Shown: positions 1 through 50,634 of the stretch, piece by piece
How positions within the stretch are numbered: the stretch's first letter is position 1
Layout of the letters: the number at the start of each line of letters is the position of its first letter
Made by a program: the position numbers and the translations under genes
Source: Halalkalicoccus subterraneus
GTDB taxonomy: Archaea > Halobacteriota > Halobacteria > Halobacteriales > Halalkalicoccaceae
Length of the DNA stretch: 50,634 nucleotides
Direction of reading: 5' to 3'
Assembly (NCBI RefSeq): GCF_003697815.1
Contig: NZ_RDQG01000047.1
Span: 1 to 50,634 of the forward strand
The notes under the pieces: generated by a model
The model's database searches: none
Told to the model about the DNA's origin: nothing
What the model saw: only the letters and a program-made list of their open reading frames with translations

Positions 1-935
1 GGTGCCTCGTTTCGCTCGTAGAGCGTGTCGTGGCAGGTGACGAGCTTCTCGCGGATCGCCTCGATCGGCTCGCTCACGTCGACGACGAGCAACACGAGGT
101 CCGCCCGGTAGACCTCGTCGAGCGTCGAGCGAAACGACTCGACCAGCCAGTGGGGTAAGTCGCTGATGAACCCCACTGTATCGGTGAGCAGGACGTCCCG
201 TTCCATGTCCGCGCGGCGCGTGGTCGTTCCCAGCGTCGTAAAGAGCTGGTCGCGCGACTCGGCTGTCGTATCGAGGTCGGGATGGAGGCCCTCGTTCTCG
301 TCGACGGCGACATCCGCAGCGAGCCGTCTGAGGAGCGTGGATTTCCCGGCGTTCGTGTATCCCGCCAACGCCACGAGATCGAAGCCCGACTCGCGGCGCT
401 CCTCTCGCCGGTGCTCCTCGGTTTTCGCGATCGAGGCCAACTCGTCCTTGATCCGGCTGATCTGGGATTTGATGTCGCGCTCGCGGGACTCGTCGTACTC
501 GCCAAGCCCCATGAACCCGGGGTGTTCCTCGCGTTTCGCGAGGCTGACCTTCGCGTCCACACGGGGAAGTTCGTAGCGCAGCTCGGCGAGTTCGACCTGG
601 AGTTGGGCCTTCCGTGTCTGGGCGCGCTGGCCGAAGATGTCGAGGATCAACGTAAAACGGTCGATCACCTCGACGTCGTCCGGTAGCTCCGTCCCGATGT
701 TATATATCTGGTAGGGGCCGAGGCGGTTGTCGAAGATCACCGTATCGGCACCCGTTCGGTCGATCAGGCGCGCCAGTTCCTCGACCTTTCCCTCGCCGAT
801 GTGGTAGGCGGCGTCCTCCGTGCGTGTCTGTGCCAGTTCGTCGAGGACGGTGTAGCCCGCAGCACGCGCCAGATCTCGGATCTCGCCCGTGTCGGCTGTG
901 CCCTCGTCTACTCGTTTGACGATGACCGTATTCAT
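1..935 (-). CDS. hflX: GTPase HflX (3' end cut by window edge)
   Basis: HflX-family translational GTPase, a ribosome-associated factor that in bacteria splits stalled or heat-damaged ribosomes. The 311 visible residues start MNTVIVKRVDEG and carry the HflX N-terminal region, a helical linker with a glycine-rich segment (GFMGLGEYDESRERD, about 140-154), then the G domain with P-loop GYTNAGKST (192-200) and G3 motif DTVGF (252-256). The G4/G5 motifs and the C-terminus lie beyond base 1. The ATG overlaps the stop of the upstream small gene as ATGA, so the two are probably translationally coupled. Family assignment is firm; the role in archaea is inferred from bacteria. Confidence 0.95.
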   Translation of the reverse strand, partial: MNTVIVKRVDEGTADTGEIRDLARAAGYTVLDELAQTRTEDAAYHIGEGKVEELARLIDRTGADTVIFDNRLGPYQIYNIGTELPDDVEVIDRFTLILDIFGQRAQTRKAQLQVELAELRYELPRVDAKVSLAKREEHPGFMGLGEYDESRERDIKSQISRIKDELASIAKTEEHRREERRESGFDLVALAGYTNAGKSTLLRRLAADVAVDENEGLHPDLDTTAESRDQLFTTLGTTTRRADMERDVLLTDTVGFISDLPHWLVESFRSTLDEVYRADLVLLVVDVSEPIEAIREKLVTCHDTLYERNEA

Positions 936-1243
936 AGTATGAGTGTTCGTGCGGCGTAGGCCGCCTGGTGTGCGATCTCGACGGTTCGACGCTCGGCAAC
1001 CGGCTCGGCGTATGTGAACTCGGGGTCGAACGACGTGTCGACGACCTCGGGCCACTCGTGGAACCCCCCGCGCTCGGCGACGACGGCTCCCAACGGTGGA
1101 TCCGGAAGACTGCCGACCGCCTCCGCGGCGACCGACAGGGTGGCCGTGAGCGTCGGCCCCGCTCGGCTGCTCGCGAGGTCGATCCCGGTCACCTCGCGGA
1201 TGCGATTCGATCCGACGCTCGCGGCGACGGCTGCCGAGACCAT
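932..1243 (-). CDS. Small conserved protein coupled to hflX
   Basis: A 103-residue protein I do not recognise by name. It is Ala/Val-rich at the N-terminus (MVSAAVAASVGSNRIREVTG) and ends in an Ala-rich helix (AHQAAYAARTLIL). It has no cysteines, no clear signal peptide and no membrane-spanning stretch. Its stop overlaps the start of hflX by 4 nt, and it lies 162 nt downstream of the SBDS gene on the same strand, so it is likely the penultimate gene of the same transcription unit. Coding status rests on the overlap, the haloarchaeal amino-acid composition and the absence of a better ORF. No function can be assigned. Confidence 0.7.
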   Translation of the reverse strand: MVSAAVAASVGSNRIREVTGIDLASSRAGPTLTATLSVAAEAVGSLPDPPLGAVVAERGGFHEWPEVVDTSFDPEFTYAEPVAERRTVEIAHQAAYAARTLIL

Positions 1244-1405
1244 CAGGTATTCGCCACGCTCCTCGTGGCGACTGCTGATGTCGATACCGACGTCATCAGC
1301 CGCGCCGGTCCGTCACCCCGAAGCCGTCCCGTTGCCACACCATATCGCGCGCTACGTGCCCGGTCGACTTCAATCCCGTGCCGGTTTCGGTGCGTTCGAC
1401 CGGGG

Positions 1406-2131
1406 CTATCGCGTGCCGATCTCGTCCTCGTCCTTGATGATTCGGGTCTGGCCGGTACCGCTGGTGTGTTCGTTGACCAGGTCGTAGAAGTCGTTTTGCA
1501 TCCCCGCGGGAAACTCGAGTACCCCGACCCACGAGCCGTCGTTCTGCCACTCCTCGCGTTTGAGGTCGCCGAACTGTCGGACCTGCGCCTGGGCACTGCC
1601 CGCATGCTCGGCCGGCAGTTCGACCGCCACGACCACCTCGTCGAACCGGATCGGGATAACCGGTCTGAGGGCGTCGAGCGCGTCGTCGATCTGCTGTTCG
1701 ACCGGTTCCATCGCGTCGACCCTGAACCCCGCCTCCTCGAGGGCGCTCTCGATGCGGTCGGGCGGATGGGGCGCGTTGTCCATCTGCGGGTTCACGGCGT
1801 TTCGCGCGATACGGTTGATCAGCTGTCGACGCTTCTGTTCTTGCATCTCGCGGCGCTGCTCGGCGGTGATCTGGATCTCCCCCCGTCGGATGACCTCGGG
1901 AATGATCTCCATGGGATCGGTGGTGTCGAAGACGTCCTCGAGATCGCTCTCGGCGGGCCGATCCCCGCGTGAGGCGTTCTCGAAGACCTCCTCGGCGGCG
2001 ATCACCTCCTCTAGGTCGCCGTCGAACTCCTCGCGTTTGATCGCCAGCGCCGCATCCGGGTCGACGAGCACTTCGAACCGTGCGCCATGGGATTCGAGAC
2101 GGGCCGTCACCGCCTCGTCAAGCGATATCAT
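1406..2131 (-). CDS. Ribosome maturation protein SDO1/SBDS
   Basis: Archaeal orthologue of Shwachman-Bodian-Diamond syndrome protein (SBDS/Sdo1), which in eukaryotes acts with EFL1 to release eIF6 from new 60S subunits. The N-terminal FYSH-like domain begins [20 protein letters not shown] and is followed by the helical middle domain with the basic stretch [17 protein letters not shown] and a C-terminal ferredoxin-like domain ([18 protein letters not shown]). There are two possible ATGs, at 2137 and 2131. I chose 2131 (241 aa) because family members begin MISLDEAV and a TATA-like element lies about 25 nt upstream. It sits between psmA and the hflX pair. Confidence 0.95.
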
Positions 2132-2151
2132 ACCCATGCGTTCGAGCCGGC

Positions 2152-2159
2152 GGTAAAAG
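2152..2159 (-). promoter_or_regulatory. TATA-like element upstream of SBDS
   Basis: The + strand reads GGTAAAAGA, i.e. TCTTTTACC on the coding strand, centred about 25 nt upstream of the ATG at 2131. This spacing predicts a leaderless SBDS transcript from inside the psmA-SBDS gap, in addition to readthrough from psmA. Prediction only. Confidence 0.4.
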
Positions 2160-2182
2160 AGTGTTCGCGCTTTCGGTTCCGC

Positions 2183-2956
2183 TTACTCGGCCGATTCGTC
2201 GGACTCCTGCTCCTCGTCCTCCTCGTCGGCCAGCAGGTCGAACTCGTCGAGGTACGAGTCGATCTCGTCGTCCTCGACCTCGGTGAACGACTCGGTCTCG
2301 GTGGGGATCGTCGCCATGCCGATACTCTCGGGGCGAAGTCCGCCGTCGTTGACCTCCGCGAGCGCGCGAAGCGCGAGCTCGATCCCGCCCTCCAAGTCGG
2401 ATTCCTCCTCGTAGTTGTCCTCGAGGTAGTCCTCGATGTCGCCACGGTCCGCGCCGACCGCGAGCGCCTTCCACTCGTAGGGCGTCCCCGAGGGGTCGGT
2501 TTCGTAGAGCCGTGGTTCACCGTTTTCGATGCCGCCGATGATCAGCGCGACGCCGAACGGCCGGGCGCCGCCGACCTGCGTGTACTGCTGGATGTGGTCG
2601 GTGACGTCCTTCGTGAGCGTCTCGACGCCGATGGGCTCGCCGTATCGAAGCCGGTTCACTTGTGCGTTCCGCCGGGCGAAGTCGATCAGTTGGCGGGCGT
2701 CGGCGACGTGGCCCGCACTGGCGATGCCGATGTGGTCGTCAGCCTTGTGGATCTTCTCGACGCTGGTGCGCTCCATCAGCGGCGAGCGGATGCGTTTGTC
2801 GACGGCGAGAACGACGCCGCCGGCGGTTCGGATGCCGATGCTTGCCGTGCCACGTTTTACGGCCTCGCGGGCGTACTCGACCTGATAGAGCCGTCCGTCA
2901 GGCGAGAAGATCGTGATTCCTCGGTCGTAGGCCTGCTGTTGGTTTTGTCCCTGCAT
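2183..2956 (-). CDS. psmA: 20S proteasome alpha subunit
   Basis: Alpha-type subunit of the archaeal 20S proteasome, forming the outer gating rings. The 257-residue protein starts MQGQNQQQAYDRGITIFSPDGRLYQVEYAREAV, the family's N-terminal gate segment with the invariant YDR and the H0 helix signature. The Ntn-hydrolase fold follows (GTASIGIRTAGGVVLAVDKR) without a catalytic Thr1, as expected for an alpha subunit. The C-terminal tail is very acidic (DEEDEEQESDESAE), typical of haloarchaeal PsmA. It begins 4 nt after the stop of rnp2, so the two are likely cotranscribed. No beta subunit is in the window. Confidence 0.98.
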   Translation of the reverse strand: MQGQNQQQAYDRGITIFSPDGRLYQVEYAREAVKRGTASIGIRTAGGVVLAVDKRIRSPLMERTSVEKIHKADDHIGIASAGHVADARQLIDFARRNAQVNRLRYGEPIGVETLTKDVTDHIQQYTQVGGARPFGVALIIGGIENGEPRLYETDPSGTPYEWKALAVGADRGDIEDYLEDNYEEESDLEGGIELALRALAEVNDGGLRPESIGMATIPTETESFTEVEDDEIDSYLDEFDLLADEEDEEQESDESAE

Positions 2957-2960
2957 AGTA

Positions 2961-3446
2961 TCACACTGGAGTTACGTCGAAGTCCGTCGCGCCGGTGTAC
3001 GCATCCCCGACCCGTACGTCGACGAGGCCGTCACGAACGACGGCGGCCCGGTCTGCGTTCTCGTACACGACTCGATTCTCGCCCGAAACTTCCGGTCGGC
3101 GTCCTAAATACTTTTCTTCACAGCGCTTCACCGTTCCGCTGATCCCACGTACGGAGACGCCGACCTCCTGCCCGTCGACCTCGTCGAGACAGGCCAGCGC
3201 GGCCCGTGCCTCGCTCACCGTGTCCCGCCGGGTACGGACGACCGCCTCGCCGACGCCGTCGGCGTGGTGAAACGCGAACACGCTCAGCTCGGCGTCCGCA
3301 CTTGCCGGGTCGCCGAGCAGATTCTGTCCGGCGTACCAGAGCCCGCGCTGGAACCCGCGCCGCGAGAGCGCCGCATCGGGCCAGGTTTCGAGCCCGACGC
3401 CGAGATAGCGCCATTTGGGCCGGACGTGTTTCGGGAGGTGCTTCAC
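2961..3446 (-). CDS. rnp2: Ribonuclease P protein component 2 (Pop5)
   Basis: Pop5-type protein subunit of archaeal RNase P, which removes the 5' leader of pre-tRNAs together with the catalytic RNA. The 161-residue protein starts with GTG (KHLPKHVRPKWRYLGVGLETWPDA) and has the family's GFQRGLWYAGQNLLGD segment and RARAALACLDEV core. The C-terminus GISGTVKRCEEKYLG matches the family end and is followed by a haloarchaeal acidic extension. It sits directly upstream of psmA and downstream of the methyltransferase and rnp3, its partner subunit, a gene order known in haloarchaea. Confidence 0.95.
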   Translation of the reverse strand: MKHLPKHVRPKWRYLGVGLETWPDAALSRRGFQRGLWYAGQNLLGDPASADAELSVFAFHHADGVGEAVVRTRRDTVSEARAALACLDEVDGQEVGVSVRGISGTVKRCEEKYLGRRPEVSGENRVVYENADRAAVVRDGLVDVRVGDAYTGATDFDVTPV

Positions 3447-3512
3447 ACCCCGATAAAAGGGCTCGGCACGGATAGATCCCGCGTTGGCGGCGACCGACGT
3501 GGGTTTCGAAAC

Positions 3513-4118
3513 TCAGCGCCGCTCGGCGACCAGCACGCCGACCTGGTCGTGGACTCGCTGTGCGTGGGTGATCGCAAAGCCCGCCGCGGTGAACGCCTCG
3601 ACGAGCGTGCCGACCGTCGCGGGGACGTCCACCTCGGGGCTGTAAAACGGCTCGTCGGGATCGGGCTCGCCGAAGAACATCACGTCGCCGAGTACGACCT
3701 TCTGAGGTCCGAGTCCCGCAATGGTCTCGATGGCCTCGCGCTTTTCCTCGTCCGCGAGGTGGTGCATCGCGAAGTTCGAGACGACGATATCGACGGGGTC
3801 GTTGTAGTCAGGCTCCCGGAAGCGTCCCTCGCCGAACTCGACGTTATCGAGCCCCTGCTGTTCGGCTTTCTCGCGCGCTTTCTCCATCATTCCCTCACTG
3901 ATATCCCGTCCGACCACGCGCTTCGCGTCGGGTGCAAGCGCCAGCGCGATCGCACCGGTCCCACAACCGATATCGAGGACCGTGTCCTCGGGATCCGGGT
4001 CCGCGTGCTCGATCACGAGGCTCGCACAGGCTTTGTACTCCTCGCTGTCCTGGCTCTCGTCGTAGTCGGCGGCGTGGTCGTCAAACCGGCTCGCGTGCTC
4101 CTCAACGGTTCTCTTCAT
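3513..4118 (-). CDS. Class I SAM-dependent methyltransferase
   Basis: A 201-residue Rossmann-fold methyltransferase. Motif I is VLDIGCGTGAIALALA (about 48-63), with a motif II-like acidic residue in VVGRDIS and a motif IV-like VDIVVSNFAMHHLADEEK. The substrate is unknown. Its first 17 nt overlap the 3' end of rnp3, and rnp2 follows 66 nt later, so it is locked between the two RNase P protein genes. That position suggests, but does not show, a link to tRNA or ribosome maturation. The motifs also fit small-molecule methyltransferases of the UbiE/COQ5 type. Confidence 0.92.
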   Translation of the reverse strand: MKRTVEEHASRFDDHAADYDESQDSEEYKACASLVIEHADPDPEDTVLDIGCGTGAIALALAPDAKRVVGRDISEGMMEKAREKAEQQGLDNVEFGEGRFREPDYNDPVDIVVSNFAMHHLADEEKREAIETIAGLGPQKVVLGDVMFFGEPDPDEPFYSPEVDVPATVGTLVEAFTAAGFAITHAQRVHDQVGVLVAERR

Positions 4119-4791
4119 ACCGTCCCCTACGCACCCCCGGCTCTATGAACGACTCGGAGGCGATCGCTCGATTGCGCTGTGCGAGCCGCCCCCACTCTCG
4201 AAGCCCCTCCTCGACCTGCTCGGCGGTGAACCCGATCTCCTCGCCGACCGCGATCAGCTCGCGCGGGCCGCGCAACTGGAGGTGACTCTCGGGGGAGGCG
4301 CTCACCACGAAGGGCGCGTCGTACTGGACGACGAGTTCGCGGAGTTTTCGCATGTCCGAAAGCGCCTGCACCCGCGGGCCGCCCGCCTGTCGAAGTACCC
4401 TCGAGAAGTCGAACTCGACGCGTACGCCGTTCTTCGCGGCGGCCTTCGCGAGCACGTGGTTGAAGTCACCCTCGTCGGCCATCGGCTTCGTGAGCACGTC
4501 GACACGGGGCTGTTCGACCGCGAACCGGTTCAAATCGTTCGTCCCGCCCCGGAGCGCGAGAACCGTGTACTCCTCGCGACGGTTCCCGAGGTGTCCGCTT
4601 GCTTTCTGTGGGTTTTCGGCGCGGACCTCGGTCCCCGAGACGACGTCGATTTCGTACCTCTCGGTGATCCGTTCGGCATCGGCCACACCGCTTCGGACGA
4701 CGAGTCCCGAAAAGCCGTACTCGCGGGCGGTGCAGGCGAAGCGCGCGGGCGTCGCGCGGCCTTCGGGCGTGGCGTCAACCGCCTCGTACAT
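4102..4791 (-). CDS. rnp3: Ribonuclease P protein component 3 (Rpp30)
   Basis: Rpp30 homologue, a TIM-barrel protein subunit of archaeal RNase P that pairs with Pop5 to support catalysis. The 229-residue protein starts MYEAVDATPEGRATPARFACTAREYGFSGLVVR and contains the conserved DVLTKPMADEGDFNHVLAKAAAKNGVRVEFDFS block, followed by VVSASPESHLQLRGPREL. It is the first gene of the minus-strand string that runs through the methyltransferase, rnp2, psmA, SBDS and hflX. Its 3' end overlaps the methyltransferase start by 17 nt. It is divergent from hsp20, with about 85 nt between the starts. Confidence 0.95.
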   Translation of the reverse strand: MYEAVDATPEGRATPARFACTAREYGFSGLVVRSGVADAERITERYEIDVVSGTEVRAENPQKASGHLGNRREEYTVLALRGGTNDLNRFAVEQPRVDVLTKPMADEGDFNHVLAKAAAKNGVRVEFDFSRVLRQAGGPRVQALSDMRKLRELVVQYDAPFVVSASPESHLQLRGPRELIAVGEEIGFTAEQVEEGLREWGRLAQRNRAIASESFIEPGVRRGRYEENR

Positions 4792-4876
4792 GGGCCCGTT
4801 TCGTGCGCGGCGATGAAGTCCGTGGCGGTTCGGGTCGGGTTAGGGTTAACATCCTCGACGGCGTATCCCCACCCGT

Positions 4877-5311
4877 ATGTCACGACGCAACCCATTCGAC
4901 GACGTAGAGGAGTTCTTCGACCGGCTCAATCGCCAGTTCGAGGGCCAGGGTGGATTCGACCAGGACGTCTTCGGGATGGGCGGGTCGAACCGCCTGAGCG
5001 TTGATCTGCTCGATCGCGACGGGGAACTGGTCGTCACGGCCGACGTCCCCGGCTTCGAGAAGGACGAGATCGACGTTCGAGTCTCCGGGCGAACCCTCAC
5101 CATCGAGGCCGACCGCGAGCGGAGCACCGAGGAGGAGGACGAGACCTACCTTAGGAGCGAACGCCGGAGCGAGTCGCTCCGCCGAACGCTTCAGCTCCCC
5201 GAACGCGTCGACGAGGAAGCCGTCTCGGCGACCTACAAGAACGGCGTGCTGACGATCACGCTCCCCAAACACGACCCCGGGATCGGCGGGAAGTCGATCG
5301 ACATCGAGTAA
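4877..5311 (+). CDS. Hsp20/alpha-crystallin small heat-shock protein
   Basis: ATP-independent holdase chaperone of the small heat-shock protein family. The 144-residue protein has a charged N-terminal helix (FDDVEEFFDRLNRQFE), then the alpha-crystallin domain from LSVDLLDRDGELVVTADVPGFEKDEIDVRVSGRTLTIEA to the signature YKNGVLTITLPK near the C-terminus. A short tail, KSIDIE, offers an I-x-I-like anchoring motif. It is divergent from the rnp3 string. A TTAAC element at about 4844-4850 is a candidate promoter. Haloarchaea carry several Hsp20 paralogues, so I give no numbered symbol. Confidence 0.95.
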   Translation: MSRRNPFDDVEEFFDRLNRQFEGQGGFDQDVFGMGGSNRLSVDLLDRDGELVVTADVPGFEKDEIDVRVSGRTLTIEADRERSTEEEDETYLRSERRSESLRRTLQLPERVDEEAVSATYKNGVLTITLPKHDPGIGGKSIDIE

Positions 5312-5501
5312 GGTCGTACCGATCTGTCTCGCTTCGGGGGCGACCCGCTGTCGTTCACTGTCCGGACTGCAGAATGCCTCTCGGTCGCTACCGGGAGCGT
5401 TGAGAGCCGGGTTCGAGGGGGAACGCGCGAGCAGGGCCAACCCCTATGGGCGTGTCAGTCGTAGCCCCGGCCAACCGGCACGCGGTGGCCGGGCGAGATC
5501 C

Positions 5502-6896
5502 ATGGAAAGCGTAAACCCAGCGACCGGCGAGACGCTCGAAACGTACGACGACCACACCGAGGACGACGTCGATCAGGCGCTCGACCGGGCCACCGAGGCC
5601 TTCGGAGAGTGGCGCGAGCGCCCGATGGACGAGCGACAGGTGCTGCTCTCCCGGGCTGCGGAGGTGCTCCGGGAGAACCAAGAGGAGTACGCCCGGTTGA
5701 TGACCGAGGAGATGGGCAAACCCATCACCGGGGCCCGCGCCGAAATAGAGAAATGTGCGTGGGTCTGCGATTTCTACGCCGAGCGCGCCGACGAGTTCCT
5801 CGCCGACGAGGTACTCGGCAGCGAGCCCGAATCCCGTTCGCTCGTCTCCTACGAGCCGCTCGGGTCCGTGCTCGCGGTGATGCCCTGGAACTTCCCGTTC
5901 TGGCAGGTGTTTCGCTTCGCGGCCCCGCACCTCACGGCGGGTAACGTCGGCCTGTTGAAACACGCTTCGAACGTCCCGGGCTGTGCGAAGGCCATCGAGG
6001 AGGTCTTCGAGGAGGCGGGCTACCCCGAGGGAGTCTTCACCAGCCTGCTCGTCGGGTCGGACGCCATCGAGGACGTGATCCGCGACGATCGCCTCGCGGC
6101 GGTGACGCTCACGGGAAGCGAGGGTGCCGGCCGAGCGGTCGCCGAGACCGCCGGCAGCGAGATCAAAAAGAGCGTCCTCGAACTCGGGGGTAGCGACCCG
6201 TTCGTCGTGCTCGACGACGCCGACGTCGAGGCCGCCGCCGAAACCGGCGCGCAGGCCCGCACGATCAACTCGGGACAGTCCTGCATCGCCGCCAAACGTT
6301 TCATCGTTCACGAGGCCGTCTACGACGAGTTCGTCGAGCGGTTCACGGAGGAGATGGAGTCGCTCTCGATGGGCGATCCCATGGACGAAGACACCGACCT
6401 CGGCCCGCAGGCCCGCGAGGACCTCGTCGAGGACGTCCACGATCAGGTCGAACGGAGCGTCGAGGCGGGCGCACAGCTCCGGACGGGGGGTGAACGCCCG
6501 GATGAAGACGGGAACTTCTACCCGCCGACCGTGCTGACCGAGGTGCCGCGGGACGCCGCCGCGGCGACCGAGGAGGTCTTCGGTCCCGCCGCCGCCGTCT
6601 TCCAGGTCGAGAGCGAGGACGAGGCGATCGAGGTGGCAAACGACACCGACTTCGGGCTCGGCGCGTCGCTCTGGACCGAGGACCTCGATCGAGGCGAGCG
6701 CCTCGCCCGCCGGGTCGAGGCGGGCTGTGTCTTCGTCAACGAACTCGTCAAGTCCGACCCCCGAATCCCGTTCGGCGGCGTGAAGAATTCCGGCTACGGC
6801 CGGGAACTCGCCGAGAAGGGGATTCACGAGTTCGTCAACGAGAAGAGCGTCTGGGTGCAGTCGTCCGAAGGCCCGGACGACGTCGCGACGGAGTAA
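5502..6896 (+). CDS. NAD(P)-dependent aldehyde dehydrogenase (succinate-semialdehyde dehydrogenase-like)
   Basis: Aldehyde dehydrogenase superfamily enzyme of 464 residues that oxidises an aldehyde to the acid. The catalytic Cys is in NSGQSCIAAKR (residue 261) and the general base Glu is in LELGGSDPFVVL (residue 227). The cofactor-site motif PWNFPFWQVFRFAAP and the oxyanion Asn are present, and the end GGVKNSGYGRELAEKGIHEFVNEKSVW is typical of the GabD-like subgroup. I start at ATG 5502 (MESVNPATGE), where homology begins and a GGGCGAGA purine run precedes; the open frame extends back to 5400 without family support. Substrate specificity cannot be read from sequence. Confidence 0.93.
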   Translation: MESVNPATGETLETYDDHTEDDVDQALDRATEAFGEWRERPMDERQVLLSRAAEVLRENQEEYARLMTEEMGKPITGARAEIEKCAWVCDFYAERADEFLADEVLGSEPESRSLVSYEPLGSVLAVMPWNFPFWQVFRFAAPHLTAGNVGLLKHASNVPGCAKAIEEVFEEAGYPEGVFTSLLVGSDAIEDVIRDDRLAAVTLTGSEGAGRAVAETAGSEIKKSVLELGGSDPFVVLDDADVEAAAETGAQARTINSGQSCIAAKRFIVHEAVYDEFVERFTEEMESLSMGDPMDEDTDLGPQAREDLVEDVHDQVERSVEAGAQLRTGGERPDEDGNFYPPTVLTEVPRDAAAATEEVFGPAAAVFQVESEDEAIEVANDTDFGLGASLWTEDLDRGERLARRVEAGCVFVNELVKSDPRIPFGGVKNSGYGRELAEKGIHEFVNEKSVWVQSSEGPDDVATE

Positions 6897-6923
6897 AGAG
6901 GGCGGGGGCGTAACTCGGAGGCG

Positions 6924-7313
6924 ATGGTCGACGGGCGCGCGCTACGGAGACGGGAGCTGCTCAGGGCGGGGGCACTCTGTGCGACGGTGGCGAGCGCGGG
7001 CTGTCCGAGCCTTCGCTCGGGGTCCGACTCCGTCGGCGAGGACGAGGAGCCGGAGACGTACACGTTGACCGTGAGGATCGAAGAGAACGGCCAGCCGGCA
7101 CTCGAGGCCTCGGTGTCCGTCCAGACCGCCCAGCTCGTTCCGCGGGCCGACGCGCGGGTGCCCGGTCCGGACGGGATCGTCTCCTTCGAACTCGAAGACG
7201 GCTCGTACATCGTCCGCGTCGAGAGTCAGGAGTTCACCAACGTCGAGGAACCCGTCGATATCGACGGCGAGGACGTCGAGGTGACGATCCCGCTCGAACG
7301 CGGGATCGGGTGA
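6924..7313 (+). CDS. Putative Tat lipoprotein with carboxypeptidase-regulatory-like domain
   Basis: A 129-residue secreted protein. The N-terminus RRRELLRAGALCATVASAGC combines a twin-arginine signal with a lipobox-like ASAGC, so it is probably exported folded and anchored to the outer face of the membrane by a lipidated Cys. The mature part begins with an acidic linker (SGSDSVGEDEEPE), then a beta-rich domain (YTLTVRIEENGQPALEASVSVQTA ... GIVSFELEDGSYIVRVES) that resembles a CarboxypepD_reg/Ig-like beta sandwich. It starts 27 nt after the aldehyde dehydrogenase stop and may be cotranscribed. Function unknown. Confidence 0.8.
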   Translation: MVDGRALRRRELLRAGALCATVASAGCPSLRSGSDSVGEDEEPETYTLTVRIEENGQPALEASVSVQTAQLVPRADARVPGPDGIVSFELEDGSYIVRVESQEFTNVEEPVDIDGEDVEVTIPLERGIG

Positions 7314-7317
7314 TCGA

Positions 7318-7743
7318 CTACTTCCGCACGACGAGGACGGGCACCGAGGCGTTGTCGACGACTCGCTCGGTGACGCTACCCATCGACAGCAGCTTCTCGC
7401 GGGGACTCTTCCCGTGTGTCCCGATCGCGATCAGGTCGATTCCAGCTTCGTCGGCGTATTCGAGGATCTCCTTCTGTGGCGTACCGGTTCGAACCTCACC
7501 GACGGCTTCGAGTCCCGCGTTGTCGGCTTGCTCGCGGACGTGCTCGACGGCCTGTTCACCCTCCGTCTGCAGGGATCGTTCGACCTCCTCGCGGGCGTCC
7601 TCGGCGGCGCGCGCGACGCGGCTGTCGACGACGTAGAGCGCGTGAACGGCGGCGTCGTTGTCGCGCGCGATCCGCAGGCCGTGTTCGAGCGTGGTGTCGA
7701 CCATCTCGCTTCCGTCGGTCGGAATCAGGACGCTGTCGTACAT
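7318..7743 (-). CDS. Universal stress protein UspA family
   Basis: Single-domain UspA protein of 141 residues: MYDSVLIPTDGSEMVDTTLEHGLRIARDNDAAVHALYVVD at the N-terminus and the nucleotide-binding loop GTHGKSPREKLLSMGSVTERVV near the C-terminus. The spacing between the two glycine elements (10 residues) is one longer than the usual G-2x-G-9x-G(S/T), so ATP binding is likely but not certain. It converges with the lipoprotein gene, whose stop lies 4 nt away. A TATA-like element 28 nt upstream predicts a leaderless mRNA. Confidence 0.95.
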   Translation of the reverse strand: MYDSVLIPTDGSEMVDTTLEHGLRIARDNDAAVHALYVVDSRVARAAEDAREEVERSLQTEGEQAVEHVREQADNAGLEAVGEVRTGTPQKEILEYADEAGIDLIAIGTHGKSPREKLLSMGSVTERVVDNASVPVLVVRK

Positions 7744-7767
7744 ACTCGGGCGTTCGTCCGCCGGCTA

Positions 7768-7774
7768 CTTTTAG
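7768..7774 (-). promoter_or_regulatory. TATA-like element of the uspA gene at 7743
   Basis: CTAAAAG on the minus strand, centred 28 nt upstream of the ATG at 7743. No Shine-Dalgarno sequence intervenes, so a leaderless transcript is expected. Confidence 0.45.
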
Positions 7775-7812
7775 CCTCCCCCGGACGCGGAACCGCGAAG
7801 CGGTGCATCCAA

Positions 7813-8148
7813 TCAGGGGACTTTGATGTAGCTCGACCCCGCCGCCTGCAACCCCACGAGTTCGCCGACGCCCGCCGGAACCGTCTCGACGCCCTCCGCG
7901 AGGGAGGTCTCGTCGATCCCCCGGGAGCGAAGCGAGTTCGCACACGCCCGGAACGCGACACCGCGGTCGGCGAGCGCCCCGACCCGATCCGCCTGTTCGG
8001 CGTCGGCCGTCAGCGCGAGAACGCCGTCCCCGTTGGCGACGAAGACGACGCTGGCGTCCGCCCGTGCGTCGAGCAGGTTCCCGACGTTCGCGATCGCGTG
8101 CGCGCGCTCGGCCGGCGATTCCGCGGAGCAGTGAAGTGCGACGTCCAT
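7813..8148 (-). CDS. DsrE/DsrF-like family protein
   Basis: An 111-residue protein (from the ATG at 8148) resembling the DsrE/DsrF/YchN family: MDVALHCSAESPAERAHAIANVGNLLDARADASVVFVANGDGVLALT, then FRACANSLRSRGIDETSLAEGVETVPAGVGELVGLQAAG. The ACANSLRSRGI segment carries the Cys often conserved in the family's sulfur-relay members. It is probably cytoplasmic and trimeric by analogy. An in-frame extension to 8217 exists, but homology begins at 8148 and a TTCTATG element (8172-8178) lies 27 nt upstream of it. It is divergent from the ThDP enzyme at 8271. Confidence 0.8.
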   Translation of the reverse strand: MDVALHCSAESPAERAHAIANVGNLLDARADASVVFVANGDGVLALTADAEQADRVGALADRGVAFRACANSLRSRGIDETSLAEGVETVPAGVGELVGLQAAGSSYIKVP

Positions 8149-8270
8149 ACGGCCGAGAGGACGCCCCTGGACATAGAACCTCCCCCGATGCCGCGCGGCT
8201 CGCCGGCCATGGGTCATGACGGGACGACGACCGTCGGTGAAGTAATGGCCCTTGCGTCCCTCGAACCGGT

Positions 8271-9878
8271 ATGGTCACCACTGCCGAGTTGCTGGTCGAG
8301 TGTCTCGAACGCGAGGGGGTCGAGTACGTCTTCGGCATCCCGGGCGAGGAACTCGAGGACGTCCTGTTCGCGCTCCGTGACTCCGATATCGTGTTCGTCC
8401 CGACCCGCCACGAGCAGGGCGCGGCGTTCATGGCCGACGTCCACGGCCGGCTGACGGGCAAGGCCGGGGTCTGTCTCTCGACGCTGGGCCCGGGCGCGAC
8501 GAACCTCATGACGGGCGTCGCCGACGCCCATCTCGATAAGTCCCCGCTGGTCGCGATCACGGGCCAGGGCGGGCGCGAACGGCTCCACAAGGAGAGCCAC
8601 CAGGCGCTGAACGTCGTCGACATGTTCGAGCCGATCGTGAAGTGGAACACGCAGTTGGGCGAGCCCGATGTCGTCGCCGAATCGGTCAGGAAGGCGTTCA
8701 AACTCGCCGAACACGAGAAACCGGGTGCGGCCCATCTCGAGTTTCCCGAGGACGTCGCCGCCGAGGAGACGACCGAGACGCCCCTGCCGGTCCGCGAGCG
8801 GGTGCGCCGGGCCGATCCCGATCCCGATTCGATCGAGCGGGCGGCGAACCTCTTCGAACGGGCCGAACGGCCGATCGTGCTCGCGGGCAACGGTGCGGTG
8901 CGGACCCGGGCGCGCGGCGCGGGCCGCGATTCCGAGAGTTCGAACCGGCTGCGCGAACTCGTCGCCCGGATGGGCGTGCCCGTCGTCGCGACCTACATGG
9001 GCAAGGGTGCGATCTCGGATCGCGAGCCCTACTCGCTTCTGACACTGGATTCGGGCCCGGATGGCGAGGCTGCGGCGGCCATCGAGGACGCCGACTGCGT
9101 CCTCGCGGTCGGCTACGACATCGCCGAACACGACCCCGAGGGCTGGAATCCCGACCTCGAAACGACCGTGGTCCACGTCGATCACGAGCCCGCCGAGGTC
9201 TATCGCCACTACAACCCCGAGGTCGAGATCGTCGCGGACATCCCCGCGAGCCTGCGTGCGCTGACGGAAGCGATTGGCTCGGGAACCGGGAAGGCATGGT
9301 GTACCGACGTCCACGACCGGGTGATCGACCACGTCACCGCGCGCCCGGAACCGGACGACCCCTTCTCGGTCCGACACACCCTGCCGATCCTGCGGGCGGC
9401 GATGGCCGACGAGGACGTCCTGCTCTCGGACGTCGGCAGCCACAAGATGGCGATCGCCCAGTCGTTTCCGACCTACGAACCCAACACCTGCATCGTTTCC
9501 AACGGATTGGCGAGCATGGGGATCTCAGTTCCGGGCGGGCTCGCAGCGGATCTCGCCTGCGAGTCGAACGTCGTCGCCGCGACCGGCGACGGCGGCTTTC
9601 TGATGAACGGCGCCGAAATCGAGACGGCAAAGCGACTCGGACTCGGCTATACGATCCTCCTGTTCAACGACAACGACTACGGGCTGATCAGCGAGAAACA
9701 GGAACAACACCTCAGCGAACACTTCGGGACAAAACTCCAGAACCCCGATTTCGTCGCGTTCGCCGAGAGTTTCGACATCGAGGGCCATCGCCCCGAGACG
9801 TGGGACGAACTCGAGGAGGTCCTGAACGAGGTGGTCCCCTCCGAGGAGATGGCGCTCGTCGAGGTCCGACTGGAGTGA
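8271..9878 (+). CDS. Acetolactate synthase large-subunit-like ThDP enzyme
   Basis: Thiamine-diphosphate-dependent enzyme of 535 residues. The catalytic Glu lies in PTRHEQGAAFMADVHGRLTG (E48) and the Mg/ThDP motif begins GDGGFLMNGAEIETA (439 onward) and continues through LLFNDNDYGL. The overall pattern resembles catabolic acetolactate synthases of the AlsS type that form 2-acetolactate from pyruvate. No regulatory small subunit (ilvN) and no other ilv gene lies nearby, which argues against the standard branched-chain biosynthetic enzyme. Other ThDP enzymes of the family cannot be excluded. Confidence 0.88.
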   Translation: MVTTAELLVECLEREGVEYVFGIPGEELEDVLFALRDSDIVFVPTRHEQGAAFMADVHGRLTGKAGVCLSTLGPGATNLMTGVADAHLDKSPLVAITGQGGRERLHKESHQALNVVDMFEPIVKWNTQLGEPDVVAESVRKAFKLAEHEKPGAAHLEFPEDVAAEETTETPLPVRERVRRADPDPDSIERAANLFERAERPIVLAGNGAVRTRARGAGRDSESSNRLRELVARMGVPVVATYMGKGAISDREPYSLLTLDSGPDGEAAAAIEDADCVLAVGYDIAEHDPEGWNPDLETTVVHVDHEPAEVYRHYNPEVEIVADIPASLRALTEAIGSGTGKAWCTDVHDRVIDHVTARPEPDDPFSVRHTLPILRAAMADEDVLLSDVGSHKMAIAQSFPTYEPNTCIVSNGLASMGISVPGGLAADLACESNVVAATGDGGFLMNGAEIETAKRLGLGYTILLFNDNDYGLISEKQEQHLSEHFGTKLQNPDFVAFAESFDIEGHRPETWDELEEVLNEVVPSEEMALVEVRLE

Positions 9879-9897
9879 TGGTCCCGTACTCGGGCCA

Positions 9898-11274
9898 TCA
9901 GCCGACGAGCGCGCGCCCCCGTGGCGAGAGTGCGAACAGCCCGACACCGAGCAGCGCCCACAGAAGCACCATCAGCCACTCGTAGGGCCAGACGAGCGCC
10001 GACGGCCCACCGGGTAGGTAGAGCACGACGAAAAACGCCGAGAGGACCAGCGCGATCGCGCCCGTGAGGTAGCCGGCAGGCACCTTGAAGGGCCGTTCCA
10101 TCCCGGGTTCGCGCCGGCGGAGGACGAGAAACGAGACGCAGACGAACAGCCACGCGAGGACGATCCCCAGCCCGCCGGCGTTGACGATCCAGCCGAGCAT
10201 CCCCTCGCCGAACAGAGGCGCGAGCACCGACGAAACGCCGATCAGCAGGATGGCGTTGTGGGGCGTGTTGTACTCGGGGTGGGTCTTCGCGAGGACGGCG
10301 GGCAGCATGTCCGACTCGGCCATCGCGAAGATCGCCCGGCTCCCGCCGATGACGAAAGCGTTCCAGCTCGTGAGAATGCCCGCGATGCCCGCAAGCGCCA
10401 TCAGCTGGCCGACGGTCACGCTGTCGTACAGCGTCTCCATGGCCGCCGCGGCCGGAAGCGGGCTCTCGACCAGCTGTGCGCCCGGTAAGGCCCGGCTGGA
10501 GCCCCAGAGAACGGCGATGTAAAAGAGGGTCGCCATCAGTACCGCCGCGACGATGATCGTCCCCAGCGACCGGGTGGGGACGTCCGCCTCCTCGGCGGCT
10601 TGGGGGATCACGTCGAATCCGACGAACATGAACGGCGTCGCGAGCACGACTCCGAAGACGCCCGCCACCCCACCGATCACGGGCGGGTCGGGGGAGGGCT
10701 GGCCGCCGGTGATCGCGCCGATTACCAACACTACCCCCGCGAGCGCGATGACGAGCGTGACGATCCCCTGGAACTGGGCGGCCGGGCGGATCCCGACGTA
10801 GTTGACGGCGGTCATGACGGCTGCACCGCCCGCGCCGACGAGCACCCACGTCCCATAGACCGGATCGCCCGCGATCGACCAGAGTTCGACCGCGTTGAAC
10901 CCCGGGATCACGAACGCGAGCGCCGACGGCAGGGCGACGGCCTCGAAGGCGGCGACGCTGACGTAGCCGAAGGCGATCGCCCACGTACAGATAAACGATC
11001 CGAGCGCGCCGAGCGCCCGGTGGCTGTAGACGTGCTCGCCGCCGACGAAGGGCATCGCCGAGGCGAGTTCGCCGTAGATCACCGCGACGAAGATCACCAG
11101 CGTTCCACCGATGACGAACGCCGAGATCGCGCCGAGGGGTCCGCCCTCGTTTATCCACTGGCCCGAGAGGACGATCCATCCCCAGCCGATCATCGCGCCA
11201 AAGGCGAGCACCAGCAAGTCCCGTTGGGAGAGCGCTTTCACCAGTCCGCGCTCGGTCGTGTCTGTGTTCGACAT
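9898..11274 (-). CDS. APC-superfamily amino-acid permease
   Basis: A 458-residue polytopic membrane protein with about 12 hydrophobic segments. It starts MSNTDTTERGLVKALSQRDLLVLAFGAMIGWGWIVLSGQWI, where the GAMIGWGWIVLSG segment matches the substrate-binding TM1 of APC transporters. Transport of an amino acid or polyamine by proton symport or exchange is expected from the family; the substrate is unknown. It ends 20 nt from the convergent ThDP-enzyme stop. A TATA-like element 27 nt upstream predicts a leaderless mRNA. Confidence 0.93.
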   Translation of the reverse strand: MSNTDTTERGLVKALSQRDLLVLAFGAMIGWGWIVLSGQWINEGGPLGAISAFVIGGTLVIFVAVIYGELASAMPFVGGEHVYSHRALGALGSFICTWAIAFGYVSVAAFEAVALPSALAFVIPGFNAVELWSIAGDPVYGTWVLVGAGGAAVMTAVNYVGIRPAAQFQGIVTLVIALAGVVLVIGAITGGQPSPDPPVIGGVAGVFGVVLATPFMFVGFDVIPQAAEEADVPTRSLGTIIVAAVLMATLFYIAVLWGSSRALPGAQLVESPLPAAAAMETLYDSVTVGQLMALAGIAGILTSWNAFVIGGSRAIFAMAESDMLPAVLAKTHPEYNTPHNAILLIGVSSVLAPLFGEGMLGWIVNAGGLGIVLAWLFVCVSFLVLRRREPGMERPFKVPAGYLTGAIALVLSAFFVVLYLPGGPSALVWPYEWLMVLLWALLGVGLFALSPRGRALVG

Positions 11275-11295
11275 ACACGGCCCCTCACGACACGG

Positions 11296-11305
11296 GTAAA
11301 AATAC
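11296..11305 (-). promoter_or_regulatory. TATA-like element of the permease gene
   Basis: GTATTTTTAC on the minus strand, centred about 27 nt upstream of the ATG at 11274. The spacing fits a haloarchaeal leaderless promoter. Confidence 0.5.
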
Positions 11306-11337
11306 GTTCGGGGGACGGCAACGCGATGTTGCCCGGT

Positions 11338-11754
11338 TTACAGGATCTCGCGGACGTTCTCGACGGCCGATTCCTTCTTTGCGGGGTAGGCCTCGACCTT
11401 CGCCCGCAGTGTGATCCCCTCGCCGAGGCGGGCCTCGCCGCCGAAGGCGGCCTGCTTGTCGAGATACAGGAACAGTTCGCAGTTCTCGGTGACCCGGTCG
11501 TCGAGTTGCTCCCGAACCCGCTCTAGATCGGCCGAGCCTCGGAGCTGATCGAGGACGTGACGGATCCCGTCCGCGTTCTCGACGCGCGCCGAGAGGACGA
11601 GGATGCGGTCCCCGTGATACCCCTCCGTCTCCGCCCTGTCGATCTCGACTCCTTCGGGGAGGTAGGTTCTAAGGGCCTGCTCGACCCGCTTTTCGTCCTC
11701 GGTAGCGTAGCAAAAAGTTCGGATATCGACGTAGTGAAGCGGGACGGCGGCCAT
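11338..11754 (-). CDS. RNA-binding protein (COG1325-type, predicted exosome-associated)
   Basis: A 138-residue protein of the archaeal RNA_binding family (COG1325/PF01877): MAAVPLHYVDIRTFCYATEDEKRVEQALRTYLP, then TEGYHGDRILVLSARVENADGIRHVLDQL, then ENCELFLYLDKQAAFGGEARLGEGITLRAKVEAYPAKKESAVENVREIL. The family has been predicted to work with the archaeal exosome or in ribosome biogenesis, which is not shown here. It follows the small gene at 11761 by 6 nt, so both are probably transcribed from the promoter upstream of 11952. Confidence 0.88.
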   Translation of the reverse strand: MAAVPLHYVDIRTFCYATEDEKRVEQALRTYLPEGVEIDRAETEGYHGDRILVLSARVENADGIRHVLDQLRGSADLERVREQLDDRVTENCELFLYLDKQAAFGGEARLGEGITLRAKVEAYPAKKESAVENVREIL

Positions 11755-11760
11755 CGCGCG

Positions 11761-11952
11761 TTACTCTTCGGTCTCGTCGGCGGGGGAGAGGTCGTCCTCG
11801 GGAATGCCGGTCTCCTGGCCGTCCTCGAAGCTCACGGTGTAGGTGGCATCGCCGAACATGTTCTCCATTACCTGCGTGACCCGCCCCTCCTGACCGTCGT
11901 ACTCGCTGTGCTCGTCCGACAGCACGACGTGATCGTCCTCGTCGAAGCTCAT
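11761..11952 (-). CDS. Small acidic haloarchaeal protein, SH3-like barrel predicted
   Basis: A 63-residue protein starting MSFDEDDHVVLSDEHSEYDGQEGRVTQVMENMFGDATYTVSFEDGQETGIPEDDLSPADETEE. The pattern of a bound nucleic-acid-like beta strand, EGRVTQV, and YTVSFEDGQ resembles small SH3/KOW-type barrels (DUF1918-like), but this is pattern inference. The open frame extends to 11988, but the ATG at 11952 is preceded by a TATA-like GGTAAAAGC (11975-11984) at leaderless spacing. It lies upstream of the RNA-binding gene in a likely two-gene operon. Confidence 0.75.
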   Translation of the reverse strand: MSFDEDDHVVLSDEHSEYDGQEGRVTQVMENMFGDATYTVSFEDGQETGIPEDDLSPADETEE

Positions 11953-12076
11953 ACTCACCGGTAGCCCCCGGTTCGGTAAAAGCGACATGGTTCGTCCGCC
12001 GAAGCGTTATTCCGAGCCGCGCTCCTCCTGCCGGTATGTACGCTTTCGCCACGCCATCGCCCCCGGGAGGTGGCTA

Positions 12077-12634
12077 ATGACGACGATCGACAAGCTGTGG
12101 TTTCGTGCCAGCGAAGCGAGCCAGCGAGCCGAACGGGCCTACCACCGCCTCCGCGAGCGCCATGATGCCTGTCTCGAACGCGAGCGCCACCGGCGGGTTT
12201 CCCGGGGACGCTTTCGGACCCTGACCGAGCGCGTCGAGCGCACCGGTGCGCCCTACGGGGCCCACACCATCGTCTACCGCCCTTCGGGGGAGCTCCTGCT
12301 CGTGCGCCACGACGGCGTCGACCTGTGGGTGCTCCCCGGCGGCGAGGTCGACCCCGAGGAGGACTTCGAGCGCGCCGCAGTTCGTGAACTCGCCGAGGAG
12401 GCCGGCGTCGACGCCGAGTATGATGGGTTGGGAATCCTCACGCGGGTCCGGATCACCTGCGGCGAGTACGAGACGGTGGGCGTGGTTCCCGTCTTCACCG
12501 CCCGAGCGCTCACGACCGAGACCCACATCGCCGATCCCGACGATGAGATCTCCGCGGCACGATGGTTCGCCGACCTCCCCGAGGACACCCGCGACCGCGA
12601 GGACCTGTTGGCGTGGCGCGAGCGCGAACTGTGA
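12077..12634 (+). CDS. Nudix hydrolase
   Basis: A 185-residue protein with a complete Nudix box at residues 89-111 (G-x5-E-x7-REL-xEExGV, within GGEVDPEEDFERAAVRELAEEAGV), the Mg-binding catalytic loop that cleaves nucleoside diphosphate derivatives. An N-terminal helical region rich in Arg/Glu (residues 10-55) precedes the Nudix fold and is probably specific to haloarchaea. I chose ATG 12077 over an upstream frame to 11987 because a GGGAGGTGG Shine-Dalgarno-like run precedes it by a few nt. The substrate cannot be predicted. Confidence 0.92.
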   Translation: MTTIDKLWFRASEASQRAERAYHRLRERHDACLERERHRRVSRGRFRTLTERVERTGAPYGAHTIVYRPSGELLLVRHDGVDLWVLPGGEVDPEEDFERAAVRELAEEAGVDAEYDGLGILTRVRITCGEYETVGVVPVFTARALTTETHIADPDDEISAARWFADLPEDTRDREDLLAWREREL

Positions 12635-12635
12635 G

Positions 12636-13466
12636 TTACTCGTCGGGCCCGTAGCTCTTTCCCTCACGGGTATCCGCGCGCATCCGCCGCAGCGTGGCCT
12701 GGGCGTTCGCGGCGTCGTAGCCGAAGAAGACGTCCTCGCCGTAGGCGTCTGCGACCTCCGCGGCGTGGATCAGATCGTCGATATCGAGGTCGACCGCATA
12801 CAGTTCGACGCTGAAGGGAGTCCCCAGAAGACTCTCGAAACCGCTCGCGATGGTTTCGAGCCAGTAGGTCGTCGAGTAGGCCATGTCGTAGAGCGGGACA
12901 ACGAACTCGTCCACATGGGGTTCGATGGCCTCGATGTCGAGGCCGGCGCGCTCGTAGAGGTGGCCCGGATACGGGTCGGGATAGAGCGTCAGATAGGTCT
13001 TGCCGGGAATCCTCTCCGAAGCGTCGGCGACGAACTCGGTAATGATCGACGCGCGCCACGCGAGGCGGTCCTCGAACTCGCTTTCGGCGAACAGCCGGTT
13101 ACAACGCTCGCAGAAACAGTACTCCTGACGGGGAAATCCCACGTCGTCGAGCCGGACGCTTTCGTTCTCCTCGGCAGCCTCGCTCACCATTTCGAGGAGC
13201 CCCTCGCGATAGTCCTCGTGGGTCGGGCAGATGTACGCCCAGTCGAAGTAAGGGCGTTCGCGGGTGGCGAGTTCGCCCTCCCGGTTTCGCGGGACGAGTT
13301 CGGGTGAGCTCTCGGCGGCGGCGTTGTCCCCGAAACAGGAGATCATGTTGATTGCTTCAGGGATCGGCTCCGTGGAGCGCCCGCTGACGTCCTTCGATTC
13401 GTAGAAGGCGAGATCGAACTCGGGCCAGGTGCATTCCTCCTCGTTGCGCGTGACGACCCCGAACAT
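12636..13466 (-). CDS. Conserved haloarchaeal protein with CxxC pair, TIM-barrel-like
   Basis: A 276-residue protein (MFGVVTRNEEECTWPEFDLAFYESKDVSG). It has a CFCERC knuckle (about residues 114-119 in the segment PRQEYCFCERCNRLF), a run YLTLYPDPYPGHLY, and DEFVVPLYDMAYSTTYWLETIASG near a C-terminal SVELYAVDLDIDDLIHAAEVADAYGEDVFFGYDAANAQ. The alternating strand and helix pattern and ending resemble glycoside-hydrolase-like (alpha/beta)8 barrels, which is inference. The start at 13466 fits a TATA-like element near 13491. Its stop is 2 nt from the convergent Nudix gene stop. Function unknown. Confidence 0.8.
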   Translation of the reverse strand: MFGVVTRNEEECTWPEFDLAFYESKDVSGRSTEPIPEAINMISCFGDNAAAESSPELVPRNREGELATRERPYFDWAYICPTHEDYREGLLEMVSEAAEENESVRLDDVGFPRQEYCFCERCNRLFAESEFEDRLAWRASIITEFVADASERIPGKTYLTLYPDPYPGHLYERAGLDIEAIEPHVDEFVVPLYDMAYSTTYWLETIASGFESLLGTPFSVELYAVDLDIDDLIHAAEVADAYGEDVFFGYDAANAQATLRRMRADTREGKSYGPDE

Positions 13467-13563
13467 ATCGGTCCTACCGCCGGGGCGCGTAAGTGCGTTG
13501 CTACGTCCGGCGGCGCCGCGGGAGTGCGACACAGTTTTGCCACACATCGTTCTGTATCAAACC

Positions 13564-13791
13564 ATGGGTCAGTATCAACGACTGGCGTATTCCCAGTACG
13601 CCCGCGGCGGGTTCGCGCTGGGAGTCGTCGTGTTCGCGGTCGGCATCCTCGGTCACGCGTTCGGCCCGACGGTGTTCGGCTCGCTTCCCGAGTGGGAGGT
13701 AACGCTCTTTACACTGATGGAGATCGGCGGGATCGGACTCGCGCTCTGTTCGCCGATCGTCTTCGCGATCGTCCTCCCGTTGATCGAGTAA
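13564..13791 (+). CDS. Small two-helix membrane protein
   Basis: A 75-residue protein starting MGQYQRLAYSQYARGGFALGVVVFAVGILGHAFG. It has two hydrophobic stretches, about residues 16-38 and 48-74 (EVTLFTLMEIGGIGLALCSPIVFAIVLPLIE), so it probably spans the membrane twice. The open frame extends to 13429 but that part is antisense to the neighbour and lacks support. Divergent from the CxxC protein. Function unknown. Confidence 0.7.
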   Translation: MGQYQRLAYSQYARGGFALGVVVFAVGILGHAFGPTVFGSLPEWEVTLFTLMEIGGIGLALCSPIVFAIVLPLIE

Positions 13792-13881
13792 GTGCCTCCG
13801 AGTGTCCGCATCGAAGTGATCTCGCTCCGGCCGCCGTCACGGAGGACCCCCGGATGATACGGCATAGCCTCCACCGGGCGA

Positions 13882-14577
13882 TCACGCGGTCTCCAGGGCA
13901 GTGTCGAAGAACCCCACCTCGAACGCCATCGCGCGAGAGAACAGCGCGTCGAGGCGTGCCTGCCGGCGCGCCGAACACGCGGATCCGTGTTCGTCGAGCT
14001 CCGAGCGCAACCACTCGACGGTCGCTTCGAACTCCGGGATCGTGTGGAGTTCGATCCACTCCGCGAGGTAGAACGCCTCGGGCGACTCCTCGATCGCGCT
14101 CGCCCACTCCAGATACGCCCACTCGACGGGCACCAGTACGGCCAGCGTCTCGGCGTATCCGCCCTCGTGGGCGGCTCGCAGGAGGAGGTCACGAAACCCG
14201 GCCGTCGTCGGGTTCATCCTCGGATCGCTCCACGCCGATTCGGGTACTCCGAGGGCCTCGAACGACCGCCGGAAGTAGTCGTCCTCGTCGCCGATGATCG
14301 CCGAGAGAAACGCCGTCAGACGAGCTTTCGATTCCATGTCCGGGGCCTGTCCGACGCCGTAGCCGACCAGCGAGACGAGCGTCTCGACGAACGCGTAGTC
14401 CTGAACGAGATACCGGGCGAACACTTGCTCGGAAAGGGTTCCCGCGCCGAGCTCCTCGACGAACCGGTGGGTCGTCGTCGCCGTCCAGTGCGGTTCCGAG
14501 CGCTCCCGAAGCCAGTCGGTAAACCGGGCGCCCTCGCGTTCGGCCGCGTACTCCTCGAAGGAGGCAGGACCGCTCAT
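13882..14577 (-). CDS. TenA-family protein lacking the catalytic Cys
   Basis: A 231-residue all-helical TenA/THI-4/PQQC-family protein. TenA hydrolyses aminopyrimidines to salvage the HMP moiety of thiamine. The conserved Asp is in YLVQDYAF (D60) and the C-terminal Glu region is AFEVGFFD (E220). The position equal to B. subtilis TenA Cys135 is Val151 in LVPVEWAYLEWA, with Glu152 next to it. This is reminiscent of the TenA_E subgroup, where Glu replaces Cys, but the Glu is offset by one in this alignment by eye. It overlaps the upstream tenA copy by 4 nt (ATGA). Confidence 0.88.
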   Translation of the reverse strand: MSGPASFEEYAAEREGARFTDWLRERSEPHWTATTTHRFVEELGAGTLSEQVFARYLVQDYAFVETLVSLVGYGVGQAPDMESKARLTAFLSAIIGDEDDYFRRSFEALGVPESAWSDPRMNPTTAGFRDLLLRAAHEGGYAETLAVLVPVEWAYLEWASAIEESPEAFYLAEWIELHTIPEFEATVEWLRSELDEHGSACSARRQARLDALFSRAMAFEVGFFDTALETA

Positions 14578-15239
14578 ATTGCCCACTCCTCCTCGTGCCA
14601 CGCCGCGTCCCAAAACCGGTACTCGTAGCGCGCGGAGGTGAGAAATGCCTCGCGATACCGGTTTCGGCGGGTCTCCCCCGCCTCGGCGGCCACCTCGTCC
14701 ATGAGCTCCTTGCACCACTCGGCCAGTTCGGTGAACTCCTCGCTCGCGTAGGTCTCGATCCACGCGGCGTACCCCTCGTGGTCGGGAACCCCCTCTTCGG
14801 CGAGCCTCCTCCCTGTCTCGTTGAACCCCCACATACAGGGCAGGAGTACGGCGACCAGCTCGCCGAAACTCCCGGTCGCCGCGGTCCGGACGAGGAAGTC
14901 GGTGTACGCACGCGTCGTCGGCGAGGGGTCCGTCTCCTCTAACTCCGCCTCCGAGATCCCGAACTCCGCCGCGTACGAGCGGTGCAGGTCCATCTCGGTC
15001 GAGACGGTTTCGGAAAGCAGGTCCGCAAAGCGCTCGATTCGTTCGAGATCCGGTGCGCGGGCGGCCCCCAGCGCGAACACGCGGTTGTACTCGATCAGGT
15101 AGACGTAGTCCTGGCGGACCCAGTAGCGAAACGGCGCTTCGTCCAAACTCCCATCCCCGATCCCCCGAACCATCGGGTGGTCGTGGATGGCCTCCCAGAT
15201 CGGTTCGGCCTCCGGTTCGAGCGACGCGACGAACGACAT
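14574..15239 (-). CDS. tenA: TenA-family aminopyrimidine aminohydrolase (thiaminase II, Cys-type)
   Basis: A 221-residue TenA protein whose residue numbers match B. subtilis TenA closely: Asp44 and Tyr47 in WVRQDYVYL, Tyr112 in RAYTDF, Cys135 in LLPCMWGFNETG and Glu206 in YEYRFWDAAW. It should act on 4-amino-5-aminomethyl-2-methylpyrimidine in thiamine salvage. Tyr139 of the bacterial enzyme is Phe here. It is the first gene of a two-gene unit with the Cys-less paralogue, joined by an ATGA overlap. Upstream is a 10-bp palindrome at core-promoter distance. Confidence 0.93.
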   Translation of the reverse strand: MSFVASLEPEAEPIWEAIHDHPMVRGIGDGSLDEAPFRYWVRQDYVYLIEYNRVFALGAARAPDLERIERFADLLSETVSTEMDLHRSYAAEFGISEAELEETDPSPTTRAYTDFLVRTAATGSFGELVAVLLPCMWGFNETGRRLAEEGVPDHEGYAAWIETYASEEFTELAEWCKELMDEVAAEAGETRRNRYREAFLTSARYEYRFWDAAWHEEEWAI

Positions 15240-15276
15240 ACGCGAACGTCGATCCCACGCCTCCGAATACCTTCCG

Positions 15277-15286
15277 GTTGTACAAC
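15277..15286. promoter_or_regulatory. 10-bp palindrome upstream of the tenA pair
   Basis: GTTGTACAAC is a perfect palindrome located 38-47 nt upstream of the tenA start at 15239, just upstream of where BRE/TATA would lie. A short palindrome can occur by chance; it is noted as a candidate operator only. Confidence 0.3.
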
Positions 15287-15290
15287 ACAG

Positions 15291-15371
15291 TTATTTCACG
15301 CGCTGGACGACGATCACCGGTCGGTCGACTGTTCGAACTACCTGTCCGGTGACGACCCACCGTTCTCGCTC
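15291..15371 (-). pseudogene. Possible relic of a UspA C-terminus
   Basis: The minus-strand frame ending at the TAA of 15291-15293 reads ...RWVVTGQVVRTVDRPVIVVQRVK. It resembles the last helix and strand of UspA proteins (compare SVTERVVDNASVPVLVV of the UspA at 7318 and SVAETVARRSPVPVTIV of the UspA at 15498). The upstream part of the frame shows no UspA similarity and there is no plausible full-length start. It lies between the tenA pair and the intact, divergent uspA, as a decayed duplicate would. The match covers only about 25 residues, so it may be chance. Confidence 0.3.
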
Positions 15372-15497
15372 CGTGAAAATCGTCTCCTCATACTTTCCAC
15401 TAGTCACCCCGTTGAAAACCATCCCCGGTCGTTCCCGACGCCTGAAAACGCGCGAACCGGTTTTGTCCTCTCCGCCCGTAGTGTAACACGAACGACC

Positions 15498-15908
15498 ATG
15501 ATGAAAATTCTCGTCCCGATTGATGACTCCGAACCGGCGCGGACGGCGCTGCGATACGCCCACGAGACGTTTCCCGAAAGCGAGATCACCGCACTACACG
15601 TGATCCCCGTCGAGGGGTACTGGGGAGCGTTCGCCGACGACCCCGAATCGATTCCGGGCCACGAGAAGGCTCGCGAACACGCCGAGAACCTGCTGAAGGA
15701 GGCACGAGACGAGATCGATGCGGGGGTCGAAATGCGGGTCGTGACCGGACACGTCGCCCCCGAGATCGTCGACTTCGCTGGCAAGGGCGAGTTCGATGCG
15801 GTCGTCATCGGGAGCCACGGGCGAACGGGTGCGACGCGGATCCTGCTGGGGAGCGTCGCAGAGACGGTCGCGCGGCGCTCGCCCGTTCCGGTAACGATCG
15901 TTCGCTGA
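15498..15908 (+). CDS. Universal stress protein UspA family
   Basis: A 136-residue single-domain UspA protein, MMKILVPIDDSEPARTALRYAHETFPESEITALHVIPVEG. The ATP-binding loop is canonical, GSHGRTGATRILLGSV, matching G-2x-G-9x-G(S/T), so nucleotide binding is expected. The start may be either of two adjacent ATGs (15498 or 15501). It is monocistronic, flanked by about 260 nt upstream that also contains the UspA-like fragment, and converges with pyrI. Confidence 0.95.
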   Translation: MMKILVPIDDSEPARTALRYAHETFPESEITALHVIPVEGYWGAFADDPESIPGHEKAREHAENLLKEARDEIDAGVEMRVVTGHVAPEIVDFAGKGEFDAVVIGSHGRTGATRILLGSVAETVARRSPVPVTIVR

Positions 15909-15956
15909 CGGTCCCGAAGCACGGTAGGACAGCTCCGGTATTCGGAGGTCGGTTGG

Positions 15957-16436
15957 CTACTCGACTTCGATGTGGTCGGCGAACTCCTCGCGGATCAGCG
16001 TCCCGCAGTAGGTACAGCGCACGCCGTCACCGAGGACCGCAAAGCGTGAATCGACGGGCTCGTTTTCGGTCGTGATACAGTTGGCGTTCGGGCACGAGAG
16101 CACGCCGACGACCGCCGACGGGCGTTCGACGCGGTGTTTCTCCGCCACGTCGTACTCGCGGACGATGTTGATGGTCGCGTCGGGCGCGATCAGCGAGAGG
16201 ACGTCGACTTCCTCCTGGCTCAGTTCCCTCCCCTCGACCTTGACGATGTCCTTGCGTCCGATCCGATCGGAAGGGACGTTCATCCCGACGGAGATCTCCT
16301 CGCCGCTCGAGCCGTCGATACCGAGGATCGCCAGCACGGTGAGCGCCTGGCCGCCGGTGACGTGGTCGATGACGGTGCCGTTTCGGATCTTGCCGACGCG
16401 AAGTTGGTGGTCGGCTGCTGAGTTCGTGTCGGTCAT
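15957..16436 (-). CDS. pyrI: Aspartate carbamoyltransferase regulatory chain
   Basis: Regulatory subunit of aspartate transcarbamoylase, which binds nucleotide effectors and holds the catalytic trimers together. The 159-residue protein has the allosteric domain ([28 protein letters not shown]) and the zinc domain with four Cys ligands in CPNANC (115, 120) and CTYC (141, 144). It overlaps the pyrB stop by 4 nt (ATGA), giving the common archaeal order pyrB-pyrI. Feedback control by CTP is expected from the family. Confidence 0.98.
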
Positions 16437-17329
16437 AGCAGTGAGTCGAGCAGTGCCATCCGGACGGGGACGCCGTTGTGGGCCTGTTCGAAGTACGCCG
16501 CGTGCGGTGTGTCGTCGATCGCGGGGTCGATCTCGTCGACCCGCGGGAGGGGATGCATGATCGAGAGGTCCGCCTTCGCCTCGTCGAGCATCGCGCGGTC
16601 GATCCCGTACTCGCTGGCCACCGCGCGGTACTCGTTCTCGTCGGGGAACCGTTCGCGTTGGATCCGGGTGACGTAGAGTACGTCGAGATCGGGGAGAACG
16701 GGTTCGAGGTCGGTGTGTTCTTCAACCGACGCGCCGGCCTCGTCGAGGTCGTAGCGCACCTCGGGGGGCAGCGCGAGGCTCTCGGGGCTGACGAAGTGTT
16801 GCGTCGTCTCGAAGTTCGTCAGCGCCTGAGCCAGCGAGTGGACGGTGCGCCCGTACTTGAGATCGCCCATAATGCCGATGGTGAGGTCGTCGAGTGCGGC
16901 GTTCTCCCGGATCGTGTAGAGATCGAGCAAGGTCTGGGTCGGGTGGTGGCCCGCGCCGTCGCCCGCGTTGATGACGGGCACGTCGACGAACTCGCTGGCC
17001 ATCTTCGCCGCGCCCTGTTTGGGGTGGCGCAACACGAGCGCGTCGGCGTAGCCCTCGATCACCCGCACCGTGTCGGCGAGACTCTCGCCTTTGGTCACCG
17101 AGGAGCTGTCGACCGAGCCCATGTCGATGGTGTCGCCGCCGAGGCGTTTGATCGCCGTCTCGAAGCTCATCTTGGTGCGCGTGCTGGGCTCGAAGAACAG
17201 CAGCCCGAGCACGGAATCGGTGTGGCGGGTATCGCCCGTCGGACCGTCGAAGTCGGCCGCGCGGTCGAGCACCGCCTCGATGTCCCCGCGGGAGAACTGT
17301 TTTGCGGTCAGGACGTGGTCGTGCCGCAT
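16433..17329 (-). CDS. pyrB: Aspartate carbamoyltransferase catalytic chain
   Basis: Catalytic subunit of aspartate transcarbamoylase; makes carbamoyl-aspartate from carbamoyl phosphate and aspartate in the second step of pyrimidine synthesis. The 298-residue protein has the carbamoyl-phosphate motif [13 protein letters not shown] (STRT at 49-52), the [17 protein letters not shown] segment and the aspartate-binding [10 protein letters not shown] near the C-terminus. Length is normal for the family. It is the first gene of the pyrBI pair and is divergent from the LLM oxidoreductase. Confidence 0.98.
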
Positions 17330-17390
17330 TACAAGGTAGGGGACACAGGAGGTCTTGAATCCCGCGGTCGGCGACGGTTGCCGGGCACAC

Positions 17391-17396
17391 GCTTAA
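17391..17396 (+). promoter_or_regulatory. TATA-like element deciding the start of the LLM gene
   Basis: CTTAAC centred about 29 nt upstream of ATG 17423 and only about 8 nt upstream of the alternative ATG 17402. Transcription is expected to begin near 17420, so 17402 would not be in the mRNA. This supports the shorter protein. Confidence 0.5.
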
Positions 17397-17422
17397 CAAC
17401 GATGGTGCAGAACCCGATCACG

Positions 17423-18376
17423 ATGGTCGAACTCGGTTACACCCTTTCGAGCGAGGAACACCCGCCGAACACGCTGATCGAGAACGCCGCCCGCGCGGAG
17501 GAAGTCGGCTTCGAGTTCGTCTCGATCTCGGATCACTTCCATCCGTGGGTCGAAGCGCAGGGAGAAAGCCCGTTCGTCTGGTCGACGCTCGGCGGGATCG
17601 CCCAGGCCACGGAGGAGATCGACGTCGGCGTCGGCGTGACTTGTCCCACCGTCAGGATCCATCCCGCGGTTCTCGCACAGGCGACGGCGACGACCGCGAA
17701 CATGCTCGACGGGCGCTTTTTCTTCGGCGTCGGGAGCGGCGAGAACCTCAACGAGCACGTGTTGGGCGATCGCTGGCCCGAGACGGCGGTCCGTCTGGAA
17801 ATGCTTGAGGAGGCCGTCGGCGTGATACGGGACCTCTGGGAGGGGGAGAACTACAGTCATCACGGTACCTACTACGACGTCGAGAACGCGAAGATCTACA
17901 CCCTTCCCGAGGAACCTCCGCCGATCGTCGTCTCGGCGTTCGGCCCGAAATCAGCCCGTTTGGCGGCCGACATCGGTGACGGCCTCTGGTCGGTCGGCCC
18001 GAAGGAAGCCCCCCTCGAGAACTACACCGAGGCCGTCGGCGACAGCCCGAAGTACACTCAGATCGACGTCTGTTACGCCGAGAACGAGCAGGAGGCGCTC
18101 GATACGGTCTACGAGACGTGGCCGAACGGCGAGATCGCGGGCGAACTCAGCCAGGTCCTCCCGATGCCGGCACACTTCGAGCAGGCGGCCGAGATGGTCG
18201 ACCGTGATGACGTCCGTGGCAGCGCCACCCCCCTCGGCTCGGATCCCGAACCGTTCATCGAGAGCGTCGAGGCCTGCATCGACGCGGGCTACGATCACGT
18301 CTACTTCCATCAGATAGGCCCCGATCAGGAGGGCTTTTTCGAGTTCTACGAGGACCATCTCGCCAGCGAGTTCTAA
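17423..18376 (+). CDS. F420-dependent LLM-class oxidoreductase (TIGR03557-like)
   Basis: A 317-residue bacterial-luciferase-like TIM barrel. The start MVELGYTLSSEEHPPNTLIENAARAEEVGFEFVSISDHFHPWVEAQGESPFVWSTLGGIAQ is typical of the F420-dependent glucose-6-phosphate dehydrogenase-related group, including SDHFHPW, VTCPTVRIHPAVLAQA and GRFFFGVGSGENLNEHVLG. Haloarchaea make F420, so it likely moves hydride between a small substrate and F420; the substrate is unknown. Two start codons are possible and I prefer 17423 because of the promoter spacing. Divergent from pyrB. Confidence 0.92.
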   Translation: MVELGYTLSSEEHPPNTLIENAARAEEVGFEFVSISDHFHPWVEAQGESPFVWSTLGGIAQATEEIDVGVGVTCPTVRIHPAVLAQATATTANMLDGRFFFGVGSGENLNEHVLGDRWPETAVRLEMLEEAVGVIRDLWEGENYSHHGTYYDVENAKIYTLPEEPPPIVVSAFGPKSARLAADIGDGLWSVGPKEAPLENYTEAVGDSPKYTQIDVCYAENEQEALDTVYETWPNGEIAGELSQVLPMPAHFEQAAEMVDRDDVRGSATPLGSDPEPFIESVEACIDAGYDHVYFHQIGPDQEGFFEFYEDHLASEF

Positions 18377-18387
18377 CGGAGCGAACG

Positions 18388-18396
18388 TTTATATCT
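18388..18396 (+). promoter_or_regulatory. TATA box of the GTG-initiated gene at 18421
   Basis: TTTATATCT in an AT-rich 45-nt gap, centred 29 nt upstream of the GTG at 18421. This is one of the clearest promoters in the window and predicts a leaderless GTG-initiated message. Confidence 0.6.
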
Positions 18397-18420
18397 TTTT
18401 GAATACCTATACAATATTAC

Positions 18421-19047
18421 GTGATACGACGGCTGCCGACGGGGATCGACGTGCTCGACCGGACGTTGAGTGGGGGGATTCCTGTGGGAAGCGTCGTCGT
18501 CCTCTCGGCCGCGCCCGCGAGCCAGTCGGAGCTCCTGTTGTCCGAGCTCACCGCGCCTCGCGAGACGCTCTATTTGACGACCGAACGCTCGGCGGCGGCG
18601 GTCCGCGAGGCGTTCGAGCGGACGACTGCCCCCACGGGCGCGCCCGAAGTAGCCCCAGTCCCGGCCGAGGCACCCCTCGACGGTGCGGACCGACTCATCG
18701 AGGGCCTTTCCTGGGAGTCGACGCTGATCGTCGATCCGACGGACCCGTTGGAACGGTGCGAGCGCGCGCGCTACCGTCGGTTCATGAACGATCTCCGAGC
18801 GGCCATGGTCGACGCCGAAAGCGTTGCCGTGCTTCACTGTCTTTTGGGGGCGAACCCCCCGGTCGGACGCGATGTCACGGAATACATGGCTGACGTAGTC
18901 TTCTCGCTCGAGACGCGGATCATCGGCGACTCGATCGAGAACCGGCTCGCGGTGCCGAAGTTCCGCGGCGGGTGTGCGCTTTCGGAGACGATCAAACTCG
19001 AACTCGGCGACCGCGTGCGGGTCGATACGAGCCGCGATATCGCTTGA
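18421..19047 (+). CDS. RecA/KaiC-like (RAD55-type) protein with degenerate P-loop
   Basis: A 208-residue protein that begins RLPTGIDVLDRTLSGGIPVGSVVVLSAAP, the hallmark opening of RAD55/KaiC/HTR-like ATPases. Where those have a Walker A GxxGxGKT/S, this has SAAPASQSELLL, so the Lys and glycines are missing. The middle holds ESTLIVDPTDPLER in place of Walker B, and the C-terminus is FRGGCALSETIKLELGDRVRVDTSRDIA. It is probably a non-ATP-binding relative, as seen for the haloarchaeal HTR-like proteins. GTG start with a strong TATA box upstream. It converges with the FKBP gene directly at the stops. Function unknown. Confidence 0.85.
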   Translation: MIRRLPTGIDVLDRTLSGGIPVGSVVVLSAAPASQSELLLSELTAPRETLYLTTERSAAAVREAFERTTAPTGAPEVAPVPAEAPLDGADRLIEGLSWESTLIVDPTDPLERCERARYRRFMNDLRAAMVDAESVAVLHCLLGANPPVGRDVTEYMADVVFSLETRIIGDSIENRLAVPKFRGGCALSETIKLELGDRVRVDTSRDIA

Positions 19048-20040
19048 TTACTCCTCGGCGTCGATATCCAGGTCGCCTTCGAGCTCCTCGACGATCTCGT
19101 CGGCGTCGACGTCGGCGTCCTCGAGCGCTTCCTCGACGCCGCCACCGCCGCCCATGCCGCCCATCATACCGCCCATACCGCCCATCATACCGCCGCCCTC
19201 GATGGTCTCCTGGATGATGACCCGATCGAGGTCCAGGCGGTCCATCAGGTCCTGGGCGATCTGCTGTTTCTGGAACATCCACTGCTGGTTCATCGTCAGC
19301 TCCGGAGTGGCCTCGATGTACAGCGTCTCCTTCTCGACGACCTCGGTTTCGGTCTCCGGCTCGGCGTCTTCGCCGTCTGCTTGAGACTCCTCCGGAGTCT
19401 CTCCGTCCGCATCCTCCTCGGGTTCGACGACGGTCTCCTCCTCGACCTCGTCGGTTTCGACCCACATCTCGAGGTCGGCGTCGATGAACATCGAGAGCAT
19501 CCCCTTCGCGCGCTCGACGCGGTCCTCGACGACGTCGACGATCTCGTACTCGTACTCGACGTCCTCGCCCGCGAGCGGGTGGTTGAAGTCGACGCGGGCG
19601 CGCCCACCGATGACCGTTTCGACGTGGCCGTGCTGGTTGTCGATATCGACGTGAGCACCGGGATACCGGTCGTCCTCGGGGATCTTCTCGGCGCTGATCG
19701 TGCGGACCTCGTCCTCGCTGTACTCGCCGAAGGCCTCCTCGGCCGGGACGACGATGCTACCCGAATCGCCGGCCTCCTTGCCCTCGATGTCCTCTTCGAC
19801 GGTCTCGAAGAGGTGGCCCGCGCCCAGCGCGATCACTCGGGGTTCGATGTTTCGCTCCTCGACATCGACACCCTCGTCCTCGGCGATCTCCTGGTCCGTG
19901 GTGTCGACGAGCTGGTCGCCATCGACCGTGCGCGCCGTGTAAGCGAGCCGGACGAAATCGCCGTCGCCGAGCCCGTCCTGCGTCTCTTCGGTTTCGGTCT
20001 CGGCATCTTCGGCTGCGTCTGGCGCTTCTTCGTCACTCAT
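19048..20040 (-). CDS. FKBP-type peptidyl-prolyl isomerase (SlyD-like)
   Basis: A 330-residue FKBP-fold prolyl isomerase and chaperone, long for the SlyD-like archaeal class. The FKBP core starts at DGDFVRLAYTARTVDGDQLVDTTDQ, contains the insert-in-flap domain (ISAEKIPEDDRYPGAHVDI), and DFNHPLAGEDVEYEYEIVDV. An acidic linker (EEETVVEPEEDADGETPEESQADGEDAEPETETEV) leads to a C-terminal domain with GGGMMGGMGGMMGGMGGGGG (Gly/Met hinge) and a helical end, VEEALEDADVDADEIVEEL. I start at ATG 20040; an in-frame extension to 20268 runs through the neighbour and is not credible. Likely cytoplasmic. Confidence 0.93.
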   Translation of the reverse strand: MSDEEAPDAAEDAETETEETQDGLGDGDFVRLAYTARTVDGDQLVDTTDQEIAEDEGVDVEERNIEPRVIALGAGHLFETVEEDIEGKEAGDSGSIVVPAEEAFGEYSEDEVRTISAEKIPEDDRYPGAHVDIDNQHGHVETVIGGRARVDFNHPLAGEDVEYEYEIVDVVEDRVERAKGMLSMFIDADLEMWVETDEVEEETVVEPEEDADGETPEESQADGEDAEPETETEVVEKETLYIEATPELTMNQQWMFQKQQIAQDLMDRLDLDRVIIQETIEGGGMMGGMGGMMGGMGGGGGVEEALEDADVDADEIVEELEGDLDIDAEE

Positions 20041-20113
20041 ACCACAGACGACAGCCGTTCGTGCCTTAAGAACAACGTTTCGTGCCCGTCGCAGGCACGA
20101 GCTATCGACGGGG

Positions 20114-20881
20114 TTAGCTCTCCTGGTATGTTTCGATCGCCGCTTCGATGTCCTCGTCGTCGATGTCGCCGTTCTTGTACGCATCGAGGACCGCGTCCAT
20201 GTCCTCCTGGTCGATCTCACCCTCTCGGTATGCGCCGAACGCCTTCTCGATGTCCTCCTCGTCGACATCGCCGTCTGCGTACGCTTCGAGGGCCTTCTTG
20301 ACCGTTTTCCGGTCGATATCCTCCTCGGCGTGGAAGGCGATCTTGCCGTCCTCGTCGATGACGTAGATCGTCACCGAGGCCTCGATGCCGTACTTCTCGA
20401 GGACGTCGTCGTCACACGTCGCGTGGTCCCAGTCGCCGCCGTACTTCTCGTGGAACTCCTCGAGGTCCTTCTTCGAGACCGCCGTGTTGGAGTTGATCGT
20501 GAGCACGTACGCGCGGTCGCCGTACTCCTCGTGGAGGTCGACCAGCGTCTTCGAGTAGGACTTGCCCTCCTCGGTCCTGATGTCGGCGAACAGCACCACG
20601 GTCGGTTTGTCCTTCGCCTCGACGGTTATCGTCTCCCCGTCCGGCGTTTCGACGTCGACTTTCGGCGCGTCGTCGCCGTTTTTCGGTTTCTCGTCTTCCT
20701 TCTTCTCGTTCTCCTTTTTCTCGTCTTCCTTCTCCTCGCCGTTGTTGCCGTCCTTCGAGTCGTCGCCCGTATCGTCGGGGTCTTCGTCCGGATCTTCCTC
20801 GCTTCCGAGACAGCCGGCCATACTCGCGAGTGCTATACCACCGGACAGCTGGATCATACGTCGACGGTTAATCTCTGACAT
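20114..20881 (-). CDS. Tat lipoprotein, thioredoxin-like fold without CxxC, with three C-terminal 17-residue repeats
   Basis: A 255-residue extracellular protein. The signal INRRRMIQLSGGIALASMAGC has a twin-arginine motif and lipobox Cys24. Residues 27-75 form a highly charged D/E/K linker. Residues 76-200 look like the TlpA/SCO1 thioredoxin fold (KPTVVLFADIRTEEGKSYSKTLVDLHEEYGDRAYVLTIN ... VTIYVIDEDGKIAFHAE), but the usual WCxxC is ADIRTEEGK, so there is no redox pair; the only Cys in the mature domain is C156. Residues 202-252 are three consecutive 17-residue repeats ending in AY/TY. It may be a non-redox scaffold or ion-binding protein; that is inference. Confidence 0.85.
   Translation of the reverse strand: MSEINRRRMIQLSGGIALASMAGCLGSEEDPDEDPDDTGDDSKDGNNGEEKEDEKKENEKKEDEKPKNGDDAPKVDVETPDGETITVEAKDKPTVVLFADIRTEEGKSYSKTLVDLHEEYGDRAYVLTINSNTAVSKKDLEEFHEKYGGDWDHATCDDDVLEKYGIEASVTIYVIDEDGKIAFHAEEDIDRKTVKKALEAYADGDVDEEDIEKAFGAYREGEIDQEDMDAVLDAYKNGDIDDEDIEAAIETYQES
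20126..20278 (-). repeat. Three tandem 51-bp units encoding 17-residue acidic repeats
   Basis: The units read ADGDVDEEDIEKAFGAY, REGEIDQEDMDAVLDAY and KNGDIDDEDIEAAIETY (residues 202-218, 219-235, 236-252). The consensus is x-x-G-(D/E)-(V/I)-D-x-(E/D)-D-(I/M)-x5-(A/T)-Y. The preceding EEDIDRKTVKKALEAY looks like a degenerate 16-residue first copy. The G-D-I-D-x-E-D core resembles a calcium-binding loop followed by a helix, like half EF-hand or dockerin segments, but the period is shorter. Confidence 0.85.
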
Positions 20882-21007
20882 CGATTCTCTATACTTTCTT
20901 TTAGTACTTATTTATCTATGACATTATAGATAATATATTCAGTTACTAATCGGGTTGGAGGGGGAACGGACGCTGTTTCGACCGCCCGACTGGCCGGCAG
21001 TCGATTC

Positions 21008-21027
21008 GGACCCCCTCATAGGGGGCC
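21008..21027. other. GC-rich hairpin in the 20882-21148 intergenic region
   Basis: CCCCCTCATAGGGGG gives a 6-bp stem with a CAT loop, extended by GG/CC across a bulged A. It sits in a 267-nt gap between the Trx-like lipoprotein gene and the CYTH gene, which also holds an AT-rich block at 20885-20945 (candidate promoter of the lipoprotein). The motif TAATCGGG(T/C)TGG occurs twice (20947 and 21030). Neither explains itself as a terminator. Confidence 0.4.
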
Positions 21028-21148
21028 ATTAATCGGGCTGGGGAAGCGGTCGGACGGGGAGACATTCGGATCCAGTCACTTGAGTTCACAGTCCGTATCC
21101 TGACCGGAAGCGGGTGATTTTTCGAGGAGGCGGGGACTGGTGTGAGTC

Positions 21149-21700
21149 ATGTACGAGGTCGAAATGAAACTCCGGGCCGAGCACGAACGACTCCACGAGA
21201 GGCTCGAACGGCGGGGCGCAAACCGGATCGATGCCGTCACCCAGCGCGACACGTACTACGACGCACCGACGCGCGATTTCGCAGAAACGGACGAGGCACT
21301 ACGGATCCGACGCGAGACGCGCGACGGCGAGACGCGCGCGACGCTCACCTATAAGGGTCCCCTCGTCGGTGAGACGTCGAAAACGCGCGAGGAGCGCGAG
21401 ACGGATCTGAGTGACGGCGACGTGATGGGGTCGATCCTCGATTCGCTCGGCTTTTCGGCCGTCGAGACCGTCGAGAAGCGCCGCGAACGTTTCTCGCTGG
21501 AGGGATACACAGTGACACTCGATACGGTCACCGATCTGGGAACGTTCGTCGAGATCGAAACCGAAGCCATCGAGTCTGATCTCGACGCCGCGCGCAAGGG
21601 AGTCGGTCGGACCGTCGAGTCGCTCGGACTAGATCCCGCCGACGAGATCCGTACCTCCTATCTCGAACTCCTGATCGAAGACGGCCACGATCGGGAGTGA
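21149..21700 (+). CDS. CYTH-domain protein, class IV adenylate cyclase type (CyaB-like)
   Basis: A 183-residue CYTH triphosphate-tunnel protein. The N-terminal ExExK signature is E3-V-E5-M-K7 in MYEVEMKLRA. Further tunnel residues are in DTYYDAPTRDFAETDEALRIRRE, ATLTYKGP, VEKRRERF and LDTVTDLGTFVEIETEA. Family members are annotated as class IV adenylate cyclase (CyaB) or as thiamine triphosphatase and other triphosphate hydrolases; sequence alone does not separate them. It stands alone upstream of metK. Confidence 0.92.
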   Translation: MYEVEMKLRAEHERLHERLERRGANRIDAVTQRDTYYDAPTRDFAETDEALRIRRETRDGETRATLTYKGPLVGETSKTREERETDLSDGDVMGSILDSLGFSAVETVEKRRERFSLEGYTVTLDTVTDLGTFVEIETEAIESDLDAARKGVGRTVESLGLDPADEIRTSYLELLIEDGHDRE

Positions 21701-21932
21701 GCCTCCGTCGGAACCCCTCATTGGTTAGCCGGTGACGGTTCCACGGATCGTGTCGGAGCAGATCGGCATTCGTATCCGGAATGTCTCCATCCGTCGTGCC
21801 GCACGGAAAACGGACACAATGCCGCAGTATCGGGATCTCGAACCGTCTCTGCTCCGGAATGGAGCGGACGGCGGTTCGGTGTACTGCAGTATCGATCACA
21901 TACGTTATACTATGCGACGGCATACACTGGAG

Positions 21933-21980
21933 TTATAAACACCGGCGAAGTTATCGGAAGGTATAGCACGCCCGGAGGTG
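21933..21980 (+). promoter_or_regulatory. TATA box and Shine-Dalgarno site of metK
   Basis: TTATAAAC at 21933-21940 should start transcription near 21963, giving a short leader of about 29 nt. GGAGGTG at 21974-21980 lies 11 nt before the ATG at 21992. A genuine Shine-Dalgarno plus leader is unusual here, where most genes look leaderless. The leader is too short for a riboswitch. The rest of the gap (21701-21932) shows no gene. Confidence 0.55.
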
Positions 21981-21991
21981 TAGGCTCGCCA

Positions 21992-23197
21992 ATGACCGAA
22001 CGGAACATCCGTGTCGAGCCGATCGACCGGCGTGCAGTCGAGGATCAGGAAGTGGAAATCGTCGAGCGAAAGGGACTGGGCCACCCCGATTCGATCTGCG
22101 ACGGCGTCGCCGAAAGCGTCTCCAGTGCTCTCTCACGCGAATACATCGACCGAGTCGGCAAGGTGCTTCATTACAACACCGACGAGACCCAACTCGTCGC
22201 CGGCAATGCCGCGCCCGCCTTCGGCGGCGGCGAGATGATCGACCCGATCTACCTGCTGATCGTCGGGCGCGCCACCAAGGAGTATGAGGGAACCCGCATC
22301 CCGACGGGCAAGATCGCCCTCGAAGCCGCCCGCGACTACCTCGCCGAGCACGTCCCCGAACTGGAGTTCGGCACCGACGTCATCGTCGACGTGAAACTCG
22401 GCGAAGGGTCGGGCGACCTTCAAGAGGTCTTCGGCGAGGAGGGCTCGACGGTACCGATGGCCAACGACACCTCTTTCGGGGTGGGACACGCCCCGCTGAC
22501 CGAGACCGAACGGATAGTTCTAGAGGCCGAAAGCAGTCTCAACGGCGAGTACAGCGAATCGAATCCCGAGGTCGGTCCCGACGTGAAGATCATGGGCAAA
22601 CGCGAGGGTGGTCGGATAGACATCACGGTTGCTGCCGCGATGATCGACGAGTACATCGCCGACCTCGACGAGTACGACGAGGCGGTCGTCGGCGTTCGCA
22701 AGCACGTCGCGGAACTGGCCGGCGGATACACCGACCGCGATGTTTCAGTACACGTAAACACCGCAGACGACTACGAGCAGGGCTCGATCTACCTCACGAC
22801 GACCGGTACCTCCGCCGAGCAGGGCGACGACGGCTCGGTCGGCCGGGGCAACCGTGCGAACGGCCTGATCACGCCCAACCGCTCGATGTCGATGGAAGCC
22901 ACGAGCGGAAAGAATCCCGTCAACCACATCGGGAAGATCTACAACCTGCTCTCGACCGAGATCGCCCACGCGGTCGTCGAGGAAGTGGACGGGATCCGCG
23001 ACCTACGGATCCGTCTCCTCTCCCAAATCGGTCGGCCGATCGACGAACCGCACGTCGCCGACGCCCACGTCGTCGCCGAGGAGGGCGTTTCGCTCGCCGA
23101 CATCGAAGAGGATGTGATCGGGATCGTCGACCGCGAACTCGCGGACGTCTCCGAGATCACCCGGCGCACGATCGACGGCGAACTCTCGACCTTCTAG
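21992..23197 (+). CDS. metK: Archaeal-type S-adenosylmethionine synthase
   Basis: Archaeal methionine adenosyltransferase of 401 residues, making S-adenosylmethionine from ATP and methionine. Its signatures are [18 protein letters not shown] (25-42), [58 protein letters not shown] and [24 protein letters not shown]. It belongs to the archaeal COG1812 group, which is sequence-divergent from bacterial MetK. A TATA box and Shine-Dalgarno site precede it. thiI follows in the same direction with its own TATA box. Confidence 0.98.
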
Positions 23198-23212
23198 ACC
23201 GTTCGAAGCTCG

Positions 23213-23219
23213 TTTATAA
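23213..23219 (+). promoter_or_regulatory. TATA-like element of thiI
   Basis: TTTATAA centred 25 nt upstream of the ATG at 23241, in the 43-nt gap after metK. Suggests an independent leaderless thiI transcript. Confidence 0.55.
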
Positions 23220-23240
23220 CTCGCTCGTCTACGCTCGCCA

Positions 23241-24407
23241 ATGACCCCGCCCGGAGCCGACACCGTCCTCGTACGCTACGGCGATATCGGCGTCAAGAGC
23301 ACGAAGGTCCAGCGGGACATGGAGCGCGCGCTCGAAACGAACCTCCGGGCGATGCTCGACTCGCGGGGCGTCTCGGGAGAACTCGACTGGCAGTGGTCAC
23401 GACCGCGGATTCGAACCGGAAGGGTCGATGCGGCGACCGACGCCGCCTGCGATACGTTCGGGATCGTCTCGGCCAGTCCCGCGATCTCGACGGAGCCGAC
23501 GATGGCGGCTATCCGGGAGGTACTCGCCGACGTCGCCGGCGCGATCGGGGTCGAGGGACCGTTCGCCGTTTCGGCCCGCCGTGCCGGCGAGCGCGAGGCC
23601 CACCCGTTTACGAGCACGGACATCGAGCGTGAGGGCGGGCAGGCGATCTGGGACTCTCTGGACGAACCGGCGGTCGACCTCGACGATCCCTCTCAGGTGT
23701 TCTACGTCGAGTGTCGCCAGCGGGAGGCGTTCGTCTTCACCGAGAAACGTGCCGGGCCGGGCGGCCTTCCATTGGGAACCCAGCGCCCGTTGGTGGCGTT
23801 GCTCTCGGGCGGGATCGACTCGCCCGTCGCGGCGTGGGAGGTCATGAAACGCGGCGCGCCCGTCGTCCCCCTCTATTTCGATTTCGAGGCCTACGGCGGC
23901 GCGGATCACGTCGCCCGGGCGGTCGAATCGGCCCGGACGCTTGAGCGATATGCGCCCAACCACGGGTTCGATCTCCGGATCGCGCCCGCGGGCGCGGCGG
24001 CCGACCGCCTCATGAGCGGGGTCGAGGACACACGGATGCTCTCGCTGCGTCGGTTCATGCTCCGGGTCGCCGAGCGGGTCGCCGAGGCGGAGCGGGCGGT
24101 GGGGATCGTTACCGGTGAGGCGATCGGCCAGAAGTCGAGCCAGACGGGCGCGAACCTCGCGGTCACCGACAGCGTAACCCGGCTCCCCGTCCATCGCCCG
24201 CTGTTGACGTGGGACAAACAGGAGATCATCGCACGCGCTCGGGGGATAGGAACCTACGAGGACTCGGCCATCGAGACGGGCTGCAACCGGATCGCGCCCG
24301 ACTATCCCGAGACGAACGCCTCGATCGAGGAAGTCGAGGAAAGCGAACCCGATCTGGAGGCGCTGGTTTCGGAGGCGGTCGCGGGAACCGAACGGGTCGA
24401 ACTATAG
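23241..24407 (+). CDS. thiI: tRNA 4-thiouridine synthase ThiI (no rhodanese domain)
   Basis: ThiI-type tRNA sulfurtransferase that makes 4-thiouridine at tRNA position 8. The 388 residues include the NFLD/THUMP region (residues 1-165, with YGDIGVKS at the start) and the PP-loop ATPase domain with SGGIDSP at 189-195. There is no C-terminal rhodanese domain, in line with archaeal ThiI, in which sulfur comes from another donor. Leaderless promoter within the metK gap. The following small protein gene begins 48 nt later. Confidence 0.94.
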   Translation: MTPPGADTVLVRYGDIGVKSTKVQRDMERALETNLRAMLDSRGVSGELDWQWSRPRIRTGRVDAATDAACDTFGIVSASPAISTEPTMAAIREVLADVAGAIGVEGPFAVSARRAGEREAHPFTSTDIEREGGQAIWDSLDEPAVDLDDPSQVFYVECRQREAFVFTEKRAGPGGLPLGTQRPLVALLSGGIDSPVAAWEVMKRGAPVVPLYFDFEAYGGADHVARAVESARTLERYAPNHGFDLRIAPAGAAADRLMSGVEDTRMLSLRRFMLRVAERVAEAERAVGIVTGEAIGQKSSQTGANLAVTDSVTRLPVHRPLLTWDKQEIIARARGIGTYEDSAIETGCNRIAPDYPETNASIEEVEESEPDLEALVSEAVAGTERVEL

Positions 24408-24455
24408 GCCGCCGGAAGCGAAACCGACTTTCGCACGCCCCGACACTCTCCGCGC

Positions 24456-24908
24456 GTGACGACCGTCTGTATCGTCGGCAAGCAAGGGGTGGACGTTCGC
24501 TTCGAACTGCTCTCCCGCGAGACCGCCCGCGGGGTGCTCGCGACCCACGACCTTTCCGAACCGTGGGAGAACTCCATCTCCGTCGAGACGGTGAGTCTCG
24601 GCGGTGCGGTCTCGCTGCTGAACGATCTCAACTGGTATCTGGTGCGGTTTTCGGAAACGGCGTTCGTGAGGGAACCCTCGATCAGCGAGGACGAATGGCT
24701 CTCGCGGACGCTCGCCGAGCGGGTTCGGGACAACGGGATCAGCGTCGAGGAGACGGACGAATCGCTCGCGGTCTACGGTATCGAGGATGGGGCGCTGGTC
24801 GAGCCGATGTACGTCACCCGGCGGAACGGCGAGATCCCCGACTACGACCTGCGCGAGGTCGAGGAGACGGTCGTCGTGCGCGTCGCCGAAGAGGAGTTCG
24901 GGAATTAG
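24456..24908 (+). CDS. Conserved haloarchaeal protein (DUF5804-like)
   Basis: A 150-residue protein with a GTG start (TTVCIVGKQGVDVRFELLSRETARGVLATHDLSEPWENSISVETVSLGGAVSLLNDLNWYLVRFSETAFVREPSIS). It matches my memory of the haloarchaeal DUF5804 family. It has no membrane segment and no obvious catalytic motif. It overlaps the cysK stop by 4 nt on opposite strands, so the two genes converge. Function unknown. Confidence 0.78.
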   Translation: MTTVCIVGKQGVDVRFELLSRETARGVLATHDLSEPWENSISVETVSLGGAVSLLNDLNWYLVRFSETAFVREPSISEDEWLSRTLAERVRDNGISVEETDESLAVYGIEDGALVEPMYVTRRNGEIPDYDLREVEETVVVRVAEEEFGN

Positions 24909-25867
24909 TCGAACAGGCCCGTCGAGAGGTAGCGCTCGCCGCTGTCGGGGAAGATCGTTACCACCAGCGGGCAGTCGTCGTAGCCGGCTTCGAGGCCACC
25001 GTCGCTGAAGGCGGCGGGTGCCTCCGGACAGTTCAGATCGGGCCGGGCCAACCCGTCTGCGACCCGACGGGCGGCGATCGAGGCCGCGCCGCTCGACTGG
25101 CCCACCAGGATTCCCTCCTCGCGGGCGAGGCGGCGACACTCGCGTTCGGCGTCCGGGAGCGCGACCGTCTCGATCGAATCGAGCAACTCGACGTCGAGCA
25201 GCTCGCTCACGAAGCCCGGGCCCATCCCCTGAAACTCGTCTTTTCCTGCCGTTCCGGTCGAGAGCACCGCGTTCTCCTCGGGCTCGACCGCGATCACGTC
25301 CATGTCGGGGTACTCCTCTTTGAGCCGGCGACCCGTGCCGGTGATCGTCCCGCCGGTCCCGACGCTCGCGACCAGCGCATCGATCTCGCGGCCCTCGACG
25401 GCCTCGATGATCTCGGGAGCAGTAGTACGATAGTGAGCCTCGGCGTTGGCGGGGTTCTCGAACTGGCCCAACTGGACCGCACCAGTATCGGCCATGATCT
25501 CGTCGGCGCGGGCACGCGCATCCATCATATCGCCGGCGACGAGTTCGATCTCCGCGCCGTAGGCTCGCAGCAGGCGACGACGTTCCTCGGACATGGTATC
25601 TGGGAGGACGATCGTCAGGTCGTAGCCCCGAGCGGCCGAGGCGACCGCGATGCCGATCCCCGTGTTCCCACTGGTCGGTTCGACGATCGAATCGCCCGGC
25701 GAGATCAGTCCCTCGCGCTCGGCGGCCTCGATCATCGCGATCGCGGGCCGGTCCTTTGCCGAGCCTCCCGGATTGAACGACTCCAGTTTCGCCGCCACGG
25801 TGGCGCCCTCGGGGGAGTCGACCCGGACGAGTGGCGTCCCGATCGCGTCCAGAATGCTCCCGTCCAT
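24905..25867 (-). CDS. cysK: Cysteine synthase (O-acetylserine sulfhydrylase-type)
   Basis: PLP-dependent beta-substituting enzyme of 320 residues that forms cysteine. Lys of the Schiff base lies in ESFNPGGSAKDRPA, and the substrate and phosphate loops are PTSGNTGIGIA and SVGTGGTITGTGR. The C-terminal SGAASIAA serves as the pyridine-ring Ser site. The start is ATG 25867 (MDGSILDAIGTPLVRV), where the homology begins and TATAAAC (25891-25897, on the + strand) lies 27 nt upstream. An in-frame extension to 26203 overlaps the divergent MFS gene and is rejected. The exact acyl donor (O-acetyl- versus phosphoserine) cannot be read. Confidence 0.95.
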   Translation of the reverse strand: MDGSILDAIGTPLVRVDSPEGATVAAKLESFNPGGSAKDRPAIAMIEAAEREGLISPGDSIVEPTSGNTGIGIAVASAARGYDLTIVLPDTMSEERRRLLRAYGAEIELVAGDMMDARARADEIMADTGAVQLGQFENPANAEAHYRTTAPEIIEAVEGREIDALVASVGTGGTITGTGRRLKEEYPDMDVIAVEPEENAVLSTGTAGKDEFQGMGPGFVSELLDVELLDSIETVALPDAERECRRLAREEGILVGQSSGAASIAARRVADGLARPDLNCPEAPAAFSDGGLEAGYDDCPLVVTIFPDSGERYLSTGLFD

Positions 25868-25982
25868 ACCCGACGAGTAGGGAACACAGCTATAAACCCC
25901 TGATGGACTTGAGTAATAATTCAGTCCGGATGTATTAACAACTCGTCCGGAACCCTCCGATCCTGCCGGGACCGACAGGTGA

Positions 25983-27218
25983 ATGATACCGCTTGGCGTG
26001 GGACCGACCGTGCAATCAGTCCGGCTCGTGGCCCTCCGAACGCTCGCGCGCGACCTCTGGAGCGGCGGCCGGGGCTGGATCCTGCTGGGAGTGGCCGGCG
26101 GCTGGTTCCTCTCGCTCGGCGTCCGACTCGTCTTTCCCGCCCTCCTCCCGTACATTCGCGAGGAGTTCTCGCTCGGGCTGACCACGGCGGGTCTGTTGAT
26201 CACCGTCCTCTGGGTGGCCTACGCCCTCGGCCAGTTCCCCGGCGGGGTCATCGGGGATCGACTCGGCGAGGGCAATGCATTGGTGGTCAGCACGCTGGTC
26301 TCCGGAACGATGATCGCGATCGTTGCCGTCTCGAACACCGCGTTCGTGTTGTTTCTCGCGACCGCGCTCTTTGGTTTCTCGACGGCGCTCTTTGGCCCCG
26401 CGCGCTTCACGATCCTCTCGGCGATCTACGACGAGCGCGACGGCACCGCCATCGGCCTGACGCTCGCCGTCGGCGAGGCGGGTAACGCGATCCTGCCGGT
26501 GATCGCCGGCTTACTCGCGGCGACCCTCTCGTGGCGACTCGGCTTCGGCGTGACGGTCCCGCTTTTCTTCCTGATGGCGGTCGTCCTCTACCGGGTCGTC
26601 CCGGGGAAGCTCTCGGAAGGGAGCGCCGTCGACAGCCTCTCGATGGAGACCCTGAAATACGTCGTCCGCGGGATCGCCGAGCGAGCGATCCTGATCGTCA
26701 CGGGCGTCCACGTCTTCCTCTTTTTCGTCTATCAGGGCTTTACGGGCTTCTATCCCACCTATCTCGTCGAGATAAAGGGCCTCTCTCCGAGCCTCGCCGC
26801 CGGCCTGTTCGGTCTGTTTTTCGCGAGCGGCGTCGCCGTCCAGCCGGTCGCGGGGGCGAGCGGTGACCGCTTTGGTACCCGGCCGACGCTGTACGTTATC
26901 ATCGCGGTCGCGACGGTCGCGCTCGCGGCCCTCCCGTTCGTCGAGGGCGTTGCAGGCCTCGTCGTCGTGACGATCGTCGCGAGCGCCCTCTTGGGCGTGA
27001 CGCCGCTGACCCAGACGTTCCTCGTCAACGCCCTGCCAGACGACATGAAAGGCAGCGGGCTCGGGTTGCTCAGAACGGGCCACATCGCGCTCGGCGCGAC
27101 TGGCCCGCTCGTCGTCGGCGCGGTCGCGGATCTGAACTACTTCGACGGCGCGTTTCTCGGGCTCGCCGTCCTCTCGGCGGCGGGGATCGGACTGACGGCG
27201 CTCGTCCCCGACGACTGA
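25983..27218 (+). CDS. MFS-family transporter
   Basis: A 411-residue major facilitator with about 12 hydrophobic segments: RGWILLGVAGGWFLSLGVRLVFPALLPYI (TM1), LTTAGLLITVLWVAYALGQFPGGVIGDRLGEG (TM2 and the family's G-x3-D-R-x-G loop), and the matching half after GASGDRFGTRPTLYVII. Two halves with a central loop near residue 200-220 (YRVVPGKLSEGSAVD). Substrate unknown. Divergent from cysK, with an AT-rich gap (about 25888-25945) holding promoters for both. An internal start at 26013 is possible. Confidence 0.9.
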   Translation: MIPLGVGPTVQSVRLVALRTLARDLWSGGRGWILLGVAGGWFLSLGVRLVFPALLPYIREEFSLGLTTAGLLITVLWVAYALGQFPGGVIGDRLGEGNALVVSTLVSGTMIAIVAVSNTAFVLFLATALFGFSTALFGPARFTILSAIYDERDGTAIGLTLAVGEAGNAILPVIAGLLAATLSWRLGFGVTVPLFFLMAVVLYRVVPGKLSEGSAVDSLSMETLKYVVRGIAERAILIVTGVHVFLFFVYQGFTGFYPTYLVEIKGLSPSLAAGLFGLFFASGVAVQPVAGASGDRFGTRPTLYVIIAVATVALAALPFVEGVAGLVVVTIVASALLGVTPLTQTFLVNALPDDMKGSGLGLLRTGHIALGATGPLVVGAVADLNYFDGAFLGLAVLSAAGIGLTALVPDD

Positions 27219-27256
27219 GCGCGCCCGTTAAGATCCTCGCCCCCGAACGCTCGACC

Positions 27257-27646
27257 ATGAGTCTCGAAACGATGCGCCCGAACCCGACGTGGGACCCGAA
27301 GGCACACGAACGCGACCTCGAACCCTTCGAGCGACACGCCGACGACCTCACGATCCGCGTGTGGGGCGGCGACTGGTGTGGCGATTGTCGAGCCGTTCTT
27401 CCTGACTTGGGCGCGGCCCTCGACGCTGCCGGGATCCCCGACGAACGGGTCCACGAGTACCCCGTCGAGAAGCGCGACGACGGTTCGAAGGAGGGTGAGC
27501 TGGTCGAGGAGTACGGTATTGAACTCATCCCGACGGTGGTCGTCGAGCACGACGGCGAGGAGGTCGCCCGGTTCGTCGAGAACGAGCCGATCCCCGCCGT
27601 CTCGCATCTCGCAGAACAGCTCCGGGAGATCGAGGCCTCGGCGTAG
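27257..27646 (+). CDS. Thioredoxin-family protein (WCGDC)
   Basis: A 129-residue thioredoxin-fold protein. The active site is DWCGDCRAVLPDL with Cys41 and Cys44, and the cis-Pro region is IELIPTVVVEHDGEEVARFVEN. WCGDC resembles the bacillithiol/thioredoxin-like group rather than classic WCGPC. Likely cytoplasmic thiol-disulfide exchange. Its stop is 2 nt from the convergent stop of the DUF255 gene, which also has a thioredoxin-like domain; that may be coincidence. Confidence 0.9.
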   Translation: MSLETMRPNPTWDPKAHERDLEPFERHADDLTIRVWGGDWCGDCRAVLPDLGAALDAAGIPDERVHEYPVEKRDDGSKEGELVEEYGIELIPTVVVEHDGEEVARFVENEPIPAVSHLAEQLREIEASA

Positions 27647-27648
27647 CC

Positions 27649-29766
27649 CTACTCCGCGTTCGCGGGATCGAGGTCGTCGGCCCACTCCAAGGCCTCCTCA
27701 ATGTCGGTGACCGGCGGTGAGCAGGTAAAGGAACGACAGACGTAGGCGGTCGGTCCGTCCCTGCGTTCTCGCTCTGCCCAGATCGGCGGTGCCTCCTCTA
27801 GACCGAGCGCGTCGAGCCACTCCTCGAGCCCCGCCTCGGTCGGCGGCCGCCGCGCGAGGATCCTGTTGGGGAGGTACGTCCCTCCCAACCGTTCGCGCCA
27901 GTCTTCCGGAATCCCGTCGGCAGCGACCGTCAGTTCGAGTGAACCCGTTTCGAAGCGATCGGCCACCAGCGCGAGCGTCGCGTGTTCGAGCGGGTTTCCG
28001 CGAACCCTGTCGCCGTACCGCGAGAGGACCGCCTCGACGATTCCCTCGAAATCGGTCTCGGCGAAGTGCGACAGCGACAGCAACACGTCACACGCGACGC
28101 CCAGACTCGACGGGGTCGACTGGTCGGTAAGCTCTTGTGGGCGCGCAACGAGTTCCTCTCCGGCCTCCGACGTGAAATAGAGCGTTTCTCGTTCCCCGTC
28201 CCAGAACTCGCTCTCGATGGCCCGCGCGAGATCGAGGGCGAATCCCAGATGTTCGACCTCTCCGGTAGCCTGATAGGTGTCGAACGCGCCGCGCGCGAGG
28301 AAGGCGTAGTCCTCGAGGTAGCCGTCGATCTTCACCGCACCCGACTTGTAGCGCCGCGAGAGTCGTTTTTCGTCCGCGTCCCAGAGCTGTTCGCGAACGA
28401 ACTCGAGAGCCGATACGGCGCGCTCGGCGTACGACTCGTCCAGCGTCAACCCGGCCTCCGCGAAGGTCGAAATTATCAGGCCGTTCCAACTCGCTAGAAT
28501 CTTCTCGTCGCGGCGCGGTCGAGGGCGTTGTTCTCGCGCCGTGAACAGTTCAGTTCGGGCGTTTTCGAGGTGCCGTTCGACCTCGGGTTCGTCCATGTCG
28601 TACTCCTCGGCCAGCGACCCGACGCTCCGGGCGAGCGTCAGCACCGTTTTCCCTTCGAAGTTCCCGCGCTGGTCGACGCCGTATCGATCACAGAACAGTT
28701 CGGCGACCTCCTCGCCGAGGATCTCTTTGACCTCCTCGGGCGTCCAGACGTAGAACGCCCCCTCCTCGCGTTCGCCCGTCTCGGGGTCCTCGCTCTGGGC
28801 GTCGAGCGTGCTGTAGAACCCGCCCTCCGGATGGCCGAGCTCGCGGTCGACGAACGCCAGGGTTTCTCGGACGGTATCGGCGTAGCGCTTCTCGCCGGTG
28901 GCTCGATAGCCCGCGAGATAGGTCCGGGGGAGTTCGGCGTTGTCGTAGAGCATCTTCTCGAAGTGCGGAACCACCCACTCGCGATCCGTGGCGTATCTGT
29001 GAAAGCCACCGCCGAGCTGGTCGTACATCCCGCGGCTCCCCATCGCGTCGAGGGTCTCACGAACGATCTCGCCATAGGGTCGCCGTTCGGTGCGGTCGTA
29101 CGCTCGCAAGAGGACCTCCAGCCGGGCGGTCTGGGGGAACTTCGGACCGTTCTCGCCGAACCCACCGTGTTCGCGGTCCGCACCGCGCAGCGCGGCGTCG
29201 GCGGCCTCGATCAGCACGCCCTCGGGACGCGTACCTGCTTCAGGAACGTCCTCCAACTGATCGGTGATCGCGCGGGTCCACTGGTCGGCCCGGTTCTCGA
29301 TCTCCTCCCGATCCGACCCCCAGCTCTCGGCGAGGTTGTCGAGCAGATCGCCGAAGCCCGGCGTCCCCCGGCGCGATTCCCGGGGGAAGTACGTTCCCAC
29401 GTAGAAGGGCCGGCCGTCGGGCGTGAGCCAGACCGACAGCGGCCACCCTCCGCGACGGGTGACGAGCTGGCAGATCGTCTGGTAGATGCTGTCGAGGTCG
29501 GGGCGTTCCTCCCGATCCACCTTGATCGGGACGAACCCCTCGTTGAGTTGCTTCGCTATCTCCTCGTCCTCGAAGCTCTCCTCCTCCATGACGTGACACC
29601 AGTGACACGCCGAGTAGCCCACCGAGAGGAAGATCGGCACGTCGCGTTCTCTCGCTTCTTCGAGCGCCGCCTCGTCCCAGGGCTGCCAGTTCACCGGGTT
29701 GTCGGCGTGCTGTCTGAGATACGGGCTCTCCTCCTCGTCGAGCCGGTTCCGATCGGGTTCGCTCAT
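27649..29766 (-). CDS. DUF255 thioredoxin-domain protein (YyaL/SPATA20 family)
   Basis: A 705-residue protein of the family of YyaL and human SPATA20. The N-terminal thioredoxin-like domain holds SPYLRQHADNPVNWQPW and the CHWC motif (54-57) in VGYSACHWCHVMEEESF; a long alpha/alpha-barrel domain follows (GGGFHRYATDREWVVPHFEKMLYDNAEL, then DEKILASWNGLIISTFAEAG). The C-terminus carries YVCRSFTCSPPV. Molecular function is not settled. The start is ATG 29766 (MSEPDRNRLDEEESPYLRQ); an upstream extension to 29805 has no homology. Confidence 0.93.
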   Translation of the reverse strand: MSEPDRNRLDEEESPYLRQHADNPVNWQPWDEAALEEARERDVPIFLSVGYSACHWCHVMEEESFEDEEIAKQLNEGFVPIKVDREERPDLDSIYQTICQLVTRRGGWPLSVWLTPDGRPFYVGTYFPRESRRGTPGFGDLLDNLAESWGSDREEIENRADQWTRAITDQLEDVPEAGTRPEGVLIEAADAALRGADREHGGFGENGPKFPQTARLEVLLRAYDRTERRPYGEIVRETLDAMGSRGMYDQLGGGFHRYATDREWVVPHFEKMLYDNAELPRTYLAGYRATGEKRYADTVRETLAFVDRELGHPEGGFYSTLDAQSEDPETGEREEGAFYVWTPEEVKEILGEEVAELFCDRYGVDQRGNFEGKTVLTLARSVGSLAEEYDMDEPEVERHLENARTELFTAREQRPRPRRDEKILASWNGLIISTFAEAGLTLDESYAERAVSALEFVREQLWDADEKRLSRRYKSGAVKIDGYLEDYAFLARGAFDTYQATGEVEHLGFALDLARAIESEFWDGERETLYFTSEAGEELVARPQELTDQSTPSSLGVACDVLLSLSHFAETDFEGIVEAVLSRYGDRVRGNPLEHATLALVADRFETGSLELTVAADGIPEDWRERLGGTYLPNRILARRPPTEAGLEEWLDALGLEEAPPIWAERERRDGPTAYVCRSFTCSPPVTDIEEALEWADDLDPANAE

Positions 29767-29837
29767 GGCTCGGGGTAGGGAGTCACGACGGGTAAACGTG
29801 GCCACAGGGCTATGCCCTCCGAGCCCGTACCGCGGGT

Positions 29838-30146
29838 ATGGTCGACGAGAGAGACGAGGGGTTAGGATCGGTCTCAGGGCTGCCCGACGAGCTGGGCATC
29901 GACGACGACTTGGCGCGCGCCGACCAGCGCGCGACGGTCCGCGTCGAGTCGAGACGCTACGGCAAGCCGGTGACGATCGTCGAGGGGCTGGACCCGACAG
30001 CGATCGATCTCAAGGAACTCGCCTCGGAACTCAAACGCGCCCTCGCGGTCGGGGGCACCGTCGAGGACGGACGGATCGAGCTTCAGGGCGATCACGCGAG
30101 ACGCGTTCCCGATCTCCTGCGCGGGGAGGGGTTCGAGGTGGACTGA
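29838..30146 (+). CDS. eIF1/SUI1-family translation initiation factor
   Basis: A 102-residue SUI1-domain protein (VDERDEGLGSVSGLPDELGIDDDLARADQRATVRVESRRYGKPVTIVEGLD). The SUI1 core continues TAIDLKELASELKRALAVGGTVEDGRIELQGDHARRVPDLLRGEGFEVD, including the GGTVEDGRIELQGDH segment. It is homologous to archaeal eIF1 (aIF1) and bacterial YciH, which monitor start-codon selection on the small subunit. The NRDE gene begins 3 nt after its stop, so they are probably cotranscribed. Confidence 0.93.
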   Translation: MVDERDEGLGSVSGLPDELGIDDDLARADQRATVRVESRRYGKPVTIVEGLDPTAIDLKELASELKRALAVGGTVEDGRIELQGDHARRVPDLLRGEGFEVD

Positions 30147-30149
30147 AGC

Positions 30150-30887
30150 GTGTGTACGCTGCTTTTCGCGTGGCAGGTCTTCGAGGACGCCCCCGTCCTC
30201 GTCGCGGCCAACAGGGACGAAGCGCTCGGTCGCCCGTCCCATCCGCCCGGAATCTACGGCGAGAACCCGCGGGTGATCGCCCCGTGGGACGAGGAGGCGG
30301 GTGGGACGTGGATCGGCTACAACGAGTTCGGCGTGAGTGCGGTGATCACGAACCGGTGGCTCGATGCCGACCTCGCCGGCGAGCGTTCGCGTGGCCTGCT
30401 CGTGGGCGAGGCCCTCGAACGCGAATCAGCGGAGGACGCCGCACGGTTCGTCGAGCGCTCGGTAGGCGAGTTCGAGTACGACGGGTTCAACCTCGCGCTG
30501 CTCGACGAGAACGCGGCACTCTTACTGGAGTGGGACGGCGGACTGCGCGTACGAAACGTCGACCCCGGCGTTCACGTCGTCGTCAACGTCGGTGCCGACG
30601 GCGAGTTCGAGATTCCCCCCGAGCGAGCGGAGTTCGGCGAGCGACAGGCCGAAAGCGCCCGTCAGGCACGCCAGGAGCTCCAGCCTGAACCCGGTGAGCG
30701 CTCGGCGGAGTGGCACGAGCGGGCGGCCGCCGTCCTTCGGGATCACGACTACGGCTTCTGCGTCCACGCCGAGGAGTACGGCACCCGCTCGTCGTCGCTG
30801 ATCCGGGCGGAGAAAAACGGGGCGACGAGCTATCGGTTCGCGGACGGCCCACCCTGCGAGACCGGGTACGAACCCGTCGAACCGTAA
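30150..30887 (+). CDS. NRDE-family protein (TANGO2-like)
   Basis: A 245-residue NRDE protein starting with GTG (encodes MCTLLFAWQVFEDAPVLVAANRDEALGRPS). Residue Cys2 and the NRDE motif (ANRDE, 20-24) match the TANGO2/Ntn-like family, where the N-terminal Cys may be catalytic after Met removal. Later motifs are GGTWIGYNEFGVSAVITNR and GEFEYDGFNLALLD. TANGO2 has been linked to heme handling in animals; nothing supports a specific role here. It is 3 nt downstream of the SUI1 factor gene. Confidence 0.9.
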   Translation: MCTLLFAWQVFEDAPVLVAANRDEALGRPSHPPGIYGENPRVIAPWDEEAGGTWIGYNEFGVSAVITNRWLDADLAGERSRGLLVGEALERESAEDAARFVERSVGEFEYDGFNLALLDENAALLLEWDGGLRVRNVDPGVHVVVNVGADGEFEIPPERAEFGERQAESARQARQELQPEPGERSAEWHERAAAVLRDHDYGFCVHAEEYGTRSSSLIRAEKNGATSYRFADGPPCETGYEPVEP

Positions 30888-30941
30888 GCGGTCGGTGACA
30901 GCAGGCAGCGTTTTTATCAATCAGCCAATCGGACATCGTGT

Positions 30942-31301
30942 ATGGTACTCGATACTATCATCGTGTTCCTGGTCAGTCTGATAGTCGGGACGCTAGGGAT
31001 CTACGTCGGCGTCAGTCTCGCGACGAACGAAGCCATCGGGTTCGGAGGGGCGGCGCTCACCGCACTGCTCGGGGCGCTCGCGTGGGGGCTCGTGAGCTTC
31101 TTCGTGGGATGGCTACCGCTCGTCGGCGCGTTGCTCGCGCTGGTGGCGTGGGTCGGCGTGATCAACCTCCGTCACGCCGGCGGCTGGGCGACTGCAGCCC
31201 TGATCGGAGTCGTCGCGTGGCTCGTCGCCAGTGCGGCGCTGTACGCACTCACACTCGCCGGGCTCGTCTCGGCCTCCGCGGTTGGGATCCCCGGGGTCTG
31301 A
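30942..31301 (+). CDS. Small membrane protein (four TM segments)
   Basis: A 119-residue hydrophobic protein (MVLDTIIVFLVSLIVGTLGIYVGVSLATNEAIGFGGAALTALLGALAWGLVSFFVGWLPLVGALLALVAWVGVI). Four hydrophobic stretches cover about residues 3-26, 34-56, 59-74 and 82-107. No family is recognised. TTTTATC at about 30912-30918 sits 28 nt upstream of the ATG, so the gene is likely leaderless. Convergent with the FAD-oxidoreductase gene 7 nt away. Confidence 0.75.
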   Translation: MVLDTIIVFLVSLIVGTLGIYVGVSLATNEAIGFGGAALTALLGALAWGLVSFFVGWLPLVGALLALVAWVGVINLRHAGGWATAALIGVVAWLVASAALYALTLAGLVSASAVGIPGV

Positions 31302-31308
31302 GCGGGCG

Positions 31309-31899
31309 TTATTCCTCCTCGGGAACCATCCCACCGAAGGTCTCCTCGGCGTCGGCGGGGACGTCGAAGTCGTGGTAGTGATCCCCTTTCTCCTTGGTGA
31401 GAACGTTCAGTGCCGCCGCGGCGCCGTCGCCGGCCGAAATGACGGCCTGCCACTCCTCTGTCCGTCCCATCGCACCGGTCGCGTAGGCGTTCTCGACGCT
31501 GGTCTCCATGGTCACGTCCACGTCGACGACACCCTCGTCGGTGAGTTCACAACCGAGCTCCTCGGCGAGGTCGCGCTTCGCACCGGTCGCGAGGATCAGG
31601 TACGTCGCCTCGTACTCGCCGTCGTCGGTAGTGATCGAGAACCCATCGTCCGCGGGCTCGATGGCCGTGACCTCCTCGCCCTGATGGCGGTCGGCACCGA
31701 AGTCGTCGACCTGCTGTCGAGCGGTCGCCATGAAGGCGCTGCCGTCGACCGAGCCGATCCCGAGGTAGTTGAACAGATGGGCCTTGTGCATCCACGTCTG
31801 GTCGGTGTCGAACACGACGGTGTCGAGGCCGTTTTTCGCGGTGAACAGTGCCGCGCTCAGTCCCGCCGTCCCGCCGCCGACGATCGCTACGTCGCTCAT
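31309..31899 (-). CDS. Small NAD(P)/FAD-dependent oxidoreductase (thioredoxin-reductase-like)
   Basis: A 196-residue flavoprotein fragment of the pyridine-nucleotide-disulfide oxidoreductase class. The FAD Rossmann motif is VAIVGGGTAGLSAALFTAKNGLDTVVFD (GGGTAG), and the C-terminal FAD site is YATGAMGRTEEWQAVISAGDGAAAALNVL. There is no CxxC and no second NADPH domain, so it is shorter than thioredoxin reductase (about 300 residues) and resembles the small haloarchaeal TrxB-like proteins. Start at ATG 31899, with an AATAAGC element (31924-31930, + strand) 28 nt upstream. Partner and substrate unknown. Confidence 0.88.
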   Translation of the reverse strand: MSDVAIVGGGTAGLSAALFTAKNGLDTVVFDTDQTWMHKAHLFNYLGIGSVDGSAFMATARQQVDDFGADRHQGEEVTAIEPADDGFSITTDDGEYEATYLILATGAKRDLAEELGCELTDEGVVDVDVTMETSVENAYATGAMGRTEEWQAVISAGDGAAAALNVLTKEKGDHYHDFDVPADAEETFGGMVPEEE

Positions 31900-32011
31900 A
31901 TGATCCCAGACGGACAGGTCGCCAATAAGCGTACTGGCTGGTGGTCCGTTTTCAATTAACAACCATATAGGATAACTATTAAATGCATCTTTTTCGTTGG
32001 TTCCGAGTGGA
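31900..32011. promoter_or_regulatory. Divergent AT-rich promoter region between flavoprotein and GntP genes
   Basis: The 112-nt gap has a candidate TATA on the minus strand (GCTTATT, 31924-31930) for the flavoprotein and TATTAAAT (31977-31984) 31 nt upstream of ATG 32012 for the GntP gene. The segment 31950-31985 is unusually AT-rich for this genome (CAATTAACAACCATATAGGA). No Shine-Dalgarno is seen for either gene. Confidence 0.45.
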
Positions 32012-33400
32012 ATGTTCGACACTACCATACTGCAGTTGGGTGGGCAGGGGCCCCTCGTTTCGCTCCTGGCCGGAATCGTGGCGATCATACTCCTCTTGGT
32101 CGTCCTCGACTTGCCGCCGTTCATCGCGCTCGTCGTCGCGGGGCTCGTCGTCGGTATCGTCACTCCGGAGGTCGTATTCGCGGAGATACCCGCCGAGTTC
32201 GCCACCGCGTTCGGCGACAACATGGCCGGGATCGGGATCCCGATCCTCATGGCGGCGGTCATCGGCAAGTCGATGATCGAAAGCGGGGCCGCGGATCGGA
32301 TCGTGCGGGGGTTCAGCTCGGTCGTCGGAGAGGACCGGACCGAACTCTCGCTGTTCGGAAGCAGTTTCGTGATCGCCATCCCGGTGTTTTTCGATAACGT
32401 CTTCTATCTGCTCGCGCCCCTCGCGCGGGCGGCTCGCACCCGGACGGGCGGGAGCTACGCGCTGTTCATCGTCGCCGTGGGTGCCGCCGGTGCGACCACC
32501 CACGCCTTCGTTCCGCCGACGCCCGGCCCGCTGCTGGCGGCGGGTGAGCTCGGCGCCAACCTCGGGACCACGATCGTCACCGGCGTTCTCGTCGGGCTCC
32601 CGACTGCACTCGTCGCTGGGCTCGGCTACGGGCACTTCATCAATCGCCGGATGGACATCCCACTGCGCGACGCGATGGGGACCTCCGTCGACGAGCTCGA
32701 GGAGAAAGTCAACAGACCGACCAGCGCCCTTCCGGGGATGTTCGAGTCCCTGCTCCCGATCCTGCTGGCGGTTCTGCTGGTGGCCGCGAACACGGGCGTC
32801 GAGACGTTCGTCGGCGAGGAGAGCGCGCCGGCTGCCTTCACGGGCTTCTTCGGTGATCCGAACTTCTCGCTGACGATCGCCGCGCTGGTCGCGGCGTTCA
32901 CGTTCTACCGCATGAGCGACCTCTCCTCGGATACGTTCTCGGACGAACTCACGGAGGCGCTCAAAAGCGGCGGGAACATCGCCGCGATCACCGCCGCCGG
33001 CGGCGCCTTCGGCGCGATGCTCGCCGCGGCGGGCGCAGGAGAGTACATCGCCGGCGCGCTGGAGAACGTCGGGTTCGGGCTTCTCGTGACGGCATGGATA
33101 ATCGCCGCCGGGGTGCGCGTCGTCCAGGGCTCGGCGACGGTCGCGATCGTCACCACGGCCGGCATCATGGCGCCGTTCACGGGCCAGCTGACGGTCAATC
33201 CCGCCTACATGGTCATGGTGATCGGGGCGGGCGCCACGTTCTGCTCCTGGTACAACGACAGCGGCTTCTGGATCGTCAAGGAGATCGGCGGGCTCACGCA
33301 GGCTGAAACGCTCAAGACCTGGACCATGGCGACGATCCTGATCGGTGTCGTTGGTCTGATCGCCTCGCTCGTCTTCTCGACGGTCCTCCCGCTGGTCTGA
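32012..33400 (+). CDS. GntP-family permease (gluconate:H+ symporter-like)
   Basis: A 462-residue GntP-type membrane protein with about 12 hydrophobic segments: GIVAIILLLVVLDLPPFIALVVAGLVVGIV, AFGDNMAGIGIPILMAAVIGKSMIESGAADRIV, SLFGSSFVIAIPVFFDNVFYLLAPLARAARTRTG, HAFVPPTPGPLLAAGELG, and GSATVAIVTTAGIMAPF. The IPVFFDNVFYLLAP and VPPTPGP motifs are family hallmarks. Probably imports a sugar acid such as gluconate. The dehydratase-like gene at 34862 lies about 1.5 kb away, which fits sugar-acid use but the two are not adjacent. Track-like upstream TTG starts are rejected for ATG 32012. Confidence 0.9.
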   Translation: MFDTTILQLGGQGPLVSLLAGIVAIILLLVVLDLPPFIALVVAGLVVGIVTPEVVFAEIPAEFATAFGDNMAGIGIPILMAAVIGKSMIESGAADRIVRGFSSVVGEDRTELSLFGSSFVIAIPVFFDNVFYLLAPLARAARTRTGGSYALFIVAVGAAGATTHAFVPPTPGPLLAAGELGANLGTTIVTGVLVGLPTALVAGLGYGHFINRRMDIPLRDAMGTSVDELEEKVNRPTSALPGMFESLLPILLAVLLVAANTGVETFVGEESAPAAFTGFFGDPNFSLTIAALVAAFTFYRMSDLSSDTFSDELTEALKSGGNIAAITAAGGAFGAMLAAAGAGEYIAGALENVGFGLLVTAWIIAAGVRVVQGSATVAIVTTAGIMAPFTGQLTVNPAYMVMVIGAGATFCSWYNDSGFWIVKEIGGLTQAETLKTWTMATILIGVVGLIASLVFSTVLPLV

Positions 33401-33412
33401 GCGTCGAACCCG

Positions 33413-33428
33413 ACCGCAAGCGGTTTTT
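33413..33428 (+). terminator. Intrinsic-like terminator after the GntP gene
   Basis: ACCGCAAGCGGT forms a short hairpin and is followed directly by TTTTT, 12 nt after the GntP stop. In archaea the T-rich tract is the important part. Remaining gap to 33664 shows no convincing gene. Confidence 0.5.
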
Positions 33429-33664
33429 GCGCTTTCCCAGTCCGGTTGCGATCCTAGTTGTTCACCACCTCTATGGGGACATCCGGCGGGTAGGTCGTAC
33501 GTATGGAGCCGTTTTTCCTTCGATACCCACACGAGAAGTGGATCGTCCGTTTCGGTTGAAGCGATCAAAGACCCCATTGTATTATACTTCTATGAGACCG
33601 TTCTCCACCCACGAGATGATTTTTGCACCGCTCGTCTCTCACACACCGTTCTCATGTCCGGGGG

Positions 33665-34660
33665 ATGATGAATAACGGACGCTCAGTCAGGGACTGGTTC
33701 TTATTCGGTGCAAACCGTTTGACCGTTACAGCAATCCTGACAAGTACCTGTTTCGTTCTCCTGACGGTTTTCAGCATGCTTGATCTCCCCTTCCAGTCGA
33801 TATTGAGCGATGGAGACACGATCGAGACGCTGTTTCAGACCCTTATCGGTGTTCTCATCACTGGTATGACGCTCGTTGTCTCGATCAATCAACTCGTCCT
33901 CTCCGAGGAGTTCGGGTCGCTGGGTCGACAACGCGAGAGAATGGACAAATCGATGACGTTCCGGAAGGACTCCGAGCGAGAGTTTCAGTGGACTGGCCCG
34001 CCGGAGCCGAACCGGTTCCTCAGTACGCTCATCAACACGAGCGTCGATCGGACCAAGGCGATTCAAGAGGCCGTGAAAGGAAACGCCGACCAACTCCTTC
34101 GAGACCGGGTCGAGCAACTGGCCGATCGGATCACCACGAGCGCCGACGAGGTCACCGACGAGTTAGAAGACGCACCGTTCGGCGAGTTCACGATCATGCG
34201 GGCCGCCCTCTCGTACAACTATTCGTGGAAGATCTACCTCGTTCGTCGACTGTACTGGGAACATCGAGAGAGTTTGAGCGAGGACGAGCAAGGCGCGATC
34301 GATGATCTAGTCGATATCTTGGAGCTGTTTGGCCCGGCAGAGGAGTTCTTCAAGGCGCACTATCTCCAATGGGAACTGGTCAATCTCTCCCGACGGATCC
34401 TCTACTCGGGGGTTCCAGCGCTCATCATCACGATCTATGCTGCGCTCTATCTGAAACCCGAGGTCGTCTCAGGGACGGTATTCGATGTCCCCGTACTCGT
34501 CTGGCTCATCAACGGCGGAGTGACGTTTGCGCTGATTCCGTTCTTTATCTTTACCGCGTACGTCTTTCGGACGGCCTCGATCGCGAAGGAGTCGGGAGCT
34601 ATCGGACCGTTCGTCCTCCACGAATCGGAGCGAGCGCCCCTCATCGACTGGGAGGACTAA
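33665..34660 (+). CDS. Orphan four-TM membrane protein with a large cytoplasmic helical domain
   Basis: A 331-residue protein (MMNNGRSVRDWFLFGANRLTVTAILTSTCFVLLTVFSMLDLPFQSIL). Two membrane spans lie at about residues 18-40 and 51-74 (LFQTLIGVLITGMTLVVSINQLVLSEEFGSLGRQRERMDK), followed by a roughly 150-residue charged helical domain (VDRTKAIQEAVKGNADQLLRDRVEQLADRITTSADEVTDELEDAPF) and two more spans, RRILYSGVPALIITIYAALYL and VLVWLINGGVTFALIPFFIFTAYV. Topology suggests a soluble helical domain between two TM pairs. No family name is recognised. Flanks and gene are visibly more AT-rich than neighbours, hinting at transfer. Start at ATG 33665 or 33668. Confidence 0.72.
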   Translation: MMNNGRSVRDWFLFGANRLTVTAILTSTCFVLLTVFSMLDLPFQSILSDGDTIETLFQTLIGVLITGMTLVVSINQLVLSEEFGSLGRQRERMDKSMTFRKDSEREFQWTGPPEPNRFLSTLINTSVDRTKAIQEAVKGNADQLLRDRVEQLADRITTSADEVTDELEDAPFGEFTIMRAALSYNYSWKIYLVRRLYWEHRESLSEDEQGAIDDLVDILELFGPAEEFFKAHYLQWELVNLSRRILYSGVPALIITIYAALYLKPEVVSGTVFDVPVLVWLINGGVTFALIPFFIFTAYVFRTASIAKESGAIGPFVLHESERAPLIDWED

Positions 34661-34737
34661 CACGTCGCGACGCCACGGTTCAGGCCCGCTCGGTCAACGG
34701 TCCGTTGCTGGCCGAACCGCGACAGTTCTTATCTTCA

Positions 34738-34753
34738 CCGGCGGCCGTTTTTT
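34738..34753 (+). terminator. T-tract terminator candidate after the orphan membrane gene
   Basis: A CGG-CGG-CCG GC-rich run is followed by six T residues (34748-34753), about 80 nt after the stop of the membrane-protein gene. The hairpin is weak, so only the T tract supports termination. Confidence 0.35.
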
Positions 34754-34836
34754 GCACCTATACGGAGCGTCGCAAGCGGTCCACGCTTACCGTAATCCCG
34801 CTACGCCCAGCCGATTCAGGCAGGTATCCGAGAGCA

Positions 34837-34851
34837 GGCGTTCAAAACGCC
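34837..34851 (-). terminator. Hairpin downstream of the dehydratase-like gene
   Basis: GGCGTTCAAAACGCC, a 6-bp stem with a 3-nt loop, 10 nt beyond the stop of the minus-strand gene at 34862. No T tract follows on that strand, so termination is uncertain. Confidence 0.3.
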
Positions 34852-34861
34852 CATTACTGCC

Positions 34862-36037
34862 TTATCGCAGACCGACTTCCCGTTTCTCCCAGTCCTTCTC
34901 GAAGAGGTTGATCGTGTGGACCGCATCCTCGGTGTAGGCGTGTTCCTCAACGACGTCGTGATCGAGTTCGATCCCGAAGCCGGGACCCTCCGGAACCTGC
35001 ACGTAGCCGTCCTCGACTTCGAGGGGATCGGTCAACAGATCGTCGACCCAGTCGACGTCGTAGGTCTGGAACATCTCCTGGATCAGGAAGTTCGGCGTCG
35101 ACGTGCAGAAGTGCGAGTAGATCGCGCCTGCGACCGGACCCTGTGGGTTGTGTGGGGCAATGCTGACGTGATCTGCCTCCGCGAGCCCCGCGATCTTCTT
35201 GCCCTCCGTAATGCCACCGGTGTTCATCAGGTCGGGCTGGAAGACGTCGATGTCCGTGCGGGTCACCAGCTCGAAGAAGTCGTGTTTGCTCATGTGGCGC
35301 TCGCCCGTGGCGACCGGGATCGGCGACTTGTCGGCCACTTCGGCGAGGCTGTTGATCGAGTCCGGCGGGCAGGGCTCCTCGTACCACGTGGGATCGAACT
35401 CGTCGAGCTTGCGCGCGATGTCGATCGCCTGGGCGGCCGAAAAGCGCCCGTGGCACTCGATCAGGAGGTCGACGTCCGGCCCGACGGCTTCTCGAACCGC
35501 TCGGACGATGTCGACGGAGTGGTTGACGTCCTTTTTCGGCATGTGCTGCCAGGCCGTCCCGAAGGGATCGAACTTCATCGCGTCATACCCGTCATCGACG
35601 ACGCGTTCGGCGGCCTCGGCGAACCCTTCGGGCTCGCCTTGGGTGTCGGTGTACCAGCCGTTGGCGTACGCGCGGAGTTCGTCACCGTGGACCTTCCCGC
35701 CCAGCAGGTCGTAGACAGGTGTATCGAGCAGTTTACCCTTGATGTCCCAGCAGGCCATGTCGACCGCGGAGCAGACGGTGGTGTTGATGACGCCCTTCGA
35801 GAACCACTCGTCGCGGTACATTTCGAGCCAGATGGCCTCGGTGTCGAAGGGATCCTTCCCGATGAAGAAGTTCGACATCTCCTCGATGGCCGCGGCGACG
35901 GTGCGGGGTTTGTCGTGGGTCGTCGCCTCGGCGAGGCCGGTGACGCCCGCGTCGGTCTCGAGTTCGACGAAGACCCAGGGTTTCCAGGGGTTCGCAACCA
36001 GATAGGTTTCGACGTCCGTGATCGTTACGTCGTCCAT
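34862..36037 (-). CDS. Enolase-superfamily sugar-acid dehydratase-like enzyme
   Basis: A 391-residue mandelate racemase/muconate-lactonising-type enzyme. Active-site candidates are K155-F-D157 (MKFDPFG), Glu194-Cys-His196-Gly-Arg198, Glu220/221 in WYEEP, Glu246 in ATGERHMS, Asp268 in FQPDL and His296 in APHNPQGP. The pattern of metal-binding acids plus His196 and His296 matches sugar-acid dehydratases (D-galactonate, gluconate or arabinonate type). The exact sugar acid cannot be read. The divergent LLM oxidoreductase shares a 95-nt intergenic region containing a perfect palindrome. Confidence 0.9.
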   Translation of the reverse strand: MDDVTITDVETYLVANPWKPWVFVELETDAGVTGLAEATTHDKPRTVAAAIEEMSNFFIGKDPFDTEAIWLEMYRDEWFSKGVINTTVCSAVDMACWDIKGKLLDTPVYDLLGGKVHGDELRAYANGWYTDTQGEPEGFAEAAERVVDDGYDAMKFDPFGTAWQHMPKKDVNHSVDIVRAVREAVGPDVDLLIECHGRFSAAQAIDIARKLDEFDPTWYEEPCPPDSINSLAEVADKSPIPVATGERHMSKHDFFELVTRTDIDVFQPDLMNTGGITEGKKIAGLAEADHVSIAPHNPQGPVAGAIYSHFCTSTPNFLIQEMFQTYDVDWVDDLLTDPLEVEDGYVQVPEGPGFGIELDHDVVEEHAYTEDAVHTINLFEKDWEKREVGLR

Positions 36038-36063
36038 GCTCGTGTGAGCGAATCGATCCGCAC

Positions 36064-36076
36064 GTAGTAATACTAC
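36064..36076. promoter_or_regulatory. Perfect 13-bp palindrome in the divergent promoter region
   Basis: GTAGTA-A-TACTAC: two exact 6-bp arms around one base. On the minus strand it overlaps the TATA-like TATTACTAC upstream of the dehydratase gene (start 36037), and it lies about 57 nt upstream of the LLM gene start. Position and symmetry suggest the operator of a homodimeric regulator that would block the dehydratase promoter. No regulator gene is adjacent. Confidence 0.5.
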
Positions 36077-36102
36077 CGGTAGAGGCGTGGGACAGGCGGG
36101 CG

Positions 36103-36109
36103 CTTATGA
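36103..36109 (+). promoter_or_regulatory. TATA-like element of the LLM gene
   Basis: CTTATGA centred 27 nt upstream of the ATG at 36133; also argues that an in-frame ATG at 36106 is outside the message. Confidence 0.45.
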
Positions 36110-36132
36110 ACTCGTGTGGCGAACTAGCGTAC

Positions 36133-37134
36133 ATGGATTTTGGTCTCGGACTCCTGAGTGCACAGCGATGGCCGGGCGACGACCGATCGGCGGGCGAGAT
36201 CTACGGGGAGGTGCTGGATCTCGGGCAGGCGGCTGAGGAGGCGGGCCTCGACAGTGTCTGGACCTCCGAGCACCACTTCACCGACGACGAGTACCTCTCG
36301 GGGACGATGCCGACCCTGGGAGCGCTCGCGGGCGCGACCGACGAGATCGAGCTGGCCTCGGGCGTCGCGCTCACGCCCTTCTACGATCCCGTCAGGCTCG
36401 CGGAGGACGCCGCGACAATCGACGCGCTCTCCGGCGGCCGGCTCACGCTCGGACTCTCGATCGGCTATCTCGACTTCGAGTTCGAGAACTTCGGAGTCTC
36501 GAAGGACGAACGCACCGAGCGCACCGAGGACGCCGTCCGCCTGCTGCGCAACGCCTGGGAACCCGGTCCTCTGGAATACGACTCGGAGTTCCACCCGATC
36601 TCGCCCGACGCCGAGGTGACGCCGACGCCCGACGAACCCCCGGAGGTCGTTCTAGGGGCGGTCGCGAAGCCCGCGGTCCGGCGGGCCGCGCGCATGGGCG
36701 ACGGCTGGTGTGCCAACGAGATGCTCTCGATCGAGGACATCGAACACCGGAAGAACGACATCGAACGCGTTCGGGAGGAGGAGGGGATCGGGGGAGAGTT
36801 CACCACCTACGCGATCCAGTACGCCTTCGTCGGCGACAGCTACGAGGAGGCCTGGGAGACGCTCCGGGATGGCTACTTCTACCAGCAGCGCAAGTACCAG
36901 GAGTGGGGCGGCGAGGAAGCGATCGACGAGCTATCCGACGAGCAGAAGGAGGAATTCGAGGAGCGCGCGCTCGTCGGCACGCCCGAGGACGTGGTCGAGG
37001 GGGTCGAGAAGTACCGCGAGGCGCTCGGCGACGACGTCCACTTCGTCTTTCGGCCCTACGCGCCGGGCATCGACACCGAGGAGCTGCTCGAATGTATCGA
37101 GCGCCTCGGCGAGGAAGTCGTGCCGCGCCTGTAG
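36133..37134 (+). CDS. LLM-class flavin-dependent oxidoreductase
   Basis: A 333-residue luciferase-like barrel: MDFGLGLLSAQRWPGDDRSAGEIYGEVLDLGQAAEEAGLDSVWTSEHHFTDDEYLSGTMPTLGALAGATDEIELASGVALTPFYDPVRLAEDAATIDALSGGRLTLGLSIGYLDFEFENFG. It fits FMN- or F420-dependent members, with SEHHF and GRLTLGLSIG as family landmarks. Substrate unknown. Start chosen at 36133 from homology and promoter spacing. Divergent from the dehydratase gene, upstream of purD by 47 nt; these are the only two LLM proteins in the window and they are not close paralogues. Confidence 0.9.
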   Translation: MDFGLGLLSAQRWPGDDRSAGEIYGEVLDLGQAAEEAGLDSVWTSEHHFTDDEYLSGTMPTLGALAGATDEIELASGVALTPFYDPVRLAEDAATIDALSGGRLTLGLSIGYLDFEFENFGVSKDERTERTEDAVRLLRNAWEPGPLEYDSEFHPISPDAEVTPTPDEPPEVVLGAVAKPAVRRAARMGDGWCANEMLSIEDIEHRKNDIERVREEEGIGGEFTTYAIQYAFVGDSYEEAWETLRDGYFYQQRKYQEWGGEEAIDELSDEQKEEFEERALVGTPEDVVEGVEKYREALGDDVHFVFRPYAPGIDTEELLECIERLGEEVVPRL

Positions 37135-37181
37135 ACGGGCGAAGGGCAACCTTTACCCCCCGGCCTGCGCCTCACTCAGCC

Positions 37182-38492
37182 ATGACCGAGACCGTGTTGC
37201 TGGTCGGGGGCGGCGGACGCGAACACGCCATCGCGCGGACACTGGACGACGGCGACTGTGACCTGTACGCCTGTGCTGGAAACCGCAACCCGGGGATCGC
37301 CCGAATCGCTCAGGGCTTCGAGGCGCTCGATACGACGAACACGAGCGCCGTGACGAGCTACGCCGAGGAGGTCGGCGCGACCCTCGCCGTGATCGGCCCC
37401 GAGGCGCCGCTGCAGGCGGGCGTGGCCGACGCCCTCTCGGACGCCGGAGTCTTCCCCTTCGGCCCGAGCGCCGAAGGGGCCAGAATCGAGACGGACAAGG
37501 CCTATCAGCGCCGGTTCATGCGCGAACACGACATCTCGGGCTGTCCGGAGTTCGAGACCTTCGAGGACACGGAGGAGGCCTGCGAGTACATCGATTCCTC
37601 TACTATCGACCTCGCCGTCAAGCCCGCCGGACTCACCGGCGGGAAGGGTGTGAAGGTGATCGGCGATCAGGTGAATCGGGAGGAAGCGAAGGCGTACCTC
37701 CGCGAGGAGGAGTATGACAGGATCGTCTTAGAGGAGCGATTCGTCGGCGAGGAGTTCACCGTTCAGGGCCTCGTCGCGAACGGCTCGTTGAGAGTCACTC
37801 CCGCAGTGCAGGACCACAAGCGCGCCTACGAGGGCGACGAGGGACCCAACACCGGTGGAATGGGCTCTTATAGTGCTGCGGGCCTCGAACTGCCCTTCAT
37901 GGGCGAGGAGGAGTACCGCGAAGCCGTTGGAATCCTCGACGAGACGGTCGCGGCGCTCGGCGAGTATACCGGGGTGCTCTACGGGCAGTTCATGCTGACC
38001 GCCGACGGCGTGAAAGTGATCGAGTACAACGCCCGCTTCGGCGATCCCGAGGCGATGAACACCCTGCCGACCATGAACTCCGACTTCCTCGACGTGCTCG
38101 TCGCCGCCCGCGAGGGCGAGGAGCTGCCGCAGCTCTCCTTCGCCCCGCGCGCGACCGTCTGCAAGTACGCCGTTCCGGATGGCTACCCGGTCGATCCGCA
38201 GGGTGGGACGCTCATCGAGGTCGACGAGGAGAGCGTGGCGCGGGCAGCGACCGAAAACGGCGACGCTGCGCTCTTCTATGCCAGTGTCGACGACCGTGAC
38301 GAGGGTATCTACACGACCACCTCACGCGCGTTCGCGGTCGTCGGGATCGCTGGGACCATCGCGGAGGCGGAGGCCATCGCCGAGAACGCTCTGAACGAAG
38401 CCGACGAAGGCGTGCGGATCCGCCACGACATCGGGACCGAGCAGTTGGTCCAGTCGCGCATCGACCACATGGGGGAGCTTCGCGGGGAGTAG
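37182..38492 (+). CDS. purD: Phosphoribosylamine-glycine ligase (GAR synthetase)
   Basis: Purine biosynthesis enzyme of 436 residues that ligates glycine to phosphoribosylamine with ATP. The N-terminal motif is VLLVGGGGREHAIARTL, the ATP-grasp region has DLAVKPAGLTGGKGVKVI, EGPNTGGMGSY is the family signature and EYNARFGDPEAMNTL holds the Mg ligands. Length is normal. TATA-like CCTTTAC lies 28 nt upstream. No other pur gene is adjacent. Confidence 0.98.
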   Translation: MTETVLLVGGGGREHAIARTLDDGDCDLYACAGNRNPGIARIAQGFEALDTTNTSAVTSYAEEVGATLAVIGPEAPLQAGVADALSDAGVFPFGPSAEGARIETDKAYQRRFMREHDISGCPEFETFEDTEEACEYIDSSTIDLAVKPAGLTGGKGVKVIGDQVNREEAKAYLREEEYDRIVLEERFVGEEFTVQGLVANGSLRVTPAVQDHKRAYEGDEGPNTGGMGSYSAAGLELPFMGEEEYREAVGILDETVAALGEYTGVLYGQFMLTADGVKVIEYNARFGDPEAMNTLPTMNSDFLDVLVAAREGEELPQLSFAPRATVCKYAVPDGYPVDPQGGTLIEVDEESVARAATENGDAALFYASVDDRDEGIYTTTSRAFAVVGIAGTIAEAEAIAENALNEADEGVRIRHDIGTEQLVQSRIDHMGELRGE

Positions 38493-38544
38493 CGCCGGCG
38501 CACGCAGGGGTAACGACGAGGGGTGTTCCGTCAATGGTACGTCC

Positions 38545-40068
38545 ATGAGCGAACACGGACGCACCCGCGACGAATCGCCGTGGCTGGCGACGACGGACGG
38601 CCCACGATTTTCGGCGCCCGATGGCGATCGAGCCGTCGACGTGGCGGTGGTCGGTGCCGGCATCGCGGGGCTCTCCACTGCGGCCCGGCTCGCCGAGGAC
38701 GGTAGCAGTGTGGCGGTGATCGAGCGCGACCGGGTCGGCGCTGCGGTGACCGGCCACACCACCGCGAAGGTCACCTCACAGCACGGCCTGAAGTACGACC
38801 GATTGCTCGATACGGTGGGCGAAAAGCGCGCGCGCCAGTATGCCGAAGCCAATCAGGACGCCGTCGAGGAGATCGCACGGCGAAGCGAAGGATTCGACGC
38901 CGAGTTCGAGCGGCGGGATGCCTACGTCTACGCCGAGGATTCGGACAGTCGAGGACAGGTCCGCGACGAGGCGGAGGCGGCCGAACGCCTCGGTTTACCC
39001 GCCGAGTTCGTCGGAAGCGAGGACGTCGACCTCCCCTATGAGACGGCAGGTGCGGTCCGCTTTACCGAGCAGGGCCAGTTCCACCCCCGGAAGTACGTTT
39101 TAGGATTGGCCGACTTCGTCGAGGCCAAGGGCGGTGCGGTCTTCGAGGAGACGCGCGCAACCGCCCTGCGGATCGACGAACCCTGCGAAGTCGAGACCAC
39201 GGATGGGACGCTCACTGCCGACCACGTGGTCTGTGCGACCCACTTCCCGGTCTTCGACCGCGGGAGCTACTTCGCGCGAATGCAGACCAAACGCTCGCAC
39301 GTGATCGGGATACGGGTCACGAGCGAGCCCCCCGAAGGGATGTACTACAACACGGGCGATCCCTATCGCTCGATCCGAGTCCACGAACTCGACGGCGAGC
39401 CGCTCGTCCTCGTGGGCGGGGAGAACCACGAAACCGGCCGGGGTGGCTCGACGGACGAGCGCTACGACCGCCTCGAGACGTTCGCCCGCGCATATTTCGA
39501 CGTCGAGGAAATCGAGTACCGCTGGTCGACGCAGGACTACAAACCGTTCGACGGGGTGCCCTACATCGGTCGGCTCGGTCCGGTGGGCGAGAACGCCTAC
39601 GTCGCGACCGGCTTCGGCGGCTGGGGGATGACCGGCGGGGTCGCGGCCGGCGAGATCATCACGGGGCTGATCCGCGACGGCCAACATCCCCACCAGGATG
39701 TGTTTTCGCCCGCGCGGGTCAACGGCGAGTCGGCGAAGACGTTCGTCCCCCACAACGCCGCAGTCGGCGCTCACTTCGCGGCCGACTGGGCGCGCTCGCT
39801 TCTGGCCGACAGGGAAGCGACGCTGCGACCCGGCGAGGGTACCGTGGTGAAGACCGACGACGGACCCGTCGGCGTCTCCCGATCCGAATCCGGCGAGCTG
39901 AACGCCGTCTCGGCGATCTGCCCGCACATGAAGTGCGTGCTGCGGTGGAACGACGGCGAGACCAGTTGGGACTGCCCGTGTCATGGCTCGCGGTTCACCC
40001 CCGAGGGGCGGGTGCTCGACGGACCGGCGATCGAGGACCTGCCGCGTCGAAACGCCCGGGAAAAGTGA
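38545..40068 (+). CDS. FAD-dependent oxidoreductase with C-terminal Rieske domain
   Basis: A 507-residue two-domain protein of the Bacillus YhfW type. The N-terminal FAD part (DAO-like) begins VDVAVVGAGIAGLSTAARLAEDGSSVAVIE and contains the FAD-binding end YVATGFGGWGMTGGVAAGEIITGLI. The C-terminal Rieske [2Fe-2S] domain carries CPHMKC and CPCHGSRF (C-x-H ... C-x2-H geometry). It probably couples oxidation of an amine or similar substrate to electron transfer through the cluster. Substrate and acceptor unknown. Starts 52 nt after purD. Confidence 0.93.
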   Translation: MSEHGRTRDESPWLATTDGPRFSAPDGDRAVDVAVVGAGIAGLSTAARLAEDGSSVAVIERDRVGAAVTGHTTAKVTSQHGLKYDRLLDTVGEKRARQYAEANQDAVEEIARRSEGFDAEFERRDAYVYAEDSDSRGQVRDEAEAAERLGLPAEFVGSEDVDLPYETAGAVRFTEQGQFHPRKYVLGLADFVEAKGGAVFEETRATALRIDEPCEVETTDGTLTADHVVCATHFPVFDRGSYFARMQTKRSHVIGIRVTSEPPEGMYYNTGDPYRSIRVHELDGEPLVLVGGENHETGRGGSTDERYDRLETFARAYFDVEEIEYRWSTQDYKPFDGVPYIGRLGPVGENAYVATGFGGWGMTGGVAAGEIITGLIRDGQHPHQDVFSPARVNGESAKTFVPHNAAVGAHFAADWARSLLADREATLRPGEGTVVKTDDGPVGVSRSESGELNAVSAICPHMKCVLRWNDGETSWDCPCHGSRFTPEGRVLDGPAIEDLPRRNAREK

Positions 40069-40118
40069 CTGCGCGTGCCGGAGCGGACCTTTCGCCGGTA
40101 GCCGAACTCCACTCGGAT

Positions 40119-40289
40119 ATGAGCGAAGACGACCCGGCCTACGGCAGCGACGGGATCGAAAACGACGACGGACGGTACGGCGACACCGAGGACGAAAAGC
40201 GGAGCGCGGGCGGCGAGAGCGACGGGGCTGAGAACGGCGACGAGGGGGAGGACGGATCGCTCGGACAGGACGAGACCGACCTCGAGTAA
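40119..40289 (+). CDS. Small highly acidic, probably disordered protein
   Basis: A 56-residue protein (MSEDDPAYGSDGIENDDGRYGDTEDEKRSAGGESDGAENGDEGEDGSLGQDETDLE), nearly all Asp, Glu, Gly and Ser, with no hydrophobic core, so it is probably disordered. Coding status rests on the ATG, haloarchaeal composition and position after the Rieske gene. Function unknown. Confidence 0.55.
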   Translation: MSEDDPAYGSDGIENDDGRYGDTEDEKRSAGGESDGAENGDEGEDGSLGQDETDLE

Positions 40290-40328
40290 TCACGCTAGTT
40301 CAAGGGACAGCCGGACCAACGGGGGTGC

Positions 40329-40835
40329 GTGAGCGACGACATCCCGCCCCGCCACGACCGCGTGACCCGCCACCCGACGCCGGGTCGCACGAACTCGCTG
40401 TGGCGCTGGCCCGACGCCCGCCATCCCCTCCGAATCGTGGTCAACTACCTCGTCATCGTGCTCGTGCGCCATTCGCCGAGTCTCCGGGCGAAGAACTGGC
40501 TGCTCAGACGGATCGGCGTCACCGTCGGCGAGGGGGTCTCGTGGGGGCTCGAATCGACCCCCGACGTCTTCTGGCCCGAACTGATCACCGTCGACGACGG
40601 CGCGATCGTCGGCTACGACGCGACCTTGCTCTGTCACGAGTTCCTCCAAGAGGAGTACCGTACCGGCTCCGTCAGGGTCGGCAAAGGCGCGATGATCGGA
40701 GCGGGTGCGGTGGTGTTGCCGGGCGTCGAGATCGGGGCCGGCGCGAGCGTCGCGGCGAACTCGCTGGTGACCGAGGACGTCCCGCCGGGCGCGACCGCCG
40801 TCGGCGTCCCCGCCGAGATCCGCTCCGACGAGTGA
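40329..40835 (+). CDS. Left-handed beta-helix (hexapeptide) acyltransferase
   Basis: A 168-residue protein with GTG start. After an Arg-rich N-terminus (HDRVTRHPTPGRTNSLWRWPDARHPL) and a hydrophobic segment RIVVNYLVIVLVRH, the hexapeptide repeats read VGKGAMIGAGAVVLPGVEIGAGASVAANSLVTEDVPPGATAVGVPAEI, the LbH/maltose-acetyltransferase pattern. The hydrophobic stretch may attach it to the membrane. Acyl donor and acceptor unknown. Convergent with mscS, 11 nt away. Confidence 0.88.
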   Translation: MSDDIPPRHDRVTRHPTPGRTNSLWRWPDARHPLRIVVNYLVIVLVRHSPSLRAKNWLLRRIGVTVGEGVSWGLESTPDVFWPELITVDDGAIVGYDATLLCHEFLQEEYRTGSVRVGKGAMIGAGAVVLPGVEIGAGASVAANSLVTEDVPPGATAVGVPAEIRSDE

Positions 40836-40846
40836 CCGTCTACTGA

Positions 40847-41608
40847 TCACTCGCGGCGCTTGCTCGCGCCTTCCTCGAAGACGATCCGGTTGGGGACGAT
40901 GTACTCCGTGCCGTCGTCCTCGATCCGGGTGACGAACAGCTCGACCTCCTGGACGACACCTTCCCGCCCGCCGATCCGCACCCGGTCGCCGATCCCATAG
41001 GGTTGATTCAAGAAGAGATAGAGCCCCGCCGCGCCAGACGAGAGCAGGTCGCGTGCCGCGATCCCGCCGAGGAAGACGATTCCGAAGAAGTACGCTCCGA
41101 GCAGGACGAGCAGGGCGGTGGTGGCGATTCCCAACTGGCCCAGCGCGATGAGGACCGCGACGTAGATGACGCTGTACTTCACGGTCGTCCCGACGAGGCC
41201 GACTTCGGGGAACTTCACGCTGCGCAGGCGTTCGTTGATCAGCAGTTCTATCTTGTCCCCGGCGATGATCCCGACGATGACCACGAACAGCGCGATGAAG
41301 GCGCGGGGAAGCAGCCACGTGAATTGGGAGAAGAGGACGAACACGTCGAGCACGCCCGCGACGTAGAGCGCGAACAGGACGCCCACGCCGTAGACGAACC
41401 ACGAACTCAACCGCGAGACGACCGAGACGGTCGAACTCCCCAGCCCTTGGGCGGTCCGTTCGAAGGCGGTCCCCTCGACGGCGTCGCCGACGCCGAGGGC
41501 GGTCAACACCCGTTTGGTGGACTGTCCGAGGACGTACCCGAACGCCACGACCCCGACGAACACCGCGAGTGCGAGGACGAGCGGGGCACGCAGGATCGAG
41601 ACGACCAT
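40847..41608 (-). CDS. MscS-type mechanosensitive channel
   Basis: A 253-residue small-conductance mechanosensitive channel family protein. Four or so hydrophobic spans (MVVSILRAPLVLALAVFVGVVAFGYVL; WFVYGVGVLFALYVAGVLDVFVLF; LLPRAFIALFVVIVGIIAGDKIEL; TVKYSVIYVAVLIALGQLGIATTALLVLLGAYFFGI) precede the beta domain (YGIGDRVRIGGREGVVQEVELFVTRIEDDGTEYIVPN). It opens on membrane tension and releases osmolytes. It is cotranscribed with dacZ: the TGA of dacZ and its ATG share one base (TGATG). The start is ATG 41608, not the upstream TTG. Confidence 0.92.
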   Translation of the reverse strand: MVVSILRAPLVLALAVFVGVVAFGYVLGQSTKRVLTALGVGDAVEGTAFERTAQGLGSSTVSVVSRLSSWFVYGVGVLFALYVAGVLDVFVLFSQFTWLLPRAFIALFVVIVGIIAGDKIELLINERLRSVKFPEVGLVGTTVKYSVIYVAVLIALGQLGIATTALLVLLGAYFFGIVFLGGIAARDLLSSGAAGLYLFLNQPYGIGDRVRIGGREGVVQEVELFVTRIEDDGTEYIVPNRIVFEEGASKRRE

Positions 41609-42423
41609 CAATACTCCTCCGGATCGAGCTCGAGGACGAGCTGTCCGCCTTTGAAGGCGCGGACGAGCCCGTCGCTTTCGGAAAGCACGATTGAGGTGGC
41701 GTTCGTATCCCGCGTGATCGCCCCGCCGGCCATGTGCCGGGCGCCGAGCCCCTTCGGGATGTCGATACCCTTCGCGTCGGGTTCGAGATAGCGGTAGGCC
41801 GAGACGATCTTGCCCGAATCCGAGATGACGAAGGCGCCGTCGAGCCGGGAGAACTCCTTGAGCATCACGTTGACGATCGGGTCGCCGACGTGGACGTGGG
41901 ACTTCTCGAAGGGGTTGTACGAGAGGGGCCGGGACTTGTTCATCACGTTGCCCGCGTCGCCGATGACGAAGAGCGCGCCGACGGGTTTGCCCTTCTGGCC
42001 CTTCTTGCCCAGATCGATTGCGACCTCCAGAACGCTCCTAATCACTTCCGGTTCGGCCCGGGAGTTGACGAACAGGTCGTAAAGCTCCGAGTGGACCGAT
42101 TCCTCGGCGCGCACTCGCGAGACCGTGTCGATCTCCTCGCTGAAGATCGCCGTCGCGCAGACGACGACGTCACCCTCCTCGATGTAGCCGTCGCCGACGG
42201 CCGCACCCACGCCGAACTCGATGAGGTCATCGATGTCGGTGAAATCGAGCGGGATCTCGACGAAGATGTCGGCCTCGACGGCGTTTTCCGTACCGACGAC
42301 GACGACCTCCGCGTCGAGTTCGGCCTCGGCGAAACGTTCGTAGAGTGAGCCGGTGGGCGAAAAGAGCGCGACCGCGTCCGCGTTCTCGACGATGCCGGAG
42401 AGGAGCCCGGAGACTGTATCCAT
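41608..42423 (-). CDS. dacZ: Diadenylate cyclase DacZ (c-di-AMP synthase)
   Basis: Archaeal diadenylate cyclase of 271 residues that makes c-di-AMP from two ATP. The N-terminal domain (DTVSGLLSGIVENADAVALFSPTGSLYERFAEAELDAEVVVVG) is the pyruvate-kinase-like region of DacZ. The DAC domain has the catalytic DGA motif (195-197, RLDGAFVISDSG) and GARHMAGGAITRDTNAT (227-243), the RHR-type loop. Haloferax volcanii DacZ is essential and controls osmotic balance. Here it is the first gene of the dacZ-mscS pair. A GAAAAAGC element (42448-42455, + strand) 28 nt upstream gives a leaderless promoter. Confidence 0.95.
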   Translation of the reverse strand: MDTVSGLLSGIVENADAVALFSPTGSLYERFAEAELDAEVVVVGTENAVEADIFVEIPLDFTDIDDLIEFGVGAAVGDGYIEEGDVVVCATAIFSEEIDTVSRVRAEESVHSELYDLFVNSRAEPEVIRSVLEVAIDLGKKGQKGKPVGALFVIGDAGNVMNKSRPLSYNPFEKSHVHVGDPIVNVMLKEFSRLDGAFVISDSGKIVSAYRYLEPDAKGIDIPKGLGARHMAGGAITRDTNATSIVLSESDGLVRAFKGGQLVLELDPEEY

Positions 42424-42447
42424 TATCAAGAAACTCTCAGCGCGCGC

Positions 42448-42455
42448 GAAAAAGC
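42448..42455 (-). promoter_or_regulatory. TATA-like element of the dacZ-mscS operon
   Basis: GCTTTTTC on the minus strand, centred 28 nt upstream of the dacZ ATG at 42423. Confidence 0.45.
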
Positions 42456-42542
42456 GTTGTGGAGGGCTTCGAACCGTCAGACGACCGGCAGACACGATCC
42501 TGCCGAACGCTTTTGACCCTCTCGTCCCAACGGGAAGGCGCT

Positions 42543-42692
42543 ATGGTTGCCCTACTCGCGATCGTCAAGAAAGCGGCGTCGTTCGGCTACAAGAAATACG
42601 GGATTCCCGGCGCGATCGGGTCGGTCGTGCTCGCCCTCGCGGGGTATCGGTTCGTCAAGAAGGCGTTGAGCGGGTCAAAATCGTCGAACTGA
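42543..42692 (+). CDS. Small single-TM protein
   Basis: A 49-residue protein (MVALLAIVKKAASFGYKKYGIPGAIGSVVLALAGYRFVKKALSGSKSSN) with one clear hydrophobic segment at residues 22-36 between Lys-rich stretches, possibly membrane anchored. Divergent from dacZ; a GCTTTTGACC element (42509-42518) lies about 28 nt upstream. Function unknown. Confidence 0.6.
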   Translation: MVALLAIVKKAASFGYKKYGIPGAIGSVVLALAGYRFVKKALSGSKSSN

Positions 42693-42842
42693 ATGCGGAA
42701 CGATCGGGTCGTACTTCCCATTCACGTCGAACCGATCCAGTCCCCGCGTCTCGCCGTGCTCGGTTCGGCCGGCGCGGGGAACCGGATCCGAACCGTTGGA
42801 CCCCCGTGAGAACACGTTACGAGCAGTCGCTCGAAACTGAGA

Positions 42843-42866
42843 AGGATGCTACCCAAACAGCATCCT
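42843..42866 (-). terminator. 8-bp stem hairpin downstream of the FkbM gene
   Basis: AGGATGCT (42843-42850) and AGCATCCT (42859-42866) are exact inverted repeats around an 8-nt loop. The hairpin begins 6 nt beyond the stop of the minus-strand FkbM gene. No U tract follows, so it may be a processing or stability element rather than a terminator. Confidence 0.4.
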
Positions 42867-42871
42867 AGTCG

Positions 42872-43681
42872 TCAGTTGAATTCGTTCCTAAACGCGGCAT
42901 GAGGGACGGGTTTCAGGGTGAAAAACAGGATATGGCCCCGTTTCATCCCGACTAAAGTATACCCCTTCGGTTGTAGCAGTTCCGTGACCTCCCTGCCCGT
43001 CGGTTTCCCCTCCCGTTCTTCACCGGCGTTCACGACGACGTTCTCGATCCGTAGCTCTCCCATCCCGTCGATTATCTCCGGCTCCGCGCCCTCGGCCTCT
43101 ACTTTCAGGAAATCCACACCATCTACGTTCGACCGCTCGATATAGTCCTCAAGCGTGTGAACCGGTACGTGGTCGCCGGCGCTTCCCGACCCGGTATCGG
43201 GATCCAAGAACCCGTCGTCACCACCCCCGTCCCCGTACCGTATCTCCAGTTCGTCCTCCTCGTTCCAGAGCCCGCGATTGACCAGTTCTACGTTGTCGAA
43301 CCTCTCCAAGTTTCGCTCCGCGATGGCGTGATTTCTCGGGCTCGGCTCGAACGCGATGACCCGCTCGGCCAACTTGGCGTACATCGCCGTATGCTTCCCG
43401 TGATAAACGCCGGTCTCGACGACGACGTCCGAAGGACCCGGCGCGACGTCCACGACTGAATCGGTATATATGTATTTGTCCCTGTAACCGAGACCGACCG
43501 TCGTTAGCTTGTAACCGGCCGAGAGTGGCGGTATGGACGGATTGTACAGCGTATATCTCTTCAGTAGTCGATCGATCGTAGCGCCGGCCCGTCCTCGTAC
43601 TGCGCTGAGAAACGGTGGCAGTCCGGCTTCTCTGTAGGCTTCGAACGCGTTCGTTACCGATTCGGAGATCCTCGCAAGCAT
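42872..43681 (-). CDS. FkbM-family methyltransferase
   Basis: A 269-residue FkbM-type SAM methyltransferase. The motif I-like VVVETGVYHGKHTAMYAKLAERVIAFEPSPRNH (about 92-124) and the FkbM signature VDGVDFLKVEAEGAEPEIIDG are present. Such enzymes methylate sugars or polyketides, often next to glycosyltransferases, but no such gene is here. I use ATG 43681 (MLARISESVTNAFEAYREAGLPPF); an upstream TTG gives no added homology. Isolated, more AT-rich than its neighbours and 105 nt from a tRNA-derived fragment; likely acquired. Confidence 0.85.
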   Translation of the reverse strand: MLARISESVTNAFEAYREAGLPPFLSAVRGRAGATIDRLLKRYTLYNPSIPPLSAGYKLTTVGLGYRDKYIYTDSVVDVAPGPSDVVVETGVYHGKHTAMYAKLAERVIAFEPSPRNHAIAERNLERFDNVELVNRGLWNEEDELEIRYGDGGGDDGFLDPDTGSGSAGDHVPVHTLEDYIERSNVDGVDFLKVEAEGAEPEIIDGMGELRIENVVVNAGEEREGKPTGREVTELLQPKGYTLVGMKRGHILFFTLKPVPHAAFRNEFN

Positions 43682-43785
43682 ATCGTCCCCTGGTTCCTCT
43701 ATCGCAAAACCGTTGCCGAATACTGGTATCAAACCGATCTGCTAGGGTTCGACGGAGGGCATTCAAACCGGTTCTGCGTTTCTCA

Positions 43786-43806
43786 TGCGCGGCACCGGAT
43801 TCGAAC
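43786..43806 (-). repeat. Partial copy of the tRNA-Leu 3' end (att-like relic)
   Basis: 21 bases on the + strand match the 3' end and T-arm of the neighbouring tRNA-Leu with one mismatch, including the run ACCGGATTCGAAC. Beyond the T-loop the match stops. The rest of a tRNA (anticodon and D arms, 5' acceptor strand) is absent, so it is not a functional gene. Position 97 nt from the intact gene on the same strand and next to the isolated FkbM gene fits a leftover of integration at tRNA 3' ends. Confidence 0.6.
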
Positions 43807-43902
43807 AACGCCCGAGAACCCGCTCGCTTCGCTCGCGGAACCTCAGTCTAACTCATATCCCCATACGATTGCTACCGCTCGCTATTTTGCTTGCGGCAGC
43901 AA

Positions 43903-43987
43903 TGCGCGGGACCGGATTCGAACCGGCGGACCCCTACGGGACAGCGTCCTAAGCGCTGCGCCTTTGGCCTAGCTCGGCAACCCGCGC
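43903..43987 (-). tRNA. tRNA-Leu (anticodon UAG)
   Basis: An 85-nt class II tRNA on the minus strand. The acceptor stem GCGCGGG pairs with CCCGCGC at the 3' end, followed by discriminator A; CCA is not encoded. The D arm reads GCCGAGCTAGGCCAAAGGC, the anticodon stem CAGCG/CGCTG encloses loop CTTAGGA (anticodon UAG, reads CUA and probably other CUN), a long variable arm follows, and the T arm contains GGTTCGAATCC. There is no intron between anticodon and variable arm. It has a partial copy of its 3' end 97 nt away. Confidence 0.97.
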
Positions 43988-44051
43988 GCGATACTCGCTT
44001 TCCACGAACGGACCAAAAACCCGTCGCTGTCGTCTCGACCGGGACGGGGCG

Positions 44052-44735
44052 CTACTGCTCCAGCGTCTCGCTCAGTTCGTCGATCGTCCCGACGGTGAGG
44101 TCCGGCTCGCCGTCGAAGGGTTCCCAGGGTGCGCCCTTCCGGTCGATCCATACGCCCTGCATCCCGGCGTGACGCGCGCCCATCACGTCGAACCAGCCCG
44201 CCGTGACGTGGGCGATCCCCTCGATCGGGGTTCCCGTCCGTGCCGCAGCGTGGCGATAGAGACCGGCGGCCGGTTTGAACGTCTGAACCTCGTCGGCGCT
44301 GATCGTGTCCTCGAGAAGGTCGCGGATATCGGCGTGCTCGACCATCGATTCGAGCATCTCGGGGTTCCCGTTCGAGACGACGTAGCAGTCGTAGCCCGCA
44401 TCGCGCAGGCGCTCGATACCGTCGCGTACGTCGTCGAACACGTCGAGTTCGTGGTAGACCGCGAGGATCTCGTCGCGCTCCTCGGTCGGGAGGTCGACGC
44501 CGTGGGCGTCGAGGGCGTACTGCAGCGCGTCGCGGTTCATCTCGTAGAACGGCTGGTAGGCGTCGATGTGGTTGGCGACGAACGTGTATTCGAGCGAGCG
44601 CGACCGCCAGCGCTTCGAGATCGGTTCGGGCTCCTCGACGCGCTCCTCGAGTGCGTTTTCGGCCGCGTCGACGTCGACGAGCGTGCTGTAGGAATCGAAC
44701 GTGACCGTCTCGACGCGCTCGGGATCGAACGACAT
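44052..44735 (-). CDS. HAD-superfamily hydrolase (haloacid-dehalogenase type II-like)
   Basis: A 227-residue HAD protein. The nucleophile is in FDSYSTLVD (Asp14), motif II is VVSNGNPEML (Ser/Asn), the Lys motif is VQTFKPAAGLYRHAAAR, and motif IV is TAGWFDVMGARHAGMQGVWIDR. The pattern matches haloacid dehalogenase type II (L-2-haloacid dehalogenase) more than the phosphatases. Substrate unknown. It faces tRNA-Leu on one side and the TFB-like gene on the other. Confidence 0.9.
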   Translation of the reverse strand: MSFDPERVETVTFDSYSTLVDVDAAENALEERVEEPEPISKRWRSRSLEYTFVANHIDAYQPFYEMNRDALQYALDAHGVDLPTEERDEILAVYHELDVFDDVRDGIERLRDAGYDCYVVSNGNPEMLESMVEHADIRDLLEDTISADEVQTFKPAAGLYRHAAARTGTPIEGIAHVTAGWFDVMGARHAGMQGVWIDRKGAPWEPFDGEPDLTVGTIDELSETLEQ

Positions 44736-44817
44736 GGTCGGACCACGGCGGCGAGTCCCATAGTTCTCCCGTCCGCGGAGTCCGACGGTTTAACTCCGAT
44801 GACGACCAACACAGTCC

Positions 44818-45126
44818 GTGTACCGCGCGAGCGACCGGTTACAGAACGAACGCTGGCTCGCTGACCTCCAGCGGGCGGCCGACGAACTGGGGTTCGAAAG
44901 CGACACCCGCTCGATCGCCGAGGACCTCTTTCTCTCGACGATCCCCGAGGAGGACCGATCGAAGCCTGCCGCCATCGCTGCGAGCCTCTATGCGGGCGGG
45001 CTGATCGCGGGCGATCGTCGCTCGCAGGGTGCGGTCGCCGATGCGGTCGGCGTGACCCGCCTGACGGTTCAGAACCGCTGGAAACCCCTGATCGAGGCGG
45101 CGGGTATGGACCCGCCGACCTGGTGA
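44818..45126 (+). CDS. Single-cyclin-box TFB-like protein
   Basis: A 102-residue protein with GTG start. After YRASDRLQNERWLADLQRAADELGFESDTRS it has one cyclin-like repeat, SIAEDLFLSTIPEEDRSKPAAIAASLYAGGLIAGDRRSQGAVADAVGVTRLTVQNRWKPLIEAAGM, which resembles the second TFB core repeat and its helix-turn-helix. The N-terminal zinc ribbon, B-finger and first repeat are missing, so it cannot replace a full TFB. It may bind DNA alone or as a dimer. TATA-like GTTTAAC (44788-44794) lies 27 nt upstream; probably leaderless. Confidence 0.85.
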   Translation: MYRASDRLQNERWLADLQRAADELGFESDTRSIAEDLFLSTIPEEDRSKPAAIAASLYAGGLIAGDRRSQGAVADAVGVTRLTVQNRWKPLIEAAGMDPPTW

Positions 45127-45179
45127 GTCGTCGACCGACTAGCGGGTTTTTGACGATGGACGACCAAGGGCGTGGTACG

Positions 45180-45314
45180 ATGTGTCACTGCCTTGGCTCC
45201 GTCGAAGGGATGAGCGAACCGGAGCGCGCCGACCTGCGTGAAGAACACATGATCGAGGAGTTGCGCGCCGAGTACACGAGCGAGGAACTCGATCGGTTGG
45301 GCGTCGCCGCGTAG
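45180..45314 (+). CDS. Small CxC protein
   Basis: A 44-residue protein (MCHCLGSVEGMSEPERADLREEHMIEELRAEYTSEELDRLGVAA) with an N-terminal CHC metal- or redox-capable pair followed by a charged helical tail. A second ATG at 45156 is in frame, but a GGTTTTTGA element (45146-45153) places transcription start just before 45180. Its role is unknown. Confidence 0.6.
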   Translation: MCHCLGSVEGMSEPERADLREEHMIEELRAEYTSEELDRLGVAA

Positions 45315-45318
45315 GGCG

Positions 45319-45816
45319 TTATTTTTCCGGTCGCGTTCGGCCCCGTCCCTCGCGCTCGGGCGTGAGGTTGCCGTGTTCGTCGATCTCGCCGTCGACGATC
45401 CGGGTACTCGAGACGATGTCGCCGTCCTCGGCTCGGAGGTGGTCGACCACGACGAGTTCGAGGGGGTCGTGGCCCTGTTCGCGCCGGATCCCGTTGATGC
45501 GTTCGCCGCCGCGCTGGGTCTCGGGTGAGACGATCAGCGCGTCGAAACGGGGCCGAGTGGCGATACCCGTGGGATCCTCGAGCTCCATGATCTCGTACTC
45601 GCGGCCGTGCTCCTCCGCCAGCGGGGCGAGTTCGGCCTCGAGGTCGGCCTTCCGGTCCTCGAAGGCCCGGACGTATCGGTCCTCGTGGCGAGTCTCGGGT
45701 GCGAGTTCGTCGCTCGTCAGCCCGACGGTGACGTCGCCGAGTTCGAACGCGCGCTCGAACAGTGCGCGATGACCGTCGTGTACGGGATCGAACGTCCCAC
45801 CCAGCGCAACCTGCAT
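45319..45816 (-). CDS. coaD: Phosphopantetheine adenylyltransferase
   Basis: Penultimate enzyme of coenzyme A synthesis, forming dephospho-CoA from phosphopantetheine and ATP. The 165 residues start MQVALGGTFDPVHDGHRALFERAFELGDVTVGLTSD, with the HxGH motif in DPVHDGH, and end with a polar tail. This is the archaeal/eukaryal-type PPAT (COG1019). Two nt separate it from the convergent small CxC gene. It is followed upstream (minus) by the winged-helix regulator. Confidence 0.94.
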   Translation of the reverse strand: MQVALGGTFDPVHDGHRALFERAFELGDVTVGLTSDELAPETRHEDRYVRAFEDRKADLEAELAPLAEEHGREYEIMELEDPTGIATRPRFDALIVSPETQRGGERINGIRREQGHDPLELVVVDHLRAEDGDIVSSTRIVDGEIDEHGNLTPEREGRGRTRPEK

Positions 45817-45865
45817 ACCGGGGCGATGTGAGCCGGTGGCTTAGTGGCTTCGGAACGGGGAACGG

Positions 45866-46417
45866 CTACTTCGTGGCGTCGGTGTCGTCAGCGTCGTCCT
45901 CAGCCCCGTTGTCGTGTCCGTCGGTATCGTCGACGGTGATGCTGATCGGCCTGCTCGCTTCCCCCTCGTTTTCCGCGAGATACTGATCGAGGTTGAAGAC
46001 GGTGTTCAATTCGTCTTGGACCTGATGGAGGATCCCTCCCACTAACTCGCTCGGTGCGATTGCGGTGTACTCGTAGGGGTTGTTGCCCGCGCCCTCGCTC
46101 TCGCGTTTCTCCCGGGAGACGTTGCCCTCCTCGTTGAGTTCGGCGAGCGCCTCCCGGACCGTACTCGGGTACAGACCGGTGCCCGCGGCGATCTCCTCAC
46201 TGGTTGAGCCGGGATACTGGCGCAGATAGACGTAGATCCGCGCGCGGGTCTCGGTGTCGAGCACCCATGCGAGCAGGTCGACGATCCCCCTGTCGAACTC
46301 CTCGACCGCGCGGTCGGCGCCCTCCTCAATGCGCGTTCGTGCGCCCGTCCCCGCCTCGTCCGCGGAGTCGACCGATACCGGGATCTCCTCGCCGTCCGCT
46401 GGGTCGTCTTCGGACAT
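45866..46417 (-). CDS. Winged-helix transcriptional regulator
   Basis: A 183-residue protein with an acidic N-terminus (SEDDPADGEEIPVSVDSADEAGTGARTRIEEGADRAVEEFD), a winged-helix core (GIVDLLAWVLDTETRARIYVYLRQYPGSTSEEIAAGTGLYPSTVREALAELNEEGNVSREKRESEGAGNNPYEYTAIAPSELVGGI) and an acidic C-terminus. The recognition helix is probably in YPSTVREALAELNEEG. A TATA-like CTTTTTAC (46449-46456, + strand) lies 36 nt upstream and would start transcription inside a perfect palindrome at 46420-46432. gshA is upstream in the same direction. Confidence 0.88.
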   Translation of the reverse strand: MSEDDPADGEEIPVSVDSADEAGTGARTRIEEGADRAVEEFDRGIVDLLAWVLDTETRARIYVYLRQYPGSTSEEIAAGTGLYPSTVREALAELNEEGNVSREKRESEGAGNNPYEYTAIAPSELVGGILHQVQDELNTVFNLDQYLAENEGEASRPISITVDDTDGHDNGAEDDADDTDATK

Positions 46418-46419
46418 GT

Positions 46420-46432
46420 CCTCTCTGAGAGG
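46420..46432. promoter_or_regulatory. 13-bp palindrome between promoter and regulator gene
   Basis: CCTCTC-T-GAGAGG, perfect 6-bp arms around one base, 3-15 nt upstream of the regulator ATG and around its predicted transcription start. A site there would block RNA polymerase or translation, the usual geometry of autorepression by a homodimeric winged-helix protein. Confidence 0.45.
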
Positions 46433-46462
46433 TCGAAAGATCGCTCCGGTAAAAAGTCTTGC

Positions 46463-47548
46463 TTACAGCGTGAGCGAATCGTAGAGGGCGTCGACGCCCG
46501 ATTCCTCACGGATCCGACGCTGGCGCTGCGCACCGCTTTCGGCGCCGTAGATCCGTTCGATGCCCGACACGTCCAGGCGGTCGCACTCGCGCTCGACGAC
46601 CTCAGAAAGCGAGACGGTTCCCGACAGGTCCCGGTCGATGAAGGAGGCGTCGTGGCCGTGGCGCAGCGCGCGCCACTTGTTCTCATCGAGGAGTTCGCGA
46701 CGGTGATCGTACGCGTCCCCCCACGGATTCACGCTTTCCTCGTAGCGCTCCGCGAGATCCGTCACGAGCGCGTGGATGTACTCGACGAACGCCAGCACGT
46801 ACTCTGGGTCGGCCTGTCCGTCGGGGGTGCGTACCTCGACGGTACCGTGTTCCGAGTGGGGACGCACGTCGTACCAGAGTTCGCCCCGGTCGTTGATCGA
46901 GCCCTGCTCGACCAGCAGTCGCTCGAAATCGGCGAACTCCTCGAAGCTCTCGAATGCCGTCGGCATCCCGGTGTTCGGTAGGGCCTCGAATATCTTCGCC
47001 CGCGCCGAGGCCAGCCCGGTGTCGAAGCCGTTCCAGTAGGGCGAATTGGCCGAGAGCGCGAGCATAATGGGTAAAAACCAGCGGATCTCGTTGGCGATCC
47101 AGACGGCTTTATCGGGATTATCGACCCCGACGTGGACGTGCAGGCCCGCCGTGGTGTTTCGGTGTTGAGGATACTGGATCCGGTCGAGCTGGGAGCGATA
47201 GCGGGGTTTCTCGGCGTGTTCGAGTTCGCGCCACTTCGCGCCGGGATGCAATCCCGCCGCGGCGATCCGATAGCCGTGTTCGGCGGCGTAGGACACGAGG
47301 GTTTCACGGACCTCTCGAAGGACCTCGTCGGCCTCCGAGAACGACTCGATGACGGGCGTCTGGGTCTCGATCACGCATTTGAACAGCTCGTGATCGAGGC
47401 GCCCCTCGAGTACGCCGGGGGGATCGTTCTCGTAGACCAGTTCGTCCGTCCCCGAGACGGGCCGGCCCGATTCGTTGACGACGAAAAACTCCTCCTCGAT
47501 CCCGAGGGTGCCCATCCGCGCGAAGTTCTCTGCCGAACCCGTCTCCAT
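46463..47548 (-). CDS. gshA: Glutamate-cysteine ligase
   Basis: A 361-residue glutamate-cysteine ligase of the ATP-dependent YbdK/GshA type, making gamma-glutamylcysteine, the main low-molecular-weight thiol of haloarchaea in place of glutathione. Signatures: [53 protein letters not shown] and [29 protein letters not shown] element (47571-47578, + strand) 27 nt upstream suggests a leaderless mRNA. It is followed on the minus strand by the winged-helix regulator, 45 nt away. Confidence 0.96.
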
Positions 47549-47586
47549 CGGAGTTCGATTCGTCCCCGTCGAATAAATACCCCCTG

Positions 47587-48219
47587 TTATATTCGCGGGC
47601 GGGCGACCACGGCGAGGTGGTCCTCGTGATAGGGTTCGAGACGCTCGGTTTCGAGGATCTCGTAGCCGGTTTCGAGGCGCTCTCTCACGTCCGAGAAGAC
47701 CGCCTCGGGCTCGCGGGTCACGTCCTCGCTTCGGGCTTTGATCGCCGCGAGCAGCCGGCCGTCCTCGCGGAGGAAGGGTCGATTGCGGAGTGCCACGTCT
47801 GCCTGCCCGCGCGTCGCGACGTCCTGGACAACGGCGTCGACGTCGCGCTCGACGACGTGGGCGTAGCTCTCGGGTTTACGGGCGTCCTTCAGCAGCGGAA
47901 AGAGGTTCTCCCGGTCCTCGGCGACCCCGACGAGGTCCCGGACGGGCCGGGGCGCGAACTCGACGGCGTACGTGGGTCCGGAGAAGTCCGCGACGTGGCT
48001 CACGGTCGTGCCGCTCGCCGCACCCAGGTACAGCACCGTCGGCTCGTCGGGGAGTTCGAGGGCCATTCCCGCCTCGAACATCGCGCCGAGCTTCGAGCGA
48101 TGGGGGTCCCACGCGCGCCACCCCTCCTCGACCGGCTCGCCGTAGACCGCCGCGCCGCGGGTCGAGAGGCGTTGCCGGCCGTCGAACTCCCGCTTCTCGA
48201 TACCGTCGGGACGGCTCAT
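47587..48219 (-). CDS. flpA: Fibrillarin-like rRNA/tRNA 2'-O-methyltransferase
   Basis: Catalytic subunit of the archaeal C/D-box RNP, which adds 2'-O-methyl groups at sites guided by C/D RNAs. The 210 residues start [27 protein letters not shown] and contain SAM motif [20 protein letters not shown]. The end, [16 protein letters not shown], is typical. It overlaps nop5 at 48216-48219 (ATGA), so the two are coupled. The upstream part of the open frame to 48897 is out-of-frame shadow of nop5. Confidence 0.95.
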
Positions 48220-49076
48220 GACTCCTCCCGCGCCCGGATGGTCGCGATACGCTCGTCGAGTTCGGCGTCGAGTTCGGGTCGTCGATCGCCCGCGTAGTGG
48301 TCGACCCGCGCGGCGATGGTGAGCTTGCCCGCGAGCGCCCGGGCGGCCGAGCCCCGGTCTTCGGACCGAGTACCCCGAACGTACTCGTGGGTGTAGATGA
48401 TCCCGTGTTTGGGCGAGGGGGCGTGGCCCCGGAGATGTGCGAACAGGGCGTCCTCGGCGCCGAGCACTTGTAGCGTGCCGCTCGGTTTCTTCGCGAGTTC
48501 GCCGAGCCCGCCGGCCAGCGCGATCAGCCGGGCCGCCAGCACGGGCCCGGCGAGCGCCGCGAGGTTGGGCGCGACCGTGGGCGTGGTTCGCTCGATGAAC
48601 GCCCTGAGCGAGGCGGCTTCGTCGGCGAGTCCCACCACGCGGGCGGCGAGCGAAACGACCCGCTCCTCGACCACATCCTCGGGGTCGTGTTCGGCCAGTC
48701 TGCGCGCGTACGTCGTTCCCGAACCGTCTTCCAGCCCGAGGCTGCCGCCCCACTCGGTGACCCGTTCCGCGAGTTCGTTCGCGACCCGCTCGGTGTCGTC
48801 CATCGCGCGCACCGCGTGGACGAGCTGCTTGTCGTCGCTTCGCTCGCGGTCCGCGACCTCCGCGCGGGCGGTCTCGATCGTCGCCGTCCGGAGCCACTCG
48901 TAGTACTCATCGGTCGAGTCGACACGACCGGTCTCGACGGCGAGGGTCGGCCAGCCGCGCGGTTCGTCGGTCTCACCGGTGACGATCGCCTCGCGGGCCG
49001 CGTCGGCGTCGCCCGGATCGAGCCCGTCGAACCAGCCCGCTTCGGCGGCCGCGGTTCCGTTGGTCCCGTCAGTCAT
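48216..49076 (-). CDS. nop5: Nop5 (NOP56/58-type C/D RNP protein)
   Basis: Scaffold subunit of the archaeal C/D-box RNP, linking L7Ae-bound guide RNA to fibrillarin. The 286 residues have an N-terminal fibrillarin-binding region, a coiled coil (around VADRERSDDKQLVHAVRAMDDTERVANELAERV) and the Nop domain core NLAALAGPVLAARLIALAGGLGELAKKPSGTLQVLGAEDALFAHLRGHAPSPKHGIIYTHEYVRG. The start is ATG 49076 (TDGTNGTAAAEAG); a longer frame reaches 49163 without support. Cotranscribed with flpA through the 4-nt overlap. Confidence 0.95.
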   Translation of the reverse strand: MTDGTNGTAAAEAGWFDGLDPGDADAAREAIVTGETDEPRGWPTLAVETGRVDSTDEYYEWLRTATIETARAEVADRERSDDKQLVHAVRAMDDTERVANELAERVTEWGGSLGLEDGSGTTYARRLAEHDPEDVVEERVVSLAARVVGLADEAASLRAFIERTTPTVAPNLAALAGPVLAARLIALAGGLGELAKKPSGTLQVLGAEDALFAHLRGHAPSPKHGIIYTHEYVRGTRSEDRGSAARALAGKLTIAARVDHYAGDRRPELDAELDERIATIRAREES

Positions 49077-49171
49077 TGGGCGGCCGTAGACCCCGGAGTT
49101 GTATAGCCGTCCCGATGGGAGCCGACGAAATCCGCCCAAACTGACTTCGGATCGACGGTCCAACGCTTCCC

Positions 49172-49663
49172 ATGGACGCTGACGAACCCGAACTCACAAC
49201 CGAGGCGTTCGTCGAGTACTGCCGGCTCCAGGCCCGACTCCTCTCGGGGACCGTCGAGACGATCGAAACCGAGGCAAACGAACTGCTCGACGAACTCGAC
49301 GAGGAGACCGCTGAGATCCGCCGGCGGCTCGACGACGCGGACACCCTCGCGGGCCCCGATTCACCTCGATCGACCGAGTCCCCCAGCGATCCGTCCGCCG
49401 ACGTCGACTCGTTGGCCGAGTTGGAAGGGGACGTCGAGGAGAAACAAACCCTCGTCGAGGCGAAGCGGGTTCGGATGGAGGCCTTCCGGACGCTCGCCGA
49501 CGCGTATCTCGAGCTCGCCGGCGAACTCGAAGGGGGTGCCGAGGACGGCCGGGAGGCCCTCGAACGGGTGGTTCGCTTCGAGGCCGATCGGGACGCCCCG
49601 GCGTACTTCGAAGAACGCGAGACGGTACTGGAAACCGCGGTGTCGCGCGACCGCGAGGAGTGA
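49172..49663 (+). CDS. Coiled-coil protein of unknown function
   Basis: A 163-residue, highly charged helical protein (DADEPELTTEAFVEYCRLQARLLSGTVETIETEANELLDELDEETAEIRRRLDDADTLAG), then a Pro/Ser/Asp linker, then VEEKQTLVEAKRVRMEAFRTLADAYLELAGELEGGAEDGREALERVV. Two coiled-coil-like stretches are separated by the linker, so it may form a dimer or fold back. No family is recognised. Divergent from nop5. Confidence 0.75.
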   Translation: MDADEPELTTEAFVEYCRLQARLLSGTVETIETEANELLDELDEETAEIRRRLDDADTLAGPDSPRSTESPSDPSADVDSLAELEGDVEEKQTLVEAKRVRMEAFRTLADAYLELAGELEGGAEDGREALERVVRFEADRDAPAYFEERETVLETAVSRDREE

Positions 49664-49744
49664 GCCGGCCCACGAGCTCATACCGACCCATCTTTCCCGC
49701 TGAAGCGAGGCCTTAAGTCGCTTCGGGGATACTATCGTTTTATA

Positions 49745-50634
49745 ATGACAAGCCCCACCCGTCAGCGCGAGCGCAGTACCGAAACGGAGGAGGTGCAGGA
49801 AACACAGGAATCGTCGTCCGAACGGGTGTGCGAGGAGTGCGGGTCGGACAGTCTCGTCAAAAGCGACGACCAAGGGGAACTCGTCTGTCAGAACTGCGGA
49901 CTCATCGTCGAGGGGATGAACATCGACCGCGGCCCGGAGTGGCGCGCGTTCAACCACTCCGAGCGACAGAGCAAGTCGCGGGTGGGCGCGCCGACCACCC
50001 AGACGATGCACGACAAGGGGTTGACGACCCAGATCGACTGGAAGGACAAGGACGCCTACGGCCGGTCGCTGTCTGCCGAAAAGCGCAGTCAGATGCACCG
50101 GCTACGCAAGTGGCAGGAGCGCATCCGCACGAAGGACGCCGGTGAGCGAAACCTCCAGTTCGCCCTCAGCGAGATCGACCGCATGGCCTCGGCGCTTGGC
50201 GTACCCCGCTCCGTGCGGGAGGTCGCCTCGGTGATCTATCGGCGGGCACTCAGCGAGGACCTCATCCGCGGGCGTTCCATCGAAGGTGTCGCCACCGGAT
50301 GTCTCTACGCGGCGTGTCGGAAGGAGGGGATTCCACGCAGTCTGGAGGAGATCAGCGAGGTCTCGCGGGTCGAGCGAAAGGAGATCGGGCGCACCTATCG
50401 GTACGTCTCCCAGGAGCTCGGCCTCGAAATGCGTCCCGTCGACCCCCAGCAGTACGTTCCGCGTTTCTGTTCCGAACTCGAACTCTCAGAGGAAGTCCAG
50501 GCGAAGACCAAGGAGATCATCGAGGTCACGACGGAGATGGGCCTGCTCTCGGGGAAGTCCCCGACGGGCTATGCCGCCGCGGCGATCTACGCCGCCTCGC
50601 TGCTCTGTAACGAGAAGAAGACCCAGCGCGAGGT
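49745..50634 (+). CDS. tfb: Transcription initiation factor TFB (3' end cut by window edge)
   Basis: Archaeal TFIIB homologue that bridges TBP and RNA polymerase. The 296 visible residues have the N-terminal zinc ribbon with Cys29, Cys32, Cys48 and Cys51 ([25 protein letters not shown]), the B-reader region [31 protein letters not shown], and the first cyclin repeat ([46 protein letters not shown]); the second repeat is in progress at the edge. CTTAAG (49712-49717) 30 nt upstream is a likely promoter. Haloarchaea have several tfb paralogues, so no letter is given. Confidence 0.96.

Follow-up and report, generated by a model that had tools for sequence, protein, structure and literature searches.

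The window analysed here, 50,634 nucleotides of a Halalkalicoccus subterraneus contig, encodes a predicted membrane-tethered lipoprotein in which a putative thioredoxin-like fold lacks its redox site and continues into a C-terminal array of 17-residue repeats (Table 1). We favour the following reading. In the ancestor of the family, a thiol-disulfide oxidoreductase of the ResA/TlpA type would have lost its CxxC motif and its cis-proline. Within Halalkalicoccus, the stretch of the gene that codes for the terminal helix would then have undergone tandem reduplication. The result would be two or three added 17-residue turn-helix units, forming a short acidic helical array. To this whole model, comprising ancestral loss, a redox-inert tethered scaffold and later reduplication, we give a probability of about 0.45, a little short of even odds. 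The lipoprotein with its tail is a small, genus-limited variant of a known lipoprotein type, not a new system. A literature search returned nothing on this lipoprotein.

Table 1. Features of the lipoprotein gene and its immediate neighbours (positions in the window).
Feature	Position	Strand	Basis
Lipoprotein gene, 255 aa	20881..20114 incl. stop	-	ORF reading
Tat-type signal peptide, residues 1-23 (RRRMIQL ... MAG), then lipobox Cys24	20813..20881	-	sequence
Charged linker, residues 25-67	20681..20809	-	net charge -13 in 43 residues
Thioredoxin-like (ResA/TlpA/AhpC-TSA) core, residues 68-187	20321..20680	-	Pfam, PDB profile, hhalign
Degenerate CxxC site, T-E-E-G, residues 103-106	20564..20575	-	alignment to ResA and orthologues
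Cys156, only Cys besides the predicted lipid-modified one	20414..20416	-	sequence, orthologue alignment
Val170, replacing the thioredoxin cis-proline	20372..20374	-	ResA alignment
Unit 0, native terminal helix of the fold, residues 188-204, DIDRKTVKKALEAYADG	20270..20320	-	homology to C-terminal helix of tailless orthologues
Tail unit 1, residues 205-221, DVDEEDIEKAFGAYREG	20219..20269	-	repeat comparison, models
Tail unit 2, residues 222-238, EIDQEDMDAVLDAYKNG	20168..20218	-	unit missing from two-unit orthologues in alignment
Tail unit 3, residues 239-255, DIDDEDIEAAIETYQES	20117..20167	-	repeat comparison, models
FKBP-type peptidyl-prolyl isomerase-like gene, downstream, co-directional neighbour	19048..20040	-	named from its sequence
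CYTH-like gene, upstream, divergent neighbour, syntenic marker	21149..21700	+	named from its sequence

Orthologues were recognised by their locus. The lipoprotein gene is flanked by the CYTH-like and FKBP-like genes, with a gene of the 18421 type and pyrB/pyrI further out. This CYTH-lipoprotein-FKBP order recurs in six Halalkalicoccus genomes, including that of the window, and, within the reach of the contigs, in the sister genus. Since they occupy the same locus, we regard the relatives flanked in this way as true orthologues. One genome of the same genus (G050) has a locus identical to that of the window; in the seventh genus genome (G073, 71% complete) no full match to the lipoprotein was found. 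A scan of genome contigs gave Halalkalicoccus paucihalophilus as the only close relative. Adjacency to the FKBP-like gene is conserved in the family and belongs to its general synteny. Hence, it provides no evidence for a shared pathway. A signal peptide was not evident in the FKBP-like neighbour. Long open reading frames also run antisense on the + strand, opposite the FKBP gene (19381-20301) and opposite the lipoprotein gene (20330-20878), and are likewise present at some orthologous loci. They probably arise as a side effect of G+C-rich codon use.

As judged from sequence profiles, the core is a thioredoxin fold of the ResA/TlpA type (AhpC-TSA superfamily), with homology over the core. The window protein matches Pfam AhpC-TSA above the gathering score (28.7 versus 26 bits, E 1.4e-6). 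A profile of nine syntenic orthologues, no member of which has CxxC, matches ResA structures in the PDB at E 2.5e-6. When the orthologue profile was compared with canonical CxxC haloarchaeal homologues using hhalign, the probability was 99.4% (E 2.4e-21, 132 columns). Structure models cover the window protein and the L032 orthologue only; both were built from two-sequence alignments, with mean pLDDT of 54.6 and 51.8. In these low-confidence models, the element order is thioredoxin-like (beta-beta-(beta)-alpha-beta-alpha-beta-beta-alpha). ResA, Etrx, StoA, TlpA and peroxiredoxins head the Foldseek results, all at E >1e-3. It is the profiles that carry our assignment of the fold, not these weak models. 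A deiodinase-like NCBIfam match (E 2.4e-5, far under its cut-off) was discarded as generic thioredoxin-fold similarity.

The CxxC region of the window protein reads A-D-I-R-T-E-E-G-K. Here, T103 aligns with the first cysteine of the ResA CxxC and G106 with the second. CxxC is absent from all nine syntenic orthologues across the family, and valine is invariant among them at the cis-proline site; more distant homologues mostly retain CxxC. Thus, the window protein has neither hallmark of a thiol-disulfide oxidoreductase. The position of a peroxidatic cysteine holds T103 in the window protein and S, N or H in orthologues. The copper site of SCO1/SenC, CxxxC with a distal histidine, is not present either. 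The site has no cysteine, no histidine was seen by eye in the loop equivalent to that of the SCO1 distal His (Ala168 region), and the window protein does not match the SCO1-SenC Pfam family. Cysteines elsewhere vary. C156 is shared with the sister genus, which has cysteines at positions 156 and 173, and is absent from the other tailed orthologues. No cysteine column is conserved, so dithiol chemistry has been lost family-wide. Because tailless syntenic orthologues also lack CxxC, this loss predates the tail and is uncoupled from it. Among other haloarchaeal TlpA-like proteins, L104 (YEPC) and L099 (CPTG) have each lost one active-site cysteine independently. Hence, loss of the dithiol is recurrent in the haloarchaeal TlpA-like group.

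A twin-arginine signal and a lipobox cysteine, the marks of haloarchaeal Tat lipoproteins, can both be read in the window protein (lipobox MAGC, C24) and are kept in all complete orthologues. This supports the prediction that the lipoprotein lies outside the cytoplasm, tethered to the membrane. Among tailed orthologues, the signal peptide has 93% mean identity and a pN/pS of 0.13. The linker, presumably disordered, has 51% mean identity among orthologues and varies in length. Many full-protein matches across the order were rejected, since they comprised the signal and acidic linker alone (residues 1-80). A sequence-only reading of this DNA had proposed a thioredoxin fold resembling TlpA or SCO1, the lost CxxC and the Tat signal with lipobox. 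The signal, the lost CxxC and a thioredoxin-like fold, of the ResA/TlpA type, hold, and the cis-proline proves to be gone as well. It had also described a charged linker of 50 residues, which we find to be 43 residues long. Its view that the fold had lost its cysteines is correct for the dithiol, with C156 remaining besides the lipid cysteine. Its coupling of cysteine loss to gain of the tail finds no support, as tailless G040, G065, G081 and G089 also lack CxxC.

The three tail units have a period of exactly 17 residues, with pairwise identities of 35-53% in amino acids and 63-73% in nucleotides. For every pair in the window protein, none of 5000 shuffles reached the observed score, so composition does not account for the likeness of the units. 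The tail has a net charge of -18 in 51 residues. Pooled over tailed orthologues, pN/pS is 0.37 in the tail, below the 0.54 of the core, a rough comparison given uneven synonymous counts between the regions. Since its value is under 1 and under that of the core, the tail seems to be maintained by selection. Synonymous divergence itself differs between parts of the gene, with pS at 0.24 in the core and at 0.56 in the tail. The sequence-only reading had three 17-residue repeats. The exact period is confirmed; however, residues 188-204 make a fourth unit in register, and the DNA copies are not identical. The short helices that it saw in the repeats recur in both models as 12-residue helices joined by short turns, at low confidence (pLDDT 52-55).

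The tail is present in 5/7 Halalkalicoccus genomes and absent from the rest of the sampled family. Three extra units occur in the window protein and in H. paucihalophilus, two in G014, G029 and G057, and none in G040, G065, G081 and G089. In a tree of four flanking proteins, the tailed species form one clade with support of 99/99. Inside this clade, one gain, two gains or a loss of the third unit all fit the tree. No comparable tandem tail was found outside the genus among 392 genomes of the order (E 0.01). Weak tail matches in 12 other genomes (E 0.002-0.01) proved, when checked by matrix, to be either isolated chance helices or units of the SHOCT-like or WRSG type. The sequence-only reading had looked for support to an architecture conserved in several genera. 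Such support is missing, since among the genomes searched only Halalkalicoccus carries the tail. Its opposite prospect, repeats found only here, can also be set aside because five species carry the tail.

We infer, with moderate confidence, that the tail arose by reduplication of the fold's own last helix. This is the likeliest origin because the tail runs on from unit 0 without a gap and in 17-residue register. The register is gap-free in 5/5 tailed orthologues, where unit 0 has 41-59% identity to unit 1. A matrix built from tail units only was scanned over tailed, tailless and CxxC proteins. In tailed proteins, unit 0 was the best non-tail site, at 28-31 bits. The terminal helix was also the best site in tailless orthologues, at about 9-13 bits; in the two tested, 5/400 and 1/400 shuffles reached these scores. 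In CxxC homologues, the terminal helix was not the best site.

Alternatively, the thioredoxin fold may have acquired, by fusion, a recruited or convergent short helical module, SHOCT-like or of WRSG type, that serves in localisation or in contact with proteins. We consider this unlikely, yet it has points in its favour. Haloarchaeal L072, L073, L081 and L082 contain units that share the 17-residue period and have a G-x-[IV]-D/T core followed by a short helix, and L078 contains the SHOCT-like sequence YVDGDIDEDELEKEL. Modules of both kinds score 6-16 bits on the tail-unit matrix, equal to tailless terminal helices. In addition, the units are only 51-73% identical in DNA, and N-capped amphipathic helices could have converged to give the resemblance of unit 0 to the tail. 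Recruitment does not readily account for a tail whose start keeps precisely to the register of unit 0 in every tailed orthologue. Furthermore, the SHOCT score is only 10.8 bits against a cut-off of 27, so membership of that family (PF09851) was rejected, and none of the genomes sampled from the genus or the family yielded the WRSG module. The latter module, YADDDGxVxTxGLRxAIxxWRSGxIDTNLLRxxIDAWRSG, consists of two 17-residue units. It was seen in L072, L073, L081, L082 and L120-L135, mostly large proteins, and in 7/146 sampled haloarchaeal genomes, with up to 8 copies in one (G002). Two examples were scanned and matched no Pfam family above cut-off. PMC13260240 mentions a haloarchaeal 'type I dockerin', which may be this module. 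Other weak matches were attributed to helix composition. These are matches of the tail to AF0941-like, zf-HC2 and similar Pfam families, all below cut-off, and a match to the HP0242 knotted protein in the PDB (E 3e-4; two weak stretches of about 12 bits each, in a duplicated chimera).

Metal binding by the repeats, suggested by the sequence-only reading, finds no support. Calcium-binding loops of EF-hand or dockerin type would explain the acidic G-D-I-D-x-E-D core, in which virtual loop positions 5, 9 and 12 are D/E/N, D and D. However, among the positions that should supply oxygen ligands (1, 3, 5 and 12), the three loops all have tyrosine at position 3, and at position 1 they carry E, G or D. 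The EF-hand_6 family reached 14.2 bits against a cut-off of 25, in one orthologue only, and a spacing of 17 residues is too short for paired EF-hands. The tail also has no cluster of cysteine or histidine. We find such loops hardly credible, and they were rejected on position 3. It is highly improbable that the gene is a decaying relic and its repeats noise from replication slippage. Cysteines do change freely, and among tailed species conservation is lower for this gene (62-65% identity) than for any of its neighbours (68-94%). Conversely, no species has a stop inside the syntenic reading frame, pN/pS is below 1 in core and tail, and two tail units of exact period are common to all five tailed species. 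Hence, the data lean against a relic. It is also improbable, if somewhat less so, that thiol chemistry persists in the genus. Four tailed orthologues read N/S-E-K/E-C at the CxxC site and have a second cysteine where the window protein has Tyr173, on the strand that follows the cis-Pro site; both would have been lost from the window copy. Nevertheless, C156 of the window protein is instead common to the sister genus, the mature core of the G040 orthologue has zero cysteines, no cysteine column is conserved and the cis-proline is gone in all orthologues.

With CxxC and cis-proline lost, the fold would be unable to perform dithiol exchange. Under our model, the pseudo-thioredoxin would be an extracytoplasmic binding scaffold, tethered to the membrane and held off it by the acidic linker. 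The helical array would most likely enlarge or stabilise a binding or packing surface. By analogy, we weakly favour a redox-inert, membrane-tethered binding scaffold with a helical tail, and this function is a guess. More tentative than the model as a whole is the idea that serial reduplication of the terminal helix (0, 2 or 3 copies at a fixed locus in one genus) converts an inactive redox enzyme into a binding array on the surface. If true, the locus offers a compact natural example of how the last part of a globular domain can give rise to a repeat array; orthologues with no tail, two units or three occupy one and the same locus. It would also be a case of a redox enzyme fold reused without its chemistry, with a reach of one genus.

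Among known systems, ResA, TlpA and StoA (AhpC-TSA, Redoxin) have the same predicted fold and a membrane-anchored extracytoplasmic site, and the alignment is continuous over the whole core. The window protein differs in lacking CxxC and cis-proline and in having extra C-terminal helices. Pneumococcal Etrx1 and Etrx2, among the top Foldseek matches of our weak models, are likewise extracellular lipoproteins with a TlpA-like domain. Unlike the window protein, they are active oxidoreductases with CxxC. In outline, the architecture resembles that of ERp29, a redox-inactive thioredoxin fold of the secretory route with an all-helical C-terminal domain. However, ERp29 belongs to the eukaryotic ER and its helical domain is unrelated, and the likeness is one of analogy only. 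Finally, the SHOCT domain (PF09851; PMC3581485) is also a C-terminal short helix-turn-helix with a G-x-I-x-x-E-E-like turn. SHOCT is a single two-helix unit, whereas the tail described here is an array continuing a fold.
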